A stretch of 64,000 bases of DNA from Gemmatimonadaceae bacterium (GCA_030835125.1 JAUQWM010000045.1:62001-126000); one strand, 5' to 3'; shown: positions 1 to 64,000, numbered from the stretch's first letter. Made by a program: numbers and translations. The notes: generated by a model not told the origin, from the sequence alone.

Positions 1-1830
1 GGTGTACTCGTTGCGTGGGCCTCTGAGTTCCCGTCCATAGCACGCGACCCTCTGCTCGCCGGTGGGTTGGTCTTTTGGTTCGTTGTCACCGGATGGACGG
101 CGATCAGGGCGTTGCGGCGGGCGTGGATCACGGCAACGCCATCTGCTGAGTGGGCGGCAGGCATCCTCGGATCAGCAGGGATAGCGGTTACGGTGGTGAG
201 CTCGATGCAGCTCGAGATCATCCGAACGGCGAATCACCGACCGGCTCTATCCTGGAACGTCGACTGGCGATATGCGTGGAATCACGCCCAAGCTATCGCC
301 CGGTTTGGCGGGGTTGATCGTGCATTGGACTACTCCGGCGCCGCGGTTGACTACCACGTCGGCCCGGCTTGGCTCGGTGCGGCAGCTGAGCGGGTCATGG
401 GGACGGGCATGACCACGGTGTTGTTCGGCGTCGTCCCGGCAATCTGCGTCATCACGATCACCATTGCGCTGCTAGTTCTCACGTCCCGAGGCGGGTCCTC
501 ACGGCGCATCGCGGCCGCGGGGATCGCGGTGGCATTCTGCCTGCCCCTCGGTATTCCCATGTCCCGCTTTCCCCTGACGCTTTCAGAGGTGGTGAGCAGC
601 CCGGATGTCTGGATCTTCGGCCCGGGACTCAACATTAACGCGTACTTCGGCCTTGCGGTCGGCTTAGCAAGCGTTGCGCTGCTTGTTGATGAGTCGAGCG
701 GCAAGTGGTGGGTTGCCCTCGGCGTCGTCGGACTGAGCGCCGTCGCGCAGCTCAAGCCGCCGCAGTTCATCGGTTTCGGCGCGCTTGTCGCCGTTGTCGG
801 AATCGGGCGAGCATTCGCTGTGAAACCATTCGGACAGCGATCGCTCACGGTCCTGATCGCAGGTCTCGTGTCCTTGCTGGCAGGTGCGATGGCCAAGCAG
901 TTCCTGCCAGGCATTCCGATCCAGGTAGCAGTCCCCGACCTGCTCCCGGGATCGACAGGCTTCACGGTCTCGATGACTCATCCATGGCTGATGGGCGCCA
1001 TGCTGGCCATGGCAGTCGGCGTGTGGGCCATGAGCCCGGATCGGTCTTCGGCGCAGTTTTCGCACCCGCGGGGCGAGTTCGCGATCGCCACTGTTGTGAC
1101 TCACGTGCTGATCGCGATGACCGTGTTGTTGATCGCTTTTCCCATTCGGGCGACGAAAGCCGAGGGGGTGCAGCGCAGTCTCGCCCATGCGCTTGACCCC
1201 ACTGAACTCCTGTTACCCGTCATTGTGGTGCTGGCATTGGTCAGCTTGCTGACCCGCAGGCCGGCATGGCGGTCGTGGCTGCTGGCGCTCGGAGGACTCG
1301 TAGTGCTGGCGCCCGTTCCTCGCATAGCACTCGGGTTCCGTGATCCACTCCGCGGGTACGAAGCGGTTGAGGATTCCGCGCTCCGTTCCTTGCTTCAAAG
1401 GATCCCGAGGGACGGTGCGGTGCTCATCGCAAGCGACATCGCGGATGAGGCTGAGGGTTTTGCGCGCGACAAGCGCGCAGCGATCCTGACTGCTTATGGC
1501 GGCCATCAGTTCTACGTCTCGAATACGGCTTACGTGCACTTCGCGCGACCGGATCTCGAAGAGCGGATGGACAATCTCCGCTCCTTTTTCGGATCTGAAT
1601 GGAGTGACTGGCATCACGCGTGGCTCTGGCGGACAGGCATCACACACGTATTCGTCAACGATCGCTGTCTGCCGGTTTGGTGGGACACGCGCGATTCGGG
1701 ACTCCAAATGGTGGGACATGATGGAGAGTGGACCGTTCTTGCGCGCCGGGTCGCGCCCACCAATGCCGTCGCTCCGCGTCCCTCATCACGGCCCGTCGTC
1801 CCCAGACATGGTGGCGCGCCGTGCCTGTAG
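1..1830 (+). CDS. Multispanning membrane protein, GT-C glycosyltransferase-like (5' partial)
   Basis: The frame is open from base 1 with no stop, so the gene probably starts before the window; the first in-window start codon is TTG at 67. About two thirds of the protein is a series of hydrophobic membrane segments (Val/Leu/Ala-rich). It ends in a soluble tail of roughly 130 residues containing a segment reading GITHVFVNDR, followed by a Trp-rich stretch. That layout (many membrane helices, then an extracytoplasmic C-terminal domain) is the one seen in GT-C lipid-linked-sugar transferases and related polysaccharide membrane proteins. No catalytic motif can be named, so the family assignment is inference. 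The gene is convergent with the Gfo/Idh-like gene that ends at 1908 and is the left-most visible member of the glycan locus. Confidence 0.7.
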   Translation, partial: GVLVAWASEFPSIARDPLLAGGLVFWFVVTGWTAIRALRRAWITATPSAEWAAGILGSAGIAVTVVSSMQLEIIRTANHRPALSWNVDWRYAWNHAQAIARFGGVDRALDYSGAAVDYHVGPAWLGAAAERVMGTGMTTVLFGVVPAICVITITIALLVLTSRGGSSRRIAAAGIAVAFCLPLGIPMSRFPLTLSEVVSSPDVWIFGPGLNINAYFGLAVGLASVALLVDESSGKWWVALGVVGLSAVAQLKPPQFIGFGALVAVVGIGRAFAVKPFGQRSLTVLIAGLVSLLAGAMAKQFLPGIPIQVAVPDLLPGSTGFTVSMTHPWLMGAMLAMAVGVWAMSPDRSSAQFSHPRGEFAIATVVTHVLIAMTVLLIAFPIRATKAEGVQRSLAHALDPTELLLPVIVVLALVSLLTRRPAWRSWLLALGGLVVLAPVPRIALGFRDPLRGYEAVEDSALRSLLQRIPRDGAVLIASDIADEAEGFARDKRAAILTAYGGHQFYVSNTAYVHFARPDLEERMDNLRSFFGSEWSDWHHAWLWRTGITHVFVNDRCLPVWWDTRDSGLQMVGHDGEWTVLARRVAPTNAVAPRPSSRPVVPRHGGAPCL

Positions 1831-1887
1831 CAGGCGTGGTGCGGCTCAAGGCCAACCCAGCGGATCAGCCGCAGACTTCATGAGAAC

Positions 1888-1903
1888 GCCGGTGGGAGCC
1901 GGC
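1888..1903. terminator. Short palindrome between convergent genes
   Basis: GCCGG and CCGGC arms surround a 6-nt loop in the 77-nt gap between the convergent genes ending at 1830 and 1908. There is no clear T-run on either side, so this is only a weak terminator candidate. Confidence 0.25.
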
Positions 1904-1907
1904 AAAC

Positions 1908-2876
1908 TCAAAGCAGAACGCTCGCCCGCGCTGACGCGAGTCGGCGAGCGGTTAACGTGTCGAGTACGGACCAGAGGTACGGATAACTGAGGGACGCGTC
2001 TCCCCTGAGGGCTCGGGCAAAGAGTCGCGTGAGGCCTATGAACTTGTCCAACTCGTGCACGTTCTTCCGATCAGTCAGTGGCATGAAAGTGCTAATGATT
2101 TCGCGGCGGATGTGGTGGGCGCTGATCTCTGCCGCCCCGATCCGGTAGTGGACTCCCGCGTCGTCCAGGAGTCGATACTGAACCTCGCGATTCGCATGGC
2201 CGACGGTCTCGACCTCGAAGAAGTCCTCGATCAGCATGTTGCTGCCACGGAAAAGGACTTTTGCTTCCGGGAGGCGCTTGGGGTGGAAAAAAGACAGCCT
2301 GGTACCCGGCGCGGGCTCACCGTGGAGTTCATCTTCCCGGTCGAGCAGCTCGACGTTGGTCCGTGGATAATGGCGCGCAATAGTGCGGTAGAGCGACAAG
2401 AAATGGGCCCGAATGCCGAAGTGTTCCACACGCACTTCAAACGGCATCGGTTTGCTCCGAGCGACGTTGAAGACTGCTGCGAGGCTCGGCATGAGCGGCC
2501 AGTCTTCGAGAGAGTACAGCCGGCCCGCGTCGGGCGAGGGAAGGGCGGCCGGATCATCACCGTCGGAGAGAATCGGGGTGTCGCAGAAATGCATGGCGCC
2601 TGGAAATCGGCGGAGGAGTTCGTGCTGAACGGCCACCAGCGCGTGAGCTGTCACGCAATTGACCGTGATCGCCGGCCTCAAGCCATGAAGGTCGCCAAGT
2701 TCAGTGACTGTTCGGATACCGGGTACCTCGTCGCCGGCCGGTCCTGCCGTTCGCCGCACAATGGTGAGGTCTTCCATCTGGACGCCTTCGTTGAGGAGGG
2801 CGGGCACGACAAAGCGCCTAACACGCCAACCGGCGCCCGCGATGATGATCGGTGTACCGGACGCGCGGAGACTCAC
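1908..2876 (-). CDS. Gfo/Idh/MocA-like oxidoreductase
   Basis: The 322-residue protein opens with a Rossmann-type segment, PIIIAGAGWRVRRF, as in the Gfo/Idh/MocA family of NAD(P)-dependent sugar oxidoreductases. The Glu-Lys-Pro motif usual in that family is not seen; the matching region reads FCDTPI, so the protein may be catalytically divergent. The start is set at GTG 2876 because it overlaps the upstream GMC oxidoreductase stop by 4 nt (GTGA) and places the Rossmann fold at the N-terminus. The frame stays open further upstream, but only as out-of-frame sequence of that neighbour. It is the last gene of a three-gene minus-strand unit with a glycosyltransferase and the GMC oxidoreductase. 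A role in modifying a sugar of the surface glycan is inference. Confidence 0.65.
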   Translation of the reverse strand: MSLRASGTPIIIAGAGWRVRRFVVPALLNEGVQMEDLTIVRRTAGPAGDEVPGIRTVTELGDLHGLRPAITVNCVTAHALVAVQHELLRRFPGAMHFCDTPILSDGDDPAALPSPDAGRLYSLEDWPLMPSLAAVFNVARSKPMPFEVRVEHFGIRAHFLSLYRTIARHYPRTNVELLDREDELHGEPAPGTRLSFFHPKRLPEAKVLFRGSNMLIEDFFEVETVGHANREVQYRLLDDAGVHYRIGAAEISAHHIRREIISTFMPLTDRKNVHELDKFIGLTRLFARALRGDASLSYPYLWSVLDTLTARRLASARASVLL

Positions 2877-4210
2877 CGCGGGCCGGCGAGGTGGTGTGCC
2901 AACCTGCGCGCGAGAGCGATGATGGTCAGTGTGGGGTTCGCAGAGCCGGCGACAGGAAAGGCCGCAGACGAAGCGCAATACAGGTTGTCGACGTCGCGGA
3001 AGCGTAAGTTCGGGTCGAGGACAGTGTCGGCCCCAGTGCCCATGGGAAGCGCACCTAGGTGATGGCTAGCGCCACGAAAACGCAGGGTGGGGTACCGCGA
3101 CAACGGGCCGATCAGCTCCTCCAGCCGCGGCAGGAAGGCATCGAGGAATAACTCACAATCATCCCACGTCTTCCGTGAAACTCGCCAGCTCACCAGCCTC
3201 GATGGGCTCGTCCGCACGCAGTTGTCAGGTTCTGGTGATTGTTCGAGGTTGATGACCACGCGTACCGGTGCGCGCGCGTCCGCGGGGTCGGGCCAGAGCA
3301 TGACGGTGTGGTTGCCGACGGATCTTGCCATGACCTCGGCTTCCGGCAGGGCGAGGCCAAGGAGGTGGCCATGTCCTCTCCTCCGGACCAGGTGGCCGAT
3401 CACGGGATTGCCCGGCCCGCTCCTGACTTCTCCCAGGATAGCTTTCGGATGGTCCATGAAACCGCCGTACGCCGCTGGTGGTGTGCCCCTTCGGGCAGCT
3501 GGGCTACCTTCACCGAATCGAAGGGCGTGACTCACGTACACCGATTCGATTCCGCCGCAGGCGACCACGAATCGGGCGGCTTCGACGACGAGATGCTCGT
3601 CACCCTGCCTGATGCGGACTCCTCGCAGCGAGTCGCCGTCATCCGTGTAAATCGCCCCCACGACCTCGGTATCGCACGCGATCCGAATCGCACCGGCGCG
3701 CTGGAGTTGCAGCCACAGCGGCCGGAGACGAAGGGGTGGGGCCTGCTCCCACGCTTCGACCAACCGAAGATCGCACGTTCCGACCAGGTCACGGAACTCG
3801 CGTTGTCCCTCATCACTCGACCAGGAAGGCCAGCCATAGTCCTCGGCCACCGCGCGGCTCCACGCGGTCAATTCATCGAATGAAACGGGCCACTTCCTGC
3901 CGGCACGCTCCCTCTGCAGGTCCAGTCGATCGAGGTGTCGCCACTTGCCTGACCAGAGCACCGACGTGCCACCAAGCCCGATGAAGCGAGGTGCCGTTTC
4001 GAAGCCGGGCGGCACATTAGCACCGAAGCCGACCCCTCCGCTCTGGATAACCTCCCGGCTGAAGGGGACGGCGGATCGCACCGCCGCCGCCGGATCGGGG
4101 ACCAGCCCACCGATCTCGAGAACGGTCACGCTCAGGCCACGTGTCGCACAGTGGCGTGCGAGTTCGTACGACGCGAAGCCCGAGCCGATGATCGCGATAT
4201 CGCACCTCAT
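2873..4210 (-). CDS. GMC-family FAD-dependent oxidoreductase
   Basis: The 445-residue flavoprotein begins MRCDIAIIGSGFASYELA, the FAD-binding beta-alpha-beta fold with a glycine-rich turn, followed by a Glu (VLEIGG) that would bind the ribose. The C-terminus carries the GMC-type signature region: SHHLGALPMGTG, then DNLYCASSAAFP and SANPTLTI. Known relatives oxidise alcohols or sugars. ATG 4210 is chosen because the FAD fold starts there; the frame extends about 170 codons further upstream but that stretch is antisense-like low-quality sequence over the next gene. It is translationally coupled to the Gfo/Idh-like gene (GTGA at 2873-2876). The substrate is unknown; its place in a glycan locus suggests oxidation of a saccharide or lipid-linked intermediate. 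Confidence 0.8.
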   Translation of the reverse strand: MRCDIAIIGSGFASYELARHCATRGLSVTVLEIGGLVPDPAAAVRSAVPFSREVIQSGGVGFGANVPPGFETAPRFIGLGGTSVLWSGKWRHLDRLDLQRERAGRKWPVSFDELTAWSRAVAEDYGWPSWSSDEGQREFRDLVGTCDLRLVEAWEQAPPLRLRPLWLQLQRAGAIRIACDTEVVGAIYTDDGDSLRGVRIRQGDEHLVVEAARFVVACGGIESVYVSHALRFGEGSPAARRGTPPAAYGGFMDHPKAILGEVRSGPGNPVIGHLVRRRGHGHLLGLALPEAEVMARSVGNHTVMLWPDPADARAPVRVVINLEQSPEPDNCVRTSPSRLVSWRVSRKTWDDCELFLDAFLPRLEELIGPLSRYPTLRFRGASHHLGALPMGTGADTVLDPNLRFRDVDNLYCASSAAFPVAGSANPTLTIIALARRLAHHLAGPR

Positions 4211-4256
4211 GAAGTTGGGGCGGGCGCGGCGAAAAGTCGTGAAACTGGCGCGAAGA

Positions 4257-5357
4257 TCAACGTGGTCTGCCAGGCGAATCAAACGGATAAGTTGGTCCCA
4301 GGCGATTCCTTCGCGCGGCGGAGTCTTCCTCAACGCGAGCTCGTGCGTCAAAGAACGCTTGACGGTCGCGCGGTGATGCCCTGCGCCACCGCCCGAACGA
4401 AGGTTGCAGGTCCTGCTCGATGACTTGGCGCCAAGTGTTGACAAGGTCAGCGGGCCGCAACTCGCGTGCGCGCTCCAGGCCATTGCGCACCATCGCCATG
4501 CGCAATCCGGGATCCTGCTTGAGTGTGCGGAGTGCTGCCAGCGTGTCGTCGATCGTCGTGACCTCGATGTAGTCGAGCGGCGTGCGCCTGCCCCCCCGGA
4601 ATGCTGATTCCACTCCCAGAATTGCCAGAACGCCCGCGCGCCACGCATTGTGCATCTTTGACGGTGGCTTCCCCTCATACGTGCGTCCGCTGTCAAATGA
4701 GCGCACCGCGACCACGACGTCTGTGCCACTGTAATCGTGCCAGCTTGAGCGGTGTGGTATGCTCCACCGGAGCCCCAACTCGTGGAGTCGTTCTATCCAG
4801 TCATCGTCCTGCAGCTCCTTGGCCAAGTTGTGCGCATAGCCGAAGAACGCAGCCGTCTCGAACCGATCTCCCCGCTCCGCTTGCCGTGCGATGAGGCTCG
4901 GCTGGGGCCAGTACGGAACGTATGCTGTTGGCCAGAGCGGATCCGGATCGGTAAGGCGCGGGTCCAGTGGGTTCTGCACGATATTGAACTGGGCCCACGG
5001 GTGTCGTCCCCTGAACCCCGGCTCATCGCGGTCGGCCAGTATACTGGCGAGGTACAGGTCCGGGCCTGGCCGCAGCTGGTCAGGGAGGAAGTCGCGGTGT
5101 GCGATGACCAGCCCTTCCTCCGGTAGCCTGCTAACGAGCTCGCATGGAACGCGATATGCAGTGAGGTGCAAATAGGATTGCAGCGTCCAGTTATACGGAC
5201 CCCAGGCGTCGATGTGGGGCTGCCGGCAGATCCAAGGCCAGTAGTCATCGATCGCGGTGGGAAGCGCGCCGTAGTGTGAATCCGGCAATGGCACGAAGAA
5301 GCGAAGCGTGGGGATCACCTCAGGACGTCGGAGTGGCTTGGCCGCAATGCGCGGCAT
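4257..5357 (-). CDS. Glycosyltransferase-like protein (GT-B type)
   Basis: The protein is up to 366 residues and mostly soluble. A C-terminal segment reading KPPSKMHNAWRAGVLAILG, followed by EVTTIDDTLAALRTL, resembles the donor-binding half of GT1/GT4-like glycosyltransferases, where a Lys-Pro-x-x-K stretch precedes the nucleotide-sugar site. No DxD motif is evident. Starts are uncertain: ATG 5357 and GTG 5318 are both possible, and the latter would begin the protein at IPTLRFFVPLPDS. It is the first gene of the minus block that continues with the GMC oxidoreductase (46 nt gap) and is divergent from the SGNH gene. The acceptor and donor cannot be read from the sequence. Confidence 0.6.
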   Translation of the reverse strand: MPRIAAKPLRRPEVIPTLRFFVPLPDSHYGALPTAIDDYWPWICRQPHIDAWGPYNWTLQSYLHLTAYRVPCELVSRLPEEGLVIAHRDFLPDQLRPGPDLYLASILADRDEPGFRGRHPWAQFNIVQNPLDPRLTDPDPLWPTAYVPYWPQPSLIARQAERGDRFETAAFFGYAHNLAKELQDDDWIERLHELGLRWSIPHRSSWHDYSGTDVVVAVRSFDSGRTYEGKPPSKMHNAWRAGVLAILGVESAFRGGRRTPLDYIEVTTIDDTLAALRTLKQDPGLRMAMVRNGLERARELRPADLVNTWRQVIEQDLQPSFGRWRRASPRDRQAFFDARARVEEDSAARRNRLGPTYPFDSPGRPR

Positions 5358-5552
5358 ATCACATGTTCACGGAATGTTGGTGCCGCCCGTGGGAGGGGCA
5401 ACCTCCCTGCGGCGGTCTTGTGCGCGCGGGTGTGTGCTGGCCGGGTCCAGCCGGGTGACCGGGGAGCCCGGACCGGCGGTCCTTCTCGTCGCTTGAACTG
5501 GAACTGACTCAGAGGCGCTCTTCGCGTCGTGTCATTCGGACGGAGGTGTCGT

Positions 5553-7388
5553 TTGGAGGGATCAGCTTCTCGCGAAAGATCGCGCCGGAGCCTGGCCCGA
5601 AGCGGTGGGGCTGACCTGACTACCGGACTTCGCGGAGCTGCAGCGGCAACCACGGCCGACAGTGCGCTCATTCCGCTGCTCGTTCTGGCGGCTGTCCAGG
5701 GTGGGTACTTGCTGGCCGCCGCGTCTGCATCCCCAACCCGTCGCGTGGTTGGCGTGTGTCTTCTGGTGGTTTCGCTGGCAGAGTGGTGGCGTCCTTGGCT
5801 GTCCTCACGATTCCCAAAGTTGGGGCAGCGCGTCCTTGCAGCGGCTTGCTTCGCGAACTTCCTGACAGCCGCTATTCTGGAAGGTCCGTTGGCGGAGGTA
5901 CCACTCGTCCAAGCCCTCGTCATATCCGCATACACCGGATTCCTGTTGGCAGCAGTGGCTGATGCCTTCGGTGTCCTGGGTGTCCGTCGAGGAAACGCCC
6001 TTGCGACAGCGTTTGTCCTGGTCCTCGTAACGCTCGAAGCCGCGCGGGAACGCCTGCCGATTGCCCAGGAATACGGCTCCACGATCGAGGGTGACGTATA
6101 TCCCACTGGAGACGGGGGACCGCGACTCCGGCCCGGCACCACTGCTGTCACATTCTTCGAGTCCGATCCGCGAGGTTACTTCGAAGACCCTGAGGCTTGG
6201 AGGAGAGCCTGGAAAATCCAGGTCAATGATGTTGAGAGTGCCGCCCGGCTCCAGTTTCCAGACGCGCCGGTGGAGGTGCTCCGTGTGGTCGTCGAGCAAA
6301 CATCGAGGCGGAACGCCTGGACGGTCGAACTGGTCGCGGAACCGGTCGCCATGCGACGCGACGAGCAGTATGTCGCGACATTTCGTGCCCGCGCTTCAAG
6401 CTCGGGGTCGGTGACCATCAATGTCGGCCTGGCTCGTCCCCCATGGAGCAATCTTGGTCTCGCCGAGTCGTTCGTGGTCGACACACTCTGGAAGGACTAT
6501 CGCTTCCCGTTTGCACCGTCGGCGACCGATGCGTTGGTGAAGCTGTACTTCGATTTAGGCATGATGACCGACGGCGACACCGTGGAGTTCGCGCGAGTCA
6601 GCGTTCGTGGATCATCAAGCGAGAAACGGCTGGTTCCGCCGGTACCTGCTCCTTCCGTGACGTACCGCCTGAACGACCTCGGTTGCCGCAGCCGAGGCGT
6701 CCCTGGGGAGCAACAGCCCGGGTGGCGCCGCATCTTGATCGTTGGCGGCGCGTCGGCGCTTGGCGTCGGAGTCCACGAGGAGGATGCCCTCGCGTCCCGA
6801 ATCCAGGCGAGGCTCAGCCCCGACAGCACTGCCCAGCGCGGCGTGGAAGTCATCAACTGCGGTTTTGCCGGAACGCGCTCGGGAGATGCACTGCAGTTCT
6901 TCCAGCGTGTCACGCGAGCATATGCACCGGACGCCGTAGTTCTCGTCGCCGGCCTGAGCGAGAGCGTGCGCGTGATCCCGGCACGATCCACCGCTGGCCG
7001 CAAGCGGGTGCAGGCCCTTGCCCGGATGTTTCGCGGCCTGACCGCTGTGGCCGCATCGTGGCGCGCACGACGGGACCATCCGTGGGCTGCCTGGACTGCG
7101 AGGGAGCTTTCTGCGGTTGCCGATTCCCTGCGCGGCACGCACCTAGGCGTGATTGTACTGCGCACCGACGAGGATCAGGCGTGGTCTCTGCTGCTCGCCG
7201 CGACCCGAATGGCAGCCGAGCAGAATGCGATACCATGGCTGGACGCCGGACCCGCCCTCCTCGATCGGTTCCGATCGTGGGCGTTGGTGGTACACCCAGC
7301 GCAAGACCCACGGCCGAATGAACGCGCCCATGCCGCAGCTGCAGACACCGCCGTGGCGCTGTTGAGAGAGCTCCTGCGTGCACCATGA
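5553..7388 (+). CDS. Membrane-anchored SGNH-hydrolase-like protein
   Basis: The N-terminal third holds several hydrophobic segments; the middle is a beta-rich domain; the last 220 residues are an SGNH/GDSL-like domain. The block-I motif reads VGGASALGVGV (the expected nucleophile Ser is about residue 401 from this start), with Gly-Ala in place of the usual Gly-Asp. The block-V region reads DPRPNERAH, whereas the family has D-x-x-H-P-N, so the catalytic His appears to be missing. TTG 5553 is preferred over the in-frame GTG 5529 because a strong GGAGGTG ribosome-binding site sits 6 nt upstream of it. The gene overlaps the MBOAT gene by 11 nt, so the two are probably co-translated. SGNH proteins beside MBOAT acyltransferases usually assist O-acyl transfer to glycans; this one may be a non-catalytic partner. 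Confidence 0.7.
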   Translation: MEGSASRERSRRSLARSGGADLTTGLRGAAAATTADSALIPLLVLAAVQGGYLLAAASASPTRRVVGVCLLVVSLAEWWRPWLSSRFPKLGQRVLAAACFANFLTAAILEGPLAEVPLVQALVISAYTGFLLAAVADAFGVLGVRRGNALATAFVLVLVTLEAARERLPIAQEYGSTIEGDVYPTGDGGPRLRPGTTAVTFFESDPRGYFEDPEAWRRAWKIQVNDVESAARLQFPDAPVEVLRVVVEQTSRRNAWTVELVAEPVAMRRDEQYVATFRARASSSGSVTINVGLARPPWSNLGLAESFVVDTLWKDYRFPFAPSATDALVKLYFDLGMMTDGDTVEFARVSVRGSSSEKRLVPPVPAPSVTYRLNDLGCRSRGVPGEQQPGWRRILIVGGASALGVGVHEEDALASRIQARLSPDSTAQRGVEVINCGFAGTRSGDALQFFQRVTRAYAPDAVVLVAGLSESVRVIPARSTAGRKRVQALARMFRGLTAVAASWRARRDHPWAAWTARELSAVADSLRGTHLGVIVLRTDEDQAWSLLLAATRMAAEQNAIPWLDAGPALLDRFRSWALVVHPAQDPRPNERAHAAAADTAVALLRELLRAP

Positions 7389-9894
7389 ACCACTAGGTGC
7401 AGCTGAGGTGTCTCCGGCGCGAACGGGCGCCGGAGAGCATGACCTTCGTTCCGGCCAACGTGTCCTGGCTATTGGAGTGGTGGCTGCCCAGCTGGCTGTG
7501 GTAGTTGCGCTGGTGTACGCGTTCAAGCTCGAGTCGCGCACCTTTTTCGACATCCTGCTCTTGGCGTGCGGCGGCTTCGTCGTCAGCGCTATCCTGCCGG
7601 CGCGGCATCGGCTCTGGTTCTTCGCGGCCCTGTCGATGCTCTCCGTCGTGCTGGTGGTGGGCCCCGATGCGGCGAGTGCCGTGCTGGCCCTGGGACTCCT
7701 CATCATTGTCGTGTGCCATCTTCCGCTGCGATTTCGCCTCCGGGTGGGACTCGTGGTCCTTATCGGCGTTGGCTTGGCGATCCTGCGCCATCGTGGCAAC
7801 GGGGCCCTGGCGCTGGACGTACTCGCCGCGATGTTCATGTTTCGAGTTGCACTCTACCTGTACGCGCTGCGCCATACGAGTGAGACGTTCCACCCGTCAA
7901 CTGCGCTGGCGTACTTCTTCATGTTGCCGAACGCCTGCTTCCCCCTCTTCCCGGTGGTTGATCTCGATGCATTTCGTCGAGGTAGCGTCGATGAAGAGGA
8001 GCTGGCCACCTATGAACGTGGCTTACGTTGGGTCTTTCGAGGGCTTGCACAGCTGCTGCTGCTGCGCATCGTCACTTTCCGTCTGGCCATCGACGACCTT
8101 GCCGTCAACGACCTTGGGGACATCGTCAGGTATGTGGTAACATGCTTCCTCCTCTATCTCGACGTCTCGGGGAAGTTTCACCTGATCGTTGGCCTGGTGA
8201 GTCTCTTCGGATTCAGGATGCCGGAGACGCATCATCGGTACTTCCTCGCCTCGAGCGTGATGGACTTCTGGAGACGGATCAACATCTACTGGAAGGACTT
8301 CATGACGAAGCTGGTATACCTTCCGGCGTACTTTGCGCTTCGTCGTCATGGCACGCGACTCGCAATTGCCATGTCCACCGGCGCGGTGTTCGCCGCCACT
8401 TGGGCGCTCCATTCCTATCAGGAATTCTGGCTCCTGGGGAAGCCGCGAGCTTCGTGGCAGGACGCGTCCTTCTGGGCGGTGTTTGGCGCGTTCATGGTGG
8501 TGGCCAGCTTGCGCACAAAGCGCCCGGAGGATGGTTGGTCACGCGGGCCCCTGTGGAGCAGAGGTCGTGCGGTATCGACCCTCTTCACCATGCTGGGGAT
8601 CTTCCTTCTGTGGTCCTACTGGAACGCGCAGTCGGCTGAAACCTGGCTCTATCTCTGGACGCGCGCGCGCTTCGTGTCCGGAGCAGACGTGCTGCTGCTG
8701 ATCGCAGTCGTACTCGGGTTTGCCATCATAGCCGGGTTCAACTGGGATGCCCAGCGAGGGTCGGGCGCTGATGAACGAACGGCTTTCCACAAGGTTGTCA
8801 AGCACGGTGTGATTCGCGGGACCGCCGGAGTGCTCCTGGTCACGACGACGCTCCCGCCTGTCTTCGCGCAACTTCCCTTGCCAGTGAAGCTGATCACGAA
8901 CCACCTTCGCGGTTCCGGCGTGTCCGTCGTCGAAGAGCGCGCGCGGGTAGCAGGTTACTATGAGGGCCTTGCTGCGCCACGGAGCTCCATTCGTCGTTGG
9001 GAATCGGCGGTGCATACAGGACTCTGGAAGGACGCTCCATTTGCCGAGTTGCCAACGGGCGATTTTCTGTGGCAGACGCTGCGCCGCGGCTTTCGGGGTG
9101 TTGTCGGTGACAAAGAGGTCAGTGTGAATCAATGGGCAATGCGCGACCGTGAGTATAGCCGTGAAAAACCGCCCGGGACTTTCCGCATCGCACTGCTGGG
9201 CCCGTCGGATGTCATGGGTTGGGGAGTTGGCGATGACGATGTATTCGAGGGGAGGGTGGAGCGCTCGTTAGACAGCCTCGCCGCGGAACATGGCAATCGC
9301 GTTGAGATCCTGAACATCAGTGTACCCGGTTGGTCCCTGCCGCAGCAGGTGCATGCCATCCGGGCGATTGCCGCTCCATTCTCACCGGACCTGGTGTTAC
9401 TCACCGTTCACTCGAACGAAATCGATTTCGTCGCGAGTCGCCTCGCGGACCTGGTGAGTGGCGGGATTCCCGTGCCGGATTCGATCCTCTCCGGGATGAT
9501 CGACGAGGTGAAGATTGCAGCAGGCATGGGACGTGACCACATCGCTCGACTCCTTCGCCCGGTTGAGGATCGGTGGCATGCTCGAGTCGTCGCTTGGGCG
9601 AAGGAGTCTGCTGCGGGGGCGGAAGCGCGGCTCGCAGTAATGGAACTTCGCCTTCCGGCATCGCCTCGCAATCCGACCGTCAAACCCCTGCGACGCGCGA
9701 TCAACGAAGCAGGGGTTGAATGGCTCGACTGCGCCGATCCCTATCGCGGGCATGACGAGGTCGCGCTGTGGGTCGGTCCGGGTGACAACCACCCGAATGC
9801 CGCTGGGCACGCATTGATCAGTCACTGCGTCCTGCAACAACTGATGGCCCGTCCACACCTCCTGCCCATCTGGCAACGGAGTGCCCGAAGGTGA
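7378..9894 (+). CDS. MBOAT acyltransferase fused to an SGNH domain
   Basis: This is an 838-residue fusion. Residues 1-470 are a polytopic MBOAT domain: the motif FWRRINIYWKDF is at about 297-308 and a candidate catalytic His is at about 345 within TWALHSYQEF, matching the two conserved MBOAT elements of AlgI and DltB. Residues about 600-838 form an SGNH domain with nucleophile Ser at about 610 (GPSDVMGWG), a block-III-like VHSNE, and a terminal GDNHPNAAGH with His at about 805. MBOAT proteins move an acyl group across the membrane from a carrier to an outside acceptor. In Dlt systems DltB (MBOAT) works with the separate SGNH protein DltD; here both activities are on one chain. The start is GTG 7378, overlapping the preceding SGNH gene. 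The acyl donor could be the carrier protein encoded at 14219-14479 (inference). Confidence 0.85.
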   Translation: MHHEPLGAAEVSPARTGAGEHDLRSGQRVLAIGVVAAQLAVVVALVYAFKLESRTFFDILLLACGGFVVSAILPARHRLWFFAALSMLSVVLVVGPDAASAVLALGLLIIVVCHLPLRFRLRVGLVVLIGVGLAILRHRGNGALALDVLAAMFMFRVALYLYALRHTSETFHPSTALAYFFMLPNACFPLFPVVDLDAFRRGSVDEEELATYERGLRWVFRGLAQLLLLRIVTFRLAIDDLAVNDLGDIVRYVVTCFLLYLDVSGKFHLIVGLVSLFGFRMPETHHRYFLASSVMDFWRRINIYWKDFMTKLVYLPAYFALRRHGTRLAIAMSTGAVFAATWALHSYQEFWLLGKPRASWQDASFWAVFGAFMVVASLRTKRPEDGWSRGPLWSRGRAVSTLFTMLGIFLLWSYWNAQSAETWLYLWTRARFVSGADVLLLIAVVLGFAIIAGFNWDAQRGSGADERTAFHKVVKHGVIRGTAGVLLVTTTLPPVFAQLPLPVKLITNHLRGSGVSVVEERARVAGYYEGLAAPRSSIRRWESAVHTGLWKDAPFAELPTGDFLWQTLRRGFRGVVGDKEVSVNQWAMRDREYSREKPPGTFRIALLGPSDVMGWGVGDDDVFEGRVERSLDSLAAEHGNRVEILNISVPGWSLPQQVHAIRAIAAPFSPDLVLLTVHSNEIDFVASRLADLVSGGIPVPDSILSGMIDEVKIAAGMGRDHIARLLRPVEDRWHARVVAWAKESAAGAEARLAVMELRLPASPRNPTVKPLRRAINEAGVEWLDCADPYRGHDEVALWVGPGDNHPNAAGHALISHCVLQQLMARPHLLPIWQRSARR

Positions 9895-11609
9895 GGCTCG
9901 CAACCAGGCAATGGATTGGCCGAGCTCCCGTGTGGCTTGGTGTGACGATGGCCATTGCACTCCTGCCATACGTCGTGCTCATCCCTGAGGTCGTGCAGTT
10001 CTATCCAGATGTCGTGCACGATGACGCCGTCAACTTCGTGGTCTGGTTGCGACGGACGCTTGACCCGGGCCTGTTCCCAAACGACCCGATTGCCAGAGAC
10101 ATGGCGGCAGTCACGCCGTGGTTCTATGCAGCACTCTTCAGGCCCTTTGCCGCCATGGGGATCGACCCCGTGTTGACGCATATCGCGGTCGTGATGCCGC
10201 TATCGGGTCTCTTGCTCGCGTTCAGCGCCTTCGTCGCGATCAACAGGTTCTGGCAATTTCCACCTGGCGCCTGCGTGGCGACGCTGATTCTCGTGTGGCT
10301 CGTCGGCACTCCTCAGGGGCTTCCTCGCGACTTCGGGTACGCGATCGTTCTCCTCGCAGTCGTCGGTTTCGAGTCCAGGCGGGCCGCCCTGACCGGCCTG
10401 GGTCTGTTCCTTGCGGCTGGCCTCCTTCCAGCTGCGGCCCTCGTCAGCGGCGTTGCGATGTCCCTCCTCATGCTGGCACCTCGTCCCAGGTACGTCACGA
10501 GGGAACGTCTGGCCTGGAGAACGCTGCTGGCAGCTGGTGGGGGCGCCGTTGCCGGTGGTCTGGTGGCCATCGCCCGCAAGGCAGGATCGGGCGCCGCCAT
10601 CTCGCTCGCGGAGGCCAGGACCATCCCGTTTTTTGCTTCGTATGGCCGTCGCCCTTTCTTCGGGGAGACTTTTGCATCGACATACGGCTGCAATGAGCGG
10701 GCCGGACTCCTGCCGCTTTGCGAGGGCGGTCCAGACGCATGGATAATCACCTGGGGGTTGCTGGTGGCCGGACTGCTGGTGGGAGCGATCTGGTTCGTTT
10801 CCAGCGGGGCTGCAGGCCGCTGGTTCCGGGCCGTCGGGCAGCCAATGCTCGATCGGCGGATCGCTACGATCTGGGTGACGTTGCTCGCCACCGGGTGCCT
10901 TCTGTTCATCCTCGCCCACCGAGTTGCGTTCTCCCTCCACATGCCGGAACGCTATTCTCGCTACTCAATCACTCTGGCTTTCGCCCTTGCCACCGCGATC
11001 ACGGCCACCAGCTTGGCCAGCGTCGGCGTGGCTTGGACCACGAAACGCGGGTATTGGCGGCAATTCCGCTGGCCGCTGGCCGCGGCCGCCTCGATCCTCG
11101 TCGCATTCGCCGCGGTCCGGGAGGGACGACGCATACACCTCGTTCTCGGGGACGCTCCCGCGATCTTCGATTTTCTCCGTCGAACGCCGAAGGAAACGGT
11201 CGTCGGTGGCGTTCTGTTCGAGACGGACTACGTGCCGGCGTTCAGCAGCAGGGCAGTACTCGTCTCGATGGAGTTGCTCACTCCGTACCATATGTCTTTC
11301 TACAATGAAATGAGCAAGCGTGCGATAGATATCGGCGCGAGCCTGTACCAGCAGACACCGCGCGCGCTTGTCGAATTGAGGAAGCAATACCGCGTGGACT
11401 ACGTCCTGGTCGAAAGGGATCCAGCGTATGTCATGCCGCTGCTCCAGATGTGGGCGAGGAACTTCCCGTCGGTCTCATCGGCGGTTGGGTTTCTCAACGA
11501 AGGGGGTGAGCCTTTCTTCCGGCGTCGACTTCCCGCCTGTGAGGTGGCGGGCAACTACCGAGTAGCCTTGGCAGATGCGGCGTGCCTCGCGGCGGATGCG
11601 CCGAGGTGA
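9891..11609 (+). CDS. Polytopic membrane protein, GT-C-like
   Basis: The 572-residue protein has many hydrophobic helices. An early extracytoplasmic loop contains acidic pairs (FYPDVVHDDAVNF, then PGLFPNDPIARD), typical of GT-C glycosyltransferases, where an acidic residue in the first loop binds metal or acceptor. The C-terminal 120 residues are soluble and contain YRVDYVLVERDP, resembling the tail of the membrane protein at the left window edge. The start GTG 9891 overlaps the MBOAT stop by 4 nt (GTGA). It is probably a lipid-linked sugar transferase or a related polysaccharide membrane enzyme; the assignment rests on topology and context only. Confidence 0.65.
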   Translation: MRLATRQWIGRAPVWLGVTMAIALLPYVVLIPEVVQFYPDVVHDDAVNFVVWLRRTLDPGLFPNDPIARDMAAVTPWFYAALFRPFAAMGIDPVLTHIAVVMPLSGLLLAFSAFVAINRFWQFPPGACVATLILVWLVGTPQGLPRDFGYAIVLLAVVGFESRRAALTGLGLFLAAGLLPAAALVSGVAMSLLMLAPRPRYVTRERLAWRTLLAAGGGAVAGGLVAIARKAGSGAAISLAEARTIPFFASYGRRPFFGETFASTYGCNERAGLLPLCEGGPDAWIITWGLLVAGLLVGAIWFVSSGAAGRWFRAVGQPMLDRRIATIWVTLLATGCLLFILAHRVAFSLHMPERYSRYSITLAFALATAITATSLASVGVAWTTKRGYWRQFRWPLAAAASILVAFAAVREGRRIHLVLGDAPAIFDFLRRTPKETVVGGVLFETDYVPAFSSRAVLVSMELLTPYHMSFYNEMSKRAIDIGASLYQQTPRALVELRKQYRVDYVLVERDPAYVMPLLQMWARNFPSVSSAVGFLNEGGEPFFRRRLPACEVAGNYRVALADAACLAADAPR

Positions 11610-11655
11610 CACAACGGCTCTCGATGTATCGTGCCCGCGTCAAACCGGCGGTGAG

Positions 11656-12618
11656 ATGCGTTTCCTAATCGCAGGGCTCGGATCGATTGGACAGCGTCAC
11701 CTGCGGAACCTGATTGCACTGGGGGAGCGCGACATTGTGTTGCTCCGGACGGGACGCGGCGCGCTCCCCCTCAGCGACGAGTTCTCCGGTCTCACGGTGG
11801 AGACGGACCTCGCGCGTGCACTCAAGCGGGGGCCGGACGCCGTCCTCGTGGCAAATCCCACCGCCTTTCATCTCGATATCGCGATCCCGGCAGCTCGAGC
11901 CGGTTGTCACCTGTTGATCGAGAAGCCGGTGAGCCACACGGCGGACGGGCTGGAGGCACTCACCGACGCTGTCTCGGGCGGCGGAGGCGAAGTCCTGATC
12001 GGCTATCAGTATCGATTCCATCCCCTTCTGGCCCGAATGCACGAGGTGGCGCGGGCCGGGGGGCTGGGCACTCTGCGATGGGCCATCGCACACTGGGGTC
12101 ACCACCTCCCGGACTGGCATCCGTGGGAGGACTACCGGACGGGGTACGCCGCACGTCGGGACCTTGGTGGAGGTGTGCTGCTGACGCTGAGTCATCCGCT
12201 CGACTATCTGCAGTGGATCGTCGGTCCTCTCACTTGCTCACAATCCAGAATCCAGGTCCTGGGCGGACTTGCGGTCGATGTGGACGACTACGTCGATCTC
12301 TGGTTGCAGCGTGACAACACGTTCACCGCCGCGGTGCACCTCGACTACTACCAGCGGCCAGCGGAGCACTGGTTGGCGTTAGGCGGCGACAGTGGAAGCC
12401 TGCGGCTCGACTTTATCAAGGGAAGACTGGTCGGCGCAACTCATGACATAGACGTGGATATGGGCGTCGCGCCCGGCTTCGATCGGAACGACATGTATCT
12501 TGACGAGATGAGGCACTTCCTGAGGGTGGCGAAGGGCCTGGAAGCGCCGGCCTGCAACCTGAATGACGGCCTTGCGTCACTGCGACTTGTACTCTCTGCG
12601 CGCGCGAACCAGGTCTGA
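11656..12618 (+). CDS. Gfo/Idh/MocA family oxidoreductase
   Basis: The 320-residue protein starts MRFLIAGLGSIGQRHLRN, the NAD(P)-binding GxGxxG fold. It has the family motif Glu-Lys-Pro (LIEKPVSHT), where the Lys is catalytic, and later LGGGVLLTLSHPLDYLQW, matching the substrate-side GG-x-x-x-D/H-x-x-x-H pattern. ATG 11656 is used because the Rossmann fold begins there; the frame is open upstream only into the previous gene. Members of this family occur in legionaminic-acid-type nonulosonate loci (the PtmF type of Campylobacter), and the downstream SDR, CMP-sugar synthetase and NeuB-like genes fit that context. It is convergent with the adenylating ligase (32 nt apart). The exact substrate is not decided by sequence. 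Confidence 0.8.
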   Translation: MRFLIAGLGSIGQRHLRNLIALGERDIVLLRTGRGALPLSDEFSGLTVETDLARALKRGPDAVLVANPTAFHLDIAIPAARAGCHLLIEKPVSHTADGLEALTDAVSGGGGEVLIGYQYRFHPLLARMHEVARAGGLGTLRWAIAHWGHHLPDWHPWEDYRTGYAARRDLGGGVLLTLSHPLDYLQWIVGPLTCSQSRIQVLGGLAVDVDDYVDLWLQRDNTFTAAVHLDYYQRPAEHWLALGGDSGSLRLDFIKGRLVGATHDIDVDMGVAPGFDRNDMYLDEMRHFLRVAKGLEAPACNLNDGLASLRLVLSARANQV

Positions 12619-12650
12619 TTGCCACCGCATTCCGCCCGATTCCTGTCAGG

Positions 12651-14222
12651 TCACGAGCCTGGGTCCCGGGTGCCAAGGGATTGCAGGTCGACCTTTCCGG
12701 TAGAGGTCATCGGGAATGAGTGCAGGACCTCGAACTGATCGGGAATCATCCAGAGCGGCAGATGCGCCGAACAGTACTTCTTGAGGTCGACCACTGACGG
12801 CCTTTCGGCCCCCCTCAGCGTCACATGGGCGACGATGACGGTCTGTCCTCGAGAGTCCACGCGAGTCGACGTAACGACTGCGCCGAGTTGAGGGTGATGG
12901 CTCAGTGCGGCCTCGATCTCGGCCAGTTCGATGCGGTAGCCCCGCCGCTTGATCATTCGATCGCGTCGCCCGTGGAAGTGGAGCACACCCCGCTCGTCCC
13001 GGCTTGCCAAGTCTCCCGTCTTGTACCAGAGTCGCTCTTGGCTGTCCTTCTGTAACGCGCGCGCTGTCAGGTCCGGCCTGTTCCAGTACCCGGTCATGGT
13101 GGTGGGGCTGCAAATCAGCAGCTCACCGACCTCGCCCGCCCCCGCCATGCCACCACAGTCGGCCTCTACCATCACTATCACTCCAGCGCACGGTTCGCCG
13201 ATCGGCAGTGAGGGCTCCCGGTCAAAATCGAAATCGGGCGGGACTTCGAACCACGTGACGACATTGGTTTCGGTCGGTCCGTACAGGTTGCAGTAGCGTG
13301 GCGCGGGCCATGCCCTCGTAAGGCGCCTGAGTTGGGGGAGCGGGAACACCTCGCCTGCGAACAGGACGAGGCGCAGGGCGCCGCTCGGGGTCTCCTCGAG
13401 ACGGCCATGGTCGAGCAGCATCCTCAGGGTTGTGGGCGTGGAGTACCAGATCGTGATGCCCCGTGACGCGATGCACTCAACGAGCAATCGAGGGTTCGCG
13501 ACCACCGAATCGTCCAGCAGGAGCACGCTGGCGCCTGCACGCATGGGGACAAACAGGTCGAAGATCGATAGGTCGAAGTGAAAGGGAGCATGAGACGCAA
13601 CGCGATCGCAGGGGTTGGGCGCGAACGACGCTATCGCCCACTGGACGAACGACTCAACCGCGCGTACGGGTATCACCACTCCCTTCGGTCCCCCCGTCGA
13701 TCCCGAGGTGTACAGGATGCACGCCGCTGAATCCGGGCTTGTCGGGTGACCCCCCTGCGTCCCTGTAACAGGCACGCCACTCTGAACGAGCCACTCCTGA
13801 ATTCCCGCTCCTCCACCGACGCCCGTCAACAGGTGCACCTGCATGGCTGCGTCGAGCGCGGCAAGTTCCTGGCGCAGCACCTCACCGGACGGTCCGCCGG
13901 TCAGGACAGCCCGCGCACCGCAGTCCACGAGGATGCTCGCTGAACGCGCAGCGGGTGCCGCGGCGTCGAGCGGGACATAGATGCCCTCGGCGTGGAGGAT
14001 CCCGCATATGGCCGCGACGGCATCGACTGACTTCCTGAGGTGAACTCCAACACGATCCCCCGGCCTCACCCCGAACTCCCGAAGCGTCTCCGCGATCCGT
14101 GTGGCGAGCGACGCAAGCGCACCGTATGTCGTGGTCCGGCCGTCCATTTCCACGAGGAAGACAGCATCCGGCGACGACCGGGCGTGTTCCGCGAGGGCAA
14201 CCAGCAGAGCGTTACCGCTCAA
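12651..14222 (-). CDS. Amino-acid:carrier-protein ligase (AMP-forming, DltA/PltF-like)
   Basis: This is a free-standing adenylation enzyme of 523 residues with core motifs in order: YTSGSTGGPKG at 171-181 (ATP loop), FDLSIFDLF at 216-224, YGPTETN at 314-320, TGD at 402-404, GRRDRMIKRRGYRIE at about 418-432, and the catalytic Lys at 510 in STGKVD. It would activate a carboxylate as the AMP ester and load it on the carrier encoded just upstream. Asp 217 at the start of the FDL motif is the residue that holds the amino group in amino-acid-activating enzymes. The pocket I read (D, L, F, T, L, A, L, V, V) is nearer DltA and prolyl ligases such as PltF than fatty-acyl ligases, but this alignment is from memory. 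TTG 14222 overlaps the carrier stop by 4 nt, indicating coupling. Confidence 0.85.
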   Translation of the reverse strand: MSGNALLVALAEHARSSPDAVFLVEMDGRTTTYGALASLATRIAETLREFGVRPGDRVGVHLRKSVDAVAAICGILHAEGIYVPLDAAAPAARSASILVDCGARAVLTGGPSGEVLRQELAALDAAMQVHLLTGVGGGAGIQEWLVQSGVPVTGTQGGHPTSPDSAACILYTSGSTGGPKGVVIPVRAVESFVQWAIASFAPNPCDRVASHAPFHFDLSIFDLFVPMRAGASVLLLDDSVVANPRLLVECIASRGITIWYSTPTTLRMLLDHGRLEETPSGALRLVLFAGEVFPLPQLRRLTRAWPAPRYCNLYGPTETNVVTWFEVPPDFDFDREPSLPIGEPCAGVIVMVEADCGGMAGAGEVGELLICSPTTMTGYWNRPDLTARALQKDSQERLWYKTGDLASRDERGVLHFHGRRDRMIKRRGYRIELAEIEAALSHHPQLGAVVTSTRVDSRGQTVIVAHVTLRGAERPSVVDLKKYCSAHLPLWMIPDQFEVLHSFPMTSTGKVDLQSLGTRDPGS

Positions 14223-14479
14223 CCTCGTCCGCCCTTCTGTCGAACGGTCGATTCTATGGCCACCAGCGTATCGAGGTGTGCTCGATCGACCTCATGTGCG
14301 GCGAACTCAATCGAGTAGCGATTCTCGAGGAACGTCACGAGTTCGAGGACGCTCAATGAGTCGAGGATCCCGGTGGAGATCAACGGCGTCGTGGGCGTCA
14401 GCGCTCCAGCTGCCTCGCCGGGGAGGAAACGATCGAGGATGAATTGCCGGGCGGCTTCAACGATGGCGGAGTCACTCAT
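14219..14479 (-). CDS. Acyl/peptidyl carrier protein
   Basis: The 86-residue acidic helical protein has the 4'-phosphopantetheine attachment motif LISTGILDSLSVLELV; Ser 41 in the Asp-Ser-Leu core is the modified residue. Its length matches stand-alone carriers such as DltC and PltL. It lies between the acyl-CoA-dehydrogenase-like gene (47 nt upstream) and the adenylating ligase (4-nt overlap downstream), so the three form a compact operon: dehydrogenase, carrier, ligase. That order and composition suggest the ligase loads an acid (probably an amino acid) onto Ser 41 and the flavoenzyme oxidises it while tethered. No phosphopantetheinyl transferase is seen in the window. Confidence 0.88.
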   Translation of the reverse strand: MSDSAIVEAARQFILDRFLPGEAAGALTPTTPLISTGILDSLSVLELVTFLENRYSIEFAAHEVDRAHLDTLVAIESTVRQKGGRG

Positions 14480-14526
14480 GATAAGGGTAAGTGAACGGGC
14501 TGAACAAGGACTCGGGTCAATCGTGG

Positions 14527-15678
14527 CTAGGTGAGCTTCAGTCCGAGCGAGCGCCCAATGACCAGACGCTGGATATCAGAAGTCCCGGAATAGATCGTGC
14601 TGCCCAAGGCGTCTCGGACCTCTCGCTCGACGTCGTCTGTCGTATAGCCATAGCCCCCTCGGATTTCCATCGCCAGGATAGCGCACCGCCGATAGGCCTC
14701 GCTCACCACGAGCTTCGCGATGGCCCCCAAGGTCGTTCCATCAGATCCATGCTCCTTCTCCCACGCGGCCCGGTAGAGGGCGAGCCGGGCCTGTTCCAGG
14801 TGAATCTTCATATCGATCAGGCGATGCGCGATCGCGCCGAAGGCGGCGATGGCTCGCCCAAATTGATGCCGCTCGCGAGCGTACTTCGTCGCGTCGTTGA
14901 GAAGCCGGTCCATGGCGCCCACAGCTCCCGCCAGGATGCAGGAGCGCTCCCATTCGATCGAGTCACGAAAGATCTGTGCCCCACGACCTTCGAGGTTCAA
15001 GCGACTGGATTCCGGAATGACGCAGTCGTCGAATGTCAGCGAGGCCATGGGCGACGTTCTCAGTCCGAGCTTCGGCGTGGGCGGTCCGACGACCAAGCCC
15101 GGTGTCGAGCGATCCACCAGGAACGCCGACAGCGCCATCGGACCGGGGTCCGATCCCGTGCGGGCAAACACGACGAATACGTCGGCAACGGGAGCTTGGC
15201 TGACGAAAACCTTCGTGCCGTTGAGTCGGTAGCCCTGGCCGATTCGTCGTGCGGATGTGCTGATGCTGAACGCGTCCGATCCGGATTGTGCCTCCGACAT
15301 GGCGTGGGCGCCGACAAGGTCTCCGCAGCAGAGTGCTGGCAGGTAGCGATGTTTCTGTTCCTCGCTGCCGAAACGAAGTATCGGCATTTGCACGCTCCAC
15401 ATCTGGGCGCCGATGGCGAAAATAAGCCCGTTGTCCGCGCAGCCTTGACCGAGTGCCTCCAGTGCCATCACCGTCGTGAGCGCGTCCCGCCCTCCTCCGC
15501 CGTACACCTCAGGGAAGGGCAGTCCCAGGATCCCGAGGCTGGCGCAGTGACGCCAATGGTCGCGGGGGAACGTGGTGTCGGGGACTGGTGAGGCGGCGCG
15601 GTCATGCAGGTGTTCGCGCGCGAACTCCAAGATGCGCCTTCGGAGCTCCCCTTGTTCTGCCGAAATCGTGAAGTCCAT
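14527..15678 (-). CDS. Acyl-CoA-dehydrogenase-family flavoenzyme, carrier-bound acyl oxidase candidate
   Basis: The 383-residue protein has the normal ACAD layout: helical N-domain, beta domain with SEAQSGSD and DDCVIP, and C-terminal helices with RHQFGRAI and GGYGYTTDD. The usual catalytic Glu site near the C-terminus reads IYSGTSDIQ, with Ser instead of Glu. A Glu is instead present at residue 244 in EWERSCILAG, the position used as base by isovaleryl-CoA dehydrogenase and by the prolyl-carrier dehydrogenases of pyrrole biosynthesis (PltE, RedW). ATG 15678 gives a family-length protein; the frame runs 54 codons further upstream without domain content. Together with the adjacent carrier and ligase it matches the three-enzyme pyrrole-2-carboxyl cassette, although another alpha,beta-oxidation of a tethered acyl group remains possible. 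Confidence 0.8.
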   Translation of the reverse strand: MDFTISAEQGELRRRILEFAREHLHDRAASPVPDTTFPRDHWRHCASLGILGLPFPEVYGGGGRDALTTVMALEALGQGCADNGLIFAIGAQMWSVQMPILRFGSEEQKHRYLPALCCGDLVGAHAMSEAQSGSDAFSISTSARRIGQGYRLNGTKVFVSQAPVADVFVVFARTGSDPGPMALSAFLVDRSTPGLVVGPPTPKLGLRTSPMASLTFDDCVIPESSRLNLEGRGAQIFRDSIEWERSCILAGAVGAMDRLLNDATKYARERHQFGRAIAAFGAIAHRLIDMKIHLEQARLALYRAAWEKEHGSDGTTLGAIAKLVVSEAYRRCAILAMEIRGGYGYTTDDVEREVRDALGSTIYSGTSDIQRLVIGRSLGLKLT

Positions 15679-16145
15679 GAGCCAGGCCGGGAGTGGTCCC
15701 TGTTGTCGTGCTTCGATCACGGAAGCGTCTGAAACTGTTCCATCACACGCCGGGCTGGGAACGGCTTGCCGTTGAACGCAACCCCACTGGGCAGCCTTCG
15801 GGTTGCCCCATCCCGGTCTGGCCCCGTCGCCTCCACGCACCGAATAGTATCCAGCTTACGACCAGCGCGCTCGAAACGACAATCCAGCCAAATGAGCCAG
15901 CGGTGCCGACGGCTTGCCGCCAGACTTCATTTGGTGACGAGCGCCGGGGGGTGACCGTCTGCTCTAGATTACCATCAACTACCAACAGGGCAAATGGCGC
16001 ATAAGCCTGTAGGTAAATGCGACGAGCAACCCGGCCCTTCGGCCGTGTCGGGTGTGACTGATGACGTGTTTGTTGGACGCACATCCGAGGCCGCTCGGCA
16101 CCGCGATGGCGATCCTGCCGTTCGGGGCACGTCAGCAGTGTTCAC
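15679..16145. other. Divergent intergenic region, possible small membrane ORF
   Basis: This 467-nt gap separates the minus-strand dehydrogenase/carrier/ligase operon from the plus-strand nonulosonate operon, so promoters for both should lie here; none is clear enough to call. It looks less GC-rich than its surroundings. A minus-strand frame from TTG 15985 to 15743 could encode an 80-residue protein with one membrane helix (SFGWIVVSSALVVSWILFG) followed by Arg-rich sequence. It has no evident ribosome-binding site and no family resemblance, so it is mentioned but not called as a gene. Confidence 0.35.
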
Positions 16146-16994
16146 GTGAATCTCCATGCCATGAACCCGACGGCACCCAAGAGCGTGCTCGACGCATTTC
16201 GGCTCGATGGCCGGACTGCGGTCGTCACCGGCGGCGCAGGCCTTCTCGGTCAGGAGTTGGTCCGCGCGCTGGCCGATGCCGGAGCCACTGTAACGATCGC
16301 CGATATCGACTCCGTTGCCACGACTGCCACGGTGGCGCGTCTGACCGCTCGCGGCCTGGCCGTTCGAGGCCTCCCGGTGGATGTGACATCCGCGGCGTCG
16401 GTTCGCAACCTCATGTCCTTCGCTGCAAGCGCCACCGGCCGGATCGACGTCCTGGTGAATGCGGCGGCGCTTGACCCGAAGTTCAGCCCGGGCTACGAAA
16501 GGGAGTCTGGTGCATTCGAGGACTTGTCTCTGGAAGCTTGGGAGGCGGCGCTTCGGGTCAATCTGAACGGCATGTTCCTGTGCTGCCAGGCGGTGCTGCC
16601 GATGATGCGGCACCAAGGCTCTGGTGCCATCATCAACATTGGCTCCACCTACGGACTCGTCGGCCCAGACCAGAGAGTCTACGAGCGCAGCGGCAAGGCA
16701 CCCCGATACAAGCCGGCGCACTACACGGTGACGAAGGCTGGCGTACTCGGACTCACCCGGTATCTGGCCGCCTACGTCGCCCGCAGCGGCGTTCGCGTCA
16801 ACTGCCTGACGCCTGGCGGTATCTTCGACAACCACGATCCCGAATTCGTCGCAGCATACTCGGCGCGAACGGTGCTCGGGCGCATGGCGGAGCGGGACGA
16901 ACTGAACGGGGCCGTGCTCTTCCTCGCGTCGGATGCGTCGTCGTACATGACCGGCGCCAACCTCGTGGTGGATGGAGGCTGGACCGCGTGGTGA
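16146..16994 (+). CDS. Short-chain dehydrogenase/reductase of the nonulosonate operon
   Basis: This is a 282-residue classical SDR. The cofactor motif TGGAGLLG is at about 28-35, an NAA-type stabilising motif (VLVNAAALD) follows, and the catalytic Ser (INIGSTYG) precedes Tyr and Lys in HYTVTK. The C-terminus reads YMTGANLVVDGGWTAW, the usual SDR ending. GTG 16146 gives the longest form; ATG 16161, five codons in, is equally possible and neither has a good ribosome-binding site. It is coupled to the CMP-sugar synthetase through a GTGA overlap. SDRs of this kind (PtmA type) sit beside NeuA/NeuB homologues in flagellin and surface-glycan loci; the exact oxidation or reduction step is inference. 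Confidence 0.85.
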   Translation: MNLHAMNPTAPKSVLDAFRLDGRTAVVTGGAGLLGQELVRALADAGATVTIADIDSVATTATVARLTARGLAVRGLPVDVTSAASVRNLMSFAASATGRIDVLVNAAALDPKFSPGYERESGAFEDLSLEAWEAALRVNLNGMFLCCQAVLPMMRHQGSGAIINIGSTYGLVGPDQRVYERSGKAPRYKPAHYTVTKAGVLGLTRYLAAYVARSGVRVNCLTPGGIFDNHDPEFVAAYSARTVLGRMAERDELNGAVLFLASDASSYMTGANLVVDGGWTAW

Positions 16995-17737
16995 CCTCAC
17001 CGGCCGTGCTCGCGGTGATCCCGGCTCGCGGCGGATCGAAATCGATTCCCGGGAAGAACATCCGGCCATTCGGAGGCCACCCACTCATTGCATATAGCAT
17101 AGCAGCTGGGCTGCGGGCCGCCCGAGTCACTCGCGTTGTCGTCTCGACGGACGATGCGGCAATCGCTGAGGTAGGACGGCACTATGGGGCCGACGTGCCG
17201 TTCATGCGACCATCATCACTTGCCCAAGATGAGACGCCGGACCTGCCGGTCTTCAAGCACGTCCTCGCCGAACTCGAGGCGCGCGAGGGATTCCGTCCTG
17301 CCATCATCGTCCAGCTCCGACCAACATCTCCCCTGCGTCCGCCCGGCTTAGTGGACGAGGCCATCGATCTCCTGGGGCGTCAAGCGTCGGCCGACTCCGT
17401 TCGCGGCGTAACACCGTCATCGCAGAATCCGTTCAAGATGTGGCGAATCGGGGCAAGTGGTTCACTCGTGCCGTTGCTGGACGAGGTTGAGAACGCCTAC
17501 GACATGCCTCGTCAGTCGCTACCCGCAACGTACTGGCAGACCGGTCATGTCGACGTGGTTCGCCGGGGCACCATCCTGACACAGCACTCCATGACCGGTC
17601 GTGTGATCTGGCCGTTCCAGATCGACGGTCGGTACGCCGCGGACATCGACGCACCATCGGATTGGGAGTGCGCTGAGCACCTGCTCACGAGGGGCGACCT
17701 CGACATCGTCAGGCCTGGTGGGCACAATGCGCGCTGA
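16991..17737 (+). CDS. CMP-nonulosonate cytidylyltransferase, NeuA/PtmB-like (copy 1)
   Basis: The 248-residue protein opens with the nucleotide-binding motif IPARGGSKSIPGKN (about 10-23), the signature of CMP-sialic/Kdo synthetases, then VVVSTDDAAIAEV and QLRPTSPLRPP, both conserved in this family. It would activate a nonulosonic acid with CTP for transfer. The start is taken at GTG 16991, which overlaps the SDR stop (GTGA); GTG 16988 is an alternative. It overlaps the NeuB-like gene by 20 nt, so SDR, synthetase and synthase are probably translated together. It differs clearly from the second cytidylyltransferase at 21898-22602. Confidence 0.88.
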   Translation: MTSPAVLAVIPARGGSKSIPGKNIRPFGGHPLIAYSIAAGLRAARVTRVVVSTDDAAIAEVGRHYGADVPFMRPSSLAQDETPDLPVFKHVLAELEAREGFRPAIIVQLRPTSPLRPPGLVDEAIDLLGRQASADSVRGVTPSSQNPFKMWRIGASGSLVPLLDEVENAYDMPRQSLPATYWQTGHVDVVRRGTILTQHSMTGRVIWPFQIDGRYAADIDAPSDWECAEHLLTRGDLDIVRPGGHNAR

Positions 17738-18623
17738 GACCCGCATCGGTTCACACCGGGTCGGCGATGCACATCCAACTTTTGTCGTGGCGGAGATAGG
17801 CATCAACCACAACGGCGATCTCCGCCTCGCGAAACGACTCATACGTGCCGCCTCCCGTGCCGGTGCCGATGCCGTCAAGTTCCAGAAGCGGACCCCGGAG
17901 CTCTGCGTTCCTGCGGAGCAACGCGCGACCTATCGCGAGACCCCTTGGGGGTACATCACCTATTTGGACTATCGTCACCGGGTCGAACTCGGCAGGTCCG
18001 CCTATGATGAGATCGACCGCTACTGCCGCGAGGTCGGCATCGAGTGGTTTGCGTCGGTCTGGGATGAGCCCTCGGTCACGTTCATGGAAGCGTATGACCC
18101 GCCATGCTATAAGGTGCCGTCGGCAGCGCTGACGGACCACAGCCTCCTCCACGGAGTCCGGGCCGCAGGGCGACCCCTCATCCTCTCGACGGGGATGTCG
18201 ACGATGGCTCAGATTGAGGAAGCCGTCGAGGAGGCTGGCCAGTCAGATCTTGTCATCACACACTCGACGAGCGCATATCCATGCGATCCGACGGAACTCA
18301 ACCTTCGAATGATTCCGACGTTGCGCGATCGCTTCGCGGTCCCGATCGGGTATTCCGGACATGAGGTTGGCCTCGTCACGTCGGCAGTTGCGGTGGCACT
18401 CGGCGCATCAGTGATCGAGCGTCACATCACCCTTGATCGTGCCATGTGGGGGTCCGACCAGGCGGCTTCGGTGGAGCCGGAGGGCTTCGAGCGGCTCGTG
18501 AAGTACATCAGAGTCACGCAGGCGGCTCTCGGTGACGGTATCAAACAGGTGTATTCCAGTGAGCAAGCCGCAATAGCGAAGCTGCGTCTCCGCGGGAACC
18601 AACAAGGTAGCAGTCTGGCTTGA
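17718..18623 (+). CDS. NeuB-family nonulosonic acid synthase lacking the SAF domain
   Basis: The TIM-barrel synthase family condenses phosphoenolpyruvate with a 6-carbon amino sugar to make sialic, legionaminic or pseudaminic acid. Visible family motifs are VAEIGINHNGDL, AVKFQKRTPE, STGMST, HSTSAYPC, IGYSGHEVG and ERHITLDR followed by SVEP. The protein stops after about 301 residues, just after the segment AAIAKLR. Family members normally run 330-350 residues and end with an antifreeze-like SAF domain that caps the partner subunit's active site; none is encoded here, and I saw no frameshifted remnant downstream. GTG 17718 and ATG 17727 are alternative starts. It follows the CMP-sugar synthetase with a 20-nt overlap. 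Confidence 0.85.
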   Translation: MGTMRAETRIGSHRVGDAHPTFVVAEIGINHNGDLRLAKRLIRAASRAGADAVKFQKRTPELCVPAEQRATYRETPWGYITYLDYRHRVELGRSAYDEIDRYCREVGIEWFASVWDEPSVTFMEAYDPPCYKVPSAALTDHSLLHGVRAAGRPLILSTGMSTMAQIEEAVEEAGQSDLVITHSTSAYPCDPTELNLRMIPTLRDRFAVPIGYSGHEVGLVTSAVAVALGASVIERHITLDRAMWGSDQAASVEPEGFERLVKYIRVTQAALGDGIKQVYSSEQAAIAKLRLRGNQQGSSLA

Positions 18624-18686
18624 GGTCGGGCTGGCCGCCCATGACTCGCCGCATTGGCCAACACTTTCGTCGGGATCATCCCCTGA

Positions 18687-19427
18687 ATGCGACCCGCTGT
18701 GCAGAGTCTGTGGATCGGTGAGCGGCTGGGGACGATTCAACGCCTCAGCATTCAGTCGTTTCTTGCCCAGGGAAACGAGTTCCACCTGTACACTTATGAC
18801 AACGTTGCTAACGTGCCGGCGGGCACGACGTTGTGCGATGCATCGTCTATCCTGCCGGACAGCGAAGTCTTCCAGTACCAGACCGGTTTCGGCAGAGGTA
18901 GCTACTCGGCGTTTTCGAACCTGTTTCGTTACCGGCTTCTGTTCGGGCACGGTGGCTGGTGGGTCGATACCGATGTGGTCTGCCTCCAGCCCATGCCTCG
19001 TGCTCCGGAATACGTGTTCGCCACTGAATTGTCGCCGCAGCGCATTCCTACAGCAGCGGCATGTGCGATCAGATCTCCCTGTGGGGCGGAGTACCTGAGA
19101 TACTGCCTGGAGGTTTGTGAAGCCGTGGACCGAGCCACGCTTCAATGGGGCCAGATCGGGCCGGCGCTGATGGACGATGCAATCTGGCGCTTTGGCCTCG
19201 AGCGATACCTCGCGCCCGTTCACCAGTTCAACCCGGTGAACTACTTTGATTTTGACGATTTCACGGATCCCGGTTTCGATTTCACGCGGCTGGCAGGATC
19301 CATCGGTGTGCACCTCTGGCACCAGATGTGGTCCGGTCAGGGGGTCGACCCGGACGGTGAGATGCCAGGCGACAGCTTGTTCGGCATGCTCAGGGACCGG
19401 TACCTCGGTCCCCGAAGGGTGAGTTGA
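18687..19427 (+). CDS. GT32-like glycosyltransferase with DxD motif
   Basis: The 246-residue protein has the sugar-transferase pattern typical of GT32/capsular sugar transferases: SNLFRYRLLFGHGGWW followed directly by VDTDV, where Asp 94 and Asp 96 form the metal- and nucleotide-sugar-binding DxD. The N-terminus IWIGERL-like stretch (LWIGERLG) and the later GPALMDDAIW also fit. It lies 63 nt after the NeuB-like gene and is coupled to the next glycosyltransferase by a TTGA overlap. It probably adds a sugar to the glycan; the donor is unknown. Confidence 0.8.
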   Translation: MRPAVQSLWIGERLGTIQRLSIQSFLAQGNEFHLYTYDNVANVPAGTTLCDASSILPDSEVFQYQTGFGRGSYSAFSNLFRYRLLFGHGGWWVDTDVVCLQPMPRAPEYVFATELSPQRIPTAAACAIRSPCGAEYLRYCLEVCEAVDRATLQWGQIGPALMDDAIWRFGLERYLAPVHQFNPVNYFDFDDFTDPGFDFTRLAGSIGVHLWHQMWSGQGVDPDGEMPGDSLFGMLRDRYLGPRRVS

Positions 19428-20812
19428 CGGCTGGAACCGAACGAGCTTCACGTGAAATCGTCGCGGTGCACCACCATCCAGCTGAAATCGTGGATACACA
19501 CCTGCTGCGGGCGCTTCGGGCAATCACTCACGCCGACTCTGACCCCAGTCGTCAGGCCCTGTTCGCAAACCTGCAGGGTGCCAGTCTACCCGCCCGGTCG
19601 GCTGCAGGAATACATGCCCTTCTCGGCAAGAGCTGGGCGTCGACCCTGTTTGTCTCGGGCTATGGACTGAAGTCATTCCTGGCGACGATGGAACCTGTCG
19701 GCATACGGCCACGACTCCTCACCGTGGCTGTGCATGCCAACGCAGAACATCAGGTACGACGTGTCGCCGGGTGGTTTGCCGAGGACGAGGTCTCAACGGT
19801 GGCGTTCGGGATCCGGGCCCTGTTCGCATCTTCCACTGCGAGCCGCTTGATGGCGATGGCCAGGAACCCCGGAATTGTGGTGAAATCATTGCGAGTCATC
19901 CATGCCGTGAACCAGCAGGGCAACTTCCTCGTTTCATGTCGCGTGGCCAGCACCCTGGCATGTCATGCAGTCGCTCGCCGGTTGCTGGTCCGCCTGTCCC
20001 CGGGCGCTGTGGTCGTCTCAAGCGATACGAACCCGGAGGAGATCGGGTTCGCGTCTGCTGCCCGGGCCAGTGGCATCCCGACCGTGTTCATTGCACATGC
20101 GTATCCGCCGCCGTACTCGCCCCCGTTGGACTTCGACCTTTCAATCCTCGAAGGCGAGGCAGCCGCGGCAGCACGACGCCGGAAGGCGATGACGCGGGGA
20201 GAGATCTTCCTCATCGGCCTGGAAGGCGACTCCAAGCCGATGGACCCCAGTCGCTTGTCCCGACCCGCACCGGTAATCGGGATCTTCGCTCCCAAGGTTG
20301 TTGCGTGGCCGGCCCTCGCCCGTTGCATCGCTTCGTGCCGTGATCGGTACGCGGCGCGGGAGATTGTCATCCGATGGCATCCAAGCATGCTGGAGCGCGC
20401 CCGACTGGAAACCGTCGTCGGGGATCGACGTGGAATCGTGGAGACATCCCACGCAGAGGGATTAGCCCAGGTTTCCGGCCGGTGTGATTGGGTGATCGCG
20501 GACCCGAACAGCAACGTCCACCTCCAGGTGCTCAAGCTTGGCGTGCCGACCATTGCCGTATCCTCCCTTGGGGTGCATCCCGAGGGGTGCTCTGACGCCT
20601 ATGGATTTCTCGCGAACCATGTCGTTTTTGCACCGGTGAGGATGCTGGACGATCTCAAAGTCCCGGATGCTATGGAATTCTACGGTACGGGATGGCCGGA
20701 GCGATTCGCTCGATACGACGCGGCCTACCTCCGAGACCCATGTGCCGTCGCGAACGAGGCACGCGATGCCGTTTCGCGCGTGGCCCGGTCACGGAAACAA
20801 TCTCCAACGTGA
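19424..20812 (+). CDS. GT-B glycosyltransferase candidate, possibly nonulosonate-specific
   Basis: The 462-residue soluble protein is not a clear member of a named family. Its second half contains IPTVFIAHAYPPPYS, IVIRWHPSMLER, and CDWVIADPNSNVHLQVLKLG. A His-Pro motif followed by a Ser/Asn-rich turn in front of a helix is the arrangement of the CMP-binding site in several bacterial sialyl- and polysialyltransferases of GT-B fold, but it is also seen in glycerophosphotransferase-like proteins. Being encoded between the CMP-sugar synthetase/synthase genes and a flippase-like gene makes a CMP-nonulosonate transferase role attractive; that is inference. TTG 19424 is used because it overlaps the GT32 stop; the flippase-like gene follows with a GTGA overlap. 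Confidence 0.55.
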   Translation: MTAGTERASREIVAVHHHPAEIVDTHLLRALRAITHADSDPSRQALFANLQGASLPARSAAGIHALLGKSWASTLFVSGYGLKSFLATMEPVGIRPRLLTVAVHANAEHQVRRVAGWFAEDEVSTVAFGIRALFASSTASRLMAMARNPGIVVKSLRVIHAVNQQGNFLVSCRVASTLACHAVARRLLVRLSPGAVVVSSDTNPEEIGFASAARASGIPTVFIAHAYPPPYSPPLDFDLSILEGEAAAAARRRKAMTRGEIFLIGLEGDSKPMDPSRLSRPAPVIGIFAPKVVAWPALARCIASCRDRYAAREIVIRWHPSMLERARLETVVGDRRGIVETSHAEGLAQVSGRCDWVIADPNSNVHLQVLKLGVPTIAVSSLGVHPEGCSDAYGFLANHVVFAPVRMLDDLKVPDAMEFYGTGWPERFARYDAAYLRDPCAVANEARDAVSRVARSRKQSPT

Positions 20813-21810
20813 CCAAGCCAGCGGGCCTCGAAGCCCGGCATTCGCTGACTGCAGTCGACCGCCGACATGCACTCAAAGCGCTTACAGTCGCTTTCAGCGC
20901 CGCGATGCTCTACCTCCTGTATCGGAGCGTCGACCTTCGGGGCGTCTTGAGAGTCTTGGAGCAGGCGGATCCCGCCCGCCTTGCGGTCGCGATCGGCATG
21001 ATTGCGCCGATCACGGTCCTGCGCGCGTACCGTTTCATGTGGCTCATGCCACGCGGAGCAGTTGCCGGGATAGCGGAGGCGACCAGGATCACGGTAGTGG
21101 CGAGCGCCTTCAACCTGTTTCTGCCGGCGAAAGCCGGGGATTTCGCCAAGAGTCTGATCGTGGCAAGGCAGGGTGGTGCTGCTGCGGGCGTATCAGCTGC
21201 GGTGGTCGTATACGAGCGTCTCTCCGACATGTTCGGTACCGTCGTATGGTGCCTGGTCGGAGCCATGGCTGTCCGTCCTGTTGCGCCCCTGCTGCCCGAC
21301 GCCACGTGGACTGCGCTCGGCGCTATTGGCACCCTGTGTGGTGTTCTCATTCTCTCCGAACGTCTTGCTGTGCTTCTCCGGCACGTCGTACACGAGATGA
21401 TCACTGCGCGCCGCCTCCAGGTGCTCCGCGTTCTCGCAGATGGATGGCCGGCGCTTATGGTCAACTTGCGAGGCTCGCGAGTGTGGCTCGGCCTGTTCTC
21501 CATCGGCCTCTGGTTTGTGCAGTTGGCGCAGATATGGCTTTTCACCGTTGCCGTTTCGGCCCAGATTCCGCTGGCGGTCTGCGCCAGCTTGTCCGCCATT
21601 GCGCTCATCGTCGCCCAGCTGCCCATCTCCATCGGCGGCATTGGGATCCGTGATGTCGCTCTGGTCCTGCTGCTTTCGCCCTACATGTCACCCGAGAAGG
21701 CCGCCGCCGTTGGCATACTTACTGCAAGTCGGGGCCTGTTTCCACCTCTCGCCGCCCTGCCGGTCCTGAGGCGGTATCTTAACTTCGTAGTTCCACGCAC
21801 GGAGCCTTGA
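20809..21810 (+). CDS. Lysylphosphatidylglycerol-synthase-TM/AglD-like flippase-domain protein
   Basis: The 333-residue protein has about eight membrane segments and the signature elements of the UPF0104/LPG-synthase transmembrane family: FLPAKAGDFAKSLIV in the third quarter of the first half, YERLSDMFG, and near the end PISIGGIGIRDVALVLLL. Proteins of this family occur in polysaccharide and lipid modification loci and are often proposed to be flippases or polyisoprenyl-sugar handling proteins. GTG 20809 overlaps the preceding transferase by 4 nt (GTGA). The frame is open upstream but reads only antisense-like sequence of the neighbour. Confidence 0.8.
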   Translation: MTKPAGLEARHSLTAVDRRHALKALTVAFSAAMLYLLYRSVDLRGVLRVLEQADPARLAVAIGMIAPITVLRAYRFMWLMPRGAVAGIAEATRITVVASAFNLFLPAKAGDFAKSLIVARQGGAAAGVSAAVVVYERLSDMFGTVVWCLVGAMAVRPVAPLLPDATWTALGAIGTLCGVLILSERLAVLLRHVVHEMITARRLQVLRVLADGWPALMVNLRGSRVWLGLFSIGLWFVQLAQIWLFTVAVSAQIPLAVCASLSAIALIVAQLPISIGGIGIRDVALVLLLSPYMSPEKAAAVGILTASRGLFPPLAALPVLRRYLNFVVPRTEP

Positions 21811-21897
21811 GGGAAACGACCCGGGGCGCGGCTCACGGCAAACGACGATGCCCGCGATCAGGGTCCCTAACAGAATCCACGGAGCGAGGAACCGCCA

Positions 21898-22602
21898 ATG
21901 GAAGTACTCGGCATCATCGGTGCCCGGTCCGGTTCCAAGGGCGTGCCCGGCAAGAACATCAGGCTCCTGGCGGGACGGCCTCTACTCTCTTACGCGATCT
22001 CGACGGCTTCGCGCTGCAGGCACGTGAATCGCGTGGTCCTGTCGACGGATTCGCCGGAATACGCGGCGATCGGCCGCCACTTTGGTGCTGACACGCCCTT
22101 CCTCCGGCCCGCAGAACTGGCCACGGACACCGCCATCGACCTCGGGTACGTGCGGCATGCTCTCGAGTGGCTGGAGGAGCATGAGTCGTACCGACCAGAC
22201 ATCGTCGTGCGCCTTTGTCCGACCGCTCCATTGATTCGGCACGCGGATGTCGATCGTTGCATCGAGATCCTCATCGAGGACGAGACGGCGGAATCGTCCA
22301 TCATCATGACCACGGTGAAGGAGCATCCGTGCAAGGCGGTGCGACTAGCCAATGACGGGACGCACGTTGTCTCCTATGTCACGGGCCGGGGGGTAGATGT
22401 GGCCCCCAGCAATCGACAAGGTTACGTCGAGGCGTTCAACCGGCAGGGACTGCCTGTCGCCAGCCGTCGTGCCACCGTGCTGGAACGGGGCTCGCAGACC
22501 GGAGAGATCGTCCGGTATCACCTCGTCCCCATCGAAACGGCCTTCGATGTCGACACCGAGCTGGACTTCCGACTGATCGAGGCGATCCTGAAGGAACGCT
22601 GA
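21898..22602 (+). CDS. CMP-nonulosonate cytidylyltransferase (copy 2)
   Basis: The 234-residue protein has the family start IGARSGSKGVPGKN, then RVVLSTDSPEYA and VRLCPTAPLIRHADV. This is a second NeuA-like enzyme in the same operon, clearly divergent from copy 1, with Arg-Ser-Gly-Ser-Lys in the first motif where copy 1 has Arg-Gly-Gly-Ser-Lys. ATG 21898 is preceded by a purine-rich GGAGCGAGG. The 87-nt gap from the flippase-like gene is the largest in this plus block apart from ordinary spacing. Two synthetases suggest two activated acids or different acceptor pathways; one copy could also be redundant. Confidence 0.85.
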   Translation: MEVLGIIGARSGSKGVPGKNIRLLAGRPLLSYAISTASRCRHVNRVVLSTDSPEYAAIGRHFGADTPFLRPAELATDTAIDLGYVRHALEWLEEHESYRPDIVVRLCPTAPLIRHADVDRCIEILIEDETAESSIIMTTVKEHPCKAVRLANDGTHVVSYVTGRGVDVAPSNRQGYVEAFNRQGLPVASRRATVLERGSQTGEIVRYHLVPIETAFDVDTELDFRLIEAILKER

Positions 22603-22666
22603 CGCGGAGCCGACTTGGATTGCGTCTCGTCGGGCTGCGAAGGGAAGGCCTGCCGCCACCCGGCGA

Positions 22667-23461
22667 TCAGACGATGGTGATTGACCTCGTCGTACGTTCC
22701 TGCAGGGAATTGAGCGCGACAACCACCTGCTCGGCTCGAATACGATGCAGGCAGTGGTAGGCGCCACCACAGGTCTCGTTCTTATTGCACGGTCGGCACA
22801 ACACACCGCCGACGAGGATGGCAAGGTGCTGGTCAGGGTGGGTCCTGCTCTCTGGTGAGATCCCACCGAACAGGGCCACGGTGGGGACGCCGAACAGTGC
22901 GGCGAGATGCAGAATGGCCGAATCCATGCACACCACGTTCCGCGCCCCGGCCACGATGGCGATGAGATCCTCGAACGCCGTCATCGCGCGCAGGTCGACC
23001 CGACAGGCGATCGGCGGCACGGTTTCCCGACCGACCACGACGACAAATCGGTCGCGGAGAGCCTCCCCGATGCTCGAGGCAAGGGCCGGCGGGCATTGTC
23101 GCGCCGGGAACGCCGCCTCAGGCGCGACGACGGTCGCGCCGGAAACGTGCTCCCATCGAGCGGCCCATTCGTCAGGCACACTGACGGGCAGTTGATGCAA
23201 CTCCGGAACATCGAGGAGTTGCATGAACTCCTCGGTACGATTTAGCGTGGACCTGGAGTCAACCGTCACCGCGTCCAGGTCAAGCGTGTATACCCTGCCT
23301 TGAGAGGTAACACTGAGTTCAGGTGCCAGCCGCGCCATAGCACCAACCCACTCGGGCCGGGTGACGAGTTCAACGCTAACGCCCGTCGCCGCCTTCGTGC
23401 GCAACACCGGAAGGAGCTGCAGGACGTTTCCCAGCCCGTGTCGTCGCTGTACCGAGATCAA
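22667..23461 (-). CDS. GT9-like (heptosyltransferase-type) glycosyltransferase, short
   Basis: The protein begins with GLGNVLQLLPVL, matching the GD/GN-x-x-x-x-x-P-x-x start of GT9 enzymes, and later has NVVCMDSAILHLAALFGVP, the conserved donor-side motif. The C-terminus has a Cys-rich segment (LCRPCNKNETCGGAYHCLH) also common near the end of GT9 proteins. At 264 residues it is about 80 short of a typical heptosyltransferase, with the loss in the acceptor-binding N-terminal half. The only available start is TTG 23461, without a clear ribosome-binding site. It is a lone minus-strand gene convergent with copy 2 of the cytidylyltransferase. Confidence 0.75.
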   Translation of the reverse strand: MISVQRRHGLGNVLQLLPVLRTKAATGVSVELVTRPEWVGAMARLAPELSVTSQGRVYTLDLDAVTVDSRSTLNRTEEFMQLLDVPELHQLPVSVPDEWAARWEHVSGATVVAPEAAFPARQCPPALASSIGEALRDRFVVVVGRETVPPIACRVDLRAMTAFEDLIAIVAGARNVVCMDSAILHLAALFGVPTVALFGGISPESRTHPDQHLAILVGGVLCRPCNKNETCGGAYHCLHRIRAEQVVVALNSLQERTTRSITIV

Positions 23462-23663
23462 TGGCTGGCTATTCCAATCGGCTGGGGTGTGGGCCGGTGT
23501 CTCGCGCGACGAGGAGGTCTCCGTGGCGACACAGCGTCAAGAGGAGCCTATGCGACGATTGACTGAGGCGGTAGGCTGCCGCTGATTTCGCCAGTCAACT
23601 CAAGCCCTGAGACTCCCCGGCTGCGGCGAACCGACAGCGGGTGAAACCGGACCCTCGGAATCA

Positions 23664-24596
23664 TTGGCGACCAATCGGATTTCCATCTCGGCCGTCATCT
23701 GCACGCACAATCGTGCCGACTGCCTGCCTGCAGCCATCGAAAGTGTCCTCCAGCAGGACCTTACGCCTGATCGCTTTGAACTGATCGTGGTGGATAATCG
23801 GTCCAATGACGGCACTCATGACGTCGTCAGCGGATTCGGTGACAGGGTTAAACTGGTGAAGGAGCCTATCCTCGGGCTTTCGAACGCGAGAAACGCAGGT
23901 TGGCGGGCTGCGCAAGGTGTGTATGTGGCCATGCTCGACGACGATGCCGTTGCCGACCCGGCCTGGCTGCGTCACATTCTTGCGGCTTTTGAAGAAACGA
24001 GACCCGAGCCTGCCTGTGTGGGTGGCCGCGTTTGGCCGATCTGGGAATCCCCCAGGCCCGCCTGGCTCAGTGACCGGACACTGTTGAACCTGACGGTCAT
24101 CGACTGGTCGGAGGTGCCGCATGCCGTCACTGACTTCCAGCGCGAGTGGCTTGCCGGGGCGAACCTGGCGTTCCCGCGCGCGGTACTGGAAAGGCTGGGC
24201 GGTTTTTCGGCGAACCTTGGCCGCATCGGAAGCGGCCTCCTGTCGGGCGAGGAGATCGAAATCCAGCGACGTCTACTCGCGGAGGGCCTGATGTGCTGGT
24301 ACGAGCCTCGTGCCGCGGTGGGTCACCGCATTCCCGCGAACCGGTTGCGGCCGAGTTGGTTTCGGCGGCGGTCGTATTCACAGGGTCTCTCCGACGCAAG
24401 GATCTGGCACATCGAGCAGGGCGGCAGCGGTGAGAGTCGCTGGCGCCTCCTGCGACAGGAACTTGGACCACTACTCCGTGCTGGCTTCGGCATTCCCGGC
24501 TTGATCGGCGCAGTCGACGACCCCTCACGGTTCGAGGATCATTGCGGCGTACTCTGGCGATTAGGCTTCGCCCGCGGGCTCCTTGGCCTCGCATGA
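23664..24596 (+). CDS. GT2 family glycosyltransferase
   Basis: This is a 310-residue GT-A enzyme. The start SISAVICTHNRADCL and the segment ELIVVDNRSNDGT form the nucleotide-binding half, followed by LSNARNAGWRAA and the metal-binding Asp cluster MLDDDAVAD. The acceptor half has EWLAGANLAFPR and SGEEIEIQRRL, the usual ED-type catalytic base region of inverting GT2 enzymes. The start is TTG 23664 because no ATG or GTG lies before the fold in frame. It is coupled to the next GT by ATGA. No membrane segment is present, so it probably acts at the cytoplasmic face on a lipid-linked acceptor. Confidence 0.88.
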   Translation: MATNRISISAVICTHNRADCLPAAIESVLQQDLTPDRFELIVVDNRSNDGTHDVVSGFGDRVKLVKEPILGLSNARNAGWRAAQGVYVAMLDDDAVADPAWLRHILAAFEETRPEPACVGGRVWPIWESPRPAWLSDRTLLNLTVIDWSEVPHAVTDFQREWLAGANLAFPRAVLERLGGFSANLGRIGSGLLSGEEIEIQRRLLAEGLMCWYEPRAAVGHRIPANRLRPSWFRRRSYSQGLSDARIWHIEQGGSGESRWRLLRQELGPLLRAGFGIPGLIGAVDDPSRFEDHCGVLWRLGFARGLLGLA

Positions 24597-25696
24597 CGCG
24601 GCCGATTCGTGTACACCTCGTCCGGACGGAATGGGCGCACCTCGGGCCGCATGCCGGGTTGAAGCAGTACTTCAGGTATCTCGACAGGGGTGCGTTCGAG
24701 ATCTACGACCGGCCAACGCCGTTTGAGGACGAGAGCGTGGAGAGGCCACGCCGCGTGCGCGACTACTTGCGCGGGCTGGTAAGAATGCAGGGGATGCCGT
24801 GGTACACTCTCGGTGACCTGCGTTCGGAGTTCCACGCCGCCATCCGCATGATGGGTCGCGAGGTCGACATCGTGCACTTCTTCGATCCCGAGCATGGCAT
24901 GCAGTACCTTCCCCTGCTCGCTCGGAGCCGCTCGAAGAAAGGGCGGACGGGGATGATCGCGACGTTCCACCAGCCTCCGGATCTCCTGCCGAAGATACTC
25001 CGCCCGGACGTGGTGTCGCTGCTCGACCACGTGACGCTGGTGTCGCCTGACCAAGTGCAGTTCTTTGAAGCGTGCCTCCCGCCGGAACGCATCAGCGTCA
25101 TCCTGCACGGTGTGGACGTCCAGTATTTCAGGCCACCGATCCACCGGCCGATGGCACCGACATGGACGTGTCTCACGGTCGGCCACAACCTCCGTGATTT
25201 CAGCGTCGTCCGTGAGGTCGCGGAGCGCCTACGTCACACGAACGTCAGGTTCCGCCTCGTAACACCGCAACGAACCGGCGTGGAGGATCTCCCCAACGTG
25301 ACAGTGCGGGGAGGACTGTCCGATGACGAACTGCGGCAGGAGTACCAGACCGCGGGCATGCTCTTCCTTCCGCTCAGGAGCGCGACAGCGAATAACGCCC
25401 TCCTCGAGGCCTTCGCGTGTGGGCTCCCCGTGGTGACGACTGACCTGCCTGCCACGCGCTCCTACGCCCCAGGCGACCAGGCGATCCTGATCTCTGATAA
25501 CGACCCCGCAGCGTACACTGAAGCGATCCTCCGGCTGCGGGAGGATGCGGCGCTACATTCGCGACTTGCCGTCGGGGGGCGTCGGCGCGCGGAGGAGCTC
25601 CGTTGGGAGCGGATCGCTCCCGTGTATGCGGGAGTGTATCGTGCGGTGGCGGGAAGCAAGGAAGCTGGGCCATCCGGGAGGGTGCGATCATCATGA
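24593..25696 (+). CDS. GT4-type glycosyltransferase
   Basis: The 367-residue GT-B protein has the C-terminal GT4 donor-site region ANNALLEAFACGLPVVTTDLPATRS in pieces: NALLEAFACGLPVV with the conserved Glu, preceded by SVILHGVDVQYF at the domain boundary. The N-terminal half contains VDIVHFFDPEH, consistent with the acceptor domain. ATG 24593 overlaps the GT2 stop (ATGA), and the methyltransferase gene starts with another ATGA overlap at its end. It is part of a tightly coupled four-gene unit, GT2-GT4-methyltransferase-membrane protein. Confidence 0.87.
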   Translation: MTRPIRVHLVRTEWAHLGPHAGLKQYFRYLDRGAFEIYDRPTPFEDESVERPRRVRDYLRGLVRMQGMPWYTLGDLRSEFHAAIRMMGREVDIVHFFDPEHGMQYLPLLARSRSKKGRTGMIATFHQPPDLLPKILRPDVVSLLDHVTLVSPDQVQFFEACLPPERISVILHGVDVQYFRPPIHRPMAPTWTCLTVGHNLRDFSVVREVAERLRHTNVRFRLVTPQRTGVEDLPNVTVRGGLSDDELRQEYQTAGMLFLPLRSATANNALLEAFACGLPVVTTDLPATRSYAPGDQAILISDNDPAAYTEAILRLREDAALHSRLAVGGRRRAEELRWERIAPVYAGVYRAVAGSKEAGPSGRVRSS

Positions 25697-26505
25697 GCAT
25701 CATCGAGCGATGGTTTCGACGTCGGACCCCCGTCCGGGAACACAATGAGCCCCTCCCGCTCCTTCATGACGCCGGGACTGCCAACTGGGGCTTGGAGGCT
25801 GGCGTCCTCGCATTCATCGACGAGCTCGTATCGCGGGATTCGGTCACGGCTGAAACAGGAATCGGGATGTCCACGGTCTTGCTGGCTGGAAAGGGCTGCG
25901 AACACTACGCCATCACATCATCCGAAGCCGAGGTTGCGGAAGTCCAGACGCTGTGCCACCAGCGTGGTATCGACGACAGCAAGGTCCGATTCATGGTCGG
26001 CAATTCGCAGGATGTCCTGCCGCACCTTACGATGCCGGCGCTGGACGTCGCCATCATCGACGGCGGGCATGGCATGCCGATTCCCTTCGTCGATTGGTGC
26101 TACTTGGCGCCGCGCCTCAAGGTCGGTGGGATCCTCGTCGTCGACGATGTCTGGATCTGGACCGGTGCGGTGCTCCGTGATTTCATGCGGGCTGAATGGC
26201 AGTGGGAACTCGTGCGCACGTTCGGCAAGGCCGTGGCGTTCCGGAAGAAGCAGGATCCGGTCATGCTGGATTGGGGCGGCCAACCGTACCTGATGGCACG
26301 CTCGCGGGTGCCTCCCGATTGGAAGTGGAACTGCAACACCCTTCACGGCCACATCGCCGCGATTGACGCCACGCTCGCGCAGATCGAGCGGCAAGGCAAG
26401 GCGAACGCCGAGACGATCGACAACCTGCAATGGGTCGAGGGTGAGCTGCTGGACTGCGTCCGCCGCATCGAGGGCATATGTGCGAGAAAGGCCGCGGAAA
26501 CATGA
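25693..26505 (+). CDS. Class I SAM-dependent methyltransferase (Methyltransf_24 type)
   Basis: The 270-residue protein contains a SAM-binding motif AETGIGMSTVLLA, then VGNSQDVLPHL and the acidic post-II motif DVAIIDGGHG, a pattern of small-molecule or sugar O-methyltransferases of the Methyltransf_24 group. After the fold there is a Lys/Glu-rich helical tail of about 50 residues (IAAIDATLAQIERQGK) that could form a coiled coil. ATG 25693 overlaps the GT4 stop. Location after two glycosyltransferases suggests methylation of a glycan residue, possibly as a cap; this is inference. Confidence 0.8.
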   Translation: MSIIERWFRRRTPVREHNEPLPLLHDAGTANWGLEAGVLAFIDELVSRDSVTAETGIGMSTVLLAGKGCEHYAITSSEAEVAEVQTLCHQRGIDDSKVRFMVGNSQDVLPHLTMPALDVAIIDGGHGMPIPFVDWCYLAPRLKVGGILVVDDVWIWTGAVLRDFMRAEWQWELVRTFGKAVAFRKKQDPVMLDWGGQPYLMARSRVPPDWKWNCNTLHGHIAAIDATLAQIERQGKANAETIDNLQWVEGELLDCVRRIEGICARKAAET

Positions 26506-27893
26506 CACCGCAATCCGCGTCAGCCTCCTGGTCAGGGATCCTCCTGGTAAAGGCGATCGTCATTACGTCCTTGGGCCTGTACCTGCTGATCGCGATTGCG
26601 GCGAACGTGGGACTATTTGCGGACGGAGCGCTTGCGTTCCTCGAGGGGCTCGACTTCCCGCCCGACTTCTGGCTGCACCCGCGCCTAACCTCCCGCATTC
26701 TTGTCCGCCTGCCGCTGTATGCGGCGCTGTGGGCTGGCGTCACTGACCTCGGCCCACTCCACCTGGCGTTCGCGACGGGCCTGTTCGGCCACTTCGCGGT
26801 GACTTTGACCATATGCGCGCTGGCCGTACGGGACAGGCCGGTATTCCTGTTCTTTCCCCTCGCGTCGTTCTTCCTCGCCAGCGCAAACGCGAGCTTCTTT
26901 GCCTTCACGGGAAGTCACGTGGCCGTATCTCTCTTCTGGTCGTTGCTGTTCGTGCTATTGATGCCGGCGCGATGGTCGTGGCGCTGGCTTGTCACCGCCA
27001 TCGCCCTCAGTATCGGTGTGATGGCATCATACGAATCCATGGCGGTCTTCGGACTGGTGCTCGCCGGCGCAGCGTTGTGGCGTTTCCATGCCGAGACCGC
27101 CCCCATACTCCGCGCCGGCGCCACTCTGGTCGGCATCCTGTGTCTCAGCAGTGTAGTGGTCAGTATCGCCGGACTGCACATGCGTGGAGTGGACCATTTC
27201 GTGGCCAAGCTGCCAACCGGTGGGCTCGAGATGCGGGGCCACGGGATCCATGCGCTCTCCGTGATTGCGCTCGGCTTGATATCCGTCGTACCCCGGATGC
27301 CGTGGCGCTCGTGGTCTCTGGCTGCGGGCGGACTGGCAACGGCTGGCATCCTCTGGCTGGGCGCAGCCGCTTGGATGCCTGGCGAGACGATCAACCCTTA
27401 CGCCCAGCATCGTGTCCGTCTCCTGAACCTACTTGTCCCACTAGTCCTCACAGCACTCTTCTTCGTCGCCAAGCGCGCCGGGCCTTCATGGACTTCGAGC
27501 CATTGGCTTCGGGCGTGGCGTTTGCTCGCCATCATGGCGCTGATCCAGACCTCCTGGTTCATGATGAATGCCGCGCAGTGGCAGCATGCCCTGAGATTGA
27601 CCGATGAGAGTGCAAACACAGGCAGCGGATTGCGCCCGTTCGAGGAGACTCCCCTCAACCAGGAGTTAGTAAGCGGCCATCCGGTGAGGACCTTTTTCGG
27701 CGGTTGGAACGTACCGATCCTGACCTTGCTCGCCGCCCGCAACGGCCAGGTTCGGGCAATCGTCGCCAACCCGAGATCCTGGACAGGCTGGGTTGCGTTC
27801 GATCCGGCGGATCTCTCCGAGTTGGCCTACCTCAAACGATACGGATACTCGTTCGACCTGTACGAGGCCGCTATGCGAAGCGCGGTTCCATAG
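26502..27893 (+). CDS. Polytopic membrane protein of the glycan locus
   Basis: The 463-residue protein has about ten hydrophobic segments and a final soluble stretch with EETPLNQELVSGHPV and SELAYLKRYGYSF. No catalytic motif is evident. The topology resembles GT-C-like or polymerase-like proteins of polysaccharide loci, but no family can be named from sequence. ATG 26502 overlaps the methyltransferase stop (ATGA), so it is the last gene of that translation-coupled unit and the last recognisable gene of the glycan locus. Confidence 0.65.
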   Translation: MTPQSASASWSGILLVKAIVITSLGLYLLIAIAANVGLFADGALAFLEGLDFPPDFWLHPRLTSRILVRLPLYAALWAGVTDLGPLHLAFATGLFGHFAVTLTICALAVRDRPVFLFFPLASFFLASANASFFAFTGSHVAVSLFWSLLFVLLMPARWSWRWLVTAIALSIGVMASYESMAVFGLVLAGAALWRFHAETAPILRAGATLVGILCLSSVVVSIAGLHMRGVDHFVAKLPTGGLEMRGHGIHALSVIALGLISVVPRMPWRSWSLAAGGLATAGILWLGAAAWMPGETINPYAQHRVRLLNLLVPLVLTALFFVAKRAGPSWTSSHWLRAWRLLAIMALIQTSWFMMNAAQWQHALRLTDESANTGSGLRPFEETPLNQELVSGHPVRTFFGGWNVPILTLLAARNGQVRAIVANPRSWTGWVAFDPADLSELAYLKRYGYSFDLYEAAMRSAVP

Positions 27894-28460
27894 TCACGCT
27901 GTGTCGTTCATCTCCGGACATGTACTGGTCCCATGCGCCGAAGAGCTGCGGTCTGTCTTCTGGCGGCGAATTGAGCGAGGCCGGGCTCGCGAACGACGAT
28001 GCAAGGCCGGGGTGCCAAGCATGATCAGGATCCCGCCGGCCGACTCATGCCGGTGTGTTGCGAAGATTTGTCCGACCGCGCCAACCTGGATGACCAACTT
28101 CACGATTGACCGCGCGGGGTATCCAGACGGGATGGCTGGCCGTCTTATGCAGATCTGGCGGATCACCCAGACCGCCGGGATCTCGCTCGTTCGGGTGTGC
28201 GCGAGTCCCTCCGCGTTCGCGCTCGTGGCTGGCCAGGTGTTGACACCAGGCAGGTATCCTGCCACACGCGTCCCTGAATTCGTGGTGGCGCGTCGCCATA
28301 CGGATTACCGGAGTCGGCAGCGGCGCTCGGGTTACTAGCCAGCGCACGGCCTGTTGCCGGCACTGGTAGCCGCGCCTTTCCTCCGTGTCTACACGACTGA
28401 GCTGGTGGCCGCTGCCAGCGCGCTGAAGCGCAAGCCGTGAACTTGGGATGCGGTCACGGA
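27894..28460. other. Gene-free junction, possibly decayed coding sequence
   Basis: No supportable gene lies in these 567 nt between convergent genes. On the plus strand one frame runs from 27793 to a TAG at 28336-28338 and then continues open for 33 more codons to a TGA at 28438-28440; the second piece (LLPALVAAPFLRVYTTELVA) looks more protein-like than the first, as expected for a degraded gene with a stop and frameshifts. No family is recognised. It coincides with the change from glycan genes to ordinary chromosomal genes. Confidence 0.3.
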
Positions 28461-30146
28461 CTACGGTGATCGAAGCACCGCCAATCGCAAGCCGCGTTGC
28501 GCCGGAGCACTCAAGGTGGCCAGGAATGGTGCTGGAGCCGTCACGCGACCAAGGTGCCGCCGCACGGCATCAAGAGAGGTCAGGGGCCTAGATTCGAAGA
28601 CCGTCGTCCCCGTCAGCTCAGTTGTCGCTGCGGCAGGAATGACGCGATCGTCAGGCAGCGCGACCACCAGCGAGCCAACCGGCGGCCCGGCAGACTCCTC
28701 ACACCGCAGCCGTCGCCACCACGCACAACGGCCATCAGGGAATGCGCGGGGCGCGTAGAGCCTGACGAGAGCCCGGCCAGCCCGCACGGTCGATCCATCA
28801 TCCACCTTCTCCACGTACAACCCCCGGTAGCGCAGGTACGCCGCCATCTCCATCAGGCGATGGCCATCGGTGGCAGGAAAGAACAGTCTCACCGTGTCCT
28901 CTGGCGTGACCGGTCGCGCCAGGAGGTAGTCGCCGAACGCCGCCTTCGCCATGACCGTCGCTTTGCGATCGAGCAGCCGGAGCGCCGTCAGGCTTGCCGA
29001 TTCGGCGACGACCACCAACACCACCAGCGCCTGCACCCACCTGGCGCGCGGCCAGCGGGCCCAGGTGATCGCCAGCACGTGACCCAGGTACAGGATAGCG
29101 ACCAGGTCGACCGGAGCGAGGAGATACGCACGGTCCTGGCCGAGGCCGACCAGGATCGCGGCATACGCCACGGCACCAAGCGCCAACCCGTCCCACCGCA
29201 TGTCGAACGGGATCCGGCCGATGGACGCCAGCGCCAGTCGGGTCGTGACCGCCACGAGGAATGGTACCAGCAGCGGATCACCTGCGATCAGCCTCGCCGC
29301 GGCTTCAACCACGGCCACGCTGTACCGTTCCGCGTATCGCAGGCTCGGGTCGCCACTCACCGACACGGCGAACAGCAGGAGGTAGAACACGACCAGCCCC
29401 ACGATCGCCCACTCCATTCGTCGGTCCCGCGCGGCAGGACCGCTCCTGCCTGTCCGAAACAGTCCGGCGAGCGCCATGACACCCGGGACGACGAACGCAG
29501 GCTCCTTGTAGTAGAGCAGGAAGTGGGCTGCCACCACCGCCACCAGCAACGCCATCCTGGTTCCGCGGCGATCCCAGGCATCGATGCCCACGAGCATCAG
29601 CGCCAGGAAGAACGCCATGTTCCGTTCAGGATACACAAGGCCGGCGAACGACCCGGCGAGGTTCGGGGTGGCCACCAGGGCGATCATGCCTCCCACCCGG
29701 ACCCACGCCGGTGTTCCGCGCAGGAGATGGCCCACCATGGCCACCAGAAGGACCAGCTGCAGCATCGGCCACGCCAGGTATCCGGCCGCCGATGTCGCCA
29801 CGCGCCCGATCAGGTTGAACTCCTGGAACCCGAGCGGCCAGAACCGGCCGTCTCCCGGCCACACGGGCGGAGGGATCGGCCGGCCCTCCAGCGTTCGCGT
29901 CGTGAAGAACGAGTTGTCGTGGTCCGTGAAGTCCTCGCGCCAGAGGGCAAACGCGATGAAGCACACGACGACAATGGCGACCACCGCCCGTCCCAGCACG
30001 GGCACCGACGGATGCGAACGCTCGTGGTCTGGGGAGCCACCAACCGGAAGCCGAACGCGCAGCACCCACAGCACCGCCACGAACAATCCCAGTGCCCAGA
30101 ACCACAGCACGAAGACCTCGACGACTCTCGGCAGGAGTTCGCGCAT
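28461..30146 (-). CDS. Large polytopic membrane protein
   Basis: This protein of about 561 residues has ten or more hydrophobic helices, an early loop reading HDNSFFTTRTLEGRP and a C-terminal soluble region of about 150 residues (ATDGHRLMEMAAYLRYRG, ARALVRLYAPRAFPDG). The topology is GT-C-like, but no motif identifies it. ATG 30146 (MRELLPRVVE) is preferred over the in-frame ATG 30230 because the latter lies in the loop of a strong hairpin that looks like the terminator of the upstream gene. The gene is the only one on its strand before the junction at 28 kb, and is convergent with the glycan locus. Confidence 0.65.
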   Translation of the reverse strand: MRELLPRVVEVFVLWFWALGLFVAVLWVLRVRLPVGGSPDHERSHPSVPVLGRAVVAIVVVCFIAFALWREDFTDHDNSFFTTRTLEGRPIPPPVWPGDGRFWPLGFQEFNLIGRVATSAAGYLAWPMLQLVLLVAMVGHLLRGTPAWVRVGGMIALVATPNLAGSFAGLVYPERNMAFFLALMLVGIDAWDRRGTRMALLVAVVAAHFLLYYKEPAFVVPGVMALAGLFRTGRSGPAARDRRMEWAIVGLVVFYLLLFAVSVSGDPSLRYAERYSVAVVEAAARLIAGDPLLVPFLVAVTTRLALASIGRIPFDMRWDGLALGAVAYAAILVGLGQDRAYLLAPVDLVAILYLGHVLAITWARWPRARWVQALVVLVVVAESASLTALRLLDRKATVMAKAAFGDYLLARPVTPEDTVRLFFPATDGHRLMEMAAYLRYRGLYVEKVDDGSTVRAGRALVRLYAPRAFPDGRCAWWRRLRCEESAGPPVGSLVVALPDDRVIPAAATTELTGTTVFESRPLTSLDAVRRHLGRVTAPAPFLATLSAPAQRGLRLAVLRSP

Positions 30147-30206
30147 CGATATGCGTGGGAGAGGCAGCGGAAGCTGAGGCGGCAGGACCGTGAAGTTTGC
30201 GAAACG

Positions 30207-30247
30207 CGAACCCCCGCGGAAGGCATCCATGCCGCCGCGGGGGTTCG
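30207..30247 (-). terminator. Hairpin terminator after the plug-domain gene
   Basis: Perfect 13-bp arms (CGAACCCCCGCGG at 30207-30219 and its complement at 30235-30247) enclose a 15-nt loop. On the minus strand it follows the stop of the plug-domain gene (30286) by 38 nt and is followed by a moderately T-containing stretch (GTTTCGC). It sits on the alternative start codon of the next gene, which is why the later start was chosen there. Confidence 0.6.
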
Positions 30248-30285
30248 TCAGGCCTGCCTGTCGCGCGGGTTCCCGCGCGATGCGC

Positions 30286-31788
30286 CTACCTTCGCTTGAC
30301 CGGCTGGCTCGCCCGGTACTTCGACCAGATCACGATCACCGCGCAATTCGACGAATTCGCGTTCGTGAACTGGATCGGCACCGTCGACCCGTTGTACACC
30401 TCGATCGCGGCGATGTCGTACGGCGGGATCATCCGGTCCACGTCCCCGGGGAACACCGCCTCGTACGGGTTCCCGTCGAGCCAGTACTTCACGCACCGCC
30501 CGCCAAGCATGTTCCCTCGCGAGCTTTCCACCGCGTAGTCGTAGGGGCTCACCGGCACCACCTTCAGCGACGGCACCGTCCGGAACACGTCGGTCAGGAT
30601 GGTCGGGCCGCGGCGCATGATCTCCTTCGCGTCCATGAACGTCCCCGACATGGACCGCGACCGCGACGTGAAGCCGATGTTCTCGAGCCCCATGTCCGAC
30701 TCCGCCGTCACCACCACCGGGTCGAGCACCTGCACCGCGCGGCTCATGGTGATCGTCGTGTTGGTCGCCTCACGCGTGGTCAGGTCCACCGCCTGGCTCA
30801 CCGGGGCAAAGCCCATCTGCCGCGCCACCACCGACTGGGTGCCCGACGGCAGTTCGGTCAGCGTGAACCCGCCGTCGGCGTTCGTGAGCGCGCGGCTCAC
30901 CGTGCCCTCCACCTCGACGCGCACATTCGCCAGGGGCGTCCCGTTGGCGTTCACCACCTTCCCGCGCAGGACCGCCTGGCCCTTCTGGTAGTTCACCGCC
31001 GAGAAGCGCTGGTCGCCGACGCCGCGCACCGGCGCGGTCATCTCCGTCGTGTCGACCTGCGCCCTGGCCACGGTGTTGGCGTTGCCGATCCGCATCCCCT
31101 GGATCACCAGCGGCTGCCCGATGAACGTCACCTTGATCTCGGCGGTCGTGATCCCGCTCTTCTCGGCCTGCAGCGTGCCTTCGACCTCACTGGGGACGCC
31201 GCAGATGCGGAACACACCCTCGGCGTTCGCCGTCGCGCCCAGTACCTTGGGCACGCGCTTGAGGCCAGCGGCCAGCGAGAGCTCGGACCAGGCGAACGAC
31301 ACCCGCGCGCCGCCCACCGGCTGGTCGGTGTCGGCGTCGAGCAGCCGGCCGATGATGGCCGAGGGACCGAGCCGCCGGGTCGCCGGCGCACAGGAAAGGG
31401 TGACGAGGGTCTCGCTCGAGGGGAGCGCCATCTCCAGCACCTTCCGCTCGCCGGCGACGAGGGGGAACGAATCGGTCACCATCGTGATGCCGAGCGAGTC
31501 GAGCAGGTCGTGGACGACATGGACCCGCCGCATGCCCACCGGGATGCTGTCGATGGTGAAGAGGCCGCGCTCGTTGGTGGTGCCGATGCGGCTGGTGCCG
31601 AGCACGAACACCGCGGCGCCTGAGAGCGGCGCGTTATGCACCGAGTCGAACACGGTCCCGAGCATGCTGCCCAGCGTGCCCCGGGTGGTGTCCTGGGCCG
31701 CCGGCGGCGGCGTGGGGTCCTGCGCGGGCGCGACCGCGGTGCCGGCGACCAGCAGTGCGGCGGCGGTGGCGACGATCTTCAGGCGCAT
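30286..31788 (-). CDS. Carboxypeptidase-regulatory-like/TonB-plug protein without a barrel
   Basis: The 500-residue secreted protein has a signal peptide MRLKIVATAAALLVAG ending near APAQ. Two or more carboxypeptidase-regulatory-type beta-sandwich repeats follow (TVFDSVHNAPLSGAAVFV; LRGKVVNANGTPLANV), then a TonB-receptor plug-like domain (TILTDVFRTVPSLKVV through AAIEVYNGS). The protein stops directly after the plug with no outer-membrane barrel. Such plug-only proteins are common in Gemmatimonadota and Bacteroidota; their role is unclear (sensor or surface accessory are guesses). ATG 31788 is preferred to 31812 because it starts the signal peptide directly. It is followed by a strong hairpin terminator. 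Confidence 0.75.
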   Translation of the reverse strand: MRLKIVATAAALLVAGTAVAPAQDPTPPPAAQDTTRGTLGSMLGTVFDSVHNAPLSGAAVFVLGTSRIGTTNERGLFTIDSIPVGMRRVHVVHDLLDSLGITMVTDSFPLVAGERKVLEMALPSSETLVTLSCAPATRRLGPSAIIGRLLDADTDQPVGGARVSFAWSELSLAAGLKRVPKVLGATANAEGVFRICGVPSEVEGTLQAEKSGITTAEIKVTFIGQPLVIQGMRIGNANTVARAQVDTTEMTAPVRGVGDQRFSAVNYQKGQAVLRGKVVNANGTPLANVRVEVEGTVSRALTNADGGFTLTELPSGTQSVVARQMGFAPVSQAVDLTTREATNTTITMSRAVQVLDPVVVTAESDMGLENIGFTSRSRSMSGTFMDAKEIMRRGPTILTDVFRTVPSLKVVPVSPYDYAVESSRGNMLGGRCVKYWLDGNPYEAVFPGDVDRMIPPYDIAAIEVYNGSTVPIQFTNANSSNCAVIVIWSKYRASQPVKRR

Positions 31789-31950
31789 TCCAGACGACTC
31801 ACGGATTCCCATACGCTCATCAGGTGCGGCCCAAGGGCCTGTTCAGCGGGCGACCGGCGATGACCGGAACCTGGCCCGACCCGGTGAGACCCGCGGGTGC
31901 GGGGCTCTGTGGAAAATGGCCGATGGATGCCACTTCGGGAAAGTGACAAT

Positions 31951-31984
31951 TCGACCCCCGCCGGGATACACCGACGGGGGTCGA
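31951..31984 (-). terminator. Hairpin downstream of the BNR propeller gene
   Basis: 10-bp perfect arms (TCGACCCCCG and CGGGGGTCGA) with a 14-nt loop lie 28 nt past the stop of the minus-strand BNR gene and upstream of the plug-domain gene. The following bases on the minus strand (ATTGTCACTTT) give only a weak T-run, so termination efficiency is uncertain. Confidence 0.5.
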
Positions 31985-32011
31985 GTGTGGCGCCAGGACT
32001 TACGCCTGTCG

Positions 32012-35000
32012 TCAGGGCATGGGCGCCACGACCGAGGTGACCGGGGCGCGCTCGACGCGGACCTTCTGCCTGAGGGTCCGGCCGCCAACGGTGAGGGAAA
32101 CGACGTAGTCGCCCGGTTGAACCGCGGTGGGGCCACCAGGTCCGCCTCCGCCAAATCCCGTATTGAAGCCCAGGGTCGAGAGGAAGTTGAGCGCCGCGAA
32201 TCCGCCCGGCTGGTTGCGGCCCGGGATCCGGAAGGCCTCGATCATGGACATGAAGACGGCTTGATCGAAGCCGCCACCGCCGGCCGGGGCGCCCGCCGGG
32301 GGACCGCCGGCACGTCCAGCGGCGCCCGCGGCGCCAGGAGCGCCGCCTCGTCCGGCGCCACCCCGACCTGCCCCGGCGGTGGCCTGCTCACCGGGGCGCG
32401 GGTTGAACGGTGGCGGGGCGCCAAAGCCCGCCGTCATCGCCGGACCGCCGCCCCCGAACGCCGCCATGAGGGGACCCATATCGCCGGTGGTGGCGATCTG
32501 GCGGACCATCCCCAGGACGGCGGGATTGGCTCCCGCGGTCTGGAGGGAGTCGAGGACGAAGACCACGCGCTGCATCTGGATCGACGAGTCGCGCTTCTGG
32601 GCGGCGCTCATCGGGGGCCGCGGGGCGGGCTTGCCCTGGAACGCCCAGGTGACGCGGTTGATGCCCGGGTTGCCCGGGGCGTTGATGGTGGTGAGCGTGT
32701 CGCCGGCGGCATCGAGGACGGCCATGCGCAGTCCTGCCTGACGAGCGCCAAGGCGATAGGTGATCGTGGCGCCGTAGGGTGGGGACCCGGCGGCGAAGAC
32801 CTGCTGCCCGGTCGAGTGTCCCTCGTACGGCAGGTCGGCGTACTGCCAGGCCACGGGTGGCGTGAAGATGTGCGCGTCGGCGGCGATGACCTGCGGCGTC
32901 ACCTGCTGGAGCGCGGCGATGTCGACGATCCAGAAGCCGCGGCCGTGGGTGGCGGCGACCAGCTCGCGGTCGCGCGGGTGGATGCGCAGGTCGTGGACCG
33001 GGACCGTCGGCAGCCCGGTCATGAAGCGTTGCCAGGATTGGCCGCGGTTGACGGAGACGTACGCGCCGACGTCGGTGCCGACGAAGAGGAGGTCCGGGTT
33101 GACCGGGTCCTCGCGAATGACGTGGACGAAGTCCGGGCCGCCGGTGGGCAGGTTCGCCGCGATGGACCGGAAGGTGCGCCCGTTGTCGCTGGTGGCGAAC
33201 ACGTAGGGCGTGAAGTCGCCGTTGCGGTGGTTGTCGAACGAGACGTAGAACGTCGAGGAGTCCTTCCACGACGGCTCGATGCGGCTGACGTAGGTGCCGG
33301 CGGGCACGCCGGTGAAGCGGCTGGTGAGTTCCTCCCACGTGCCGCCGTCGTTGCGGGTCATCCAGACGCGGCCGTCGTCGGTGCCGGCGTAGAGGATCCC
33401 GGCCCGCAGCGGCGACTCATTGAGTGACACGATCGTGCCGTACGTCTCGGCGCCGGTGGCGTCCGTCGTGATGCCGCCGGTGGTGGTGGTCGAGACGCGG
33501 ATCTTCATCGTGTCCGCGTACGACAGCTCGGGCGAGATGAGGAACATGTTGTCGCCGCGCTTCGTGGACTTCAGCACGCGGTTGGCGCCGAAGTAGAGCG
33601 TGGACGGGTTGTGCCAGGAGATGAAGAACGGCGTGTTCCAGTTCCAGCGCAGGTTGAGGCCGATGGAGTCGGTGCGCTGCCGCGCGCGGAGGTCGGCGAT
33701 GCGGCGGCGCTGCTGTGGCGTCTCGGGCTTCGTGGTGTCGGCGCGTTCGATGAGGACGGAGTCCTCGATCTGGTCGTAACGCGGTCGCCACTGCGGCTTG
33801 ACGAGCCCCGCGCGCTCGCCCGTGGCGAGGTTGATGCGGGCGATGTTGCCGCCCTGCGACTCGCCGTAGACGATGTTCGGGTCGGTCGGGTCCTGCTGGG
33901 TGACGAAGCCATCGCCGCCGTTGAGCGTCGCCCACATGGCGTTGGTGATCGGGCCCTGCCGCCGGCGGCTCGGGCCGCACCAGGTGCCGTTGTCCTGCAG
34001 CCCGCCGCAGACGCGGTACGGGACGGCGAAGTCGAAGCTGACGTTGTACGGCTGACCGATGGCGAAGGTGTTCGGGAACGTGTAGTTGCCGCCCTGGTCG
34101 AACGAGATGCCGATGCCGCCGTCGTTGCCGACGATCATGCGGTCGGGATCGACGGGGTCGATCCACATGGCGTGGTGATCCACGTGGAGCCCGACCGTGG
34201 CGTTCATGGGAGTCCGGCCACCGTCATTGGAAACGAGCACCGGCGTGGACGACCAGTAGACGCGATCGGGGTTCTTCGGGTGGACGCGCACCTGCGAGTA
34301 GTAGAACGGGCGCGTGTTGGAGTTGTTGGTGCGGGTCCAGGTGGCGCCGCCGTCCTCGGAGCGATAGAGGCCGCTGGGACGCTCGCGCGAGCCCTTCGCC
34401 GTGTCCGCCTCGACCATCGTGTACATGACGCGCGGGTTCGACTGGGCGATGGCGATGGAGATGCGTCCCTTCATCGTCTCGGGGAAGCCGCCGCCCTTCA
34501 CCTCGGTCCAGGTCTTCCCGGCATCGGTGGATTTCCAGAGGGCGGAGCCCGGTCCGCCGGAGTTGAGGAAGTACGGCCCGCGGACGCGCTCGTAGCTGCT
34601 GGCCCAGACGATGTCCGGATTGGACGGGTCGAGCTGGACGTCGACGAAGCCGGCCTTGTTGGAGATGAACTTGACGAGTTGCCAGGTCTGGCCGCCGTCC
34701 TCGGTCTTGTACAGGCCGCGCTCCGGGTTCGCGCGCCAGATGGCGCCTAACGCGGCGACGTAGACGATGTTCGGGTTGGTGGGGTGGACGGCGATGCGGC
34801 CGACGGTCTCGGTCTTCTCGAGGCCCATGAGGCGCCAGGTGAGGCCGCCGTCGGTCGACTTGTAGACGCCGCCGCCCGGGGAGATGGAGTTGCGCGAGTT
34901 GGGCTCACCGGTCCCTGCCCAGACCTGCATGGTATCGCTGGGGGCGATGGCGAGGACGCCCATGGCAACGACGCGCTGGTTGTCGAAGACGGGGCGCCAG

Positions 35001-35257
35001 GTGATGCCGTTGTTGGTGGACTTCCAGATCCCGCCCGCGGCGGCGGCGACGAAGAAGGTCTTGGAGGGCGACGGAATGCCGACGGCGTCGGAGACGCGGC
35101 CCTGCATGTTGGCGGGGCCGATGTTGCGCCAGCGGAAGGCGGCGATGGTGGCCGAGTCGAGGGCGAAGGGCGGAGCGCCCTGCGGCGGGGATTGCGGTGC
35201 ACTGACGAGGAGGGCCAGGCCGGTCGCGATGGAGATGCCGGGGATGGGGAGGCGCAT
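32012..35257 (-). CDS. Sortilin/BNR-propeller exported protein, 1081 residues
   Basis: It has a signal peptide at residues 1-30 (GISIATGLALLVSAPQ) and then a long beta-propeller with repeated Asp-box motifs such as STNNGITW, STDGGLTW, TEDGGQTW, STDAGKTW and SEDGGATW, the pattern of VPS10/sortilin-like and photosystem-stability-like propellers. A Gly/Ala/Pro-rich linker (AGAGRGGAGRGG region, about residues 955-1000) precedes a short C-terminal beta domain (GDYVVSLTVGGRTL). Proteins like this are abundant and often duplicated in Gemmatimonadota and are usually annotated as glycosyl-hydrolase-like, but no hydrolase catalytic motif is visible. A second copy begins at 63484. It is transcribed alone, with a hairpin after its stop. 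Confidence 0.85.
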   Translation of the reverse strand: MRLPIPGISIATGLALLVSAPQSPPQGAPPFALDSATIAAFRWRNIGPANMQGRVSDAVGIPSPSKTFFVAAAAGGIWKSTNNGITWRPVFDNQRVVAMGVLAIAPSDTMQVWAGTGEPNSRNSISPGGGVYKSTDGGLTWRLMGLEKTETVGRIAVHPTNPNIVYVAALGAIWRANPERGLYKTEDGGQTWQLVKFISNKAGFVDVQLDPSNPDIVWASSYERVRGPYFLNSGGPGSALWKSTDAGKTWTEVKGGGFPETMKGRISIAIAQSNPRVMYTMVEADTAKGSRERPSGLYRSEDGGATWTRTNNSNTRPFYYSQVRVHPKNPDRVYWSSTPVLVSNDGGRTPMNATVGLHVDHHAMWIDPVDPDRMIVGNDGGIGISFDQGGNYTFPNTFAIGQPYNVSFDFAVPYRVCGGLQDNGTWCGPSRRRQGPITNAMWATLNGGDGFVTQQDPTDPNIVYGESQGGNIARINLATGERAGLVKPQWRPRYDQIEDSVLIERADTTKPETPQQRRRIADLRARQRTDSIGLNLRWNWNTPFFISWHNPSTLYFGANRVLKSTKRGDNMFLISPELSYADTMKIRVSTTTTGGITTDATGAETYGTIVSLNESPLRAGILYAGTDDGRVWMTRNDGGTWEELTSRFTGVPAGTYVSRIEPSWKDSSTFYVSFDNHRNGDFTPYVFATSDNGRTFRSIAANLPTGGPDFVHVIREDPVNPDLLFVGTDVGAYVSVNRGQSWQRFMTGLPTVPVHDLRIHPRDRELVAATHGRGFWIVDIAALQQVTPQVIAADAHIFTPPVAWQYADLPYEGHSTGQQVFAAGSPPYGATITYRLGARQAGLRMAVLDAAGDTLTTINAPGNPGINRVTWAFQGKPAPRPPMSAAQKRDSSIQMQRVVFVLDSLQTAGANPAVLGMVRQIATTGDMGPLMAAFGGGGPAMTAGFGAPPPFNPRPGEQATAGAGRGGAGRGGAPGAAGAAGRAGGPPAGAPAGGGGFDQAVFMSMIEAFRIPGRNQPGGFAALNFLSTLGFNTGFGGGGPGGPTAVQPGDYVVSLTVGGRTLRQKVRVERAPVTSVVAPMP

Positions 35258-35523
35258 GGAGGGCAGAGGGGCAGAGGGGCGGCGTCGAGCGCAAAGCGCA
35301 GGGGGGGAATCTATGAAGCCGGCCTCTGCGTTGCGAACCGCCGCTTCCTGATCCCCGTTTTCCGGCTCCTGCGCCCGAGCTTCTCACCTATGGAGCTGAC
35401 GCCGTGTCGCTACGTCGGTCTTCATCTGGGCGAGGGGATGACTCGGTCGGACCGACGGGCGTTTGCGGTCGCGTCCATACGCAAAGCTCGTATTATCCAT
35501 TCTTCCCAGCCTGGCGCACTGGA

Positions 35524-36726
35524 ATGCATCATCTCGTGAGAGTGCCTGGAGCGGAAGCGTGGACTGCGAGATTGCGGGACGCAACACGCAGTCTCCTCCC
35601 TGCCCTCTGCGTTTTGCTTCTGGGTTCAGCGATGGGCTGTCGGCGCGGAACCGATCCCAGTGAACCCTCCACGAGCGTTGTCTGCCCGCCGACGGCTTGC
35701 CTGCTCGTCACCGGACTCCAATTCGGCCGGACTGCTGTAGTTGACCCTGATGCCGGGCTGGTGTTGGGCCGTATGGGACCAGCCCTCGACGGCGCTCCCA
35801 GGGCTTCCCTGACGTTCGACTCAGCGAAGTTCCTCTACGCAGGATACGAAGCGGATTCGTATCCCATTGTTGCGGTGCATGCGCGTTCCGGAAGCGAGCG
35901 CTGGCGGTTCCGGTATCCGCCCCAAACTCCGGCGCAAGTCGACTACATCGCTCCGAAAGTAATCGCCGTCTCCAACGATGAGCAGTTTGTCTACGCCTTT
36001 CCTGCCATACGCGACGGCGATTGGGTCATTGCCCGGGTGCCGGCGAGTGGGGGCCCACTCGCTAATCTCAGCGAAGTGTCGACTGAAACCCGTTTGAATG
36101 TCCTTCGTGGTTTGGGGTTTCGCTCTGCGGGAACCGTCGTATTCGTGGGACGACAGAGGACAGGAGGAGGGAGCGCAACACTATTCCTGACCAGCAGCAC
36201 TCTGGCTGTCCAAGACTCGGTGGTCCTGCCTGAGCCGCCTGGGATCCTGGCCTGGGATGTAGTGGTATCGCCCGATGAGACCACGGCCTACGTGAACCTT
36301 CCGCACAGGATCTACGCGATTGACCTGGGCTCCGGTGCCGTTCGCCATGCGGCCCATTCGCAAAACGGGATGTTGTCCATGAGTCCGACTGGAAGTCATG
36401 TATATGTCACTGACCCGGGCGGATACGATTCGTTCGCAAGCGGCATCATCTTCGAGTACTCGGCCGACCTCTCGGCTCGGCGCGAAATCTCCTTGTTGAT
36501 TCCGGGCTCTGTCGATGCCCCGCCTCACGCGCGTCAGGTAGCTGTTTCCGTTGACGGTCGGACAGGTTATGTCCTCACCGGTACGCCGGAACTTTCCGCC
36601 GCTGGGCTGGAGCGCGGCAGCATAATGGTACTCGATCTCGCTGCGGGTACGGTCACCAGGCGAATCGATTTGGGAGAGTACGTACGAAGCCCGAGCATGT
36701 TCCTGCTCGAGCCGACTCCGCCATGA
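35524..36726 (+). CDS. Exported beta-propeller protein, lipoprotein candidate
   Basis: The 400-residue protein has an N-terminal hydrophobic segment LLPALCVLLLGSAMGC; the Cys after Ala-Met-Gly could be lipidated but the lipobox is imperfect. The rest repeats short beta units of YncE/quinoprotein type (TTAYVNLPHRIYAIDLGSG; SHVYVTDPGGYDSF; RTGYVLTGTPELS), suggesting a seven-bladed propeller. No catalytic motif is seen. ATG 35524 is used since the frame open before it has no signal sequence. The 266 nt before it, divergent from the BNR gene, hold a short 8-bp-period purine repeat near 35255-35275 but no gene. Confidence 0.7.
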   Translation: MHHLVRVPGAEAWTARLRDATRSLLPALCVLLLGSAMGCRRGTDPSEPSTSVVCPPTACLLVTGLQFGRTAVVDPDAGLVLGRMGPALDGAPRASLTFDSAKFLYAGYEADSYPIVAVHARSGSERWRFRYPPQTPAQVDYIAPKVIAVSNDEQFVYAFPAIRDGDWVIARVPASGGPLANLSEVSTETRLNVLRGLGFRSAGTVVFVGRQRTGGGSATLFLTSSTLAVQDSVVLPEPPGILAWDVVVSPDETTAYVNLPHRIYAIDLGSGAVRHAAHSQNGMLSMSPTGSHVYVTDPGGYDSFASGIIFEYSADLSARREISLLIPGSVDAPPHARQVAVSVDGRTGYVLTGTPELSAAGLERGSIMVLDLAAGTVTRRIDLGEYVRSPSMFLLEPTPP

Positions 36727-36763
36727 ATCCGGTCCCGGGATGCGTCTTTCGCGTCACGTTCGC

Positions 36764-36777
36764 CGAGTCACGAGTCA
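36764..36777. repeat. Heptad array, unit CGAGTCA x2
   Basis: Two exact tandem copies of a 7-bp unit (CGAGTCA), preceded by degenerate units. The array overlaps the stop codon of the minus-strand gene that ends at 36775. It belongs to the 7-bp-period family described in the findings. Confidence 0.6.
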
Positions 36778-38532
36778 CGGACTGACGATCGTGATCGTCC
36801 GCTCTACCCGGACCACGTTTCCCGGTCCTGCGTCCAGTTCGAGCTGCAACTGGTAGCGTCCCGGTGTGAGCGTCGAGAGATCCACTTCCACCGCCCGCGC
36901 CGTCAGGTTGGTCCCCCGTGCAGCAACGTCGCGCATGCCGACGGTCACCGGCCTCGCTTCCCGCACGCGGCGAAGCGCCCGCAGGCCTCTGGTGACCCAA
37001 CCCACGCTGCCTGACGCCTCGGGCGCCACGGTGATGGACACGTCCAGCCCGGCCGGCGACACCACGTCCGTATTGTACGCCTCCCAGAAGAGCCCCACCC
37101 GCGAACCCTGCGGGATCCGCTCCGACGTCCTCATGTGCGACACGACGTCCTCGGCGCTGGTCGGCATCCCCTCGTACGGCTCGAACAGGACGATGTCCGA
37201 GACCTGGATGGTGGACTGCGGCGAATCGCTGCGCCTGACGCCGTAGCGCGCCCGCGCCAGCGTGTGCTGCGACGGCGCCGACACCTCGGCGCTCAACAGC
37301 ATCGATCCCCAGGCCGAGCGCGCCATCAGTGTGCCGGCACCGTTGACGACGGACCCGCGCTCGACGACGGCATCGCGCTCCTCGCCGCGCGTGAGCACGA
37401 GCGCCGCGGTCAACCCGCTGGAATCGGCCGCGGCCCGCAGGTCGCGGTCGTTCCCGACCGACCAGGCGACCAGCACCAGCGCCGAGTCGCCGCGACGGAA
37501 GAGCGCCGACTGGTGCTCGAGCGCGGCCAGGCGCTTCGCGTAGGTGGGCGCATAACGAGCGCGGACGGGCGGGATGCCCTTGCTCCGCCAGCCGGCCGAG
37601 TCGCTGGAGGCGGGGTTGTCCATGACGCCGCGGGCGGGAAGGAACGGGTGCGCGGGCGTGCGCTCGTGCCCGACGAGTCCGGGTTCGCCGCCGAAGGGCA
37701 CCGGTTCGGGGCTCCGGGTCCACATAATCGGCCAGCCATAGCGCAGCGTGAGCTCGCGTTCGTCGAAGTCGAATCCCATCGAGTAGGCCGACGGGGCGTC
37801 CTCGACGAAGTGCGCCATCATGAGTCGCGAGTAGTACTCGGTGCGGGCGTCGTTGCCGCGGATCGAGAGCATCGGCTTGGCCAGCCACCACATCCGCTGC
37901 TCGAACGCGAGCCGGCCCGCACACCCCTGCTCACGGTAGCGCTTCAGCTGGTTGTCATCGACGAGCAGCTTGAGGTCGCGCCACTCGCAACGCTCGCGCT
38001 CGGTCATGAGGCGCAGCGCCCGCTCGTAGGCGCTGTCGGCTTCCTCGAACCGGTCGGCGACGTGGAACGCAAAGCCCTGGAGGGCGCTGCACCACCACTC
38101 CCGAGACGTACACGCCTCGGCAGCACGGATCGCCTCGTCGTGCCGTCCTGCCTCGACCAGGTAGCGCACCCGCTGTCCCGAGACCCAGCGGTCGTTGGGA
38201 TAGAGCCGGCCGATGGAGTCGATCTGGTCGATGAGGCGCGTACGGGCGTCCCTGATACGATCGGGCTCGCGCGGCGGGGCGGGTGCGTCCTCCTCGTACC
38301 AGTAGCAGAAGCGCCCGACCTGCTCGTCGCAGCGATTCGGGCCGGTGCGGACGTTGAATCCCGGGGCATTCCTGCGGCGGAAGGTCTCGAAGCCCTCCTG
38401 CGCGGCACGAAGGGTCTCGATCGACGTGGTCACTTCCGGCGGCGTGGCTGGCCGCACCTCGAGGACCTGGGCGCCGGCGCTGCCCAGCGCCACCACGGAC
38501 ATCATCACACCACCTGTGCGCCAATTCCTCAT
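36775..38532 (-). CDS. Exported TPR-like protein of unknown function
   Basis: The 585-residue protein has a probable signal peptide (MMSVVALGSAGAQV). Residues about 100-230 are helical with a TPR-like rhythm (RYLVEAGRHDEAIRAAEAC; ADRFEEADSAYERALRL). A central segment reads GNDARTEYYSRLMMAHF, followed by Trp-rich GWPIMWTR. The last 150 residues are beta-rich and end EVDLSTLTPGRYQLQLELD. The pattern resembles large secreted proteins seen in Gemmatimonadota whose function is unknown; I do not recognise a catalytic domain. It ends inside a heptad repeat and is convergent with the propeller gene. Confidence 0.65.
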   Translation of the reverse strand: MRNWRTGGVMMSVVALGSAGAQVLEVRPATPPEVTTSIETLRAAQEGFETFRRRNAPGFNVRTGPNRCDEQVGRFCYWYEEDAPAPPREPDRIRDARTRLIDQIDSIGRLYPNDRWVSGQRVRYLVEAGRHDEAIRAAEACTSREWWCSALQGFAFHVADRFEEADSAYERALRLMTERERCEWRDLKLLVDDNQLKRYREQGCAGRLAFEQRMWWLAKPMLSIRGNDARTEYYSRLMMAHFVEDAPSAYSMGFDFDERELTLRYGWPIMWTRSPEPVPFGGEPGLVGHERTPAHPFLPARGVMDNPASSDSAGWRSKGIPPVRARYAPTYAKRLAALEHQSALFRRGDSALVLVAWSVGNDRDLRAAADSSGLTAALVLTRGEERDAVVERGSVVNGAGTLMARSAWGSMLLSAEVSAPSQHTLARARYGVRRSDSPQSTIQVSDIVLFEPYEGMPTSAEDVVSHMRTSERIPQGSRVGLFWEAYNTDVVSPAGLDVSITVAPEASGSVGWVTRGLRALRRVREARPVTVGMRDVAARGTNLTARAVEVDLSTLTPGRYQLQLELDAGPGNVVRVERTITIVSP

Positions 38533-38724
38533 GACCGCCTGAGTTCGGGATGCCGGTCGGTGTCTACCGTGGGACGGTCCTCAACGATCCGTGGAAGTGA
38601 GTTCCAGTGCTACCACCCGCAGCGCCAGGATGATCGCATCCCTGCCGGACAGGTGCGGAATGACGCAGTCACCGACCTGGCGGTTCGGGACACCGCGGGA
38701 ATTTGCCCGCCCTGACACATGGAT

Positions 38725-38738
38725 GTACAATGATGTAC
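38725..38738 (+). promoter_or_regulatory. Candidate antitoxin operator
   Basis: GTACA-ATGA-TGTAC is a perfect 5-bp inverted repeat that overlaps the first possible start codons of the Phd-type antitoxin (ATG 38730 and 38733). Phd/YefM antitoxins commonly repress their own promoter by binding short palindromes at this position, so autoregulation is likely but unproven. Confidence 0.45.
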
Positions 38739-38900
38739 CCCAATGCACAGACCGCACAGCGCGTGAAGACGGTCACCCTCACGGAGTTCCGACGCCGGGC
38801 ATCGAGCCTGCTCGACCTCGTTGAGCGCGGTGAGACGATCCATGTGCTCCGGCACGGCAAGGTCGTGGCACGGGTCGTCCCGGCCGTGAATCCCGCCTGA
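38733..38900 (+). CDS. Phd/YefM-type antitoxin
   Basis: A small protein (55 residues from ATG 38733; GTG 38763 would give 45) with the N-terminal DNA-binding signature of Phd/YefM antitoxins: VKTVTLTEFRRRASSLLDLV followed by GETIHVLRHGKVVARVVP, in the usual spacing. It has almost no C-terminal toxin-neutralising tail. The sequence immediately downstream codes for only the C-terminal half of a PIN toxin, so the pair appears broken and the antitoxin is now orphan or acts elsewhere. A palindrome overlaps its start. Confidence 0.8.
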   Translation: MYPNAQTAQRVKTVTLTEFRRRASSLLDLVERGETIHVLRHGKVVARVVPAVNPA

Positions 38901-39154
38901 CAGCCCTGCAGTCAGCTCTCGCACGAGATGCGCTCTCGACCGACCTTCGTGACGTCACCCTGGTCGGCATCGGCGACGCAGTGATCCTCGAAGCCATGCA
39001 TGCGCTCGAACGGTGGCCCCTGAGGTCTGCGGAGGCCCTTCGCATGGCCTGCGCCGCCACCTGGTCAGCGGACCTGTTCATCCCGGCAGATCCGTCCCGG
39101 CTTCCGGCAGCGCGTGCCCCGGGGCTGCGCGTTGAAGAGCCAGGCGGCAACTGA
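38897..39154 (+). pseudogene. C-terminal remnant of a PIN-domain (VapC-like) toxin
   Basis: This frame overlaps the antitoxin stop by 4 nt and stays open for 85 codons, reading VTLVGIGDAVILEAM, then LRSAEALRMACAATWSADLF and IPAD, ending GLRVEEPGGN. This is the C-terminal pattern of PIN ribonucleases (family pattern: L-D-A-L-H-L-A, then A-D-L-F-V-T-A-D). The first acidic residue of that block is Glu rather than Asp. The N-terminal half, with the first catalytic Asp (the Y-x-D-T-S-A start), is absent and there is no start codon, so this is a deletion remnant and not a functional toxin. Confidence 0.6.
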
Positions 39155-39177
39155 CCCCCGTGCCCTCACCGGAGTCC

Positions 39178-39930
39178 ATGCGACTCGTCTCCCTCTGTCC
39201 CTCCCTCACGGAACTCGTCTTCGACCTCGGTGCCGGGGACGACCTCGTGGGCCGAACGAAGTTCTGTGTGCATCCGGCCGATCGCGTCGCGATGGTCGAG
39301 AAGGTCGGCGGGACCAAGAACCCGAAGATCGAACGGATCATCGAACTGCGTCCGGACCTCGTGCTGATGAACGAGGAGGAGAACCGCGCCGAGGACGCCG
39401 CTGCGCTCACGGCCGCCGGGCTTCGCGTCCATACGTCGATGCCGCGCACGGCCGCCGACACCGCGGCCATGGTCCGCTCGATCGGCGTGGCGCTGCACCG
39501 CGCCCGCGAGGCGGAGCCGATCGCGGCCGACATCGAGCGGCGCGCCGATCGCGTGCGCCGGACCGCCGGGCGGTATCCACCGGTTCGTTATGCATGCCTG
39601 ATCTGGCGCGAGCCGATCATGACGGTGAATGACGACACGTTCATCGCGGGGCTGATGTCGCTGCCCGGCGGCCGGAACGTCTTCGGGTCACGCGCCGAGC
39701 GCTATCCGGTCATCACCGCCGGAGACCTGCACGACGCCGACCCGCTGCTGGTGCTCCTGCCGAATGAGCCGTTCCCGTTCGACGCGAAGCACATCGAGGA
39801 ACTGGCCGCCGCCTCCGGCCTGCCACGGGAGCGCTTCATCCTCGCCGACGGCGAGCTGCTTTCCTGGCACGGGTCGCGGACGCCTCGGGGGATCGACTAC
39901 GCCGAGTGGCTGGTCCGAGGGGCTGGGTAG
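39178..39930 (+). CDS. BtuF-like helical-backbone metal/cobalamin-binding protein
   Basis: The 250-residue protein opens MRLVSLCPSLTELVFDLGAG, followed by DDLVGRTKFC and a lobe boundary IIELRPDLVLMNEEEN, all typical of periplasmic-binding-protein-type B12 or siderophore binders (BtuF/FecB fold). No signal peptide is encoded, so it may be cytoplasmic or a divergent member with a non-transport role. ATG 39178 begins the fold directly with GGAG a few bases upstream; GTG 39160 is an alternative. No transporter permease or ATPase lies next to it. Confidence 0.8.
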   Translation: MRLVSLCPSLTELVFDLGAGDDLVGRTKFCVHPADRVAMVEKVGGTKNPKIERIIELRPDLVLMNEEENRAEDAAALTAAGLRVHTSMPRTAADTAAMVRSIGVALHRAREAEPIAADIERRADRVRRTAGRYPPVRYACLIWREPIMTVNDDTFIAGLMSLPGGRNVFGSRAERYPVITAGDLHDADPLLVLLPNEPFPFDAKHIEELAAASGLPRERFILADGELLSWHGSRTPRGIDYAEWLVRGAG

Positions 39931-40012
39931 GGGTCCGCGGGGAAACGGTTGTCCAGAGGGTGGCATGGTGAGGGCACCCAGCGCAAAGCAGACCTCCACC
40001 AGGAGAGGCGTC

Positions 40013-40516
40013 GTGTGGCCATCGCGGTTCCGCGTTGAATCGACCTGGATCGCCGCGGTCCTTCTCGCTGGGGCGACCTTGTCGTGCGGTTCCAGCCGTA
40101 TTGCCGGGCCGCACGACCTGGCCCGGCTGGGAGCGGCGGAGTCACGCTGGAATGCGCGTGCGTTCGCCGACTACTCGTACGAAATCTTCATCGGCTGCTT
40201 CTGCACGCCGGAAGTGACGCGGTGGACACGCGTGACGGTGCGCGATGGCGCGGTCGTTCAGGCGGAGCACCTGGAGCCTCACCCCGACATTCCGCTCACG
40301 ACGCTCGACTACTGGCATCCGATCGATACCGTCTTCTCGCGCGTGCACGCCGCGATGGTCGATCGCGGGTCCTCGAGCTACCTCAGGGACATCGTGGTCG
40401 AATACGACCCGACGCTGGGGTACCCCACGCGAGTGGAGTTCGTGTCGAGGCCCGACATCGCCGACGGTGGGGCGACCTGGGAGCTTCGCAACGTGACGCC
40501 GCTGCCGCCGCCGTGA
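40013..40516 (+). CDS. DUF6174-like exported protein
   Basis: The 167-residue protein has an N-terminal hydrophobic stretch (STWIAAVLLAGATLSC) with a Cys that could be lipidated, then FADYSYEIFIGCFC and VTVRDGAVVQAEHLEP, with a later DIVVEYDPTLGYPTRVEF. That pattern (Y-x-Y/F followed by V-x-V-x-D-G, ending in a D-P-x-x-G-Y-P motif) matches the DUF6174 small secreted family as I remember it. GTG 40013 is preferred to ATG 39965 because AGGAGAGG lies just upstream (40001-40008). It is convergent with ctaG, only 10 nt away. Function unknown. Confidence 0.75.
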   Translation: MWPSRFRVESTWIAAVLLAGATLSCGSSRIAGPHDLARLGAAESRWNARAFADYSYEIFIGCFCTPEVTRWTRVTVRDGAVVQAEHLEPHPDIPLTTLDYWHPIDTVFSRVHAAMVDRGSSSYLRDIVVEYDPTLGYPTRVEFVSRPDIADGGATWELRNVTPLPPP

Positions 40517-40526
40517 GTGCTGGCCG

Positions 40527-41327
40527 TCAGCCGCTCTCCTTGCTCCAGCGGAAGTAGATCACCGACATCGCGACGAACGCGATCAGCGCCCCCCCGACGC
40601 TCATGAGGACGCCGGCCGCCTGGTGGTCGGCGTGGGCGTTGACGCCGGGCAGGGGCGGGGCCAGTTCAAAAACCCCGTAGAGCGGCGTCTGCGAGTAGAC
40701 GAGAAATCCCACGAGGCCGAACATGACCGGGCTGAACATCATCCCGATGACCAGGTAGCCCATCCGGAGCGGGTGGGTGAAGCGCGGCCGCGCCGGCACC
40801 GGGGCGACCACCGGCCACCAGAACACCAGTCCCGCCCCGATCCACAGGAGGTCGATCGCCATCGACCCCAATTGCGATGCCATGAGGGTGTCGACCACCG
40901 CCGGCAGGTGCGTGACCAGGACGGTGACGGAGAAGATCACCAGGGCCAGGAAGGGGGCGACCATGCGCCTGACGAGTGCCCGGAACAGCCCCGGTCGTTC
41001 GAGGAGGGCCAGCGCGTCGGGCGTCAGGCCCCGGAGCAGCATCGGTGGCGCCACCAGGGCCATGAGCAGGAACTGGAGCATGTGCACGCTGGCGAGGTAG
41101 CCGGCGCCTAACGCACCGATGGGCCAGTCGAGTGACAGCCAGAGGACGACCAGCCCGCCGGCGAACAGCGGATGCAGGGGTGGTCGAGGACGTCCCGCCG
41201 CCCGCGCGCCGGCGCCGTTCCACGCCCAGACGCCCGCCGCCAACAGGAGGATGAAGAGCCAGACCCCGGGGTAGGCGCGCCATTGCCAGGTCCAGGCCTC
41301 ACCGGTGGCGCTGCACCAGAATGACAT
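40527..41327 (-). CDS. ctaG: Cytochrome c oxidase assembly factor CtaG
   Basis: The 266-residue membrane protein of the caa3_CtaG family has about seven helices with YLASVHMLQFLLMALVAPP and LRGLTPDA in the characteristic central region. CtaG proteins are needed for copper centre assembly in caa3/aa3 cytochrome oxidases. The upstream gene on the same strand, 40 nt away across a heptad repeat, is a SCO-PCuAC copper chaperone fusion, so the two form a copper-delivery pair. ATG 41327 gives the full-length protein. Confidence 0.85.
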   Translation of the reverse strand: MSFWCSATGEAWTWQWRAYPGVWLFILLLAAGVWAWNGAGARAAGRPRPPLHPLFAGGLVVLWLSLDWPIGALGAGYLASVHMLQFLLMALVAPPMLLRGLTPDALALLERPGLFRALVRRMVAPFLALVIFSVTVLVTHLPAVVDTLMASQLGSMAIDLLWIGAGLVFWWPVVAPVPARPRFTHPLRMGYLVIGMMFSPVMFGLVGFLVYSQTPLYGVFELAPPLPGVNAHADHQAAGVLMSVGGALIAFVAMSVIYFRWSKESG

Positions 41328-41332
41328 CAGGC

Positions 41333-41360
41333 GGGAGATGAGAGTTGCGAGATGGGAGAG
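41333..41360. repeat. Degenerate heptad array in the ctaG/SCO gap
   Basis: Four contiguous 7-bp units (GGGAGAT, GAGAGTT, GCGAGAT, GGGAGAG) fill most of the 40-nt gap between the SCO-PCuAC gene and ctaG. One unit (GAGAGTT) is identical to the unit repeated at 48794-48821. Confidence 0.6.
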
Positions 41361-41367
41361 GCGCTCC

Positions 41368-42474
41368 TCACTTCCTCACCTCCGCCCCGGGTCCGAGCGC
41401 CTTCTCCAGTTCCGCGTACGGAACCACGGTCGCCCGGACTTCGAGCGCGCCGGCGCGCGCCAGGGAGAGGTACAGCGTCACCGATTCCCCTGCCTTGAGC
41501 GGCTTCCGCAGCTGCATCAGCATCACGTGCGTGCCACCGGGCGCCAGTTTCGTCACCCGGCGCGCCGGCAGCACGAGCCGGGGCGTCGCCATCATGTGTC
41601 GCATCTCGCCCTCACCCATGGTCTCGTGGACCTCCGCCCGCACCGCGAGGTCGGCGGCGACGGCCACCAGGGTATCCTCCTGGGGCGTGTCGTTCTGGAT
41701 GGTGAGGTACGCCGCCGCCTCATCCTGGCTGGCGGGTTCCGCGACGACCGCCTGCGTGACCACCAGCCCGCCCATCGTCACGGCCGCGGCCTCGTCAGGC
41801 GTCGTGGACAGCGAGCCCGCCCGGGCCTGCGCTGCCAGGGCGCGGCGGGTCTCGACGCCCGTCGCATCACGCACGAGCCGTGGCAGGTCGTTCGCCCAAT
41901 CCTCCTGCCTGATCCCGAACGGGTAGATGGTGTAGGCGTACCCGTCGCGCGCGAAGGCAAACACCTGCGCGGCGTGGGCGACGAAGTAGCTGGCCGAGTC
42001 CGCGGCGACGTATTCCCGCTGCGCTTCGGCCAGCCCGAGCGACGCCTGTGCGCGGGCGAGTTCCTCCTTCGTGCCGGTCAGCCCGACGAATGACGGATCG
42101 AAGTTCGCCAGCCACTCGCGCATCCGCTCGGGGGTGTCGCGCTCCGGGTCGGTCGTCACGAAGACCGTCGCCACGCGGGCGCGATCCTCGGCGGGCATGG
42201 TGCGCAGCACCGCGGCGATGTTCGCCATGTGCAACGGACAGACATCCGGGCAGTGCGTGTAGCCGAAGAACAGCAGGGTGACCTTGTCACGCGTGTCCGC
42301 GACGAAGTCGAACGGGCGTCCGTTGAAGTCGGTGAGCCTGATCGCGGGCTTCGCGAGCGGCGCCGAGAGCGCAACGCCGCGGAACGACGCCTCGCCGGGA
42401 CGGTCGCGGCCGCAGGAAGCGACGGTCGCCATCACGACCGCCGGGACAACGAGTTGAAGAAAGCGTAGGCGCAT
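41368..42474 (-). CDS. SCO (Cu-thioredoxin) and PCuAC copper chaperone fusion, lipoprotein
   Basis: The 368-residue protein begins with a lipoprotein signal (MATVASC, Cys 21). Residues 40-200 are a SCO domain with FFGYTHCPDVCP (Cys 75 and Cys 79) and the third ligand His 167 (YFVAHAAQ). Residues 225-360 are a PCu(A)C domain with the ligand pattern His 283, Met 286, His 316 and Met 318 (EVHETM; GGTHVM). SCO proteins and PCuAC cooperate to load the CuA centre of cytochrome oxidase; here both are on one chain. ATG 42474 is the start because the signal peptide begins there. It is divergent from the Ig-like lipoprotein and upstream of ctaG. Confidence 0.88.
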   Translation of the reverse strand: MRLRFLQLVVPAVVMATVASCGRDRPGEASFRGVALSAPLAKPAIRLTDFNGRPFDFVADTRDKVTLLFFGYTHCPDVCPLHMANIAAVLRTMPAEDRARVATVFVTTDPERDTPERMREWLANFDPSFVGLTGTKEELARAQASLGLAEAQREYVAADSASYFVAHAAQVFAFARDGYAYTIYPFGIRQEDWANDLPRLVRDATGVETRRALAAQARAGSLSTTPDEAAAVTMGGLVVTQAVVAEPASQDEAAAYLTIQNDTPQEDTLVAVAADLAVRAEVHETMGEGEMRHMMATPRLVLPARRVTKLAPGGTHVMLMQLRKPLKAGESVTLYLSLARAGALEVRATVVPYAELEKALGPGAEVRK

Positions 42475-42647
42475 CGAGAACCGAACGGAGAAAGAGTGTC
42501 GCTGGAAAGGTAGTGGCGAGGCGTGAACCGGGGCGACGCGCGCAGGTATTGACAGCCCGTCCGGACGGCGACAAAGTCGGCTGCGTGACACGGTGCGCCG
42601 GTCATGGCGGCGGCGCGGAGGGCCTGACTCCGGACAGGAGGTGAAGC

Positions 42648-45584
42648 GTGACCCGTTTTCGAGGCTCATGCGGCGGATACGCGCAGTTCCTTGCGGCGGC
42701 AGTCCTCCTGGGTGGCTGCGGTGGGGGCGGCGACGGAGGGACGACCAGTCCGCCCGCTGCCGTGTCGACGATCACCGTCACCCTGGCCTCGGCGACGATC
42801 ACCGTCGGGCAGACATCGCAGGCCACGGCGCAACCGAAGGACGCGCAAGGCACCGTACTGACCGGTCGCGCGATCACCTGGGCCTCGTCGAACGGGAGTG
42901 TCGCCAGCGTCTCGTCCTCCGGACTGGTCACCGGCGTCGCCGCAGGAACGGCGAGCATTTCCGCCACCAGCGAAGGGAAGACCGGCCAGGCGTCGATCAC
43001 GGTGGATCCGCCGCCGATCACGCAGCCCGTGGTCTCGAACGTCTCGGTGACGCAGAACGGGCAGGCGGCAAACCTGTCGAACGTCGTGGGGAAGTTGTCG
43101 ATCAGCGCGACGCTGACGCTGCCCTCGGGCTACAGCGGCGACCTCGTGCTCCGGATCGACACGGTGGAGTTTCATCGGACACCGGTGAGTGCGCCGGCCC
43201 TGAGCGGTCGGTTGGTGCGGGGCACCGCGGACCCCATCGTGGTGACGACCGACCACGCGATGGAGGCGAATACGGCACGGACCACATTCGTCGTCACCCA
43301 GGACCAGATCGACGAGCTGCCGTTGCTCACGAACCGGAACTATCAGGCTTTGATCAACGTGATCCCGACGGGCTCGACCACACCGAGCACGAGCCAGTCG
43401 GTGAACCTCACGACGAACAACCCCAGCTACGCGCGCGGCTTCGTCGCGATCGACGGGATGCCGGTGATCGGCACGGACGGCAAGACGTACACTGGCGGCC
43501 TGGCAACCGCCGCGGTGACGTTTGCGTTGTTCGACAACGAGGCGATCAACGGGTTCGAGGTCGGCATCGCGCCGTCCGGCGCGGAGTACGGGCGGTCCAC
43601 CGGTGGCGTGGTCAACTTCATCCAGAAGGTCGCACGGACCGACCGGAAGAAGTTCACGTTCCCGACCGCGCTGGTGGAGCAGCCGGATCTCGCGCTCATC
43701 CTGAACAGCGTCACGATCGACGGAGTCACGATCGACCCGCAGGCGACGTATTTCGGCTCGACGGAGTACACCACCGACGCCATCGGCACCGGCTTCGCCA
43801 ACACGTTGGCGCAATCGCTGCAGTTCCCGGTGGTTGGACCGAAGCAGTTTTTCCTGGTCGACCCGCCGCCGCCGGACCTGCTCACCGGCGTCACGGTCGT
43901 GCGCGGCGGAATCGACGCCTTCCATCTCGACAACGTGGGCCCGACGCAGTCCTCGGCGCCTGACGAACCCGTGTTTCATCTGCTCGACCGGATGACCACC
44001 GTCGGCGGGGCGGCGCGGTACCCGACCTGGGGCTTCGGCGGGAACGACGGGCAGGTCGGGCGCGGCTACGACCTCGCGGCCGGCTTCCACCCCGAACGCC
44101 TGGCCGACGTCTCCGACCTGGACCTGACGAAGACCACGTTCTACGGCGGCCTGGTGACGGACCGGCCCAACCTGTTCTCCAACCAGTTCGAGATCAGCAG
44201 CGACAATGAATTCGCCGAGTCGAATGGTGCGCGGGACTACACAGCCGGGGTGCGAGTCGTTGACAAGCGAGGCAACAGCTCCGACTGGTCGCTCCACACG
44301 TCACTGGGCAACCGCTGGAGGCTCGACGGTCAGTTGAGCGCCAGCGTGGGCCTCGACGAGGCGGCGTTCGGGTATTCGCGCACCCGCGCCGACCTCGCCG
44401 TTACCGGCCCGCCAAGCGAGTCAGTCTGGAACAGGAGCACCCTCGACGCCTCGCTCCGCTACACGTGGAACGCTTCCAGCTCGGTGGTAGGTCTTCCGGA
44501 CGGATGGCTCTCGGCGCGCGCGAAGTTCAACGACACCTGGTTGTTCGGGGCGGGAGCGCAGAACGACCAGTACGAGGTGCTCCCCTCACAGGGCGGGCTC
44601 ACGAGTGGTGCGGCGGAGGTCCTCACCGACGCGATCATGGACCAGATGATCGATGACGCGCTCGGTGCCGACCAGGGCTTGTTCCAGTTCGACTTCAAGG
44701 CGGCCGACAACGCGGGGCGGTACGTCCAGGACTGGATGTACCCCAGGCAGTATTCGGTCCTGCTCGACTACCTCGCCCCGACCGGGGTGCAGATCACGTA
44801 CAACGGGGCGGTGACCCCCGGGGCGATCGCCAACGCAACCCTGTCAGGGATGGACAACTTCGCGATCCGGCGCGCGTGGCTCGGCATCCGGTTCGCGTTC
44901 GCGAGCGCGCTCTTCTTCGGTGGCCAGGTGTTCGTGCCCCTGGGCGTGTTCGACATCCCGGGCACGCTCCTGGGCCCCAGGACCAACGCGCTCTCCCTGC
45001 CCATCGCGGGCACGGTGCCGCTCGGCTTCTCGTTCTTCAACCCGTTCTCGGGCACCATCGACAACGGCAACTTCTACCCGAGCAATGGCGGGAGCCTACA
45101 GTTGATGGACATGGCGTGGAACCTCAGCGCGATCGCGTTCGCTGCCTACACGCCATCCGGAGTCGTGCCGGCATTCACCAACGTGTCGCATGCCTTTGCG
45201 TCCCAGAGTACATCCAACTGGTGCCCGGGCACCTGCGCCGCCGGGGGGACCAGCACGCCAACCCTGGAGTTCTCGTATCGCGACACGCGCTCGACCGGGA
45301 CGCCGATGATCTCGAAGGCGGCATGGTTCGCCATCGCGTCCGGGATCGTCTACCCGCTCGGCCACACCACCACGTTCACGGAAGAACCCGACGCCGGCGG
45401 CCGGCGCATCCGGTTCCCGATGACCCCGGACCTGCTCGGCTACTGTGGTCCCTCGGGCACCGTGGCGGTCTTCGTGATCGGCTACAGCGCCGACGGGCTC
45501 TACCTGCTCAAGGTGAACCCGTTCTTCTCGGCCGTGGTGCGGGTCCCCTATCCGTTCTCCAACCGGTGTCGGCTGGCCGCCTGA
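42648..45584 (+). CDS. Ig-like (BIG2) domain lipoprotein, 978 residues
   Basis: The lipoprotein signal reads AAAVLLGGCGGGG. It is followed by a bacterial Ig-like BIG2 domain (residues 40-125: ITVTLASATITVGQTSQ, then ITWASSNGSVASV and VAAGTASISATS). After this come about 850 residues of beta-rich sequence with no family I recognise, including repeated references to long neutral strands and several Tyr/Asn-rich loops. The start is well fixed: GTG 42648 is preceded by AGGAGGTGA ending 3 nt upstream, the best ribosome-binding site in the window. Probably cell-surface or periplasmic; function unknown. It ends beside a palindrome shared with the converging barrel gene. Confidence 0.8.
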   Translation: MTRFRGSCGGYAQFLAAAVLLGGCGGGGDGGTTSPPAAVSTITVTLASATITVGQTSQATAQPKDAQGTVLTGRAITWASSNGSVASVSSSGLVTGVAAGTASISATSEGKTGQASITVDPPPITQPVVSNVSVTQNGQAANLSNVVGKLSISATLTLPSGYSGDLVLRIDTVEFHRTPVSAPALSGRLVRGTADPIVVTTDHAMEANTARTTFVVTQDQIDELPLLTNRNYQALINVIPTGSTTPSTSQSVNLTTNNPSYARGFVAIDGMPVIGTDGKTYTGGLATAAVTFALFDNEAINGFEVGIAPSGAEYGRSTGGVVNFIQKVARTDRKKFTFPTALVEQPDLALILNSVTIDGVTIDPQATYFGSTEYTTDAIGTGFANTLAQSLQFPVVGPKQFFLVDPPPPDLLTGVTVVRGGIDAFHLDNVGPTQSSAPDEPVFHLLDRMTTVGGAARYPTWGFGGNDGQVGRGYDLAAGFHPERLADVSDLDLTKTTFYGGLVTDRPNLFSNQFEISSDNEFAESNGARDYTAGVRVVDKRGNSSDWSLHTSLGNRWRLDGQLSASVGLDEAAFGYSRTRADLAVTGPPSESVWNRSTLDASLRYTWNASSSVVGLPDGWLSARAKFNDTWLFGAGAQNDQYEVLPSQGGLTSGAAEVLTDAIMDQMIDDALGADQGLFQFDFKAADNAGRYVQDWMYPRQYSVLLDYLAPTGVQITYNGAVTPGAIANATLSGMDNFAIRRAWLGIRFAFASALFFGGQVFVPLGVFDIPGTLLGPRTNALSLPIAGTVPLGFSFFNPFSGTIDNGNFYPSNGGSLQLMDMAWNLSAIAFAAYTPSGVVPAFTNVSHAFASQSTSNWCPGTCAAGGTSTPTLEFSYRDTRSTGTPMISKAAWFAIASGIVYPLGHTTTFTEEPDAGGRRIRFPMTPDLLGYCGPSGTVAVFVIGYSADGLYLLKVNPFFSAVVRVPYPFSNRCRLAA

Positions 45585-45597
45585 CGAGTGGCATCGG

Positions 45598-45618
45598 GCG
45601 GAGCCCGAGGCGCTCCGC
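45598..45618. terminator. Hairpin between convergent genes
   Basis: GCGGAGC and GCTCCGC arms enclose a 7-nt loop in the 41-nt gap between the Ig-like gene (+) and the barrel gene (-). Two T bases follow on the plus side. It probably serves both directions. Confidence 0.45.
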
Positions 45619-45625
45619 TTCGGGG

Positions 45626-47113
45626 TCAGCGAAGCCGGATCCGGACCGTGATCCGGTGCTGGTTGGATGAGCCGCCGTCGAACGAGAGGGGAGCGCTCGG
45701 GGCGGCAATGACGGTCGGGTCCGACGGCGCGGCTGCCGGTGTGATCGAGACGTCGTCGCCCATGGAGAGGCAGGTCGGGCCGCAGGTGAAGCTCACCGCA
45801 TAGCCGACGTCGATGTCCCGTCCGCGCAGGGTGATCGCAAGGGTCGGCGTCCACTCGGTCCACCCTTCGTCCTGGGTGCGCGACTCGCGGGTCACATGGT
45901 TGGACTGGTCCAGCGTGTAGGTGATCGACCGCATCGCGAGGCCCAGCTGGATGCCGAGCGCGCTCGCCGAATCGCTGCCGGGGAATTCGTGCGCGACGCC
46001 GACGTTGATCCGGGAATTGGAGAACCGGAAGTGGTTGTCCACGGTGTGCGCGCCGCGGGGGATCACCACGCCGCCGGCATCGGTGGTGTCACCGGCGGCG
46101 TCGGCCCAGGTATGGCTCCACATCGGTTCCAGGACGGCATCGAGCCCGAACGTCGAGTGGCCGATCGACCGGGTGGCGCCGAACCCGACGTTGAACGCGT
46201 CGGTGCGGCCCGGATCGCGCGGGATGTTCTGGATCTGGTAGTTCGGGATCTTCGGGTGCGACAGCCGGTTGGCGGTGAAGAGGTACCCCATGCGCCAGCC
46301 GCCGGGCGTCCGCGGCGTCAGGAAGACCGTGTGAAGCCCGACGATGTTCGTGCGGTCCTCGTTATGCTCGTCGCGGGCACCGGTCAGGACGGGATCGCAC
46401 GGGCAGGGCCCGATCGCCGGACACGGCGCGGCACAGGGCATCCAGCGCCACGTGGCGGGGTAGTGGACGTCCTGGGTCATGCGGTAGCGATAATTGACCG
46501 CGACCATCTCGAGGGAGGAGCCGCCGGCGAAGTCCTTGACCAGGCCGAGTCGCGCGTCGACGTGGCCGCCGTCCTGCCTGACGCGATCACTTCCCGCGTA
46601 CAGTGCCGACACCCCATCGACGCCCCGGAGGTCGGCAACGGAAACCCCTACGCCAACGGAGAGGCCGCCGCCGAATCGCCGGGCGAGCATTCCGGAGGCG
46701 TACTGGTTCGAGGAGCGCCGGTCGCTGATGGGCGTGTCGAACCACGCGTCGCGCCGCTCGAGTTCCTGCAGGGAGAACAGCGCGCCGCCAGCGAAGCTGC
46801 CAGACGTCTGCAGGATGCTGACCGGCAAGGTGCGTCCGCCGCCCGACGTCGCCCGGTGCGTGAAGGGCATGACCTGGATGGATCCAACGCCCAGCCGGGT
46901 GGCCTTGGCGGGATTCACCCACGGATCCCCGATGGTGTCCGGCAGCGCGATCGACACGCCACCCATGCCGGGCCATTGCGAGGGAAAGATCCCGAATTGC
47001 TCGCCTTGGTGAATCGGCACGGTCTTGGGCGTAACGAGTTGGGCGCGGAGTCCGTCGGCCGATCCCGCGAGGAGGAGGACCAGGAGCAGGTGCGAAAAGC
47101 GACGTGACGACAT
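45626..47113 (-). CDS. Outer-membrane barrel-like protein
   Basis: The 495-residue protein has a signal peptide (LLLVLLLAGSADGLRAQ) and a body rich in alternating polar and hydrophobic stretches with frequent aromatic ends, as in outer-membrane beta-barrels (GWRMGYLFTANRL; STFGLDAVLEPMW; DIDVGYAVSFTCG). One extracellular-type loop is Cys-rich (CAAPCPAIGPCPC), unusual for a barrel. No specific porin family is recognised. ATG 47113 starts the signal peptide directly. It is divergent from the M20 peptidase, whose upstream region holds a long heptad array. Confidence 0.65.
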   Translation of the reverse strand: MSSRRFSHLLLVLLLAGSADGLRAQLVTPKTVPIHQGEQFGIFPSQWPGMGGVSIALPDTIGDPWVNPAKATRLGVGSIQVMPFTHRATSGGGRTLPVSILQTSGSFAGGALFSLQELERRDAWFDTPISDRRSSNQYASGMLARRFGGGLSVGVGVSVADLRGVDGVSALYAGSDRVRQDGGHVDARLGLVKDFAGGSSLEMVAVNYRYRMTQDVHYPATWRWMPCAAPCPAIGPCPCDPVLTGARDEHNEDRTNIVGLHTVFLTPRTPGGWRMGYLFTANRLSHPKIPNYQIQNIPRDPGRTDAFNVGFGATRSIGHSTFGLDAVLEPMWSHTWADAAGDTTDAGGVVIPRGAHTVDNHFRFSNSRINVGVAHEFPGSDSASALGIQLGLAMRSITYTLDQSNHVTRESRTQDEGWTEWTPTLAITLRGRDIDVGYAVSFTCGPTCLSMGDDVSITPAAAPSDPTVIAAPSAPLSFDGGSSNQHRITVRIRLR

Positions 47114-47299
47114 GGACGGGCCTCCGCGGGCACGAGGGCGACAGCACCACCTGAGAGACTCGGCGCCCCTTTCGAGCCCTGACACCCGATCCGGCAGTCG
47201 GGGGGCGCCAGCTCCCTGGTGAAGGACTCCGTCTGGGCGACGCCCCGTCACCCGGAGCGTACCTGCGTCGGTTGACACCTTTGGAGGGAGGGTACAGGC

Positions 47300-47369
47300 T
47301 TGAGGCTTGAGGGTCGAGGCTCGAGGGTCGAGGCTCGAGGCCGAATCACGAATCACGAACCACGAATCC
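47300..47369. repeat. Ten-unit heptad array ending at a start codon
   Basis: Ten contiguous 7-bp units: TTGAGGC, TTGAGGG, TCGAGGC, TCGAGGG, TCGAGGC, TCGAGGC, then CGAATCA twice, CGAACCA and CGAATCC. The last base is directly followed by ATG 47370 of the M20 peptidase gene, leaving no room for an ordinary ribosome-binding site. Confidence 0.75.
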
Positions 47370-48786
47370 ATGCGCCGAGCCATTGCAGCAATCGCACTTC
47401 TCGCGTTGTCGAGCACGCCGGCAGTCGCGCAGCAAACGAAGTGGGACTCCGTCGCGCGGAGCCTCTTCAAGCAACTCATCGAGATCAACACGACCGAGAG
47501 TTCCGGCAGCACCCTGCAGGCGGCGCAGGCGATGGCGGCGCGGCTCAAGGCGTTCGGCTTCCCGGACTCCGACGTCGTGGTCCTGGAGAACGCGCCGAAG
47601 AAGGGGAACCTGGTCGCCCGGCTGCGTGGACGGAACACGGGCAAGAAGCCGATCCTGCTCCTCTCACACATCGACGTCGTGGAGGCCAAAGCCGAGGACT
47701 GGACGCTGCCGCCGTTCCAGTTCATCGAGCGCGACGGGGTCTTCTACGGCCGCGGTGTTGCGGACGACAAGGACGAAGGCGCGATCCACCTGGCGCTGAT
47801 CATGCGCATGCGCGAAGAACGCTTCGTGCCCGATCGTGACATCATTGTCGCGCTCACGGCCGACGAGGAGGGCGGCGGTGCCAACGGCGTGAGCTGGCTT
47901 CTCCAGAATCACAAGGCACTGATCGACGCCGAGTTCGCGTTCAACGAAGGCGGCGGCGGGCGCGTGCGGGGCAACGAGCCGCGCGACACGGCGAAGGTGT
48001 CGCACGACGTGCAGGCGAGCGAGAAGAAGTTCCTCAACTTCCGGTTCGAGGTCACGAATCCCGGGGGCCACAGCTCGGTGCCGCGGCCGGACAACGCGAT
48101 CACGCAGCTGGCGATGGCGCTGACGAAGGTCAACCCGACCATCATGCCGGTGCGACTCAACGAGGTCACGCGTGCGTACTTCACCCGCCTCGCCGGCGTG
48201 GTGGAACACGAGACGCCGGCGATGGCGGCGGCGATGCGCGCGATCGTCGCCAACCCGAGCGACGCCGCGGCCGCCGCGACGCTCTCGGCCGACCCGCGCT
48301 ACAACTCGCAGCTCCGGACGTCGTGCGTGGCCACGATGCTCGAGGGCGGCCATGCCACCAATGCGCTGCCCCAGCGGGCCCGCGCCAACGTGAACTGCCG
48401 GATCCTGCCTGACGAGACGCCGCAGCAGGTGCTGGCCGTGCTGCAGCGCGTGGTGGCCGACACGGGCGTGAAGGTCACGTTCCAGGGCTCGGCGACGAAC
48501 TCACCGCCGTCGCCGCTCACGCCGGCGCTCATGGGCGAAATCGAGCGGGTGACGAAGGAAATGTGGCCCGGCGTGCCGGTGATCCCGACCATGAGCACCG
48601 GTGCCACCGACGGGCTGCGCCTTCGCAACGCCGGGATCCCCGTCTATGGTGTGTCCGGATTGTTCTATCCGGAGACCTTCGCCCACGGGATGAACGAGCG
48701 GATCCCGGTGCGGGCCTTCTACCAGGGGCTTGAGTTCATGTACCGGCTGGTGAAGGGCGTTGCGGGGGGTGGGAGGCCGATCAGCT

Positions 48787-48788
<2 letters not shown>
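47370..48788 (+). CDS. M20/M28-type zinc peptidase, exported
   Basis: The 472-residue protein has a signal peptide (IAAIALLALSSTPAVAQ) and the M20 metallopeptidase ligands: His 100 and Asp 102 in SHIDVV, an Asp near 132-133 in ADDKDEG, the catalytic Glu pair at 166-167 in TADEEGGG, and a late His in FAHGMNE. A dimerisation-type domain (GGHSSVPRPDNAIT) interrupts the fold as usual. It probably acts as a periplasmic amino- or carboxypeptidase. ATG 47370 immediately follows a heptad array, so translation may start without a Shine-Dalgarno site; its stop codon overlaps another heptad array. Confidence 0.87.
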
Positions 48789-48861
<73 letters not shown>

Positions 48862-48875
48862 CCTTAACCCCTCGC

Positions 48876-49334
48876 TTACGGCATCCGGGTTCCGCGCAGG
48901 CGGCCGCGCGTCACCGAGTCGGCGGTGGTCACCGCGTGCTGCGCGGTGAAGGTCCCGACGAGCATGCCGCCCTCGAGCCGGCCGACGGCGTGGGTGGTCA
49001 TGTCCGGTCCCGCGGACTTCATCTTGTAGGGGCCGGCGTCGATCAGGATGCTGTCGGCATCGATCGCGGTGCGCACCGAGATCGGGGTGCCATCCGAGGG
49101 CGTCAGTGTCCAGTTCGAGCCGTCGGCGGTCGCATTCAACTCGTACGTGGCGATCACGCTGTCGCTCATGTCGCCCAGCAACTGGATCGACCAGCGACCG
49201 GCGAAGTCGGCGTAGGACAGGGGCGCGGGGACGGCCGCGGTCGCCGGGCTGTCGGCCATCATGGTGTCATCGTCATCCGCACGCGTGCAGGCGGCGACTG
49301 CGAGCACGGAAAGGAGCAGCATCGTCTTGCGCAT
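48876..49334 (-). CDS. Small lipoprotein
   Basis: The 152-residue protein starts MRKTMLLLSVLAVAAC, a clear lipoprotein signal with Cys 16, then an Asp-rich linker and a beta-rich domain (FAGRWSIQLLGDMSDSVIATYEL; IDADSILIDAGPYKM) resembling a small lipocalin-like fold. ATG 49334 is fixed by GGAGG 6 nt upstream. No catalytic motif. The gene is monocistronic and shares a terminator hairpin with the convergent M20 gene. Confidence 0.75.
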   Translation of the reverse strand: MRKTMLLLSVLAVAACTRADDDDTMMADSPATAAVPAPLSYADFAGRWSIQLLGDMSDSVIATYELNATADGSNWTLTPSDGTPISVRTAIDADSILIDAGPYKMKSAGPDMTTHAVGRLEGGMLVGTFTAQHAVTTADSVTRGRLRGTRMP

Positions 49335-49513
49335 CGGTGGCCTCCGGACATGAAGAGTCGAGATCTCCCTACCGGCGCACGATAGGACCGTGCCCACCGT
49401 GGGTGCCAATGAGCCCGCCGCACCGGCTCAGCCGTTAGGCAGTGACCTCCGTCACCAGGCCGGCGGCCACGACCGTGCCCCATGGACCAATGGGGTCTGA
49501 CCCCACTGGTGCG

Positions 49514-50158
49514 TCAGGCATGGGCCAGCTTTCGCCGGGAGAGCGCGATGGCGAGGCCCTGGATCCCGCACCAGAGCGTCAGCGGATAGAACGCGATGCG
49601 CTCCATGCCGCCGAGCCCGATGCCGAGGTCGACCTCGCGCATGAAGAGGAGCGTGCCGGCGATACCGGTGAGGCCGAGGACGAGGGAGGTGACGGCGCGG
49701 CCGCGATACCGCGCCCATGCGGCCCAGCCCGCGAGCACCATGCCCGGGTTCCCGAGGGCAAGGATGCTGGCCGCGCCAGCGAAGTGCATCGCCGGGCCGG
49801 TGTCCGACGGCCAGAGGCCGACCAGCGCGTGACCGGGCGCGGTGAGCATGATCATGCCCAGCGCCAGCGTCATCGGGACCGTGGTCGGCCACGCCCTGCG
49901 TGCCAGCAGCGCACCGACCGGGATCAGGATGCCGTTGGCCGCGATCGACAGGTTCATCAGCCCGTGCAGCGGCGAACAGGCCACTTCGTAGCCCGGCGCG
50001 CGAACGAGCGGTCCGCAGGTCTCACGGGCGAGGTCGCTGATCATGTTGTGCGCCAGGCTGAACGGGGTCGTCCATGCGGCCTGGACGATGCCCTGCACGA
50101 CGAAGAACTGGAGGGCGAGGATCCAGGCCGCGGCGCCAAGGAGGGTCTTCCGATCCAT
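49514..50158 (-). CDS. DUF998 membrane protein
   Basis: The 214-residue protein has about six hydrophobic helices, with the DUF998 hallmarks LAHNMISDLARETCGP near the N-terminus and a central GHALVGLWPSDTGP, then GMERIAFYPLTLWCG at the end. DUF998 proteins are small membrane proteins of unknown function, some neighbouring sensor or transport genes. ATG 50158 (MDRKTLLG) is preferred over 50197 because the first 13 residues of the longer form are polar and unlike the family. It is divergent from the PadR regulator. Confidence 0.8.
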   Translation of the reverse strand: MDRKTLLGAAAWILALQFFVVQGIVQAAWTTPFSLAHNMISDLARETCGPLVRAPGYEVACSPLHGLMNLSIAANGILIPVGALLARRAWPTTVPMTLALGMIMLTAPGHALVGLWPSDTGPAMHFAGAASILALGNPGMVLAGWAAWARYRGRAVTSLVLGLTGIAGTLLFMREVDLGIGLGGMERIAFYPLTLWCGIQGLAIALSRRKLAHA

Positions 50159-50233
50159 TGCGTCATGGTACGGCGCATCATCCCGGGGTGCCAGCACCCC
50201 CAGGCGCGGTTGACAGCGGGCGAGGTGATATAT

Positions 50234-50257
50234 AGATGTCTGTATATGAAGACATCT
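50234..50257 (+). promoter_or_regulatory. PadR operator candidate
   Basis: A perfect 8-bp inverted repeat (AGATGTCT, N8, AGACATCT) within an AT-rich tract (GATATATAGATG...GTATATG), 21 nt before the padR start at 50278. PadR regulators bind ATGT/ACAT-type palindromes, and this site contains both half-sites 12 nt apart. It probably mediates autoregulation of the padR/permease pair. Confidence 0.6.
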
Positions 50258-50277
50258 GTGGCTCTGGTGTCCGGTTC

Positions 50278-50616
50278 ATGAGCGCTGCCGCGCCGCGCAA
50301 GGATGCCCTTGCCGGAACGCTGGACATGCTGGTTCTCCGCACCCTCACGCTCGGACAGGCGCATGGATACGCGATTGCCCGTCACATCGAGCGGTTGTCG
50401 GAGGACGTCCTGCGCGTCGAGCACGGGTCCCTCTATCCGGCGCTCGACCGATTGTTGAAGCAGGGATGGGTCACCGCGCGCTGGGGCAGCAGTCCGACGG
50501 GTCGGCGGGCGAGGTACTACACCATCACCGCCTCGGGCCGCCGGCAACTGGCCGATCGGGAAGCCGACCATGAGCGCATCTCGCTGGCGATTGCCCGCGT
50601 CATGGGCCGCGCCTGA
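50278..50616 (+). CDS. PadR family transcriptional regulator
   Basis: This is a 112-residue winged-helix protein. GTLDMLVLRTLTLGQAHGYAI is the PadR recognition start, HGSLYPALDRLLKQGWV the winged-helix core, and RRARYYTITASGRRQL the wing. ATG 50278 is preferred to the upstream ATG 50236, which lies inside the operator palindrome. It is followed 28 nt later by an ADOP-type permease, the common pairing in Acidobacteriota and Gemmatimonadota in which PadR controls its own permease. Confidence 0.88.
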   Translation: MSAAAPRKDALAGTLDMLVLRTLTLGQAHGYAIARHIERLSEDVLRVEHGSLYPALDRLLKQGWVTARWGSSPTGRRARYYTITASGRRQLADREADHERISLAIARVMGRA

Positions 50617-50644
50617 ACCCGGCACCACCTGAAGGGGGACACCT

Positions 50645-53320
50645 GTGTCCTGGATCGATGCGGTACGCCATCGCCTGCGGGTCCTCCTCGACCGGCCCGG
50701 CATGGAGTCGGACATGGAGGAAGAGATGCGCTTCCACCTCTCCCTCGATGCAATGCAATCCGGGCTGCCGTCGCCCGCGGATGACCGGCACGCGCGTCAG
50801 CGGTTCGGGAACGTCACGATGATCCGCGAGGACCGACGGCGTGCTTCGGGACTGTCAACGCTCGATCGCCTCCGGCAGGATGCGGTCTACGCAAGGCGGC
50901 AGTTGCTCAGGGCACCGGGGTTCACTGCCGCGGTGGTCCTCACTCTCGCGCTGGGCGTTGGCGCCAATGCCACGATGTTCGCCCTCGTCGACCGCCTGAT
51001 GCTGCGCCCGCCAGCCGGGGTCGGTGACCCGGATCGGGTGGTCGAGTTCCGGTCGGTGCGGGCCTTGCGGAGCGGATTCGACAGCAGCAGCTCGTTCTCA
51101 TTCCCGTCGTACGTCGAGTTCCGGGGCATGACCGACGTGTTCGACCATGTCACCGCGGTCCGGGGTCCAGCCGATGTCGCGGTCGACCTTGGATCCTCGG
51201 CGTCAACGGCGCGCGGCTCACAGGTGGCAGACCAGTACTTCGAGACACTGGGGGTGTCTCCGGCACGAGGCCGTTTCTTCTCGATCGAGGAGACGCGCGA
51301 GCCCGTTGGTCGGCCCGTGGCCGTGGTGTCGCACGAGTACTGGCAATCGCACTGGGCCGGCGCCGCCAATGTCGTTGGACAGACGATCAGGTTGCAGGGC
51401 CATCCGTACACGGTCATCGGCGTTGCGCCGCGAGGGTTCGGCGGGCACGCCCTCGATGCCACTGACATCTGGTTTCCCCTTGCCGCCGCGGCAACGGTGG
51501 GAGGCGGGCGAGCTGACTGGGCCACCCAGCGGGGCTCGCGCTTCTACAGGGTAATCGCCAGACTCCGGCCCGGTGTTGCGATGCAGCGCGCGGCTGCGAG
51601 GATCTCCACGGGATGGACCGCCTGGAACATCAGGCCGGAGCGGACCAACCTGGAGCCGGCGCGCGCCTACTTCGCGTCGCTCATTCCCGCGCGCAATACC
51701 GACCGACCCGAGTATCGCGTCGCGACCCTGTTGGCGGCAGTGTCCGGGCTGCTGCTGCTGATCACCTGCGCCAACGTGGCGAACCTCCTGCTGGCGCGCG
51801 CCCTGACGCGTCGACGCGAGATCGCGGTGCGCCTCGCCCTGGGCGTATCCAGGGGTCGGCTGGCTTCGCTCCTCCTCACTGATGCCGTGCTGCTGGCCCT
51901 GCTGGGAGGGTTCGGTGCCCTTCTCGTGGCGCATTGGGGCACGCCGCTGGTGCGGTCGGTCCTTCTCGCCGGCACGGTGACGACCGCGTGGCCGATCGAC
52001 GGTCGACTGGTGCTGTTCACGCTCGCCATCGCGATGATCGCCGGCGTGCTGGCCGGTATCGTTCCCGCCGTGCAGGCGAGCCGACCATCGCTCCTGCTGA
52101 CGCTCCGCCAAGGGGCCCGCGCGGGAACGGTTCACCGGTCACGTACCCGGATGGCGCTCCTGATCTCGCAGGGTGCGTTATCCGTGGCGCTCCTGGCCGG
52201 GACCGGACTCTTCATCCGCAGCCTCCAGCGTCTCGGCGCCCAGCACCTTGGCCTGGACCTGGACAAGGTGGTGGTGGCGGATTTTGCCGTGAATCGCACG
52301 CCGTACTCCACCGAGCGCGTGCGCGAGGTATACCGCGAAATGCAGGCGCGAGCACGGCTCCTCCCCGGGGTGGAGAGCGCGAGCCTTTCAGTCGGCGTCC
52401 CCTTCGAAGGCCAGTACTCCTTCCCCCTCATCATCCCGGGCCATGACTCGATTCCGGGGATGGAACGCGGACACGCGCCATTCCTCTATGCGGTCACCCC
52501 CGAGTACCTGACAACGATGGGGACACGCGTCCTGACCGGTCGCGGCCTGTCGGAAGCGGACGTCGGCGGGCCGGCGGTCGCGGTCGTGAATGCCACGATG
52601 GCTCGGCTCATCTGGCCTCGAGGCAATGCCATCGACCAGTGCTTCAAGATCGCGTTGCGATCGCCGACGGCCGATTGCATCCGGGTGATCGGCATCGCCG
52701 AGGACGCACGCCGTGACGGTGTCCTCGAGGCGACGGCATCGCCCCAGTACTACATCCCGCTGGAGCAGGCGCCGCCGCCGATGACGGAAATTGCGCTTCT
52801 GGTGCGGGTGCACGATCCCGGGCGAGTCCGCGCCGCGCTGCACGCGGCGGTCCAAGGCCTCCGCGACGACCTTCCGTACGTGAAGGTCCGCTCGCTGCGC
52901 GACGTCGTGGCGCCGGAACTGCGGCCCTGGCGCTTCGGGATGGCGATGTTCGCGCTCTTCGGCGGGCTGGCACTGGTGGTGTCCGCCCTCGGCACCTACA
53001 GCGTGATGCAGTTCAGCGTCACCCAGCGGACCAGGGAAATCGGGATCCGGATGGCGTTAGGCGCCGGGCGCGCAGACGTGATGCGGATGGTGACGACCGA
53101 GGGCGTGCGGCTCGCCGCGGTGGCTGCGGCGGCCGGGCTTGTCCTCGCGCTGGCCTCAGGGGGGGCCGTTGCGGGGCTGCTCTTCCAGACCTCGCCACGC
53201 GACCCGGTGGTTCTGGGAACGGTCGTTCTGGTGCTCCTGCTCGCGGCCGTCGCGGCGACGCTGACGCCCGCCTGGCGGGCCACGCGAACCGATCCCATCG
53301 ACGCCCTGCGCGCGGAGTGA
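50645..53320 (+). CDS. ADOP-type ABC permease (FtsX/MacB-like, duplicated)
   Basis: This is an 891-residue permease. The short N-terminal soluble region (MEEEMRFHLSLDAMQSG) is the ADOP signature, followed by a MacB-type periplasmic domain and two FtsX transmembrane blocks: ANVANLLLARALTRRREIAVRLALGVSRGR in pieces in the middle, and EIGIRMALGAGRADVMRM near the C-terminus. No ATPase is encoded nearby, as usual for these orphan permeases. The start GTG 50645 follows GGGGGA. Substrate unknown. It is convergent with a DMT transporter across a perfect terminator palindrome. Confidence 0.85.
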   Translation: MSWIDAVRHRLRVLLDRPGMESDMEEEMRFHLSLDAMQSGLPSPADDRHARQRFGNVTMIREDRRRASGLSTLDRLRQDAVYARRQLLRAPGFTAAVVLTLALGVGANATMFALVDRLMLRPPAGVGDPDRVVEFRSVRALRSGFDSSSSFSFPSYVEFRGMTDVFDHVTAVRGPADVAVDLGSSASTARGSQVADQYFETLGVSPARGRFFSIEETREPVGRPVAVVSHEYWQSHWAGAANVVGQTIRLQGHPYTVIGVAPRGFGGHALDATDIWFPLAAAATVGGGRADWATQRGSRFYRVIARLRPGVAMQRAAARISTGWTAWNIRPERTNLEPARAYFASLIPARNTDRPEYRVATLLAAVSGLLLLITCANVANLLLARALTRRREIAVRLALGVSRGRLASLLLTDAVLLALLGGFGALLVAHWGTPLVRSVLLAGTVTTAWPIDGRLVLFTLAIAMIAGVLAGIVPAVQASRPSLLLTLRQGARAGTVHRSRTRMALLISQGALSVALLAGTGLFIRSLQRLGAQHLGLDLDKVVVADFAVNRTPYSTERVREVYREMQARARLLPGVESASLSVGVPFEGQYSFPLIIPGHDSIPGMERGHAPFLYAVTPEYLTTMGTRVLTGRGLSEADVGGPAVAVVNATMARLIWPRGNAIDQCFKIALRSPTADCIRVIGIAEDARRDGVLEATASPQYYIPLEQAPPPMTEIALLVRVHDPGRVRAALHAAVQGLRDDLPYVKVRSLRDVVAPELRPWRFGMAMFALFGGLALVVSALGTYSVMQFSVTQRTREIGIRMALGAGRADVMRMVTTEGVRLAAVAAAAGLVLALASGGAVAGLLFQTSPRDPVVLGTVVLVLLLAAVAATLTPAWRATRTDPIDALRAE

Positions 53321-53323
53321 GGT

Positions 53324-53347
53324 CCGGAGCGCGCCGCGACGCTCCGG
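53324..53347. terminator. Bidirectional terminator palindrome
   Basis: Perfect 8-bp arms (CCGGAGCG, CGCTCCGG) with an 8-nt loop occupy most of the 32-nt gap between the convergent permease and DMT transporter genes. Confidence 0.6.
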
Positions 53348-53352
53348 GCGAC

Positions 53353-54213
53353 TCACATGAGCGCCGCCCCGATGCACCCGGCGGTGATCAGTGCCGCACC
53401 CAGCGCGCGGGAGGGCGTGAGCGATTCGCCGAGCAGCCTCCATCCGAGCCCCACGCCGATGGGGATGCTCAGTTGCCGGACTGCGAGCACCTGCGTCGCC
53501 ATGCCGTCCCTGAGCGCGAGGAGGATCAGGTAGTAGGCGCCGGCGTTCAGGAGGCCGATCATGACGATCGAGACCGGATGCGCCCTCCACTGTCCACGGA
53601 CCTCGGCGCGCGGCGTGCGTGCCAGGGTCGCGGCAAACCACAGCGCCAGCAGCAGCGTGTAACCATAGAAGTACAGGAAGGGATTGAGGAACCCGACCGA
53701 GTACTTGTCCCAGACGGTGTATCCGGCGGTCGCTGCCGCCGCCACCAGCGCGAGCCCGATCGCGGCCGACCGGAGGTGGCGGGTCATCTCGCGAACCGAG
53801 CCGCGGTCGAGGGTCCGCAATGGCAGGAGCAGGATGCCTCCGACGATGAGCGCCAGCGAGAGCCAGCCCCGCGGGCCGGGTCGCTCCCCGAAGGCGAGGA
53901 AGCCCAGCAGCGGCAGGAAGAGAAAGACGCCGCCGCGCGCCACCGGGTAGACGAGCGAGAGGTCGGCGCGACGATAGGCGGCGGCGAGCGCCGCGTAATT
54001 CGCCAGGGCAAGCCCCGTCGCGACGGTGACCGCCATCGCGAAGCGCCCATCGAGGTCCATGCCTGACGAGCGCCAGAGGACGGCCGCGATGGGCAGCAGC
54101 AGCGCGGCTTCGGCGACCTTGCTGAGCGCGAGCACGGTGTTGCTTCCCCCGGCGCGCCGGAGCAGGAAATTCCAGGTGGCGTGCAGGGCCGCCGAGAGAA
54201 CCACCGCTAGCAT
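53353..54213 (-). CDS. EamA/DMT family transporter
   Basis: The 286-residue protein has two five-helix EamA repeats (VLSAALHATWNFLLRR at the start of repeat one; AAAATAGYTVWDKYSVG at the start of repeat two) and the conserved PVARGGVFLFLPLLG in repeat one. DMT transporters move small metabolites. ATG 54213 starts repeat one directly; the longer frame adds only low-complexity sequence. It is 25 nt downstream of the RnfD-like gene on the same strand, so co-transcription with the flavin module is possible but there is no functional link that I can see. Confidence 0.82.
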   Translation of the reverse strand: MLAVVLSAALHATWNFLLRRAGGSNTVLALSKVAEAALLLPIAAVLWRSSGMDLDGRFAMAVTVATGLALANYAALAAAYRRADLSLVYPVARGGVFLFLPLLGFLAFGERPGPRGWLSLALIVGGILLLPLRTLDRGSVREMTRHLRSAAIGLALVAAAATAGYTVWDKYSVGFLNPFLYFYGYTLLLALWFAATLARTPRAEVRGQWRAHPVSIVMIGLLNAGAYYLILLALRDGMATQVLAVRQLSIPIGVGLGWRLLGESLTPSRALGAALITAGCIGAALM

Positions 54214-54238
54214 GTCGTGACGCTGCGTGCGCTGGTGG

Positions 54239-55081
54239 TCAGCGGCCCGACAGGCGTGCCCGTCCCCGGGCAAGTTGCCGCCGGCGCCACGCTTCCCAGA
54301 CATTCGCGACGAGGACGCCCGCGAGCAGGAAGTACGCCGCGCCGACCAGCGCGAACACCGCGTAGCTCGCGACCCCGGCGATCACTCCGTACACCAGCTG
54401 GTCGCGCCGCTTGGGCGGCGACGTCGGCGGATCGGTCACCATGAAGAAGGCGAAGAAAAGCGCGGCATGGAGGTCCGGCGCCCGATAGAGCTCCGCCACG
54501 CGCGCGGGGTCGCCGATGAACGCCGACAGCGTGATTGCCAGGTAATAGGTCCCCAGGAACGACAGGACCACCGGGATCTTGTTGACGCGCGCGCTGATGA
54601 ACACACCGGTCGCGAACAGCAGCACGAGGGCCGCCGGAAGTTCGGGAAGCGCGCCCCACCAGCTCTGGCCCGTGTTGAAGGCATGGAACGTCAGGACGAG
54701 CGCGAGTGCCGCCGGGTTGAAGACATTCGCCGACCGCCCGCGTATCGCATACTTGCTCACCACCGCGAGGCCGCTGGCCAGCGCCGCCAGGTGCCAGGGC
54801 TCGTACGGCGTCAGGATCATGGCGATGATGAGCCCGGTGATCAGCGCCCCGTCGGGAAACAGCCACTCGCCCTTGCGAAACCGCAGGATCGGCGCGTCGA
54901 CGAACGCCGCGACGAGCAGGGCGGCCGCCAGGCCGGGCGCGACCCGTGCCAAGCCCTCACCGGCAGCGCCAACGGCAGCCAGGATCGCCAGCACGACCAG
55001 CACCAGCCCCTTCGGCGTGCGGAGGTACCGTCGCACGATCACGCCAGGCGGTCGCGGCGCCGCGATGACACCGCCGCTCAC
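54239..55081 (-). CDS. RnfD/NqrB-like membrane subunit
   Basis: The 280-residue protein has about seven helices and the RnfD/NqrB landmarks WLFPDGALITGLIIAMILTP, SANVFNPAALALV and FMVTDPPTSPPKRRDQLVYG. The third is normally the loop joining the last helices in RnfD. No Ser-Gly-Ala-Thr flavinylation motif is present in this protein. It is coupled to ApbE by a GTGA overlap (55078-55081) and follows the FMN-binding protein gene in the same operon. Other Rnf subunits (B, C, E) are not in the window, so it appears to be part of a shortened flavin-based electron transfer system. Confidence 0.8.
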   Translation of the reverse strand: MSGGVIAAPRPPGVIVRRYLRTPKGLVLVVLAILAAVGAAGEGLARVAPGLAAALLVAAFVDAPILRFRKGEWLFPDGALITGLIIAMILTPYEPWHLAALASGLAVVSKYAIRGRSANVFNPAALALVLTFHAFNTGQSWWGALPELPAALVLLFATGVFISARVNKIPVVLSFLGTYYLAITLSAFIGDPARVAELYRAPDLHAALFFAFFMVTDPPTSPPKRRDQLVYGVIAGVASYAVFALVGAAYFLLAGVLVANVWEAWRRRQLARGRARLSGR

Positions 55082-55992
55082 GAGGTGAACCCTGGCGTGG
55101 CCAACCGCTCCATCGTGGACGTGATGAGCATTCCCTCGACGGCATGACGCTGAATCAGGGCGAGTCCATCGACAGGCCCGAGCGCGAATGCCGCGGTCGC
55201 CAGTCCATCCGCCACCATGGCGGATGCCGCCCGGACGGTTACGCTTGCCACGCCAGAGGCGGTCTCGCCGGCCCGTGCGTCAAGGATATGGTGAGCGACT
55301 GATTCGCCAGGCGCCGTGCGTTCGTAGTCACCGGACGTGCACACGGCGGCATCCGAGACGCGCAACGTCTCGATGAGCTGCCCGGGCTCTCGTGGGTGCC
55401 TGACGCCGACCGACCACGGTCGGCCTTCGGCGTTCCGGCCGCCGAGGTAGAGATCGCCTCCAGCGTCGATCGCGAAATCGCGGAAGCGCAGGAGTTCGCG
55501 GGCCGCAAGGTCCACGGCCATCCCCTTGGCGACTGCGCCAAGATCGAGCGTCAGTGGGGCCCGCAGCGTCACCGACTGCGACGCCTCATCGAGCATCACG
55601 TCCCGGTAGCAGGTTTCGCGGGAAGACGCTCCGGTGCGCCGGAGCGTCCCGCTGCGGTACTCACGGTTGAAGCCGCGTTCCTCCATGCGCCGTCCCACGG
55701 TCGGATCGAAGGCGCCATCGCTCTCCACGGCCAGCGCGAGTGCGAACCGGAGCAGTTCGAACATCATGGGACTGACCGCCACCGGCACCCCCGTCTGGGC
55801 GGAGAGCCGACTGAGTTCGCTCGCGGGGTCGAAGCGGCTGCAACGGTCGTTCGTTTCCCGAAACCAGGCCAGGGCGCGCGCCACGCCATCCTGTCGTTCC
55901 CGCCGATCGAGGGGGGTGGTGTCGTGGCCAACCACGTGGATGGTGACGACCGTCCCCATGACCGCGATGCTCTCGACCAGCGAGTCACTCAC
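55078..55992 (-). CDS. apbE: FAD:protein FMN transferase ApbE
   Basis: The 304-residue ApbE-family protein has VMGTVVTIHVVG at the start, LDLGAVAKGMAVD in the centre and the Mg/FAD-binding segment SVAHHILDARAGETASG with the conserved His-His-Ile. ApbE transfers FMN covalently onto a Thr in a Ser-Gly-Ala-Thr-type motif of exported or membrane proteins. It is coupled on both sides by GTGA overlaps: with the FMN-binding protein upstream (55989-55992) and the RnfD-like gene downstream. The likely substrate is the neighbouring FMN-binding protein, which has the motif at residues 233-236. Confidence 0.87.
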   Translation of the reverse strand: MSDSLVESIAVMGTVVTIHVVGHDTTPLDRRERQDGVARALAWFRETNDRCSRFDPASELSRLSAQTGVPVAVSPMMFELLRFALALAVESDGAFDPTVGRRMEERGFNREYRSGTLRRTGASSRETCYRDVMLDEASQSVTLRAPLTLDLGAVAKGMAVDLAARELLRFRDFAIDAGGDLYLGGRNAEGRPWSVGVRHPREPGQLIETLRVSDAAVCTSGDYERTAPGESVAHHILDARAGETASGVASVTVRAASAMVADGLATAAFALGPVDGLALIQRHAVEGMLITSTMERLATPGFTS

Positions 55993-56753
55993 TTCGCCTT
56001 GGAGAGTGCTTCCACGACGGCATAGTAGAACGCGTTCGTGCTCTGCGTGGCCCCCGAGACGTAGTCGGTTTCGGGGCTCTGGCGAGCGACGACCTGGCCG
56101 GGCAGCGCCGAGATCCAGGAGCAGGAGTATCGCGTGAGGCACTGGGCCACCCAGGCCCCGGCGATGTGCCCGTCCTTGATTTCGATGCCGGCCTGGATAT
56201 CGCCGTGCCGCGACGTTCCCCAGCCGAAGTACTGCCCATCGCGGTAGGGGCCGCGTGTCGCGGCGGAGTCGGCGGCGGCCACGGAGTCCACCCCCGTGAC
56301 GGGCGCGGGCGGTGAGGCCTCCTTCGCCGGCATCACCGGCGTGGAGTCGGCGGCGGAGGTCCTGGACTCCGCGGAGTCGGCGGCGACCACCAAATTCGCG
56401 GGTGCCTTGTTGTCCGTGGGTGATGGAGGCGAATTCGCGTCGACCGGCGGTCCTGCGTGCGCGGAGTGCGCGGCGGTCCCGGACGTTGCGACGGCATTGG
56501 CCGGCGGTGCCACGGTTACGGCGGCGGATGGCGCGTCAGCAGCGGGTGCCATCGCCGATGGTGGCCGCCGGGCCGCGGCTTCGGCTTCCGCGAACCGAAT
56601 CGCGGCGCCGCGGGTGCGGACGTATCCCGCGGCGTAAACGGTCAGGACCGCCGCGGTCCCGATCGCCACGAGGTTGTTCATCACGAGGGAGCGCGTGGTC
56701 ATCCCGCTGCGTGCAGGGAACTCACCATCATCGCCTCGTTCATTCGACGCCAC
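55989..56753 (-). CDS. FMN-binding (RnfG-like) protein with long linker
   Basis: The 254-residue protein has one N-terminal membrane helix (NNLVAIGTAAVLTVYAAGYV), then about 110 residues of Ala/Pro/Ser-rich linker, and a C-terminal FMN-binding domain ending TDYVSGATQSTNAFYYAV. Thr 236 of Ser-Gly-Ala-Thr is the expected covalent FMN site, modified by the ApbE encoded next. The domain is RnfG-like but lacks the rest of RnfG. The start is GTG 56753 or the later ATG 56702. It is the first gene of the FMN-protein/ApbE/RnfD-like operon. Likely role: periplasmic electron carrier (inference). Confidence 0.8.
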   Translation of the reverse strand: MASNERGDDGEFPARSGMTTRSLVMNNLVAIGTAAVLTVYAAGYVRTRGAAIRFAEAEAAARRPPSAMAPAADAPSAAVTVAPPANAVATSGTAAHSAHAGPPVDANSPPSPTDNKAPANLVVAADSAESRTSAADSTPVMPAKEASPPAPVTGVDSVAAADSAATRGPYRDGQYFGWGTSRHGDIQAGIEIKDGHIAGAWVAQCLTRYSCSWISALPGQVVARQSPETDYVSGATQSTNAFYYAVVEALSKAK

Positions 56754-56885
56754 GTTTGTCTTCCCCCACGGCAGGAATCGCGCCGGGCCAACAGCGCATG
56801 ATGTTGACGCGCCAGCCCACGAGGGCGTTAGGGCCAGGCATTCCGACCCGCCCGGGGCAGGGACCGCCGCGACGTAAGGGAAACG

Positions 56886-57398
56886 CTACTTCTTCCTGGC
56901 GGGGGCGGCGAGGTAGGGCGACTCCTCGCGATACGGCGACTCGTCATCGTCGGGCCCGAAGACCTCACGCGGCGGCCGGGCCGGTGCCTTGTCCGGGAGC
57001 GGCGGCAGGTCCCCGACCATGTGCCGGAGGATGTCCTTGATCCCGTCGCTCAGGTGATCGCCGTAGCGCAGCAGCCGCTCGGCACGGGAGCGCTGGGCGA
57101 GGAGGAAGACGAGGAACGGCTTGTCGGCCTTGGCGGTGTTGCAGCGCTTGCAGGCCAGGACCAGGTTGTCGCGACGGTCGTACGCCGACTGGCCCTTTCG
57201 CGGCGTGACATGGTCGAGCGTGAGCGAACGCGGAGCATAGGTGACGCCGCAGTAGGCACAGATCGGACCGTGGGTGCGGAGCAGCCACTCGCGAGTCTCG
57301 GAGTACGCGACCCTGCTGGTGGGTTGGGAGGAGTGCTGTGGTGGGCGCTTGACCGGACCGCGTCCCTGGCGGCGGCCACGCTTTCTTGCTGGAGACAT
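56886..57398 (-). CDS. HNH endonuclease
   Basis: The 170-residue protein has a zinc-bound HNH fold: CAYC (Cys 47 and 50), then LTLDHVTP with Asp 62-His 63, Asn 78 in RRDNLVLACKRC, and a second Cys pair at 83 and 86, with Asn 87 as the last H/N residue of the motif. A Lys/Arg-rich N-terminus and an acidic C-terminus flank the nuclease core. ATG 57398 is used although the frame continues to 57425. No ribosome-binding site is evident. It lies beside a heptad-repeat hairpin and has no visible restriction or toxin partner. Stand-alone HNH genes of this size are common and their role is usually unknown. Confidence 0.82.
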   Translation of the reverse strand: MSPARKRGRRQGRGPVKRPPQHSSQPTSRVAYSETREWLLRTHGPICAYCGVTYAPRSLTLDHVTPRKGQSAYDRRDNLVLACKRCNTAKADKPFLVFLLAQRSRAERLLRYGDHLSDGIKDILRHMVGDLPPLPDKAPARPPREVFGPDDDESPYREESPYLAAPARKK

Positions 57399-57420
57399 GG
57401 AGGAACAATAACAGGCACCG

Positions 57421-57541
57421 GGCATCAGGCATCAGGCATCAGGCATCAGGTACAGCGGCAGGGAATAGAAAAGGGAGGCAGGACGATCACCGTCCGCCTC
57501 CCTCTTCCCTCCCTGATGCCTGATGCCTGATGCCTGATGCC
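57421..57541. repeat. Heptad-repeat hairpin, GGCATCA x4 / TGATGCC x4
   Basis: Four exact copies of GGCATCA (57421-57448) and four copies of its complement TGATGCC (57514-57541) form 28-bp perfect stem arms. The interior is itself palindromic (GGGAGGC.GGACG ... CGTCCGCCTCCC), so the whole 121 nt can fold as one long hairpin. The right end is the last base of the stop codon of the amidohydrolase at 57541-58887. It probably also terminates that operon. Confidence 0.8.
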
Positions 57542-58887
57542 TATCGTGTCGGCGGCTTTGGCCGGGCCCGGTACTTCTCGTACAACTGCGTGTGCCGGTC
57601 GTCGAACTTCTGCCGCTGGCCCTTCACGAAGACTTCCTTGATCTGCGAGCGGATGTCGATCGGGTCGCCGGTGGTGAGGATCACATTGGCGATCTTGCCG
57701 ACCTCGATCGACCCATACTCGCGATCGACGCCGAACATGCGCGCCGGGTTGATCGTCATCGCCTTCAGGGCTTCCTCGGGGTCGAGGCCGTAGGCGATCG
57801 ACAAGCCGACCTCGTACGGCAGGTCCCGGGCACTGCTGGCCCCACCGGTGGCGAACGCCAGTTGCACGCCCGCCTTCTGGAGCACGCCGGGGTTGGCGAA
57901 GACCAGGTCATACGGGTCGTCGTTCCCGGGCATCCCGGTGACGCCGTCGAGGATGACCGGGATGCGCCGCGCCGCCAGCGTGTCGGCGAACTGCCAGCCT
58001 TCGCTCGCGCCGTGGATGATGACCTTCACCTTCAGGCTGTCCATGAACCGGATGACGTCACGCATCTGCGCGACGGTGTTGGCGTCGACGATGACGGGCA
58101 TCTCGCCGCGCACGGCGGGGACCATCGCGTCATACCGCAGGTTGACGTGCCACCCGACCGGCGGCTTGGCGCCGTTCGCGGTGAGCCGGTCGCGCACCTC
58201 GCCGTACGCCTTCGCCTCGTGGAACCAGCGATAGATCTGGCGCACGTTGTTCTGGTAGGCGACCATCGGGTCCACGCCGGGCGTGCCACCGCCGCCCCCG
58301 CCGCGCCCACCGCGGCCGCGTCCCCCACCGCCGCCGGCGTTAGGCCAGGAGAGCAGCAGCCCGACCTTCTGCTTCGCGATCATCTCCTCGTTGGTGTAGC
58401 CGGCGAGGTTGATCAGCCCGGCCAGGCCGGACAGCACCGACCCGCCGCCCACCGTGATCACCTGGGTGATCCCGTTGGCGCGGGTGACCCCGATGTGCTC
58501 GGAGTTCACGTTGACGGCGGTGGTGTGGATGTTCTGCGGGTTGAAGTCGCCGACCTCGCGCGTGTCCACCGGACCCGGGACGCCGCCCATCTCCACCAGG
58601 CCCATGTTGGTGCCGGCGTTGATGAGCCCCGGGTAGACGAACATGCCGGTCGCGTTGATCTCCGTGGCACCGGCCGGCGCCTGCGCGTTGGCGCCGACGG
58701 CGGTGATGCGCCCGTCCTGGATCACGACCGTGCCGTTGGGGACGCGCGGCCCGGTGACGGGGACGATGGTGCCGCCGCGAATGACGAACGTTCCCTGCGC
58801 TTCACCGACGGCCGGCGTCCACGCCAGCGCCAGGGCGACCAGCCCGAGCGTGACTCGTGACGGGTGACTCGTGACTCGGCTGCTCAT
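57541..58887 (-). CDS. Amidohydrolase family protein without the His-x-His motif
   Basis: The 448-residue protein has a signal peptide (LGLVALALAWTPAVGEAQ), an amidohydrolase-type N-terminal beta sandwich (RGGTIVPVTGPRVPNGTVVIQDGRITAVG) and a barrel ending DPEEALKAMTINPARMFGVD. Where active members have His-x-His after strand one, it reads YPGLINAGTNMG, and the catalytic Asp region reads FATGGASSAR; both metal sites are therefore lost. A Gly-rich loop interrupts the barrel. The start ATG 58887 overlaps the next gene's stop (ATGA), and the first 13 codons lie inside a heptad array. It is the last of three amidohydrolase genes and probably a pseudoenzyme or structural partner. Confidence 0.8.
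   Translation of the reverse strand: MSSRVTSHPSRVTLGLVALALAWTPAVGEAQGTFVIRGGTIVPVTGPRVPNGTVVIQDGRITAVGANAQAPAGATEINATGMFVYPGLINAGTNMGLVEMGGVPGPVDTREVGDFNPQNIHTTAVNVNSEHIGVTRANGITQVITVGGGSVLSGLAGLINLAGYTNEEMIAKQKVGLLLSWPNAGGGGGRGRGGRGGGGGGTPGVDPMVAYQNNVRQIYRWFHEAKAYGEVRDRLTANGAKPPVGWHVNLRYDAMVPAVRGEMPVIVDANTVAQMRDVIRFMDSLKVKVIIHGASEGWQFADTLAARRIPVILDGVTGMPGNDDPYDLVFANPGVLQKAGVQLAFATGGASSARDLPYEVGLSIAYGLDPEEALKAMTINPARMFGVDREYGSIEVGKIANVILTTGDPIDIRSQIKEVFVKGQRQKFDDRHTQLYEKYRARPKPPTR
58850..58877. repeat. Heptad array inside a signal-peptide coding region
   Basis: Four 7-bp units (GTGACTC, GTGACGG, GTGACTC, GTGACTC) occupy codons 4 to 13 of the amidohydrolase starting at 58887, encoding the n-region of its signal peptide (SRVTSHPSRV). 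A heptad is not a multiple of three, so the array reads through all frames over 21 bp. Confidence 0.6.
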
Positions 58888-60302
58888 CGAAGTCCCCCAT
58901 CCTCAGACGTGATTCTCGGCCGGATGCGCATGAGCTGCATCAGCCACTCCAGGGTCGGCGCGGTGTTGCGGTCGAAGAACACCCGTCCGTCGATCAGGGT
59001 CATGTCGACCCGCGACGCCGGGGCAAACGGGTGCCCGTTGAAGATCGCGATATCGGCATCCTTGCCGACGTCGATCGACCCGGTCTGCTTCTCGATGCCC
59101 ATCTGGATGGCCGCGTTGAGCGTGATCATCCGCAGGGCGGTCTCCTCGGAGGCGCCGCCGAAGCGCATGGCCTTGGCCGCTTCCTGGTACAGGCGACGGG
59201 CGCGTTCGTCGGAGTCGGAGTTGATGGTGACGTTGACGCCGCGCTCGGCCATCAGCGCCGCGTTGTGCGGGATGGCGTCCCACGCCTCGAGCTTGTAGCC
59301 CCACATGTCGGCGAAGGTGGACGCGGTGGCGCCCGCCGCCGCCAGCTCGTCGGCCAGCTTGTAGCCCTCGAGGATGTGCGTGAAGTTCGGCTTGAACCCG
59401 AACTCCTTGGAGATCCGCAGGGCCATCAGGATCTCGTCGGCCCGGTAGGAGTGCCAGTACACCAGCCGCTTGCCCTGCATGACCTCGACCAGCGCGTCCT
59501 TCTCGAGGTCCTTGCGCGGGGCGATCGGCGCCGGGCCGCGCGTGCGGGCGCTGGCCTTGTCCCACGCCGCCTTCGTCGTGGCGTAGGCGTCCCACTCCCG
59601 CTGGTACTCCTGGGCGCCGATGAACGACTCGCGGAGCAGGTCCTCGACGCCCTGGCGGGAGCGGGGATACCGGGTCGACTGGGCATTGGACGTCCGGCGC
59701 ACGTTCTCGCCTAACGCGAACTTGATGCCCGGCGGGGCGCCGGCGAACTTCAGGCTGTCGACCGGGAGGCCGAAGCGCAGCTTGATGATCGCGTTCTGGC
59801 CGCCGATCGTGTTGGCCGAGCCGTGGAGGATGTTCACCGTCGTGGTGCCGCCGGCCAGCTGGCGGTACAGCGAGATGCCGTCCTGGCGCAGCACGTCCTC
59901 CATCCGCACCTCGGCGGTGACGGACTGCGAGCCCTCGTTGATCCCCTCGTTGGCGCTGTGCGAGTGCGCATCGATGATGCCCGGCGTCACCCACTTGCCG
60001 CGGCCGTCGATGACCTGCGCGCCGGCCGGGACGGTCACGTTGGCCCCGATCTCGGCGATCTTGCCGTTCCGGATCAGGATCGTGCCGCCCATGATGTTGC
60101 CGTGGCTCGCCGTCATGATGTTGGCGTTGGTGATCGCGACGAGCGTCCCGGCCGCGGGCGCGGGCAGCGCCAGCGGCTCGGCCGCGCCGGCCTGACCCGC
60201 CGCCGGTGCGGCCTGGGCCTGCAGGGTCACGCTGGCGGCGGCCAGCGCAATCGCGTGGCGCCCGGCCAGCGCGAGGTGCCTCGTGAAGTTCGGAATGGTC
60301 AT
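58884..60302 (-). CDS. Metal-dependent amidohydrolase, active-site intact
   Basis: The 472-residue exported protein (ALAAASVTLQAQAAPAAG near the N-terminus) has the metal motif His-Ser-His at PGIIDAHSHSANEG, later candidate ligands in YWHSYRADE and THILEGYK, and a C-terminal DSDERARRLYQEA carrying the expected Asp. The normal amidohydrolase flanking sandwich is present at both ends (AIFNGHPFAPASRVD). It alone of the three tandem copies keeps the metal site. It starts with no gap after the preceding gene (TAA at 60303-60305 then ATG 60302) and overlaps the next by 4 nt. Substrate unknown; imidazolonepropionase- or prolidase-like peptides have been suggested for relatives. Confidence 0.85.
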   Translation of the reverse strand: MTIPNFTRHLALAGRHAIALAAASVTLQAQAAPAAGQAGAAEPLALPAPAAGTLVAITNANIMTASHGNIMGGTILIRNGKIAEIGANVTVPAGAQVIDGRGKWVTPGIIDAHSHSANEGINEGSQSVTAEVRMEDVLRQDGISLYRQLAGGTTTVNILHGSANTIGGQNAIIKLRFGLPVDSLKFAGAPPGIKFALGENVRRTSNAQSTRYPRSRQGVEDLLRESFIGAQEYQREWDAYATTKAAWDKASARTRGPAPIAPRKDLEKDALVEVMQGKRLVYWHSYRADEILMALRISKEFGFKPNFTHILEGYKLADELAAAGATASTFADMWGYKLEAWDAIPHNAALMAERGVNVTINSDSDERARRLYQEAAKAMRFGGASEETALRMITLNAAIQMGIEKQTGSIDVGKDADIAIFNGHPFAPASRVDMTLIDGRVFFDRNTAPTLEWLMQLMRIRPRITSEDGGLR

Positions 60303-61721
60303 TTACTCCTCCCGCATCTGCGGTGGGTTGCCCGCGCGTCCTCCGCGGCCGCCCCGGCCAGCGGCCGGCGCGGGAACGACATCGTACTGCAGTCCGTCGA
60401 CGTACATGCCCTCGAGGCGACTGCCCGGTGTCAGGGCCTCACCCTGCATGACGAGCAGGTTGGCGATCTTCCCGGCCTCGATGCTGCCCAGCTGCGCGTC
60501 CACCCCCGCGGCTTCCGCGGCGCGGATCGTCAGCGCCTCGACCGCGACCTGCCGGGGGAGGCCGGCGGTGATCGCCTTGCGCACGTTCTCCATGAACTGG
60601 TTCGCGGCCAGTCCGCCCGACGCGAGCGCGAACTTGACGCCGGCCGTGTTGAGCGCGGCGGCGTTCCCCTCGATGGCCTTCGTGGCCGCGGCGATGCGCG
60701 TCGCGCTGTCGGACGGGTCGCGCCGCGTGGCGTACTGGTATTGCCATCCGGTGGTCTGGGATGGCTGCGGAAAGTCCACCGTCACGATCGGTGGACGGGC
60801 CGCCTTGAGCGCGCTGATCGCGCGGAAGCCCTCCACGGCGCCGACGATGGTGAGCTTGATCCCGAACTCCTTGCCGAGCGCCAGCGCGCGGAGGATCTCG
60901 TTCTCCGCATTCGCGGCGACGAACGCGGGGACGTCGCCCTTGACCACCGGGACCAGCGCCTCGAGCTCCGCGTTATGCGCGGTGCGTGGCATCCCGCGCG
61001 GATTCGCCTTGTAGCGTTCCATCAGCGCCGCATGCCGCTGCGCGTCGTAGAAGGCCTGCCGCTGGTACGCGATCACGCCGAGCAGGTTGCTCGGGTAGTC
61101 CCCCGGCACCGTCTGGTAGCCGACGTGCAGGGCGACCGGAGTCTTCACGATCCAGCGCGCCGCAGTGTCGTCGCGCATGGGCACGAGTGCCGACAGTCCG
61201 CGGAACAGGCCGCGCGACGGTGCGACGAGCACCGCACCGATCCCCTGGTCGCGCGCCGAGCGCGCGTCCGCGGGGGCGATTCGCAGTTCCTCGGCGATGA
61301 TGCGGTCGGGCTCGAGACCCACGACGCGCTCCTCGGTCGTGACCTCGGGCTCCTGACCCGGCAGGAGAAACGGCGCCGGCGCGGCACCGCGCCCGCCGGC
61401 CCGACCGGCCGCGGGCTGCGGAAGGCCCATCGACGAGGTGAGGTCGATGAAGGCCGGATAGATCGTCTTGCCGGAGAGGTCCACGACCGCGGCATCCGCG
61501 GGTGGCGTGATGGTGGCGCCGACGGCCTCGATGACGCCGTTCCGGATGACGATGGTGCCGCGGTCGATCGTGCCCTTGGTGACGGTCTCGATTCGCGCGT
61601 TGGTCAGCGCCCACACGCCCGTCATGTTGTCGCGCGAGTTACTCTGCGCTCCAGCGACGGCGTGGGAGAGGACCAGCGCGACGACCGGAACCACCACGCG
61701 GTGAAGCGGTGTTCGTCGCAT
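60303..61721 (-). CDS. Amidohydrolase family protein, metal site degenerate
   Basis: The 472-residue exported protein (VVVPVVALVLSHAVAGAQ) is clearly homologous to the two downstream copies over the N-terminal sandwich (LTNARIETVTKGTIDRGTIV) and the C-terminus (EAGKIANLLVMQGEA). At the His-x-His position it reads YPAFIDLTSSMG, and the later Asp region reads ALASGGLAANQF, so it should not bind metals. A Gly/Arg-rich loop (AAGRAGGRGAAPAP) interrupts the barrel and the tail is Gly-rich. It is first in the three-gene operon, which is bracketed by two heptad hairpins. Confidence 0.8.
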   Translation of the reverse strand: MRRTPLHRVVVPVVALVLSHAVAGAQSNSRDNMTGVWALTNARIETVTKGTIDRGTIVIRNGVIEAVGATITPPADAAVVDLSGKTIYPAFIDLTSSMGLPQPAAGRAGGRGAAPAPFLLPGQEPEVTTEERVVGLEPDRIIAEELRIAPADARSARDQGIGAVLVAPSRGLFRGLSALVPMRDDTAARWIVKTPVALHVGYQTVPGDYPSNLLGVIAYQRQAFYDAQRHAALMERYKANPRGMPRTAHNAELEALVPVVKGDVPAFVAANAENEILRALALGKEFGIKLTIVGAVEGFRAISALKAARPPIVTVDFPQPSQTTGWQYQYATRRDPSDSATRIAAATKAIEGNAAALNTAGVKFALASGGLAANQFMENVRKAITAGLPRQVAVEALTIRAAEAAGVDAQLGSIEAGKIANLLVMQGEALTPGSRLEGMYVDGLQYDVVPAPAAGRGGRGGRAGNPPQMREE

Positions 61722-61853
61722 GCAGGGACTCCAACTGGGGAAGGAAGGTCCGGCGTGGATCAGCAGGCGAGCTTACCAGTGACGCAGGGACGGTGCAAGC
61801 CATCTGGCAGCCCTTCAACGGGATAAGTACGGGCAGGGGCGGCTGAACGCTCT

Positions 61854-61955
61854 ACATCAGGCAACAGGCATCAGGCATCAGGCATCAGGGGCCGCCGGCC
61901 TCAACCGCTTTTCCTCATTCCCCCCGATGCCTGATGCCTGATGCCCGATGCCTGA
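61854..61955. repeat. Second heptad-repeat hairpin, upstream of the amidohydrolase operon
   Basis: Five 7-bp units ending at 61888 (ACATCAG, GCAACAG, then GCATCAG three times) and four complementary units at 61925-61952 (CGATGCC, TGATGCC, TGATGCC, CGATGCC) form an inverted repeat around a 36-nt centre. The unit is the same as in the hairpin at 57421-57541. This repeat occupies much of the 318-nt gap (61722-62039) between the amidohydrolase operon and nhaA; the rest of the gap holds no gene. Confidence 0.75.
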
Positions 61956-62039
61956 CCCTCTGTAACCCCTTGTCGGCATTGCGATTATGGGAATGATGTT
62001 GAATCGTGGAAAACTCCGCCAACACTCCTTCAACACCAT

Positions 62040-63374
62040 GTGGACATGATGGCCAGCAACGCAGGCAGCTCGAAAACGGCGCCGTTCGCGGACTTCGCGG
62101 AACGCGGTGTACTCGCCGGCCTTCTGCTCATGGCCTGCACCGTCATCGCGCTGGCGTGGGCCAATTCGCCGTGGGCGGACTCGTACTTCCACCTGTGGGA
62201 GATCGAGCTGTCCGTTGGACTGGCCTCCCGGCCGGTCAGTGGCTCGCTGCACCACTGGATCAACGACGGCCTCATGGCCGTGTTCTTCCTGCTCGTCGGG
62301 CTGGAAATCAAGCGGGAGCTGCTGGTTGGGGAGCTGTCGTCTCCGCGACATGCGGCGCTGCCGATCGCGGCGGCGATCGGCGGGATGGTGGTACCGGCCA
62401 CGCTCTATGCGCTGACAAACCTTGGAGGTGAAGGGGCCGCCGGCTGGGGGATCCCCATGGCCACCGACATCGCCTTCGCGCTCGGTGTGCTGACCCTGCT
62501 CGGTTCGCGCGTTCCCACGTCCCTCAAGGTGTTCCTGACGGCGCTCGCGATCGTCGACGACATGGGCGCGGTGCTCGTGATCGCCCTCTTCTACACGTCG
62601 TCCATTTCCCTGGGGGCACTGGCCCTGGCGGGCGGCACGCTGCTCGTGCTGGTCGCGCTCAACCGCCTCGGGGTTCGCGCGCTCTTCCCCTACCTGCTGG
62701 CCGGCCTGGTGCTCTGGGGAGCGCTGCTCTCCTCCGGAATCCACGCCACCATTGCCGGCGTCCTGCTTGCGCTGGCCATCCCCTCGCGGACGCGCATCAA
62801 CGCCCTCGAGTACTCGACCGCGGCCCGGTCGCTGCTCGACGACTTCGATCGGTCCGAGACCGGTGACCTGCAGGTGATCACCAGCAAGGGACAGCAGGAA
62901 GCGCTCTACGCGATGGACATGGTCAGCTCCGGAGCGCAGGCGCCGCTCCTGCGGCTGGAGCAATACCTCCATGGTCCGGTCAGTTTCCTCATCATGCCGC
63001 TCTTCGCGCTGGCCAACGCGGGCGTCGACCTGACCGGGGTGACGGGCGTGATGGCCGAGCGCATAACGCTCGGGATCATCCTCGGCCTGGTGGTCGGGAA
63101 GCCGCTTGGCGTGATGCTGTTCAGCTTCCTCGCCGTGCGCGCCGGTGCGGCGAGCCTGCCGGAGGGTGTGGACTGGAGGGCGTTGCATGGCGCGGCGTGG
63201 CTCGCCGGCATCGGCTTCACGATGTCGCTGTTCGTCGGGAGCCTCGCCTTCGGGGAGGGCGCTCACCTGACCCAGGCCAAGGTGGGCATCCTCCTCGGCT
63301 CCCTGGTGGCGGGGGTCGTGGGATGGCGACTCGTCTCCCGTGCGGCGCGCGCGAGGACCGGTCCCCGGCCCTGA
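62040..63374 (+). CDS. nhaA: Na+/H+ antiporter NhaA
   Basis: This is a 444-residue polytopic antiporter with NhaA family landmarks: GLMAVFFLLVGLEIKRELLVGEL in pieces, PMATDIAFALGV (Asp 143) and AIVDDMGAV with the paired transport Asp residues at 173-174, and near the end AWLAGIGFTMSLFVGSLAF. It exports Na+ in exchange for protons. GTG 62040 gives the longest form; the in-frame ATG 62046 is an alternative start. It is monocistronic and divergent from the amidohydrolase operon. The central loop (residues about 260-300) is charged, as usual. Confidence 0.9.
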   Translation: MDMMASNAGSSKTAPFADFAERGVLAGLLLMACTVIALAWANSPWADSYFHLWEIELSVGLASRPVSGSLHHWINDGLMAVFFLLVGLEIKRELLVGELSSPRHAALPIAAAIGGMVVPATLYALTNLGGEGAAGWGIPMATDIAFALGVLTLLGSRVPTSLKVFLTALAIVDDMGAVLVIALFYTSSISLGALALAGGTLLVLVALNRLGVRALFPYLLAGLVLWGALLSSGIHATIAGVLLALAIPSRTRINALEYSTAARSLLDDFDRSETGDLQVITSKGQQEALYAMDMVSSGAQAPLLRLEQYLHGPVSFLIMPLFALANAGVDLTGVTGVMAERITLGIILGLVVGKPLGVMLFSFLAVRAGAASLPEGVDWRALHGAAWLAGIGFTMSLFVGSLAFGEGAHLTQAKVGILLGSLVAGVVGWRLVSRAARARTGPRP

Positions 63375-63483
63375 GTCCCGCCCAACGTCGCGGGTGCGGA
63401 CGGCGTTCCCCGGTTGCATGTTCCCTCCGCGCCGCGGCCCGCGTGGTCGCGGCGGTGAGCGTCCCCACCACCATACAGACGTC

Positions 63484-64000
63484 ATGCGCCAGTTCCCCGC
63501 CCTCAGGTCGAGTGTCGCCGCCGGCTTCCTCGTCGCGCTCCTCCCCGCCGCGTCCCCAGCCCAGGCACCCGGCGCCTTCGACCGGCTTCCGTTCCGCTCG
63601 GTCGGCCCCGCCGTCCATGGCGGCCGCCTGCACGACGTCGAGGCCGTCCCGAACGACGCGGCTACGGTGTACGTGGTGGGCGCCAGCAGCGGCGTATGGA
63701 AGTCGACCAACCGCGGCATCACCTGGGAGTCGATCTTCGATGACCAGCCGGTGAGCACGGGGGGCGACCTGGCCATCTTCCCGGGGAACACCAGCATCCT
63801 CTGGTTAGGCACGGGCGAGCAGAACAACCGGCAGAGCTCGTCGTGGGGCAACGGCATGTACAAGTCGCTCGACGCCGGGAAGACCTGGACCCACATCGGG
63901 CTCGAGGGCACGGCGGCGATCGCGAAGGTCCGGCTGCACCCGACCGACGCGAACGTGGCGTACGCGGCGGCGGCGGGGAACCTGTGGAAGGCGGGACCCG
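63484..64000 (+). CDS. Sortilin/BNR-propeller exported protein (3' partial)
   Basis: Starts at ATG 63484 with a signal peptide (AAGFLVALLPAASPAQA) and runs open to the window edge, 172 codons so far. Asp-box repeats are visible (WKSTNRGITW, YKSLDAGKTW), and PFRSVGPAVHGGRL matches the N-terminal start of the propeller protein at 32012-35257, so this is a paralogue. The rest lies outside the window. Confidence 0.85.
   Translation, partial: MRQFPALRSSVAAGFLVALLPAASPAQAPGAFDRLPFRSVGPAVHGGRLHDVEAVPNDAATVYVVGASSGVWKSTNRGITWESIFDDQPVSTGGDLAIFPGNTSILWLGTGEQNNRQSSSWGNGMYKSLDAGKTWTHIGLEGTAAIAKVRLHPTDANVAYAAAAGNLWKAGP

Follow-up and report, generated by a model that had tools for sequence, protein, structure and literature searches.

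A putative Dlt-like acylation system with a proline-derived acyl group in a Gemmatimonadaceae glycan locus and in other bacteria

Genes coding for an MBOAT-SGNH fusion protein, a carrier protein, an adenylating ligase, and an ACAD flavoenzyme usually form one tight cassette. Complete cassettes were found in Gemmatimonadota, Pseudomonadota, Acidobacteriota, Planctomycetota, Hydrogenedentota, Myxococcota, Verrucomicrobiota, and Rhodothermota. The families of these parts, the proline-type pocket of the ligase, the catalytic residues, the MBOAT-SGNH architecture, and the conserved linkage are shown by sequence and fold. On balance, and by a modest margin, we read the whole as a Dlt-like transmembrane acylation system in which the acyl group is made from proline. 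In this reading, whose steps are inferred, the ligase would adenylate L-proline and load it onto the phosphopantetheine arm of the carrier, and the ACAD would convert the bound prolyl group by oxidation to pyrrole-2-carboxyl. Through its MBOAT half (His345), the fusion would then pass the acyl group, at the inner face of the membrane, from the carrier to Tyr528 in a flexible linker, and the SGNH half (Ser610/His805) would move it from Tyr528 into an ester on a surface polymer outside. The individual reactions, how far the oxidation goes, and the acceptor are inferences, and neither biochemical work nor glycan chemistry was found on any member of the system.

Gene layout and linkage of the cassette

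The window, the whole stretch of DNA that was analyzed (64,000 nucleotides), covers positions 62001-126000 of a contig from a Gemmatimonadaceae genome of 4.48 Mb that is 99% complete. A 28-kb stretch at the left of the window, with a GC content of 61-65% vs 66-71%, holds a glycan locus. An earlier note had placed an SGNH membrane protein, an MBOAT-SGNH fusion, a ligase, a carrier with Ser41, and an ACAD within 10 kb, in a nonulosonate glycan locus. Both claims held: the five features are real long ORFs at 5.5-15.7 kb, and NeuB and a CMP-sugar synthetase are present at 17.0-18.6 kb (Pfam), with glycosyltransferases also near the cassette. The features are as follows.

5529..7388, plus strand: SGNH-domain membrane protein, probably accessory (start uncertain: 5529, 5553, or 5745)
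7378..9894, plus strand: MBOAT-SGNH fusion protein, 838 aa, start possibly further in (AlphaFold and Foldseek, invariant residues)
9891..11609, plus strand: 572-aa polytopic membrane protein of no assigned family (ORF)
11656..12618, plus strand: GFO/IDH/MocA sugar oxidoreductase of the glycan locus (Pfam PF01408, over cut-off)
12651..14222, minus strand: stand-alone adenylation enzyme, PltF-like proline:carrier ligase (TIGR01733 over cut-off; alignment with PltF and PigI, pocket)
14219..14479, minus strand: carrier protein, 86 aa, phosphopantetheine site Ser41 (Pfam PF00550, alignment, PDB matches)
14527..15678, minus strand: prolyl-carrier-type ACAD flavoenzyme, 383 aa (solved relatives, residue comparison with Bmp3 and PigA)
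16146..18623, plus strand: SDR, CMP-sugar synthetase, and NeuB of the nonulosonate pathway (Pfam PF13561, PF02348, PF03102)

The stop codon of the carrier gene and the start codon of the ligase gene overlap in TTGA, and thus the ACAD-carrier-ligase trio reads as one minus-strand operon. It is convergent with the MBOAT side and lies 2.8 kb from the fusion gene. The 572-aa membrane protein had no match in Pfam or NCBIfam and might have a role in glycan assembly.

Among 298 Gemmatimonadota genomes, the ACAD (E <= 1e-80) was found in 12 and the MBOAT-SGNH protein (E <= 1e-10) in 10, and 7 had both (Fisher p = 2e-9, kinship of the genomes ignored). By this test the combination is far from chance, with the reservation that related genomes are not independent. 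The four genes were directly adjacent in three of these genomes (G205, G029, and G186), and parts of the set adjoined one another on short contigs in three others (G088, G257, and G246). A scan of 84,980 species genomes gave 233 MBOAT-SGNH relatives in about ten phyla, including Chloroflexota and a KSB1 bacterium, and 79 loci were kept. Neighborhoods were counted by tblastn, as antisense shadow ORFs had hidden genes in a first ORF-based table. In the 43 loci with about 5 kb of sequence on both sides, the carrier was present in 40 (missing near the fusion in 3), the ligase in 37 (missing in 6), and the ACAD in 37 (missing in 6), this last count including one ordinary ACAD at locus L105. All four genes occurred together in 36 of the 43 loci, and in 23 of 29 lineages as we grouped them from record titles. 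The commonest order, on one strand, was MBOAT-SGNH, carrier, ligase, ACAD, with median gaps of 17, 8, and -1 bp.

For a second sample, 250 genomes were taken from the order to which an Accumulibacter genome belongs. Six of them had the ACAD, and the only genomes with the MBOAT-SGNH protein were four of these six. Of the two remaining ACADs, one directly follows ligase and carrier genes where its contig ends, and the other was accompanied by a ligase, a carrier, and two halogenases without an MBOAT. The genome-neighborhood check proposed with the earlier note, namely whether the four genes co-occur elsewhere, was therefore positive in Gemmatimonadota and seven other phyla. The trio occurring mostly without MBOAT-SGNH partners would have refuted that note; this was not the case, since the sample from the second order replicates the linkage, all four of its MBOAT-SGNH genomes being among the six with the ACAD.

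In the window itself the coupling is less certain, because the trio is divergent in sequence and on the opposite strand. An alternative explanation, for the window only, is that the trio and the MBOAT-SGNH protein are neighbors and not partners: the trio would acylate a cytoplasmic sugar or make a small molecule, and the MBOAT-SGNH protein would move another group, for example acetyl. In its favor, besides the strands and the divergence (the window's ligase and ACAD are long-branch members of their trees), some Gemmatimonadota carry the same trio with a hexapeptide acyltransferase and no MBOAT, so the link between trio and MBOAT is not universal, and the pocket of the window's ligase resembles the DLFYLALVC of these loci. 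Against it, no hexapeptide acyltransferase was found among the window genes scanned, and in Microvirga the trio likewise lies on the strand opposite the fusion. Moreover, the ligase tree places the window's enzyme on the side of the MBOAT-linked ligases, apart from those of the hexapeptide trios (support 90/86, a weak placement on a long branch), and the source genome has only one MBOAT-SGNH protein and one ACAD of the prolyl-carrier type. We consider this alternative unlikely and infer that the window's own trio probably feeds its MBOAT-SGNH protein.

The acyl group: loading and oxidation

The ligase exceeded the cut-off of the amino acid adenylation model TIGR01733 (337.6 vs 317.4 bits). Across its pocket region the closest solved enzyme was PltF (E 6e-35), followed by PigI. 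At the nine pocket sites, numbered as in GrsA, alignment gave DLLYLALVC for PltF, DLFYIAWVC for PigI, and DLFYLALVV for the window. The Phe at the third site is thus also present in PigI. The exact nine letters of PltF occurred in 37 of 60 ligases; the family consensus equals PltF at all nine sites and the window's enzyme matches it at seven, which fits a stand-alone ligase with a proline pocket. A pocket fitting only a fatty acid would likewise have refuted the earlier note; a fatty-acid ligase is not supported and was rejected on the pocket, which is of the PltF/PigI proline type, and on the family score. The proline-type pocket is shown by sequence, and the loading of proline itself is inferred. 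In the carrier, D40-S41 was invariant in an alignment of 25 relatives, and the PDB matches were PltL, PigG, and Bmp1.

The best solved relatives of the window's ACAD were the prolyl-carrier dehydrogenases AnaB, Bmp3, and PigA, with AnaB the closest. Its catalytic Glu244 lies in W-E-R, with Y-S-G-T at 363-366, and both motifs, Trp243-Glu244-Arg and Tyr-Ser-Gly-Thr, were invariant or nearly so across the ACADs. Bmp3 and PigA have W-E-[RK] and F-S-G-T, so that the cassette motifs W-E-[RK] and [YF]-S-G-T are common to both. Ordinary ACADs encoded in the same genomes show either Y-E-R together with G-A-G-T or Y-E-G-T without Glu244. Between PigA 5zw0 and its solved variant 6af6, the difference falls precisely at the equivalent of Glu244, which is consistent with the Glu as catalytic base. 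Glu244 alone was rejected as a mark of prolyl oxidases because isovaleryl-CoA-type enzymes also have Glu at this site; what is shared is its combination with the Trp and [YF]SGT. The window's ACAD did not reach the PigA and RedW equivalog cut-offs (406 vs 500 and 401 vs 650 bits), and its assignment to the prolyl-carrier-dehydrogenase type is met on its PDB relatives and motifs. In the ACAD tree, wrong-frame ORFs account for four of the eight "generic" ACADs, and their branch carries no information. The tree also leaves the joining point of Bmp3 and PigA unresolved, and no clade with them is claimed.

PltA-type halogenases with the W-x-W-x-I(P) signature were found beside or inside cassettes in several lineages. 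In one locus (L115) two of them lie between the MBOAT-SGNH and carrier genes, and the best solved relative of another (L030) is PltA (E 9e-57). No halogenase was found among the window genes scanned. PltA acts on carrier-bound pyrrole, and the halogenase linkage is therefore independent, though indirect, support for a pyrrole intermediate. In some relatives, such a halogenase may halogenate the tethered pyrrole ahead of transfer.

The same machine might instead move a prolyl or a pyrroline/dehydroproline group, and the product would then be a charged aminoacyl ester of the kind made by Dlt. The reaction of AnaB, the closest solved relative of the ACAD, stops short of pyrrole, and cassettes without a nearby ACAD gene exist. 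However, an ACAD was present in most loci (37 of 43, one of them ordinary), the pyrrole-type halogenases lie in or beside several cassettes, and the active-site motifs of the cassette ACADs are those of Bmp3 and PigA, which make pyrrole. This alternative is thus improbable, and carrier-bound pyrrole-2-carboxylate is the inferred product, the extent of oxidation included.

Transfer across the membrane and the acceptor

The Pfam MBOAT model matched neither the fusion nor anything else in a search of the genome, and for this reason the identity was checked by fold. From 13 sequences AlphaFold gave a mediocre model (pLDDT 70); with 79 sequences the model reached a pLDDT of 86.1 and a pTM of 0.83. 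Foldseek matched this model to DltB (6bug, 8jem), HHAT, and PORCN and, separately, to SGNH enzymes. The MBOAT and SGNH folds therefore lie in one chain, and the fusion claimed in the earlier note held by fold, without a Pfam MBOAT match. Alignments of 79-96 relatives were used for the invariant residues. In 79 aligned fusion proteins 25 positions were invariant, among them His345, Tyr528, Ser610, and His805; the residues assigned are His345 in the MBOAT part, G526-Y-Y528-E-x-L531 in the linker, and Ser610, Asn646, Asp803, and His805 in the SGNH part.

Tyr528, invariant in 79 of 79 proteins, follows two extra helices (435-459 and 466-489) beyond the MBOAT core and sits where a low-confidence linker (526-554) begins. 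For PatA and DltX, a C-terminal FXYXXF motif has been shown to supply the Tyr that carries the acyl group; in PatA this motif lies on two extra helices missing from DltB (PMC12148441). By analogy, the linker motif resembles this acyl shuttle; G-Y-Y-E-x-L lacks the first Phe and is only a partial match. The low confidence predicted for the linker would be consistent with mobility, and is not proof of it. The MBOAT His, shuttle Tyr, and SGNH Ser/His expected of the MBOAT-SGNH functional class are thus present, the FXYXXF motif only in part.

The separate SGNH membrane protein encoded upstream shows a homology of about 26% with the SGNH part of the fusions, and its Pfam GDSL (E 9e-4) and CBM_4_9 matches were both below cut-off. 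By eye, block V reads D-P-R-P-N vs D-x-H-P-N in the fusion. With the catalytic His replaced, it is probably not a normal SGNH transferase, and a likely accessory role is inferred from sequence alone.

The SGNH half of the fusion could also hydrolyze the acyl-Tyr, so that free pyrrole-2-carboxylate would be exported as a signal or antifungal. Esterases are numerous among SGNH folds, and pyrrole-2-carboxylic acid is a reported Lysobacter metabolite (PMC12194822). However, the characterized MBOAT-SGNH pairs covered by PMC12148441 are transferases, and cassettes lie within exopolysaccharide loci in several genera. We regard hydrolysis as very unlikely.

The acceptor is the weakest step of the transfer reading. 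Genes for Wzx, glycosyltransferases, and a priming sugar transferase surround the cassette in Mesorhizobium and Microvirga, and several Gemmatimonadota cassettes are beside sulfatase-superfamily and APS kinase genes. In several betaproteobacterial genomes (among them Accumulibacter, Rhodoferax, and Pseudothauera), the four genes are surrounded by housekeeping genes, and glycan genes are absent from their neighborhood. The unit therefore looks self-contained, and a general envelope acceptor is possible. Such a common component (peptidoglycan, lipid A, a lipid, or a protein) in place of a locus-specific glycan is supported by these betaproteobacteria and opposed by the glycan or sulfation loci of the window, Mesorhizobium, Microvirga, and several Gemmatimonadota. 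We regard it as possible but less likely than not. Within the favored explanation, a nonulosonate-containing glycan is the likely acceptor in the window, by inference.

The claim of the earlier note that the Dlt and Plt logics are combined is supported at the level of the system and likely in the window. The chemistry is inferred, as are pyrrole as opposed to partly oxidized proline, a glycan as the acceptor, and the coupling of the window's trio to its fusion. A bolder reading is that the four genes make up a self-contained and widespread system, found as complete cassettes in about eight phyla, that would place pyrrole-2-carboxyl esters, some of them halogenated, on surface polymers through a single-chain MBOAT-SGNH protein with a built-in acyl-Tyr shuttle. 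We would not lean to either side on this.

If the reading is true, bacterial surface acylation goes beyond acetyl, D-alanyl, and similar groups, and an acyl group would be tailored by redox chemistry, and sometimes by halogenation, on a carrier prior to membrane passage. Natural-product chemistry would thereby be joined to envelope modification, and the carrier-dependent single-chain MBOAT-SGNH protein would offer a testable case for the acyl-Tyr relay. Cultured Mesorhizobium, Microvirga, Pseudothauera, and Paraglaciecola carry the system, which is therefore practical to test.

Comparison with known systems

The earlier note knew of no described system with the full combination, and none was found in the largely open-access literature searched. 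Pyrrole esters on polysaccharides, MBOAT genes with adenylation and carrier genes, and pyrrole and halogenase genes with MBOAT genes were all undescribed there, subscription journals being mostly uncovered.

The present system is similar to Dlt (DltA-DltC-DltB-DltX-DltD) in having an adenylating ligase, a dedicated carrier, an MBOAT, an SGNH protein, and a likely acyl-Tyr relay (PMC12148441). It differs in its proline-type pocket and added ACAD, in the fusion of MBOAT and SGNH with no DltX seen, and in its hosts, which are of Gram-negative type and not expected to have teichoic acid. The ligase scored 250 and 242 bits with the DltA models (cut-offs 476 and 560) and does not qualify as a D-alanine ligase, and the carrier scored 27 and 24 bits with the DltC models (cut-offs 68 and 52) and does not qualify as DltC. 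The DltB model matched the fusion weakly (E 7.6e-5; equivalog 22 vs a cut-off of 375 bits), so that an MBOAT with a catalytic His is met as fold and active site only (6bug, 8jem; His345). Separate DltD and DltX proteins are not met, the SGNH domain being fused and the Tyr motif lying in the linker. The system would thus work like Dlt yet fails its defining tests, and its front half groups by sequence with PltF/PltL/PltE.

The likeness to PltF/PltL/PltE and to RedM/O/W, PigI/G/A, Bmp, and Ana extends to the pocket letters, the carrier, the ACAD motifs and, at some loci, a PltA-type halogenase. However, those enzymes feed cytoplasmic pigment, antibiotic, and alkaloid pathways, whereas the partner here is a transmembrane MBOAT-SGNH protein. 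PatA/PatB, AlgI/AlgJ/AlgX, and WssH/WssI, which O-acetylate polymers, share the MBOAT with two extra helices, the Tyr motif, and the SGNH transferase, but are separate proteins that use an acyl-CoA donor and no carrier; apart from Dlt, MBOAT-SGNH pathways have no carrier protein (PMC12148441). OatA-type AT3-SGNH fusions also combine a membrane acyltransferase and an extracytoplasmic SGNH domain in one chain with an invariant Tyr, but with the AT3 fold and an acetyl-CoA donor. In coumermycin and clorobiocin, CouN/CloN link a carrier-bound pyrrole-2-carboxyl group to a sugar as an ester, the same donor and linkage as proposed here, but with a soluble acyltransferase and a small-molecule acceptor. 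We infer that the present system joins carrier, MBOAT, shuttle Tyr, and SGNH in a new way.

Other membrane proteins in the window

The window also codes for the following membrane proteins.
5529-7388: SGNH membrane protein, catalytic Ser motif present, D-P-R-P-N replacing D-x-H-P-N
20905-21810: LPG-synthase-TM-type membrane protein within the glycan locus
The first might be an inactive SGNH protein adjoining an active SGNH.

Sulfatase-superfamily arrays

In comparison loci from other genomes (L-numbers), arrays of sulfatase-superfamily membrane proteins, each of ~600 aa, lie close to MBOAT-SGNH or its trio (ACAD, ligase, carrier), and in some loci are accompanied by APS kinase and PAPS reductase genes.
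L036:1414-6796: array
L042:11428-20000: array
L047:7871-14000: array
L030:5399-7213: array

Variants of the cassette and trio

In some Gemmatimonadota loci, a hexapeptide-repeat acyltransferase immediately upstream of the trio takes the place of MBOAT-SGNH, possibly as a cytoplasmic counterpart of the same acyl transfer.
L032:8806-12537: trio and acyltransferase
L033:8845-12410: trio and acyltransferase
L034:8621-12485: trio and acyltransferase

MBOAT-SGNH is accompanied by a carrier alone in L042:8440-11344 (= L116), and that genome has no prolyl-type ACAD (best match 244 bits). Three tandem MBOAT-SGNH genes with two carriers occur in one Planctomycetota locus (L089:1757-10525). Because a different AMP ligase occupies the ligase position of the cassette (MBOAT-SGNH plus trio) in L105:12508-14523, and an O-methyltransferase lies between carrier and ligase in L050:12769-13773, other tailored acyl groups may exist.

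Halogenases at cassettes

PltA/CmlS-type halogenases lie within or adjoining these cassettes.
L115:5352-15821: stretch with cassette and halogenase
L055:2980-11862: stretch with cassette and halogenase
L047, L048, L030: cassette or its surroundings with halogenase
A Na+/H+ antiporter-like gene accompanies the halogenase in some of these loci. Such cassettes could place a halogenated pyrrole on the surface.
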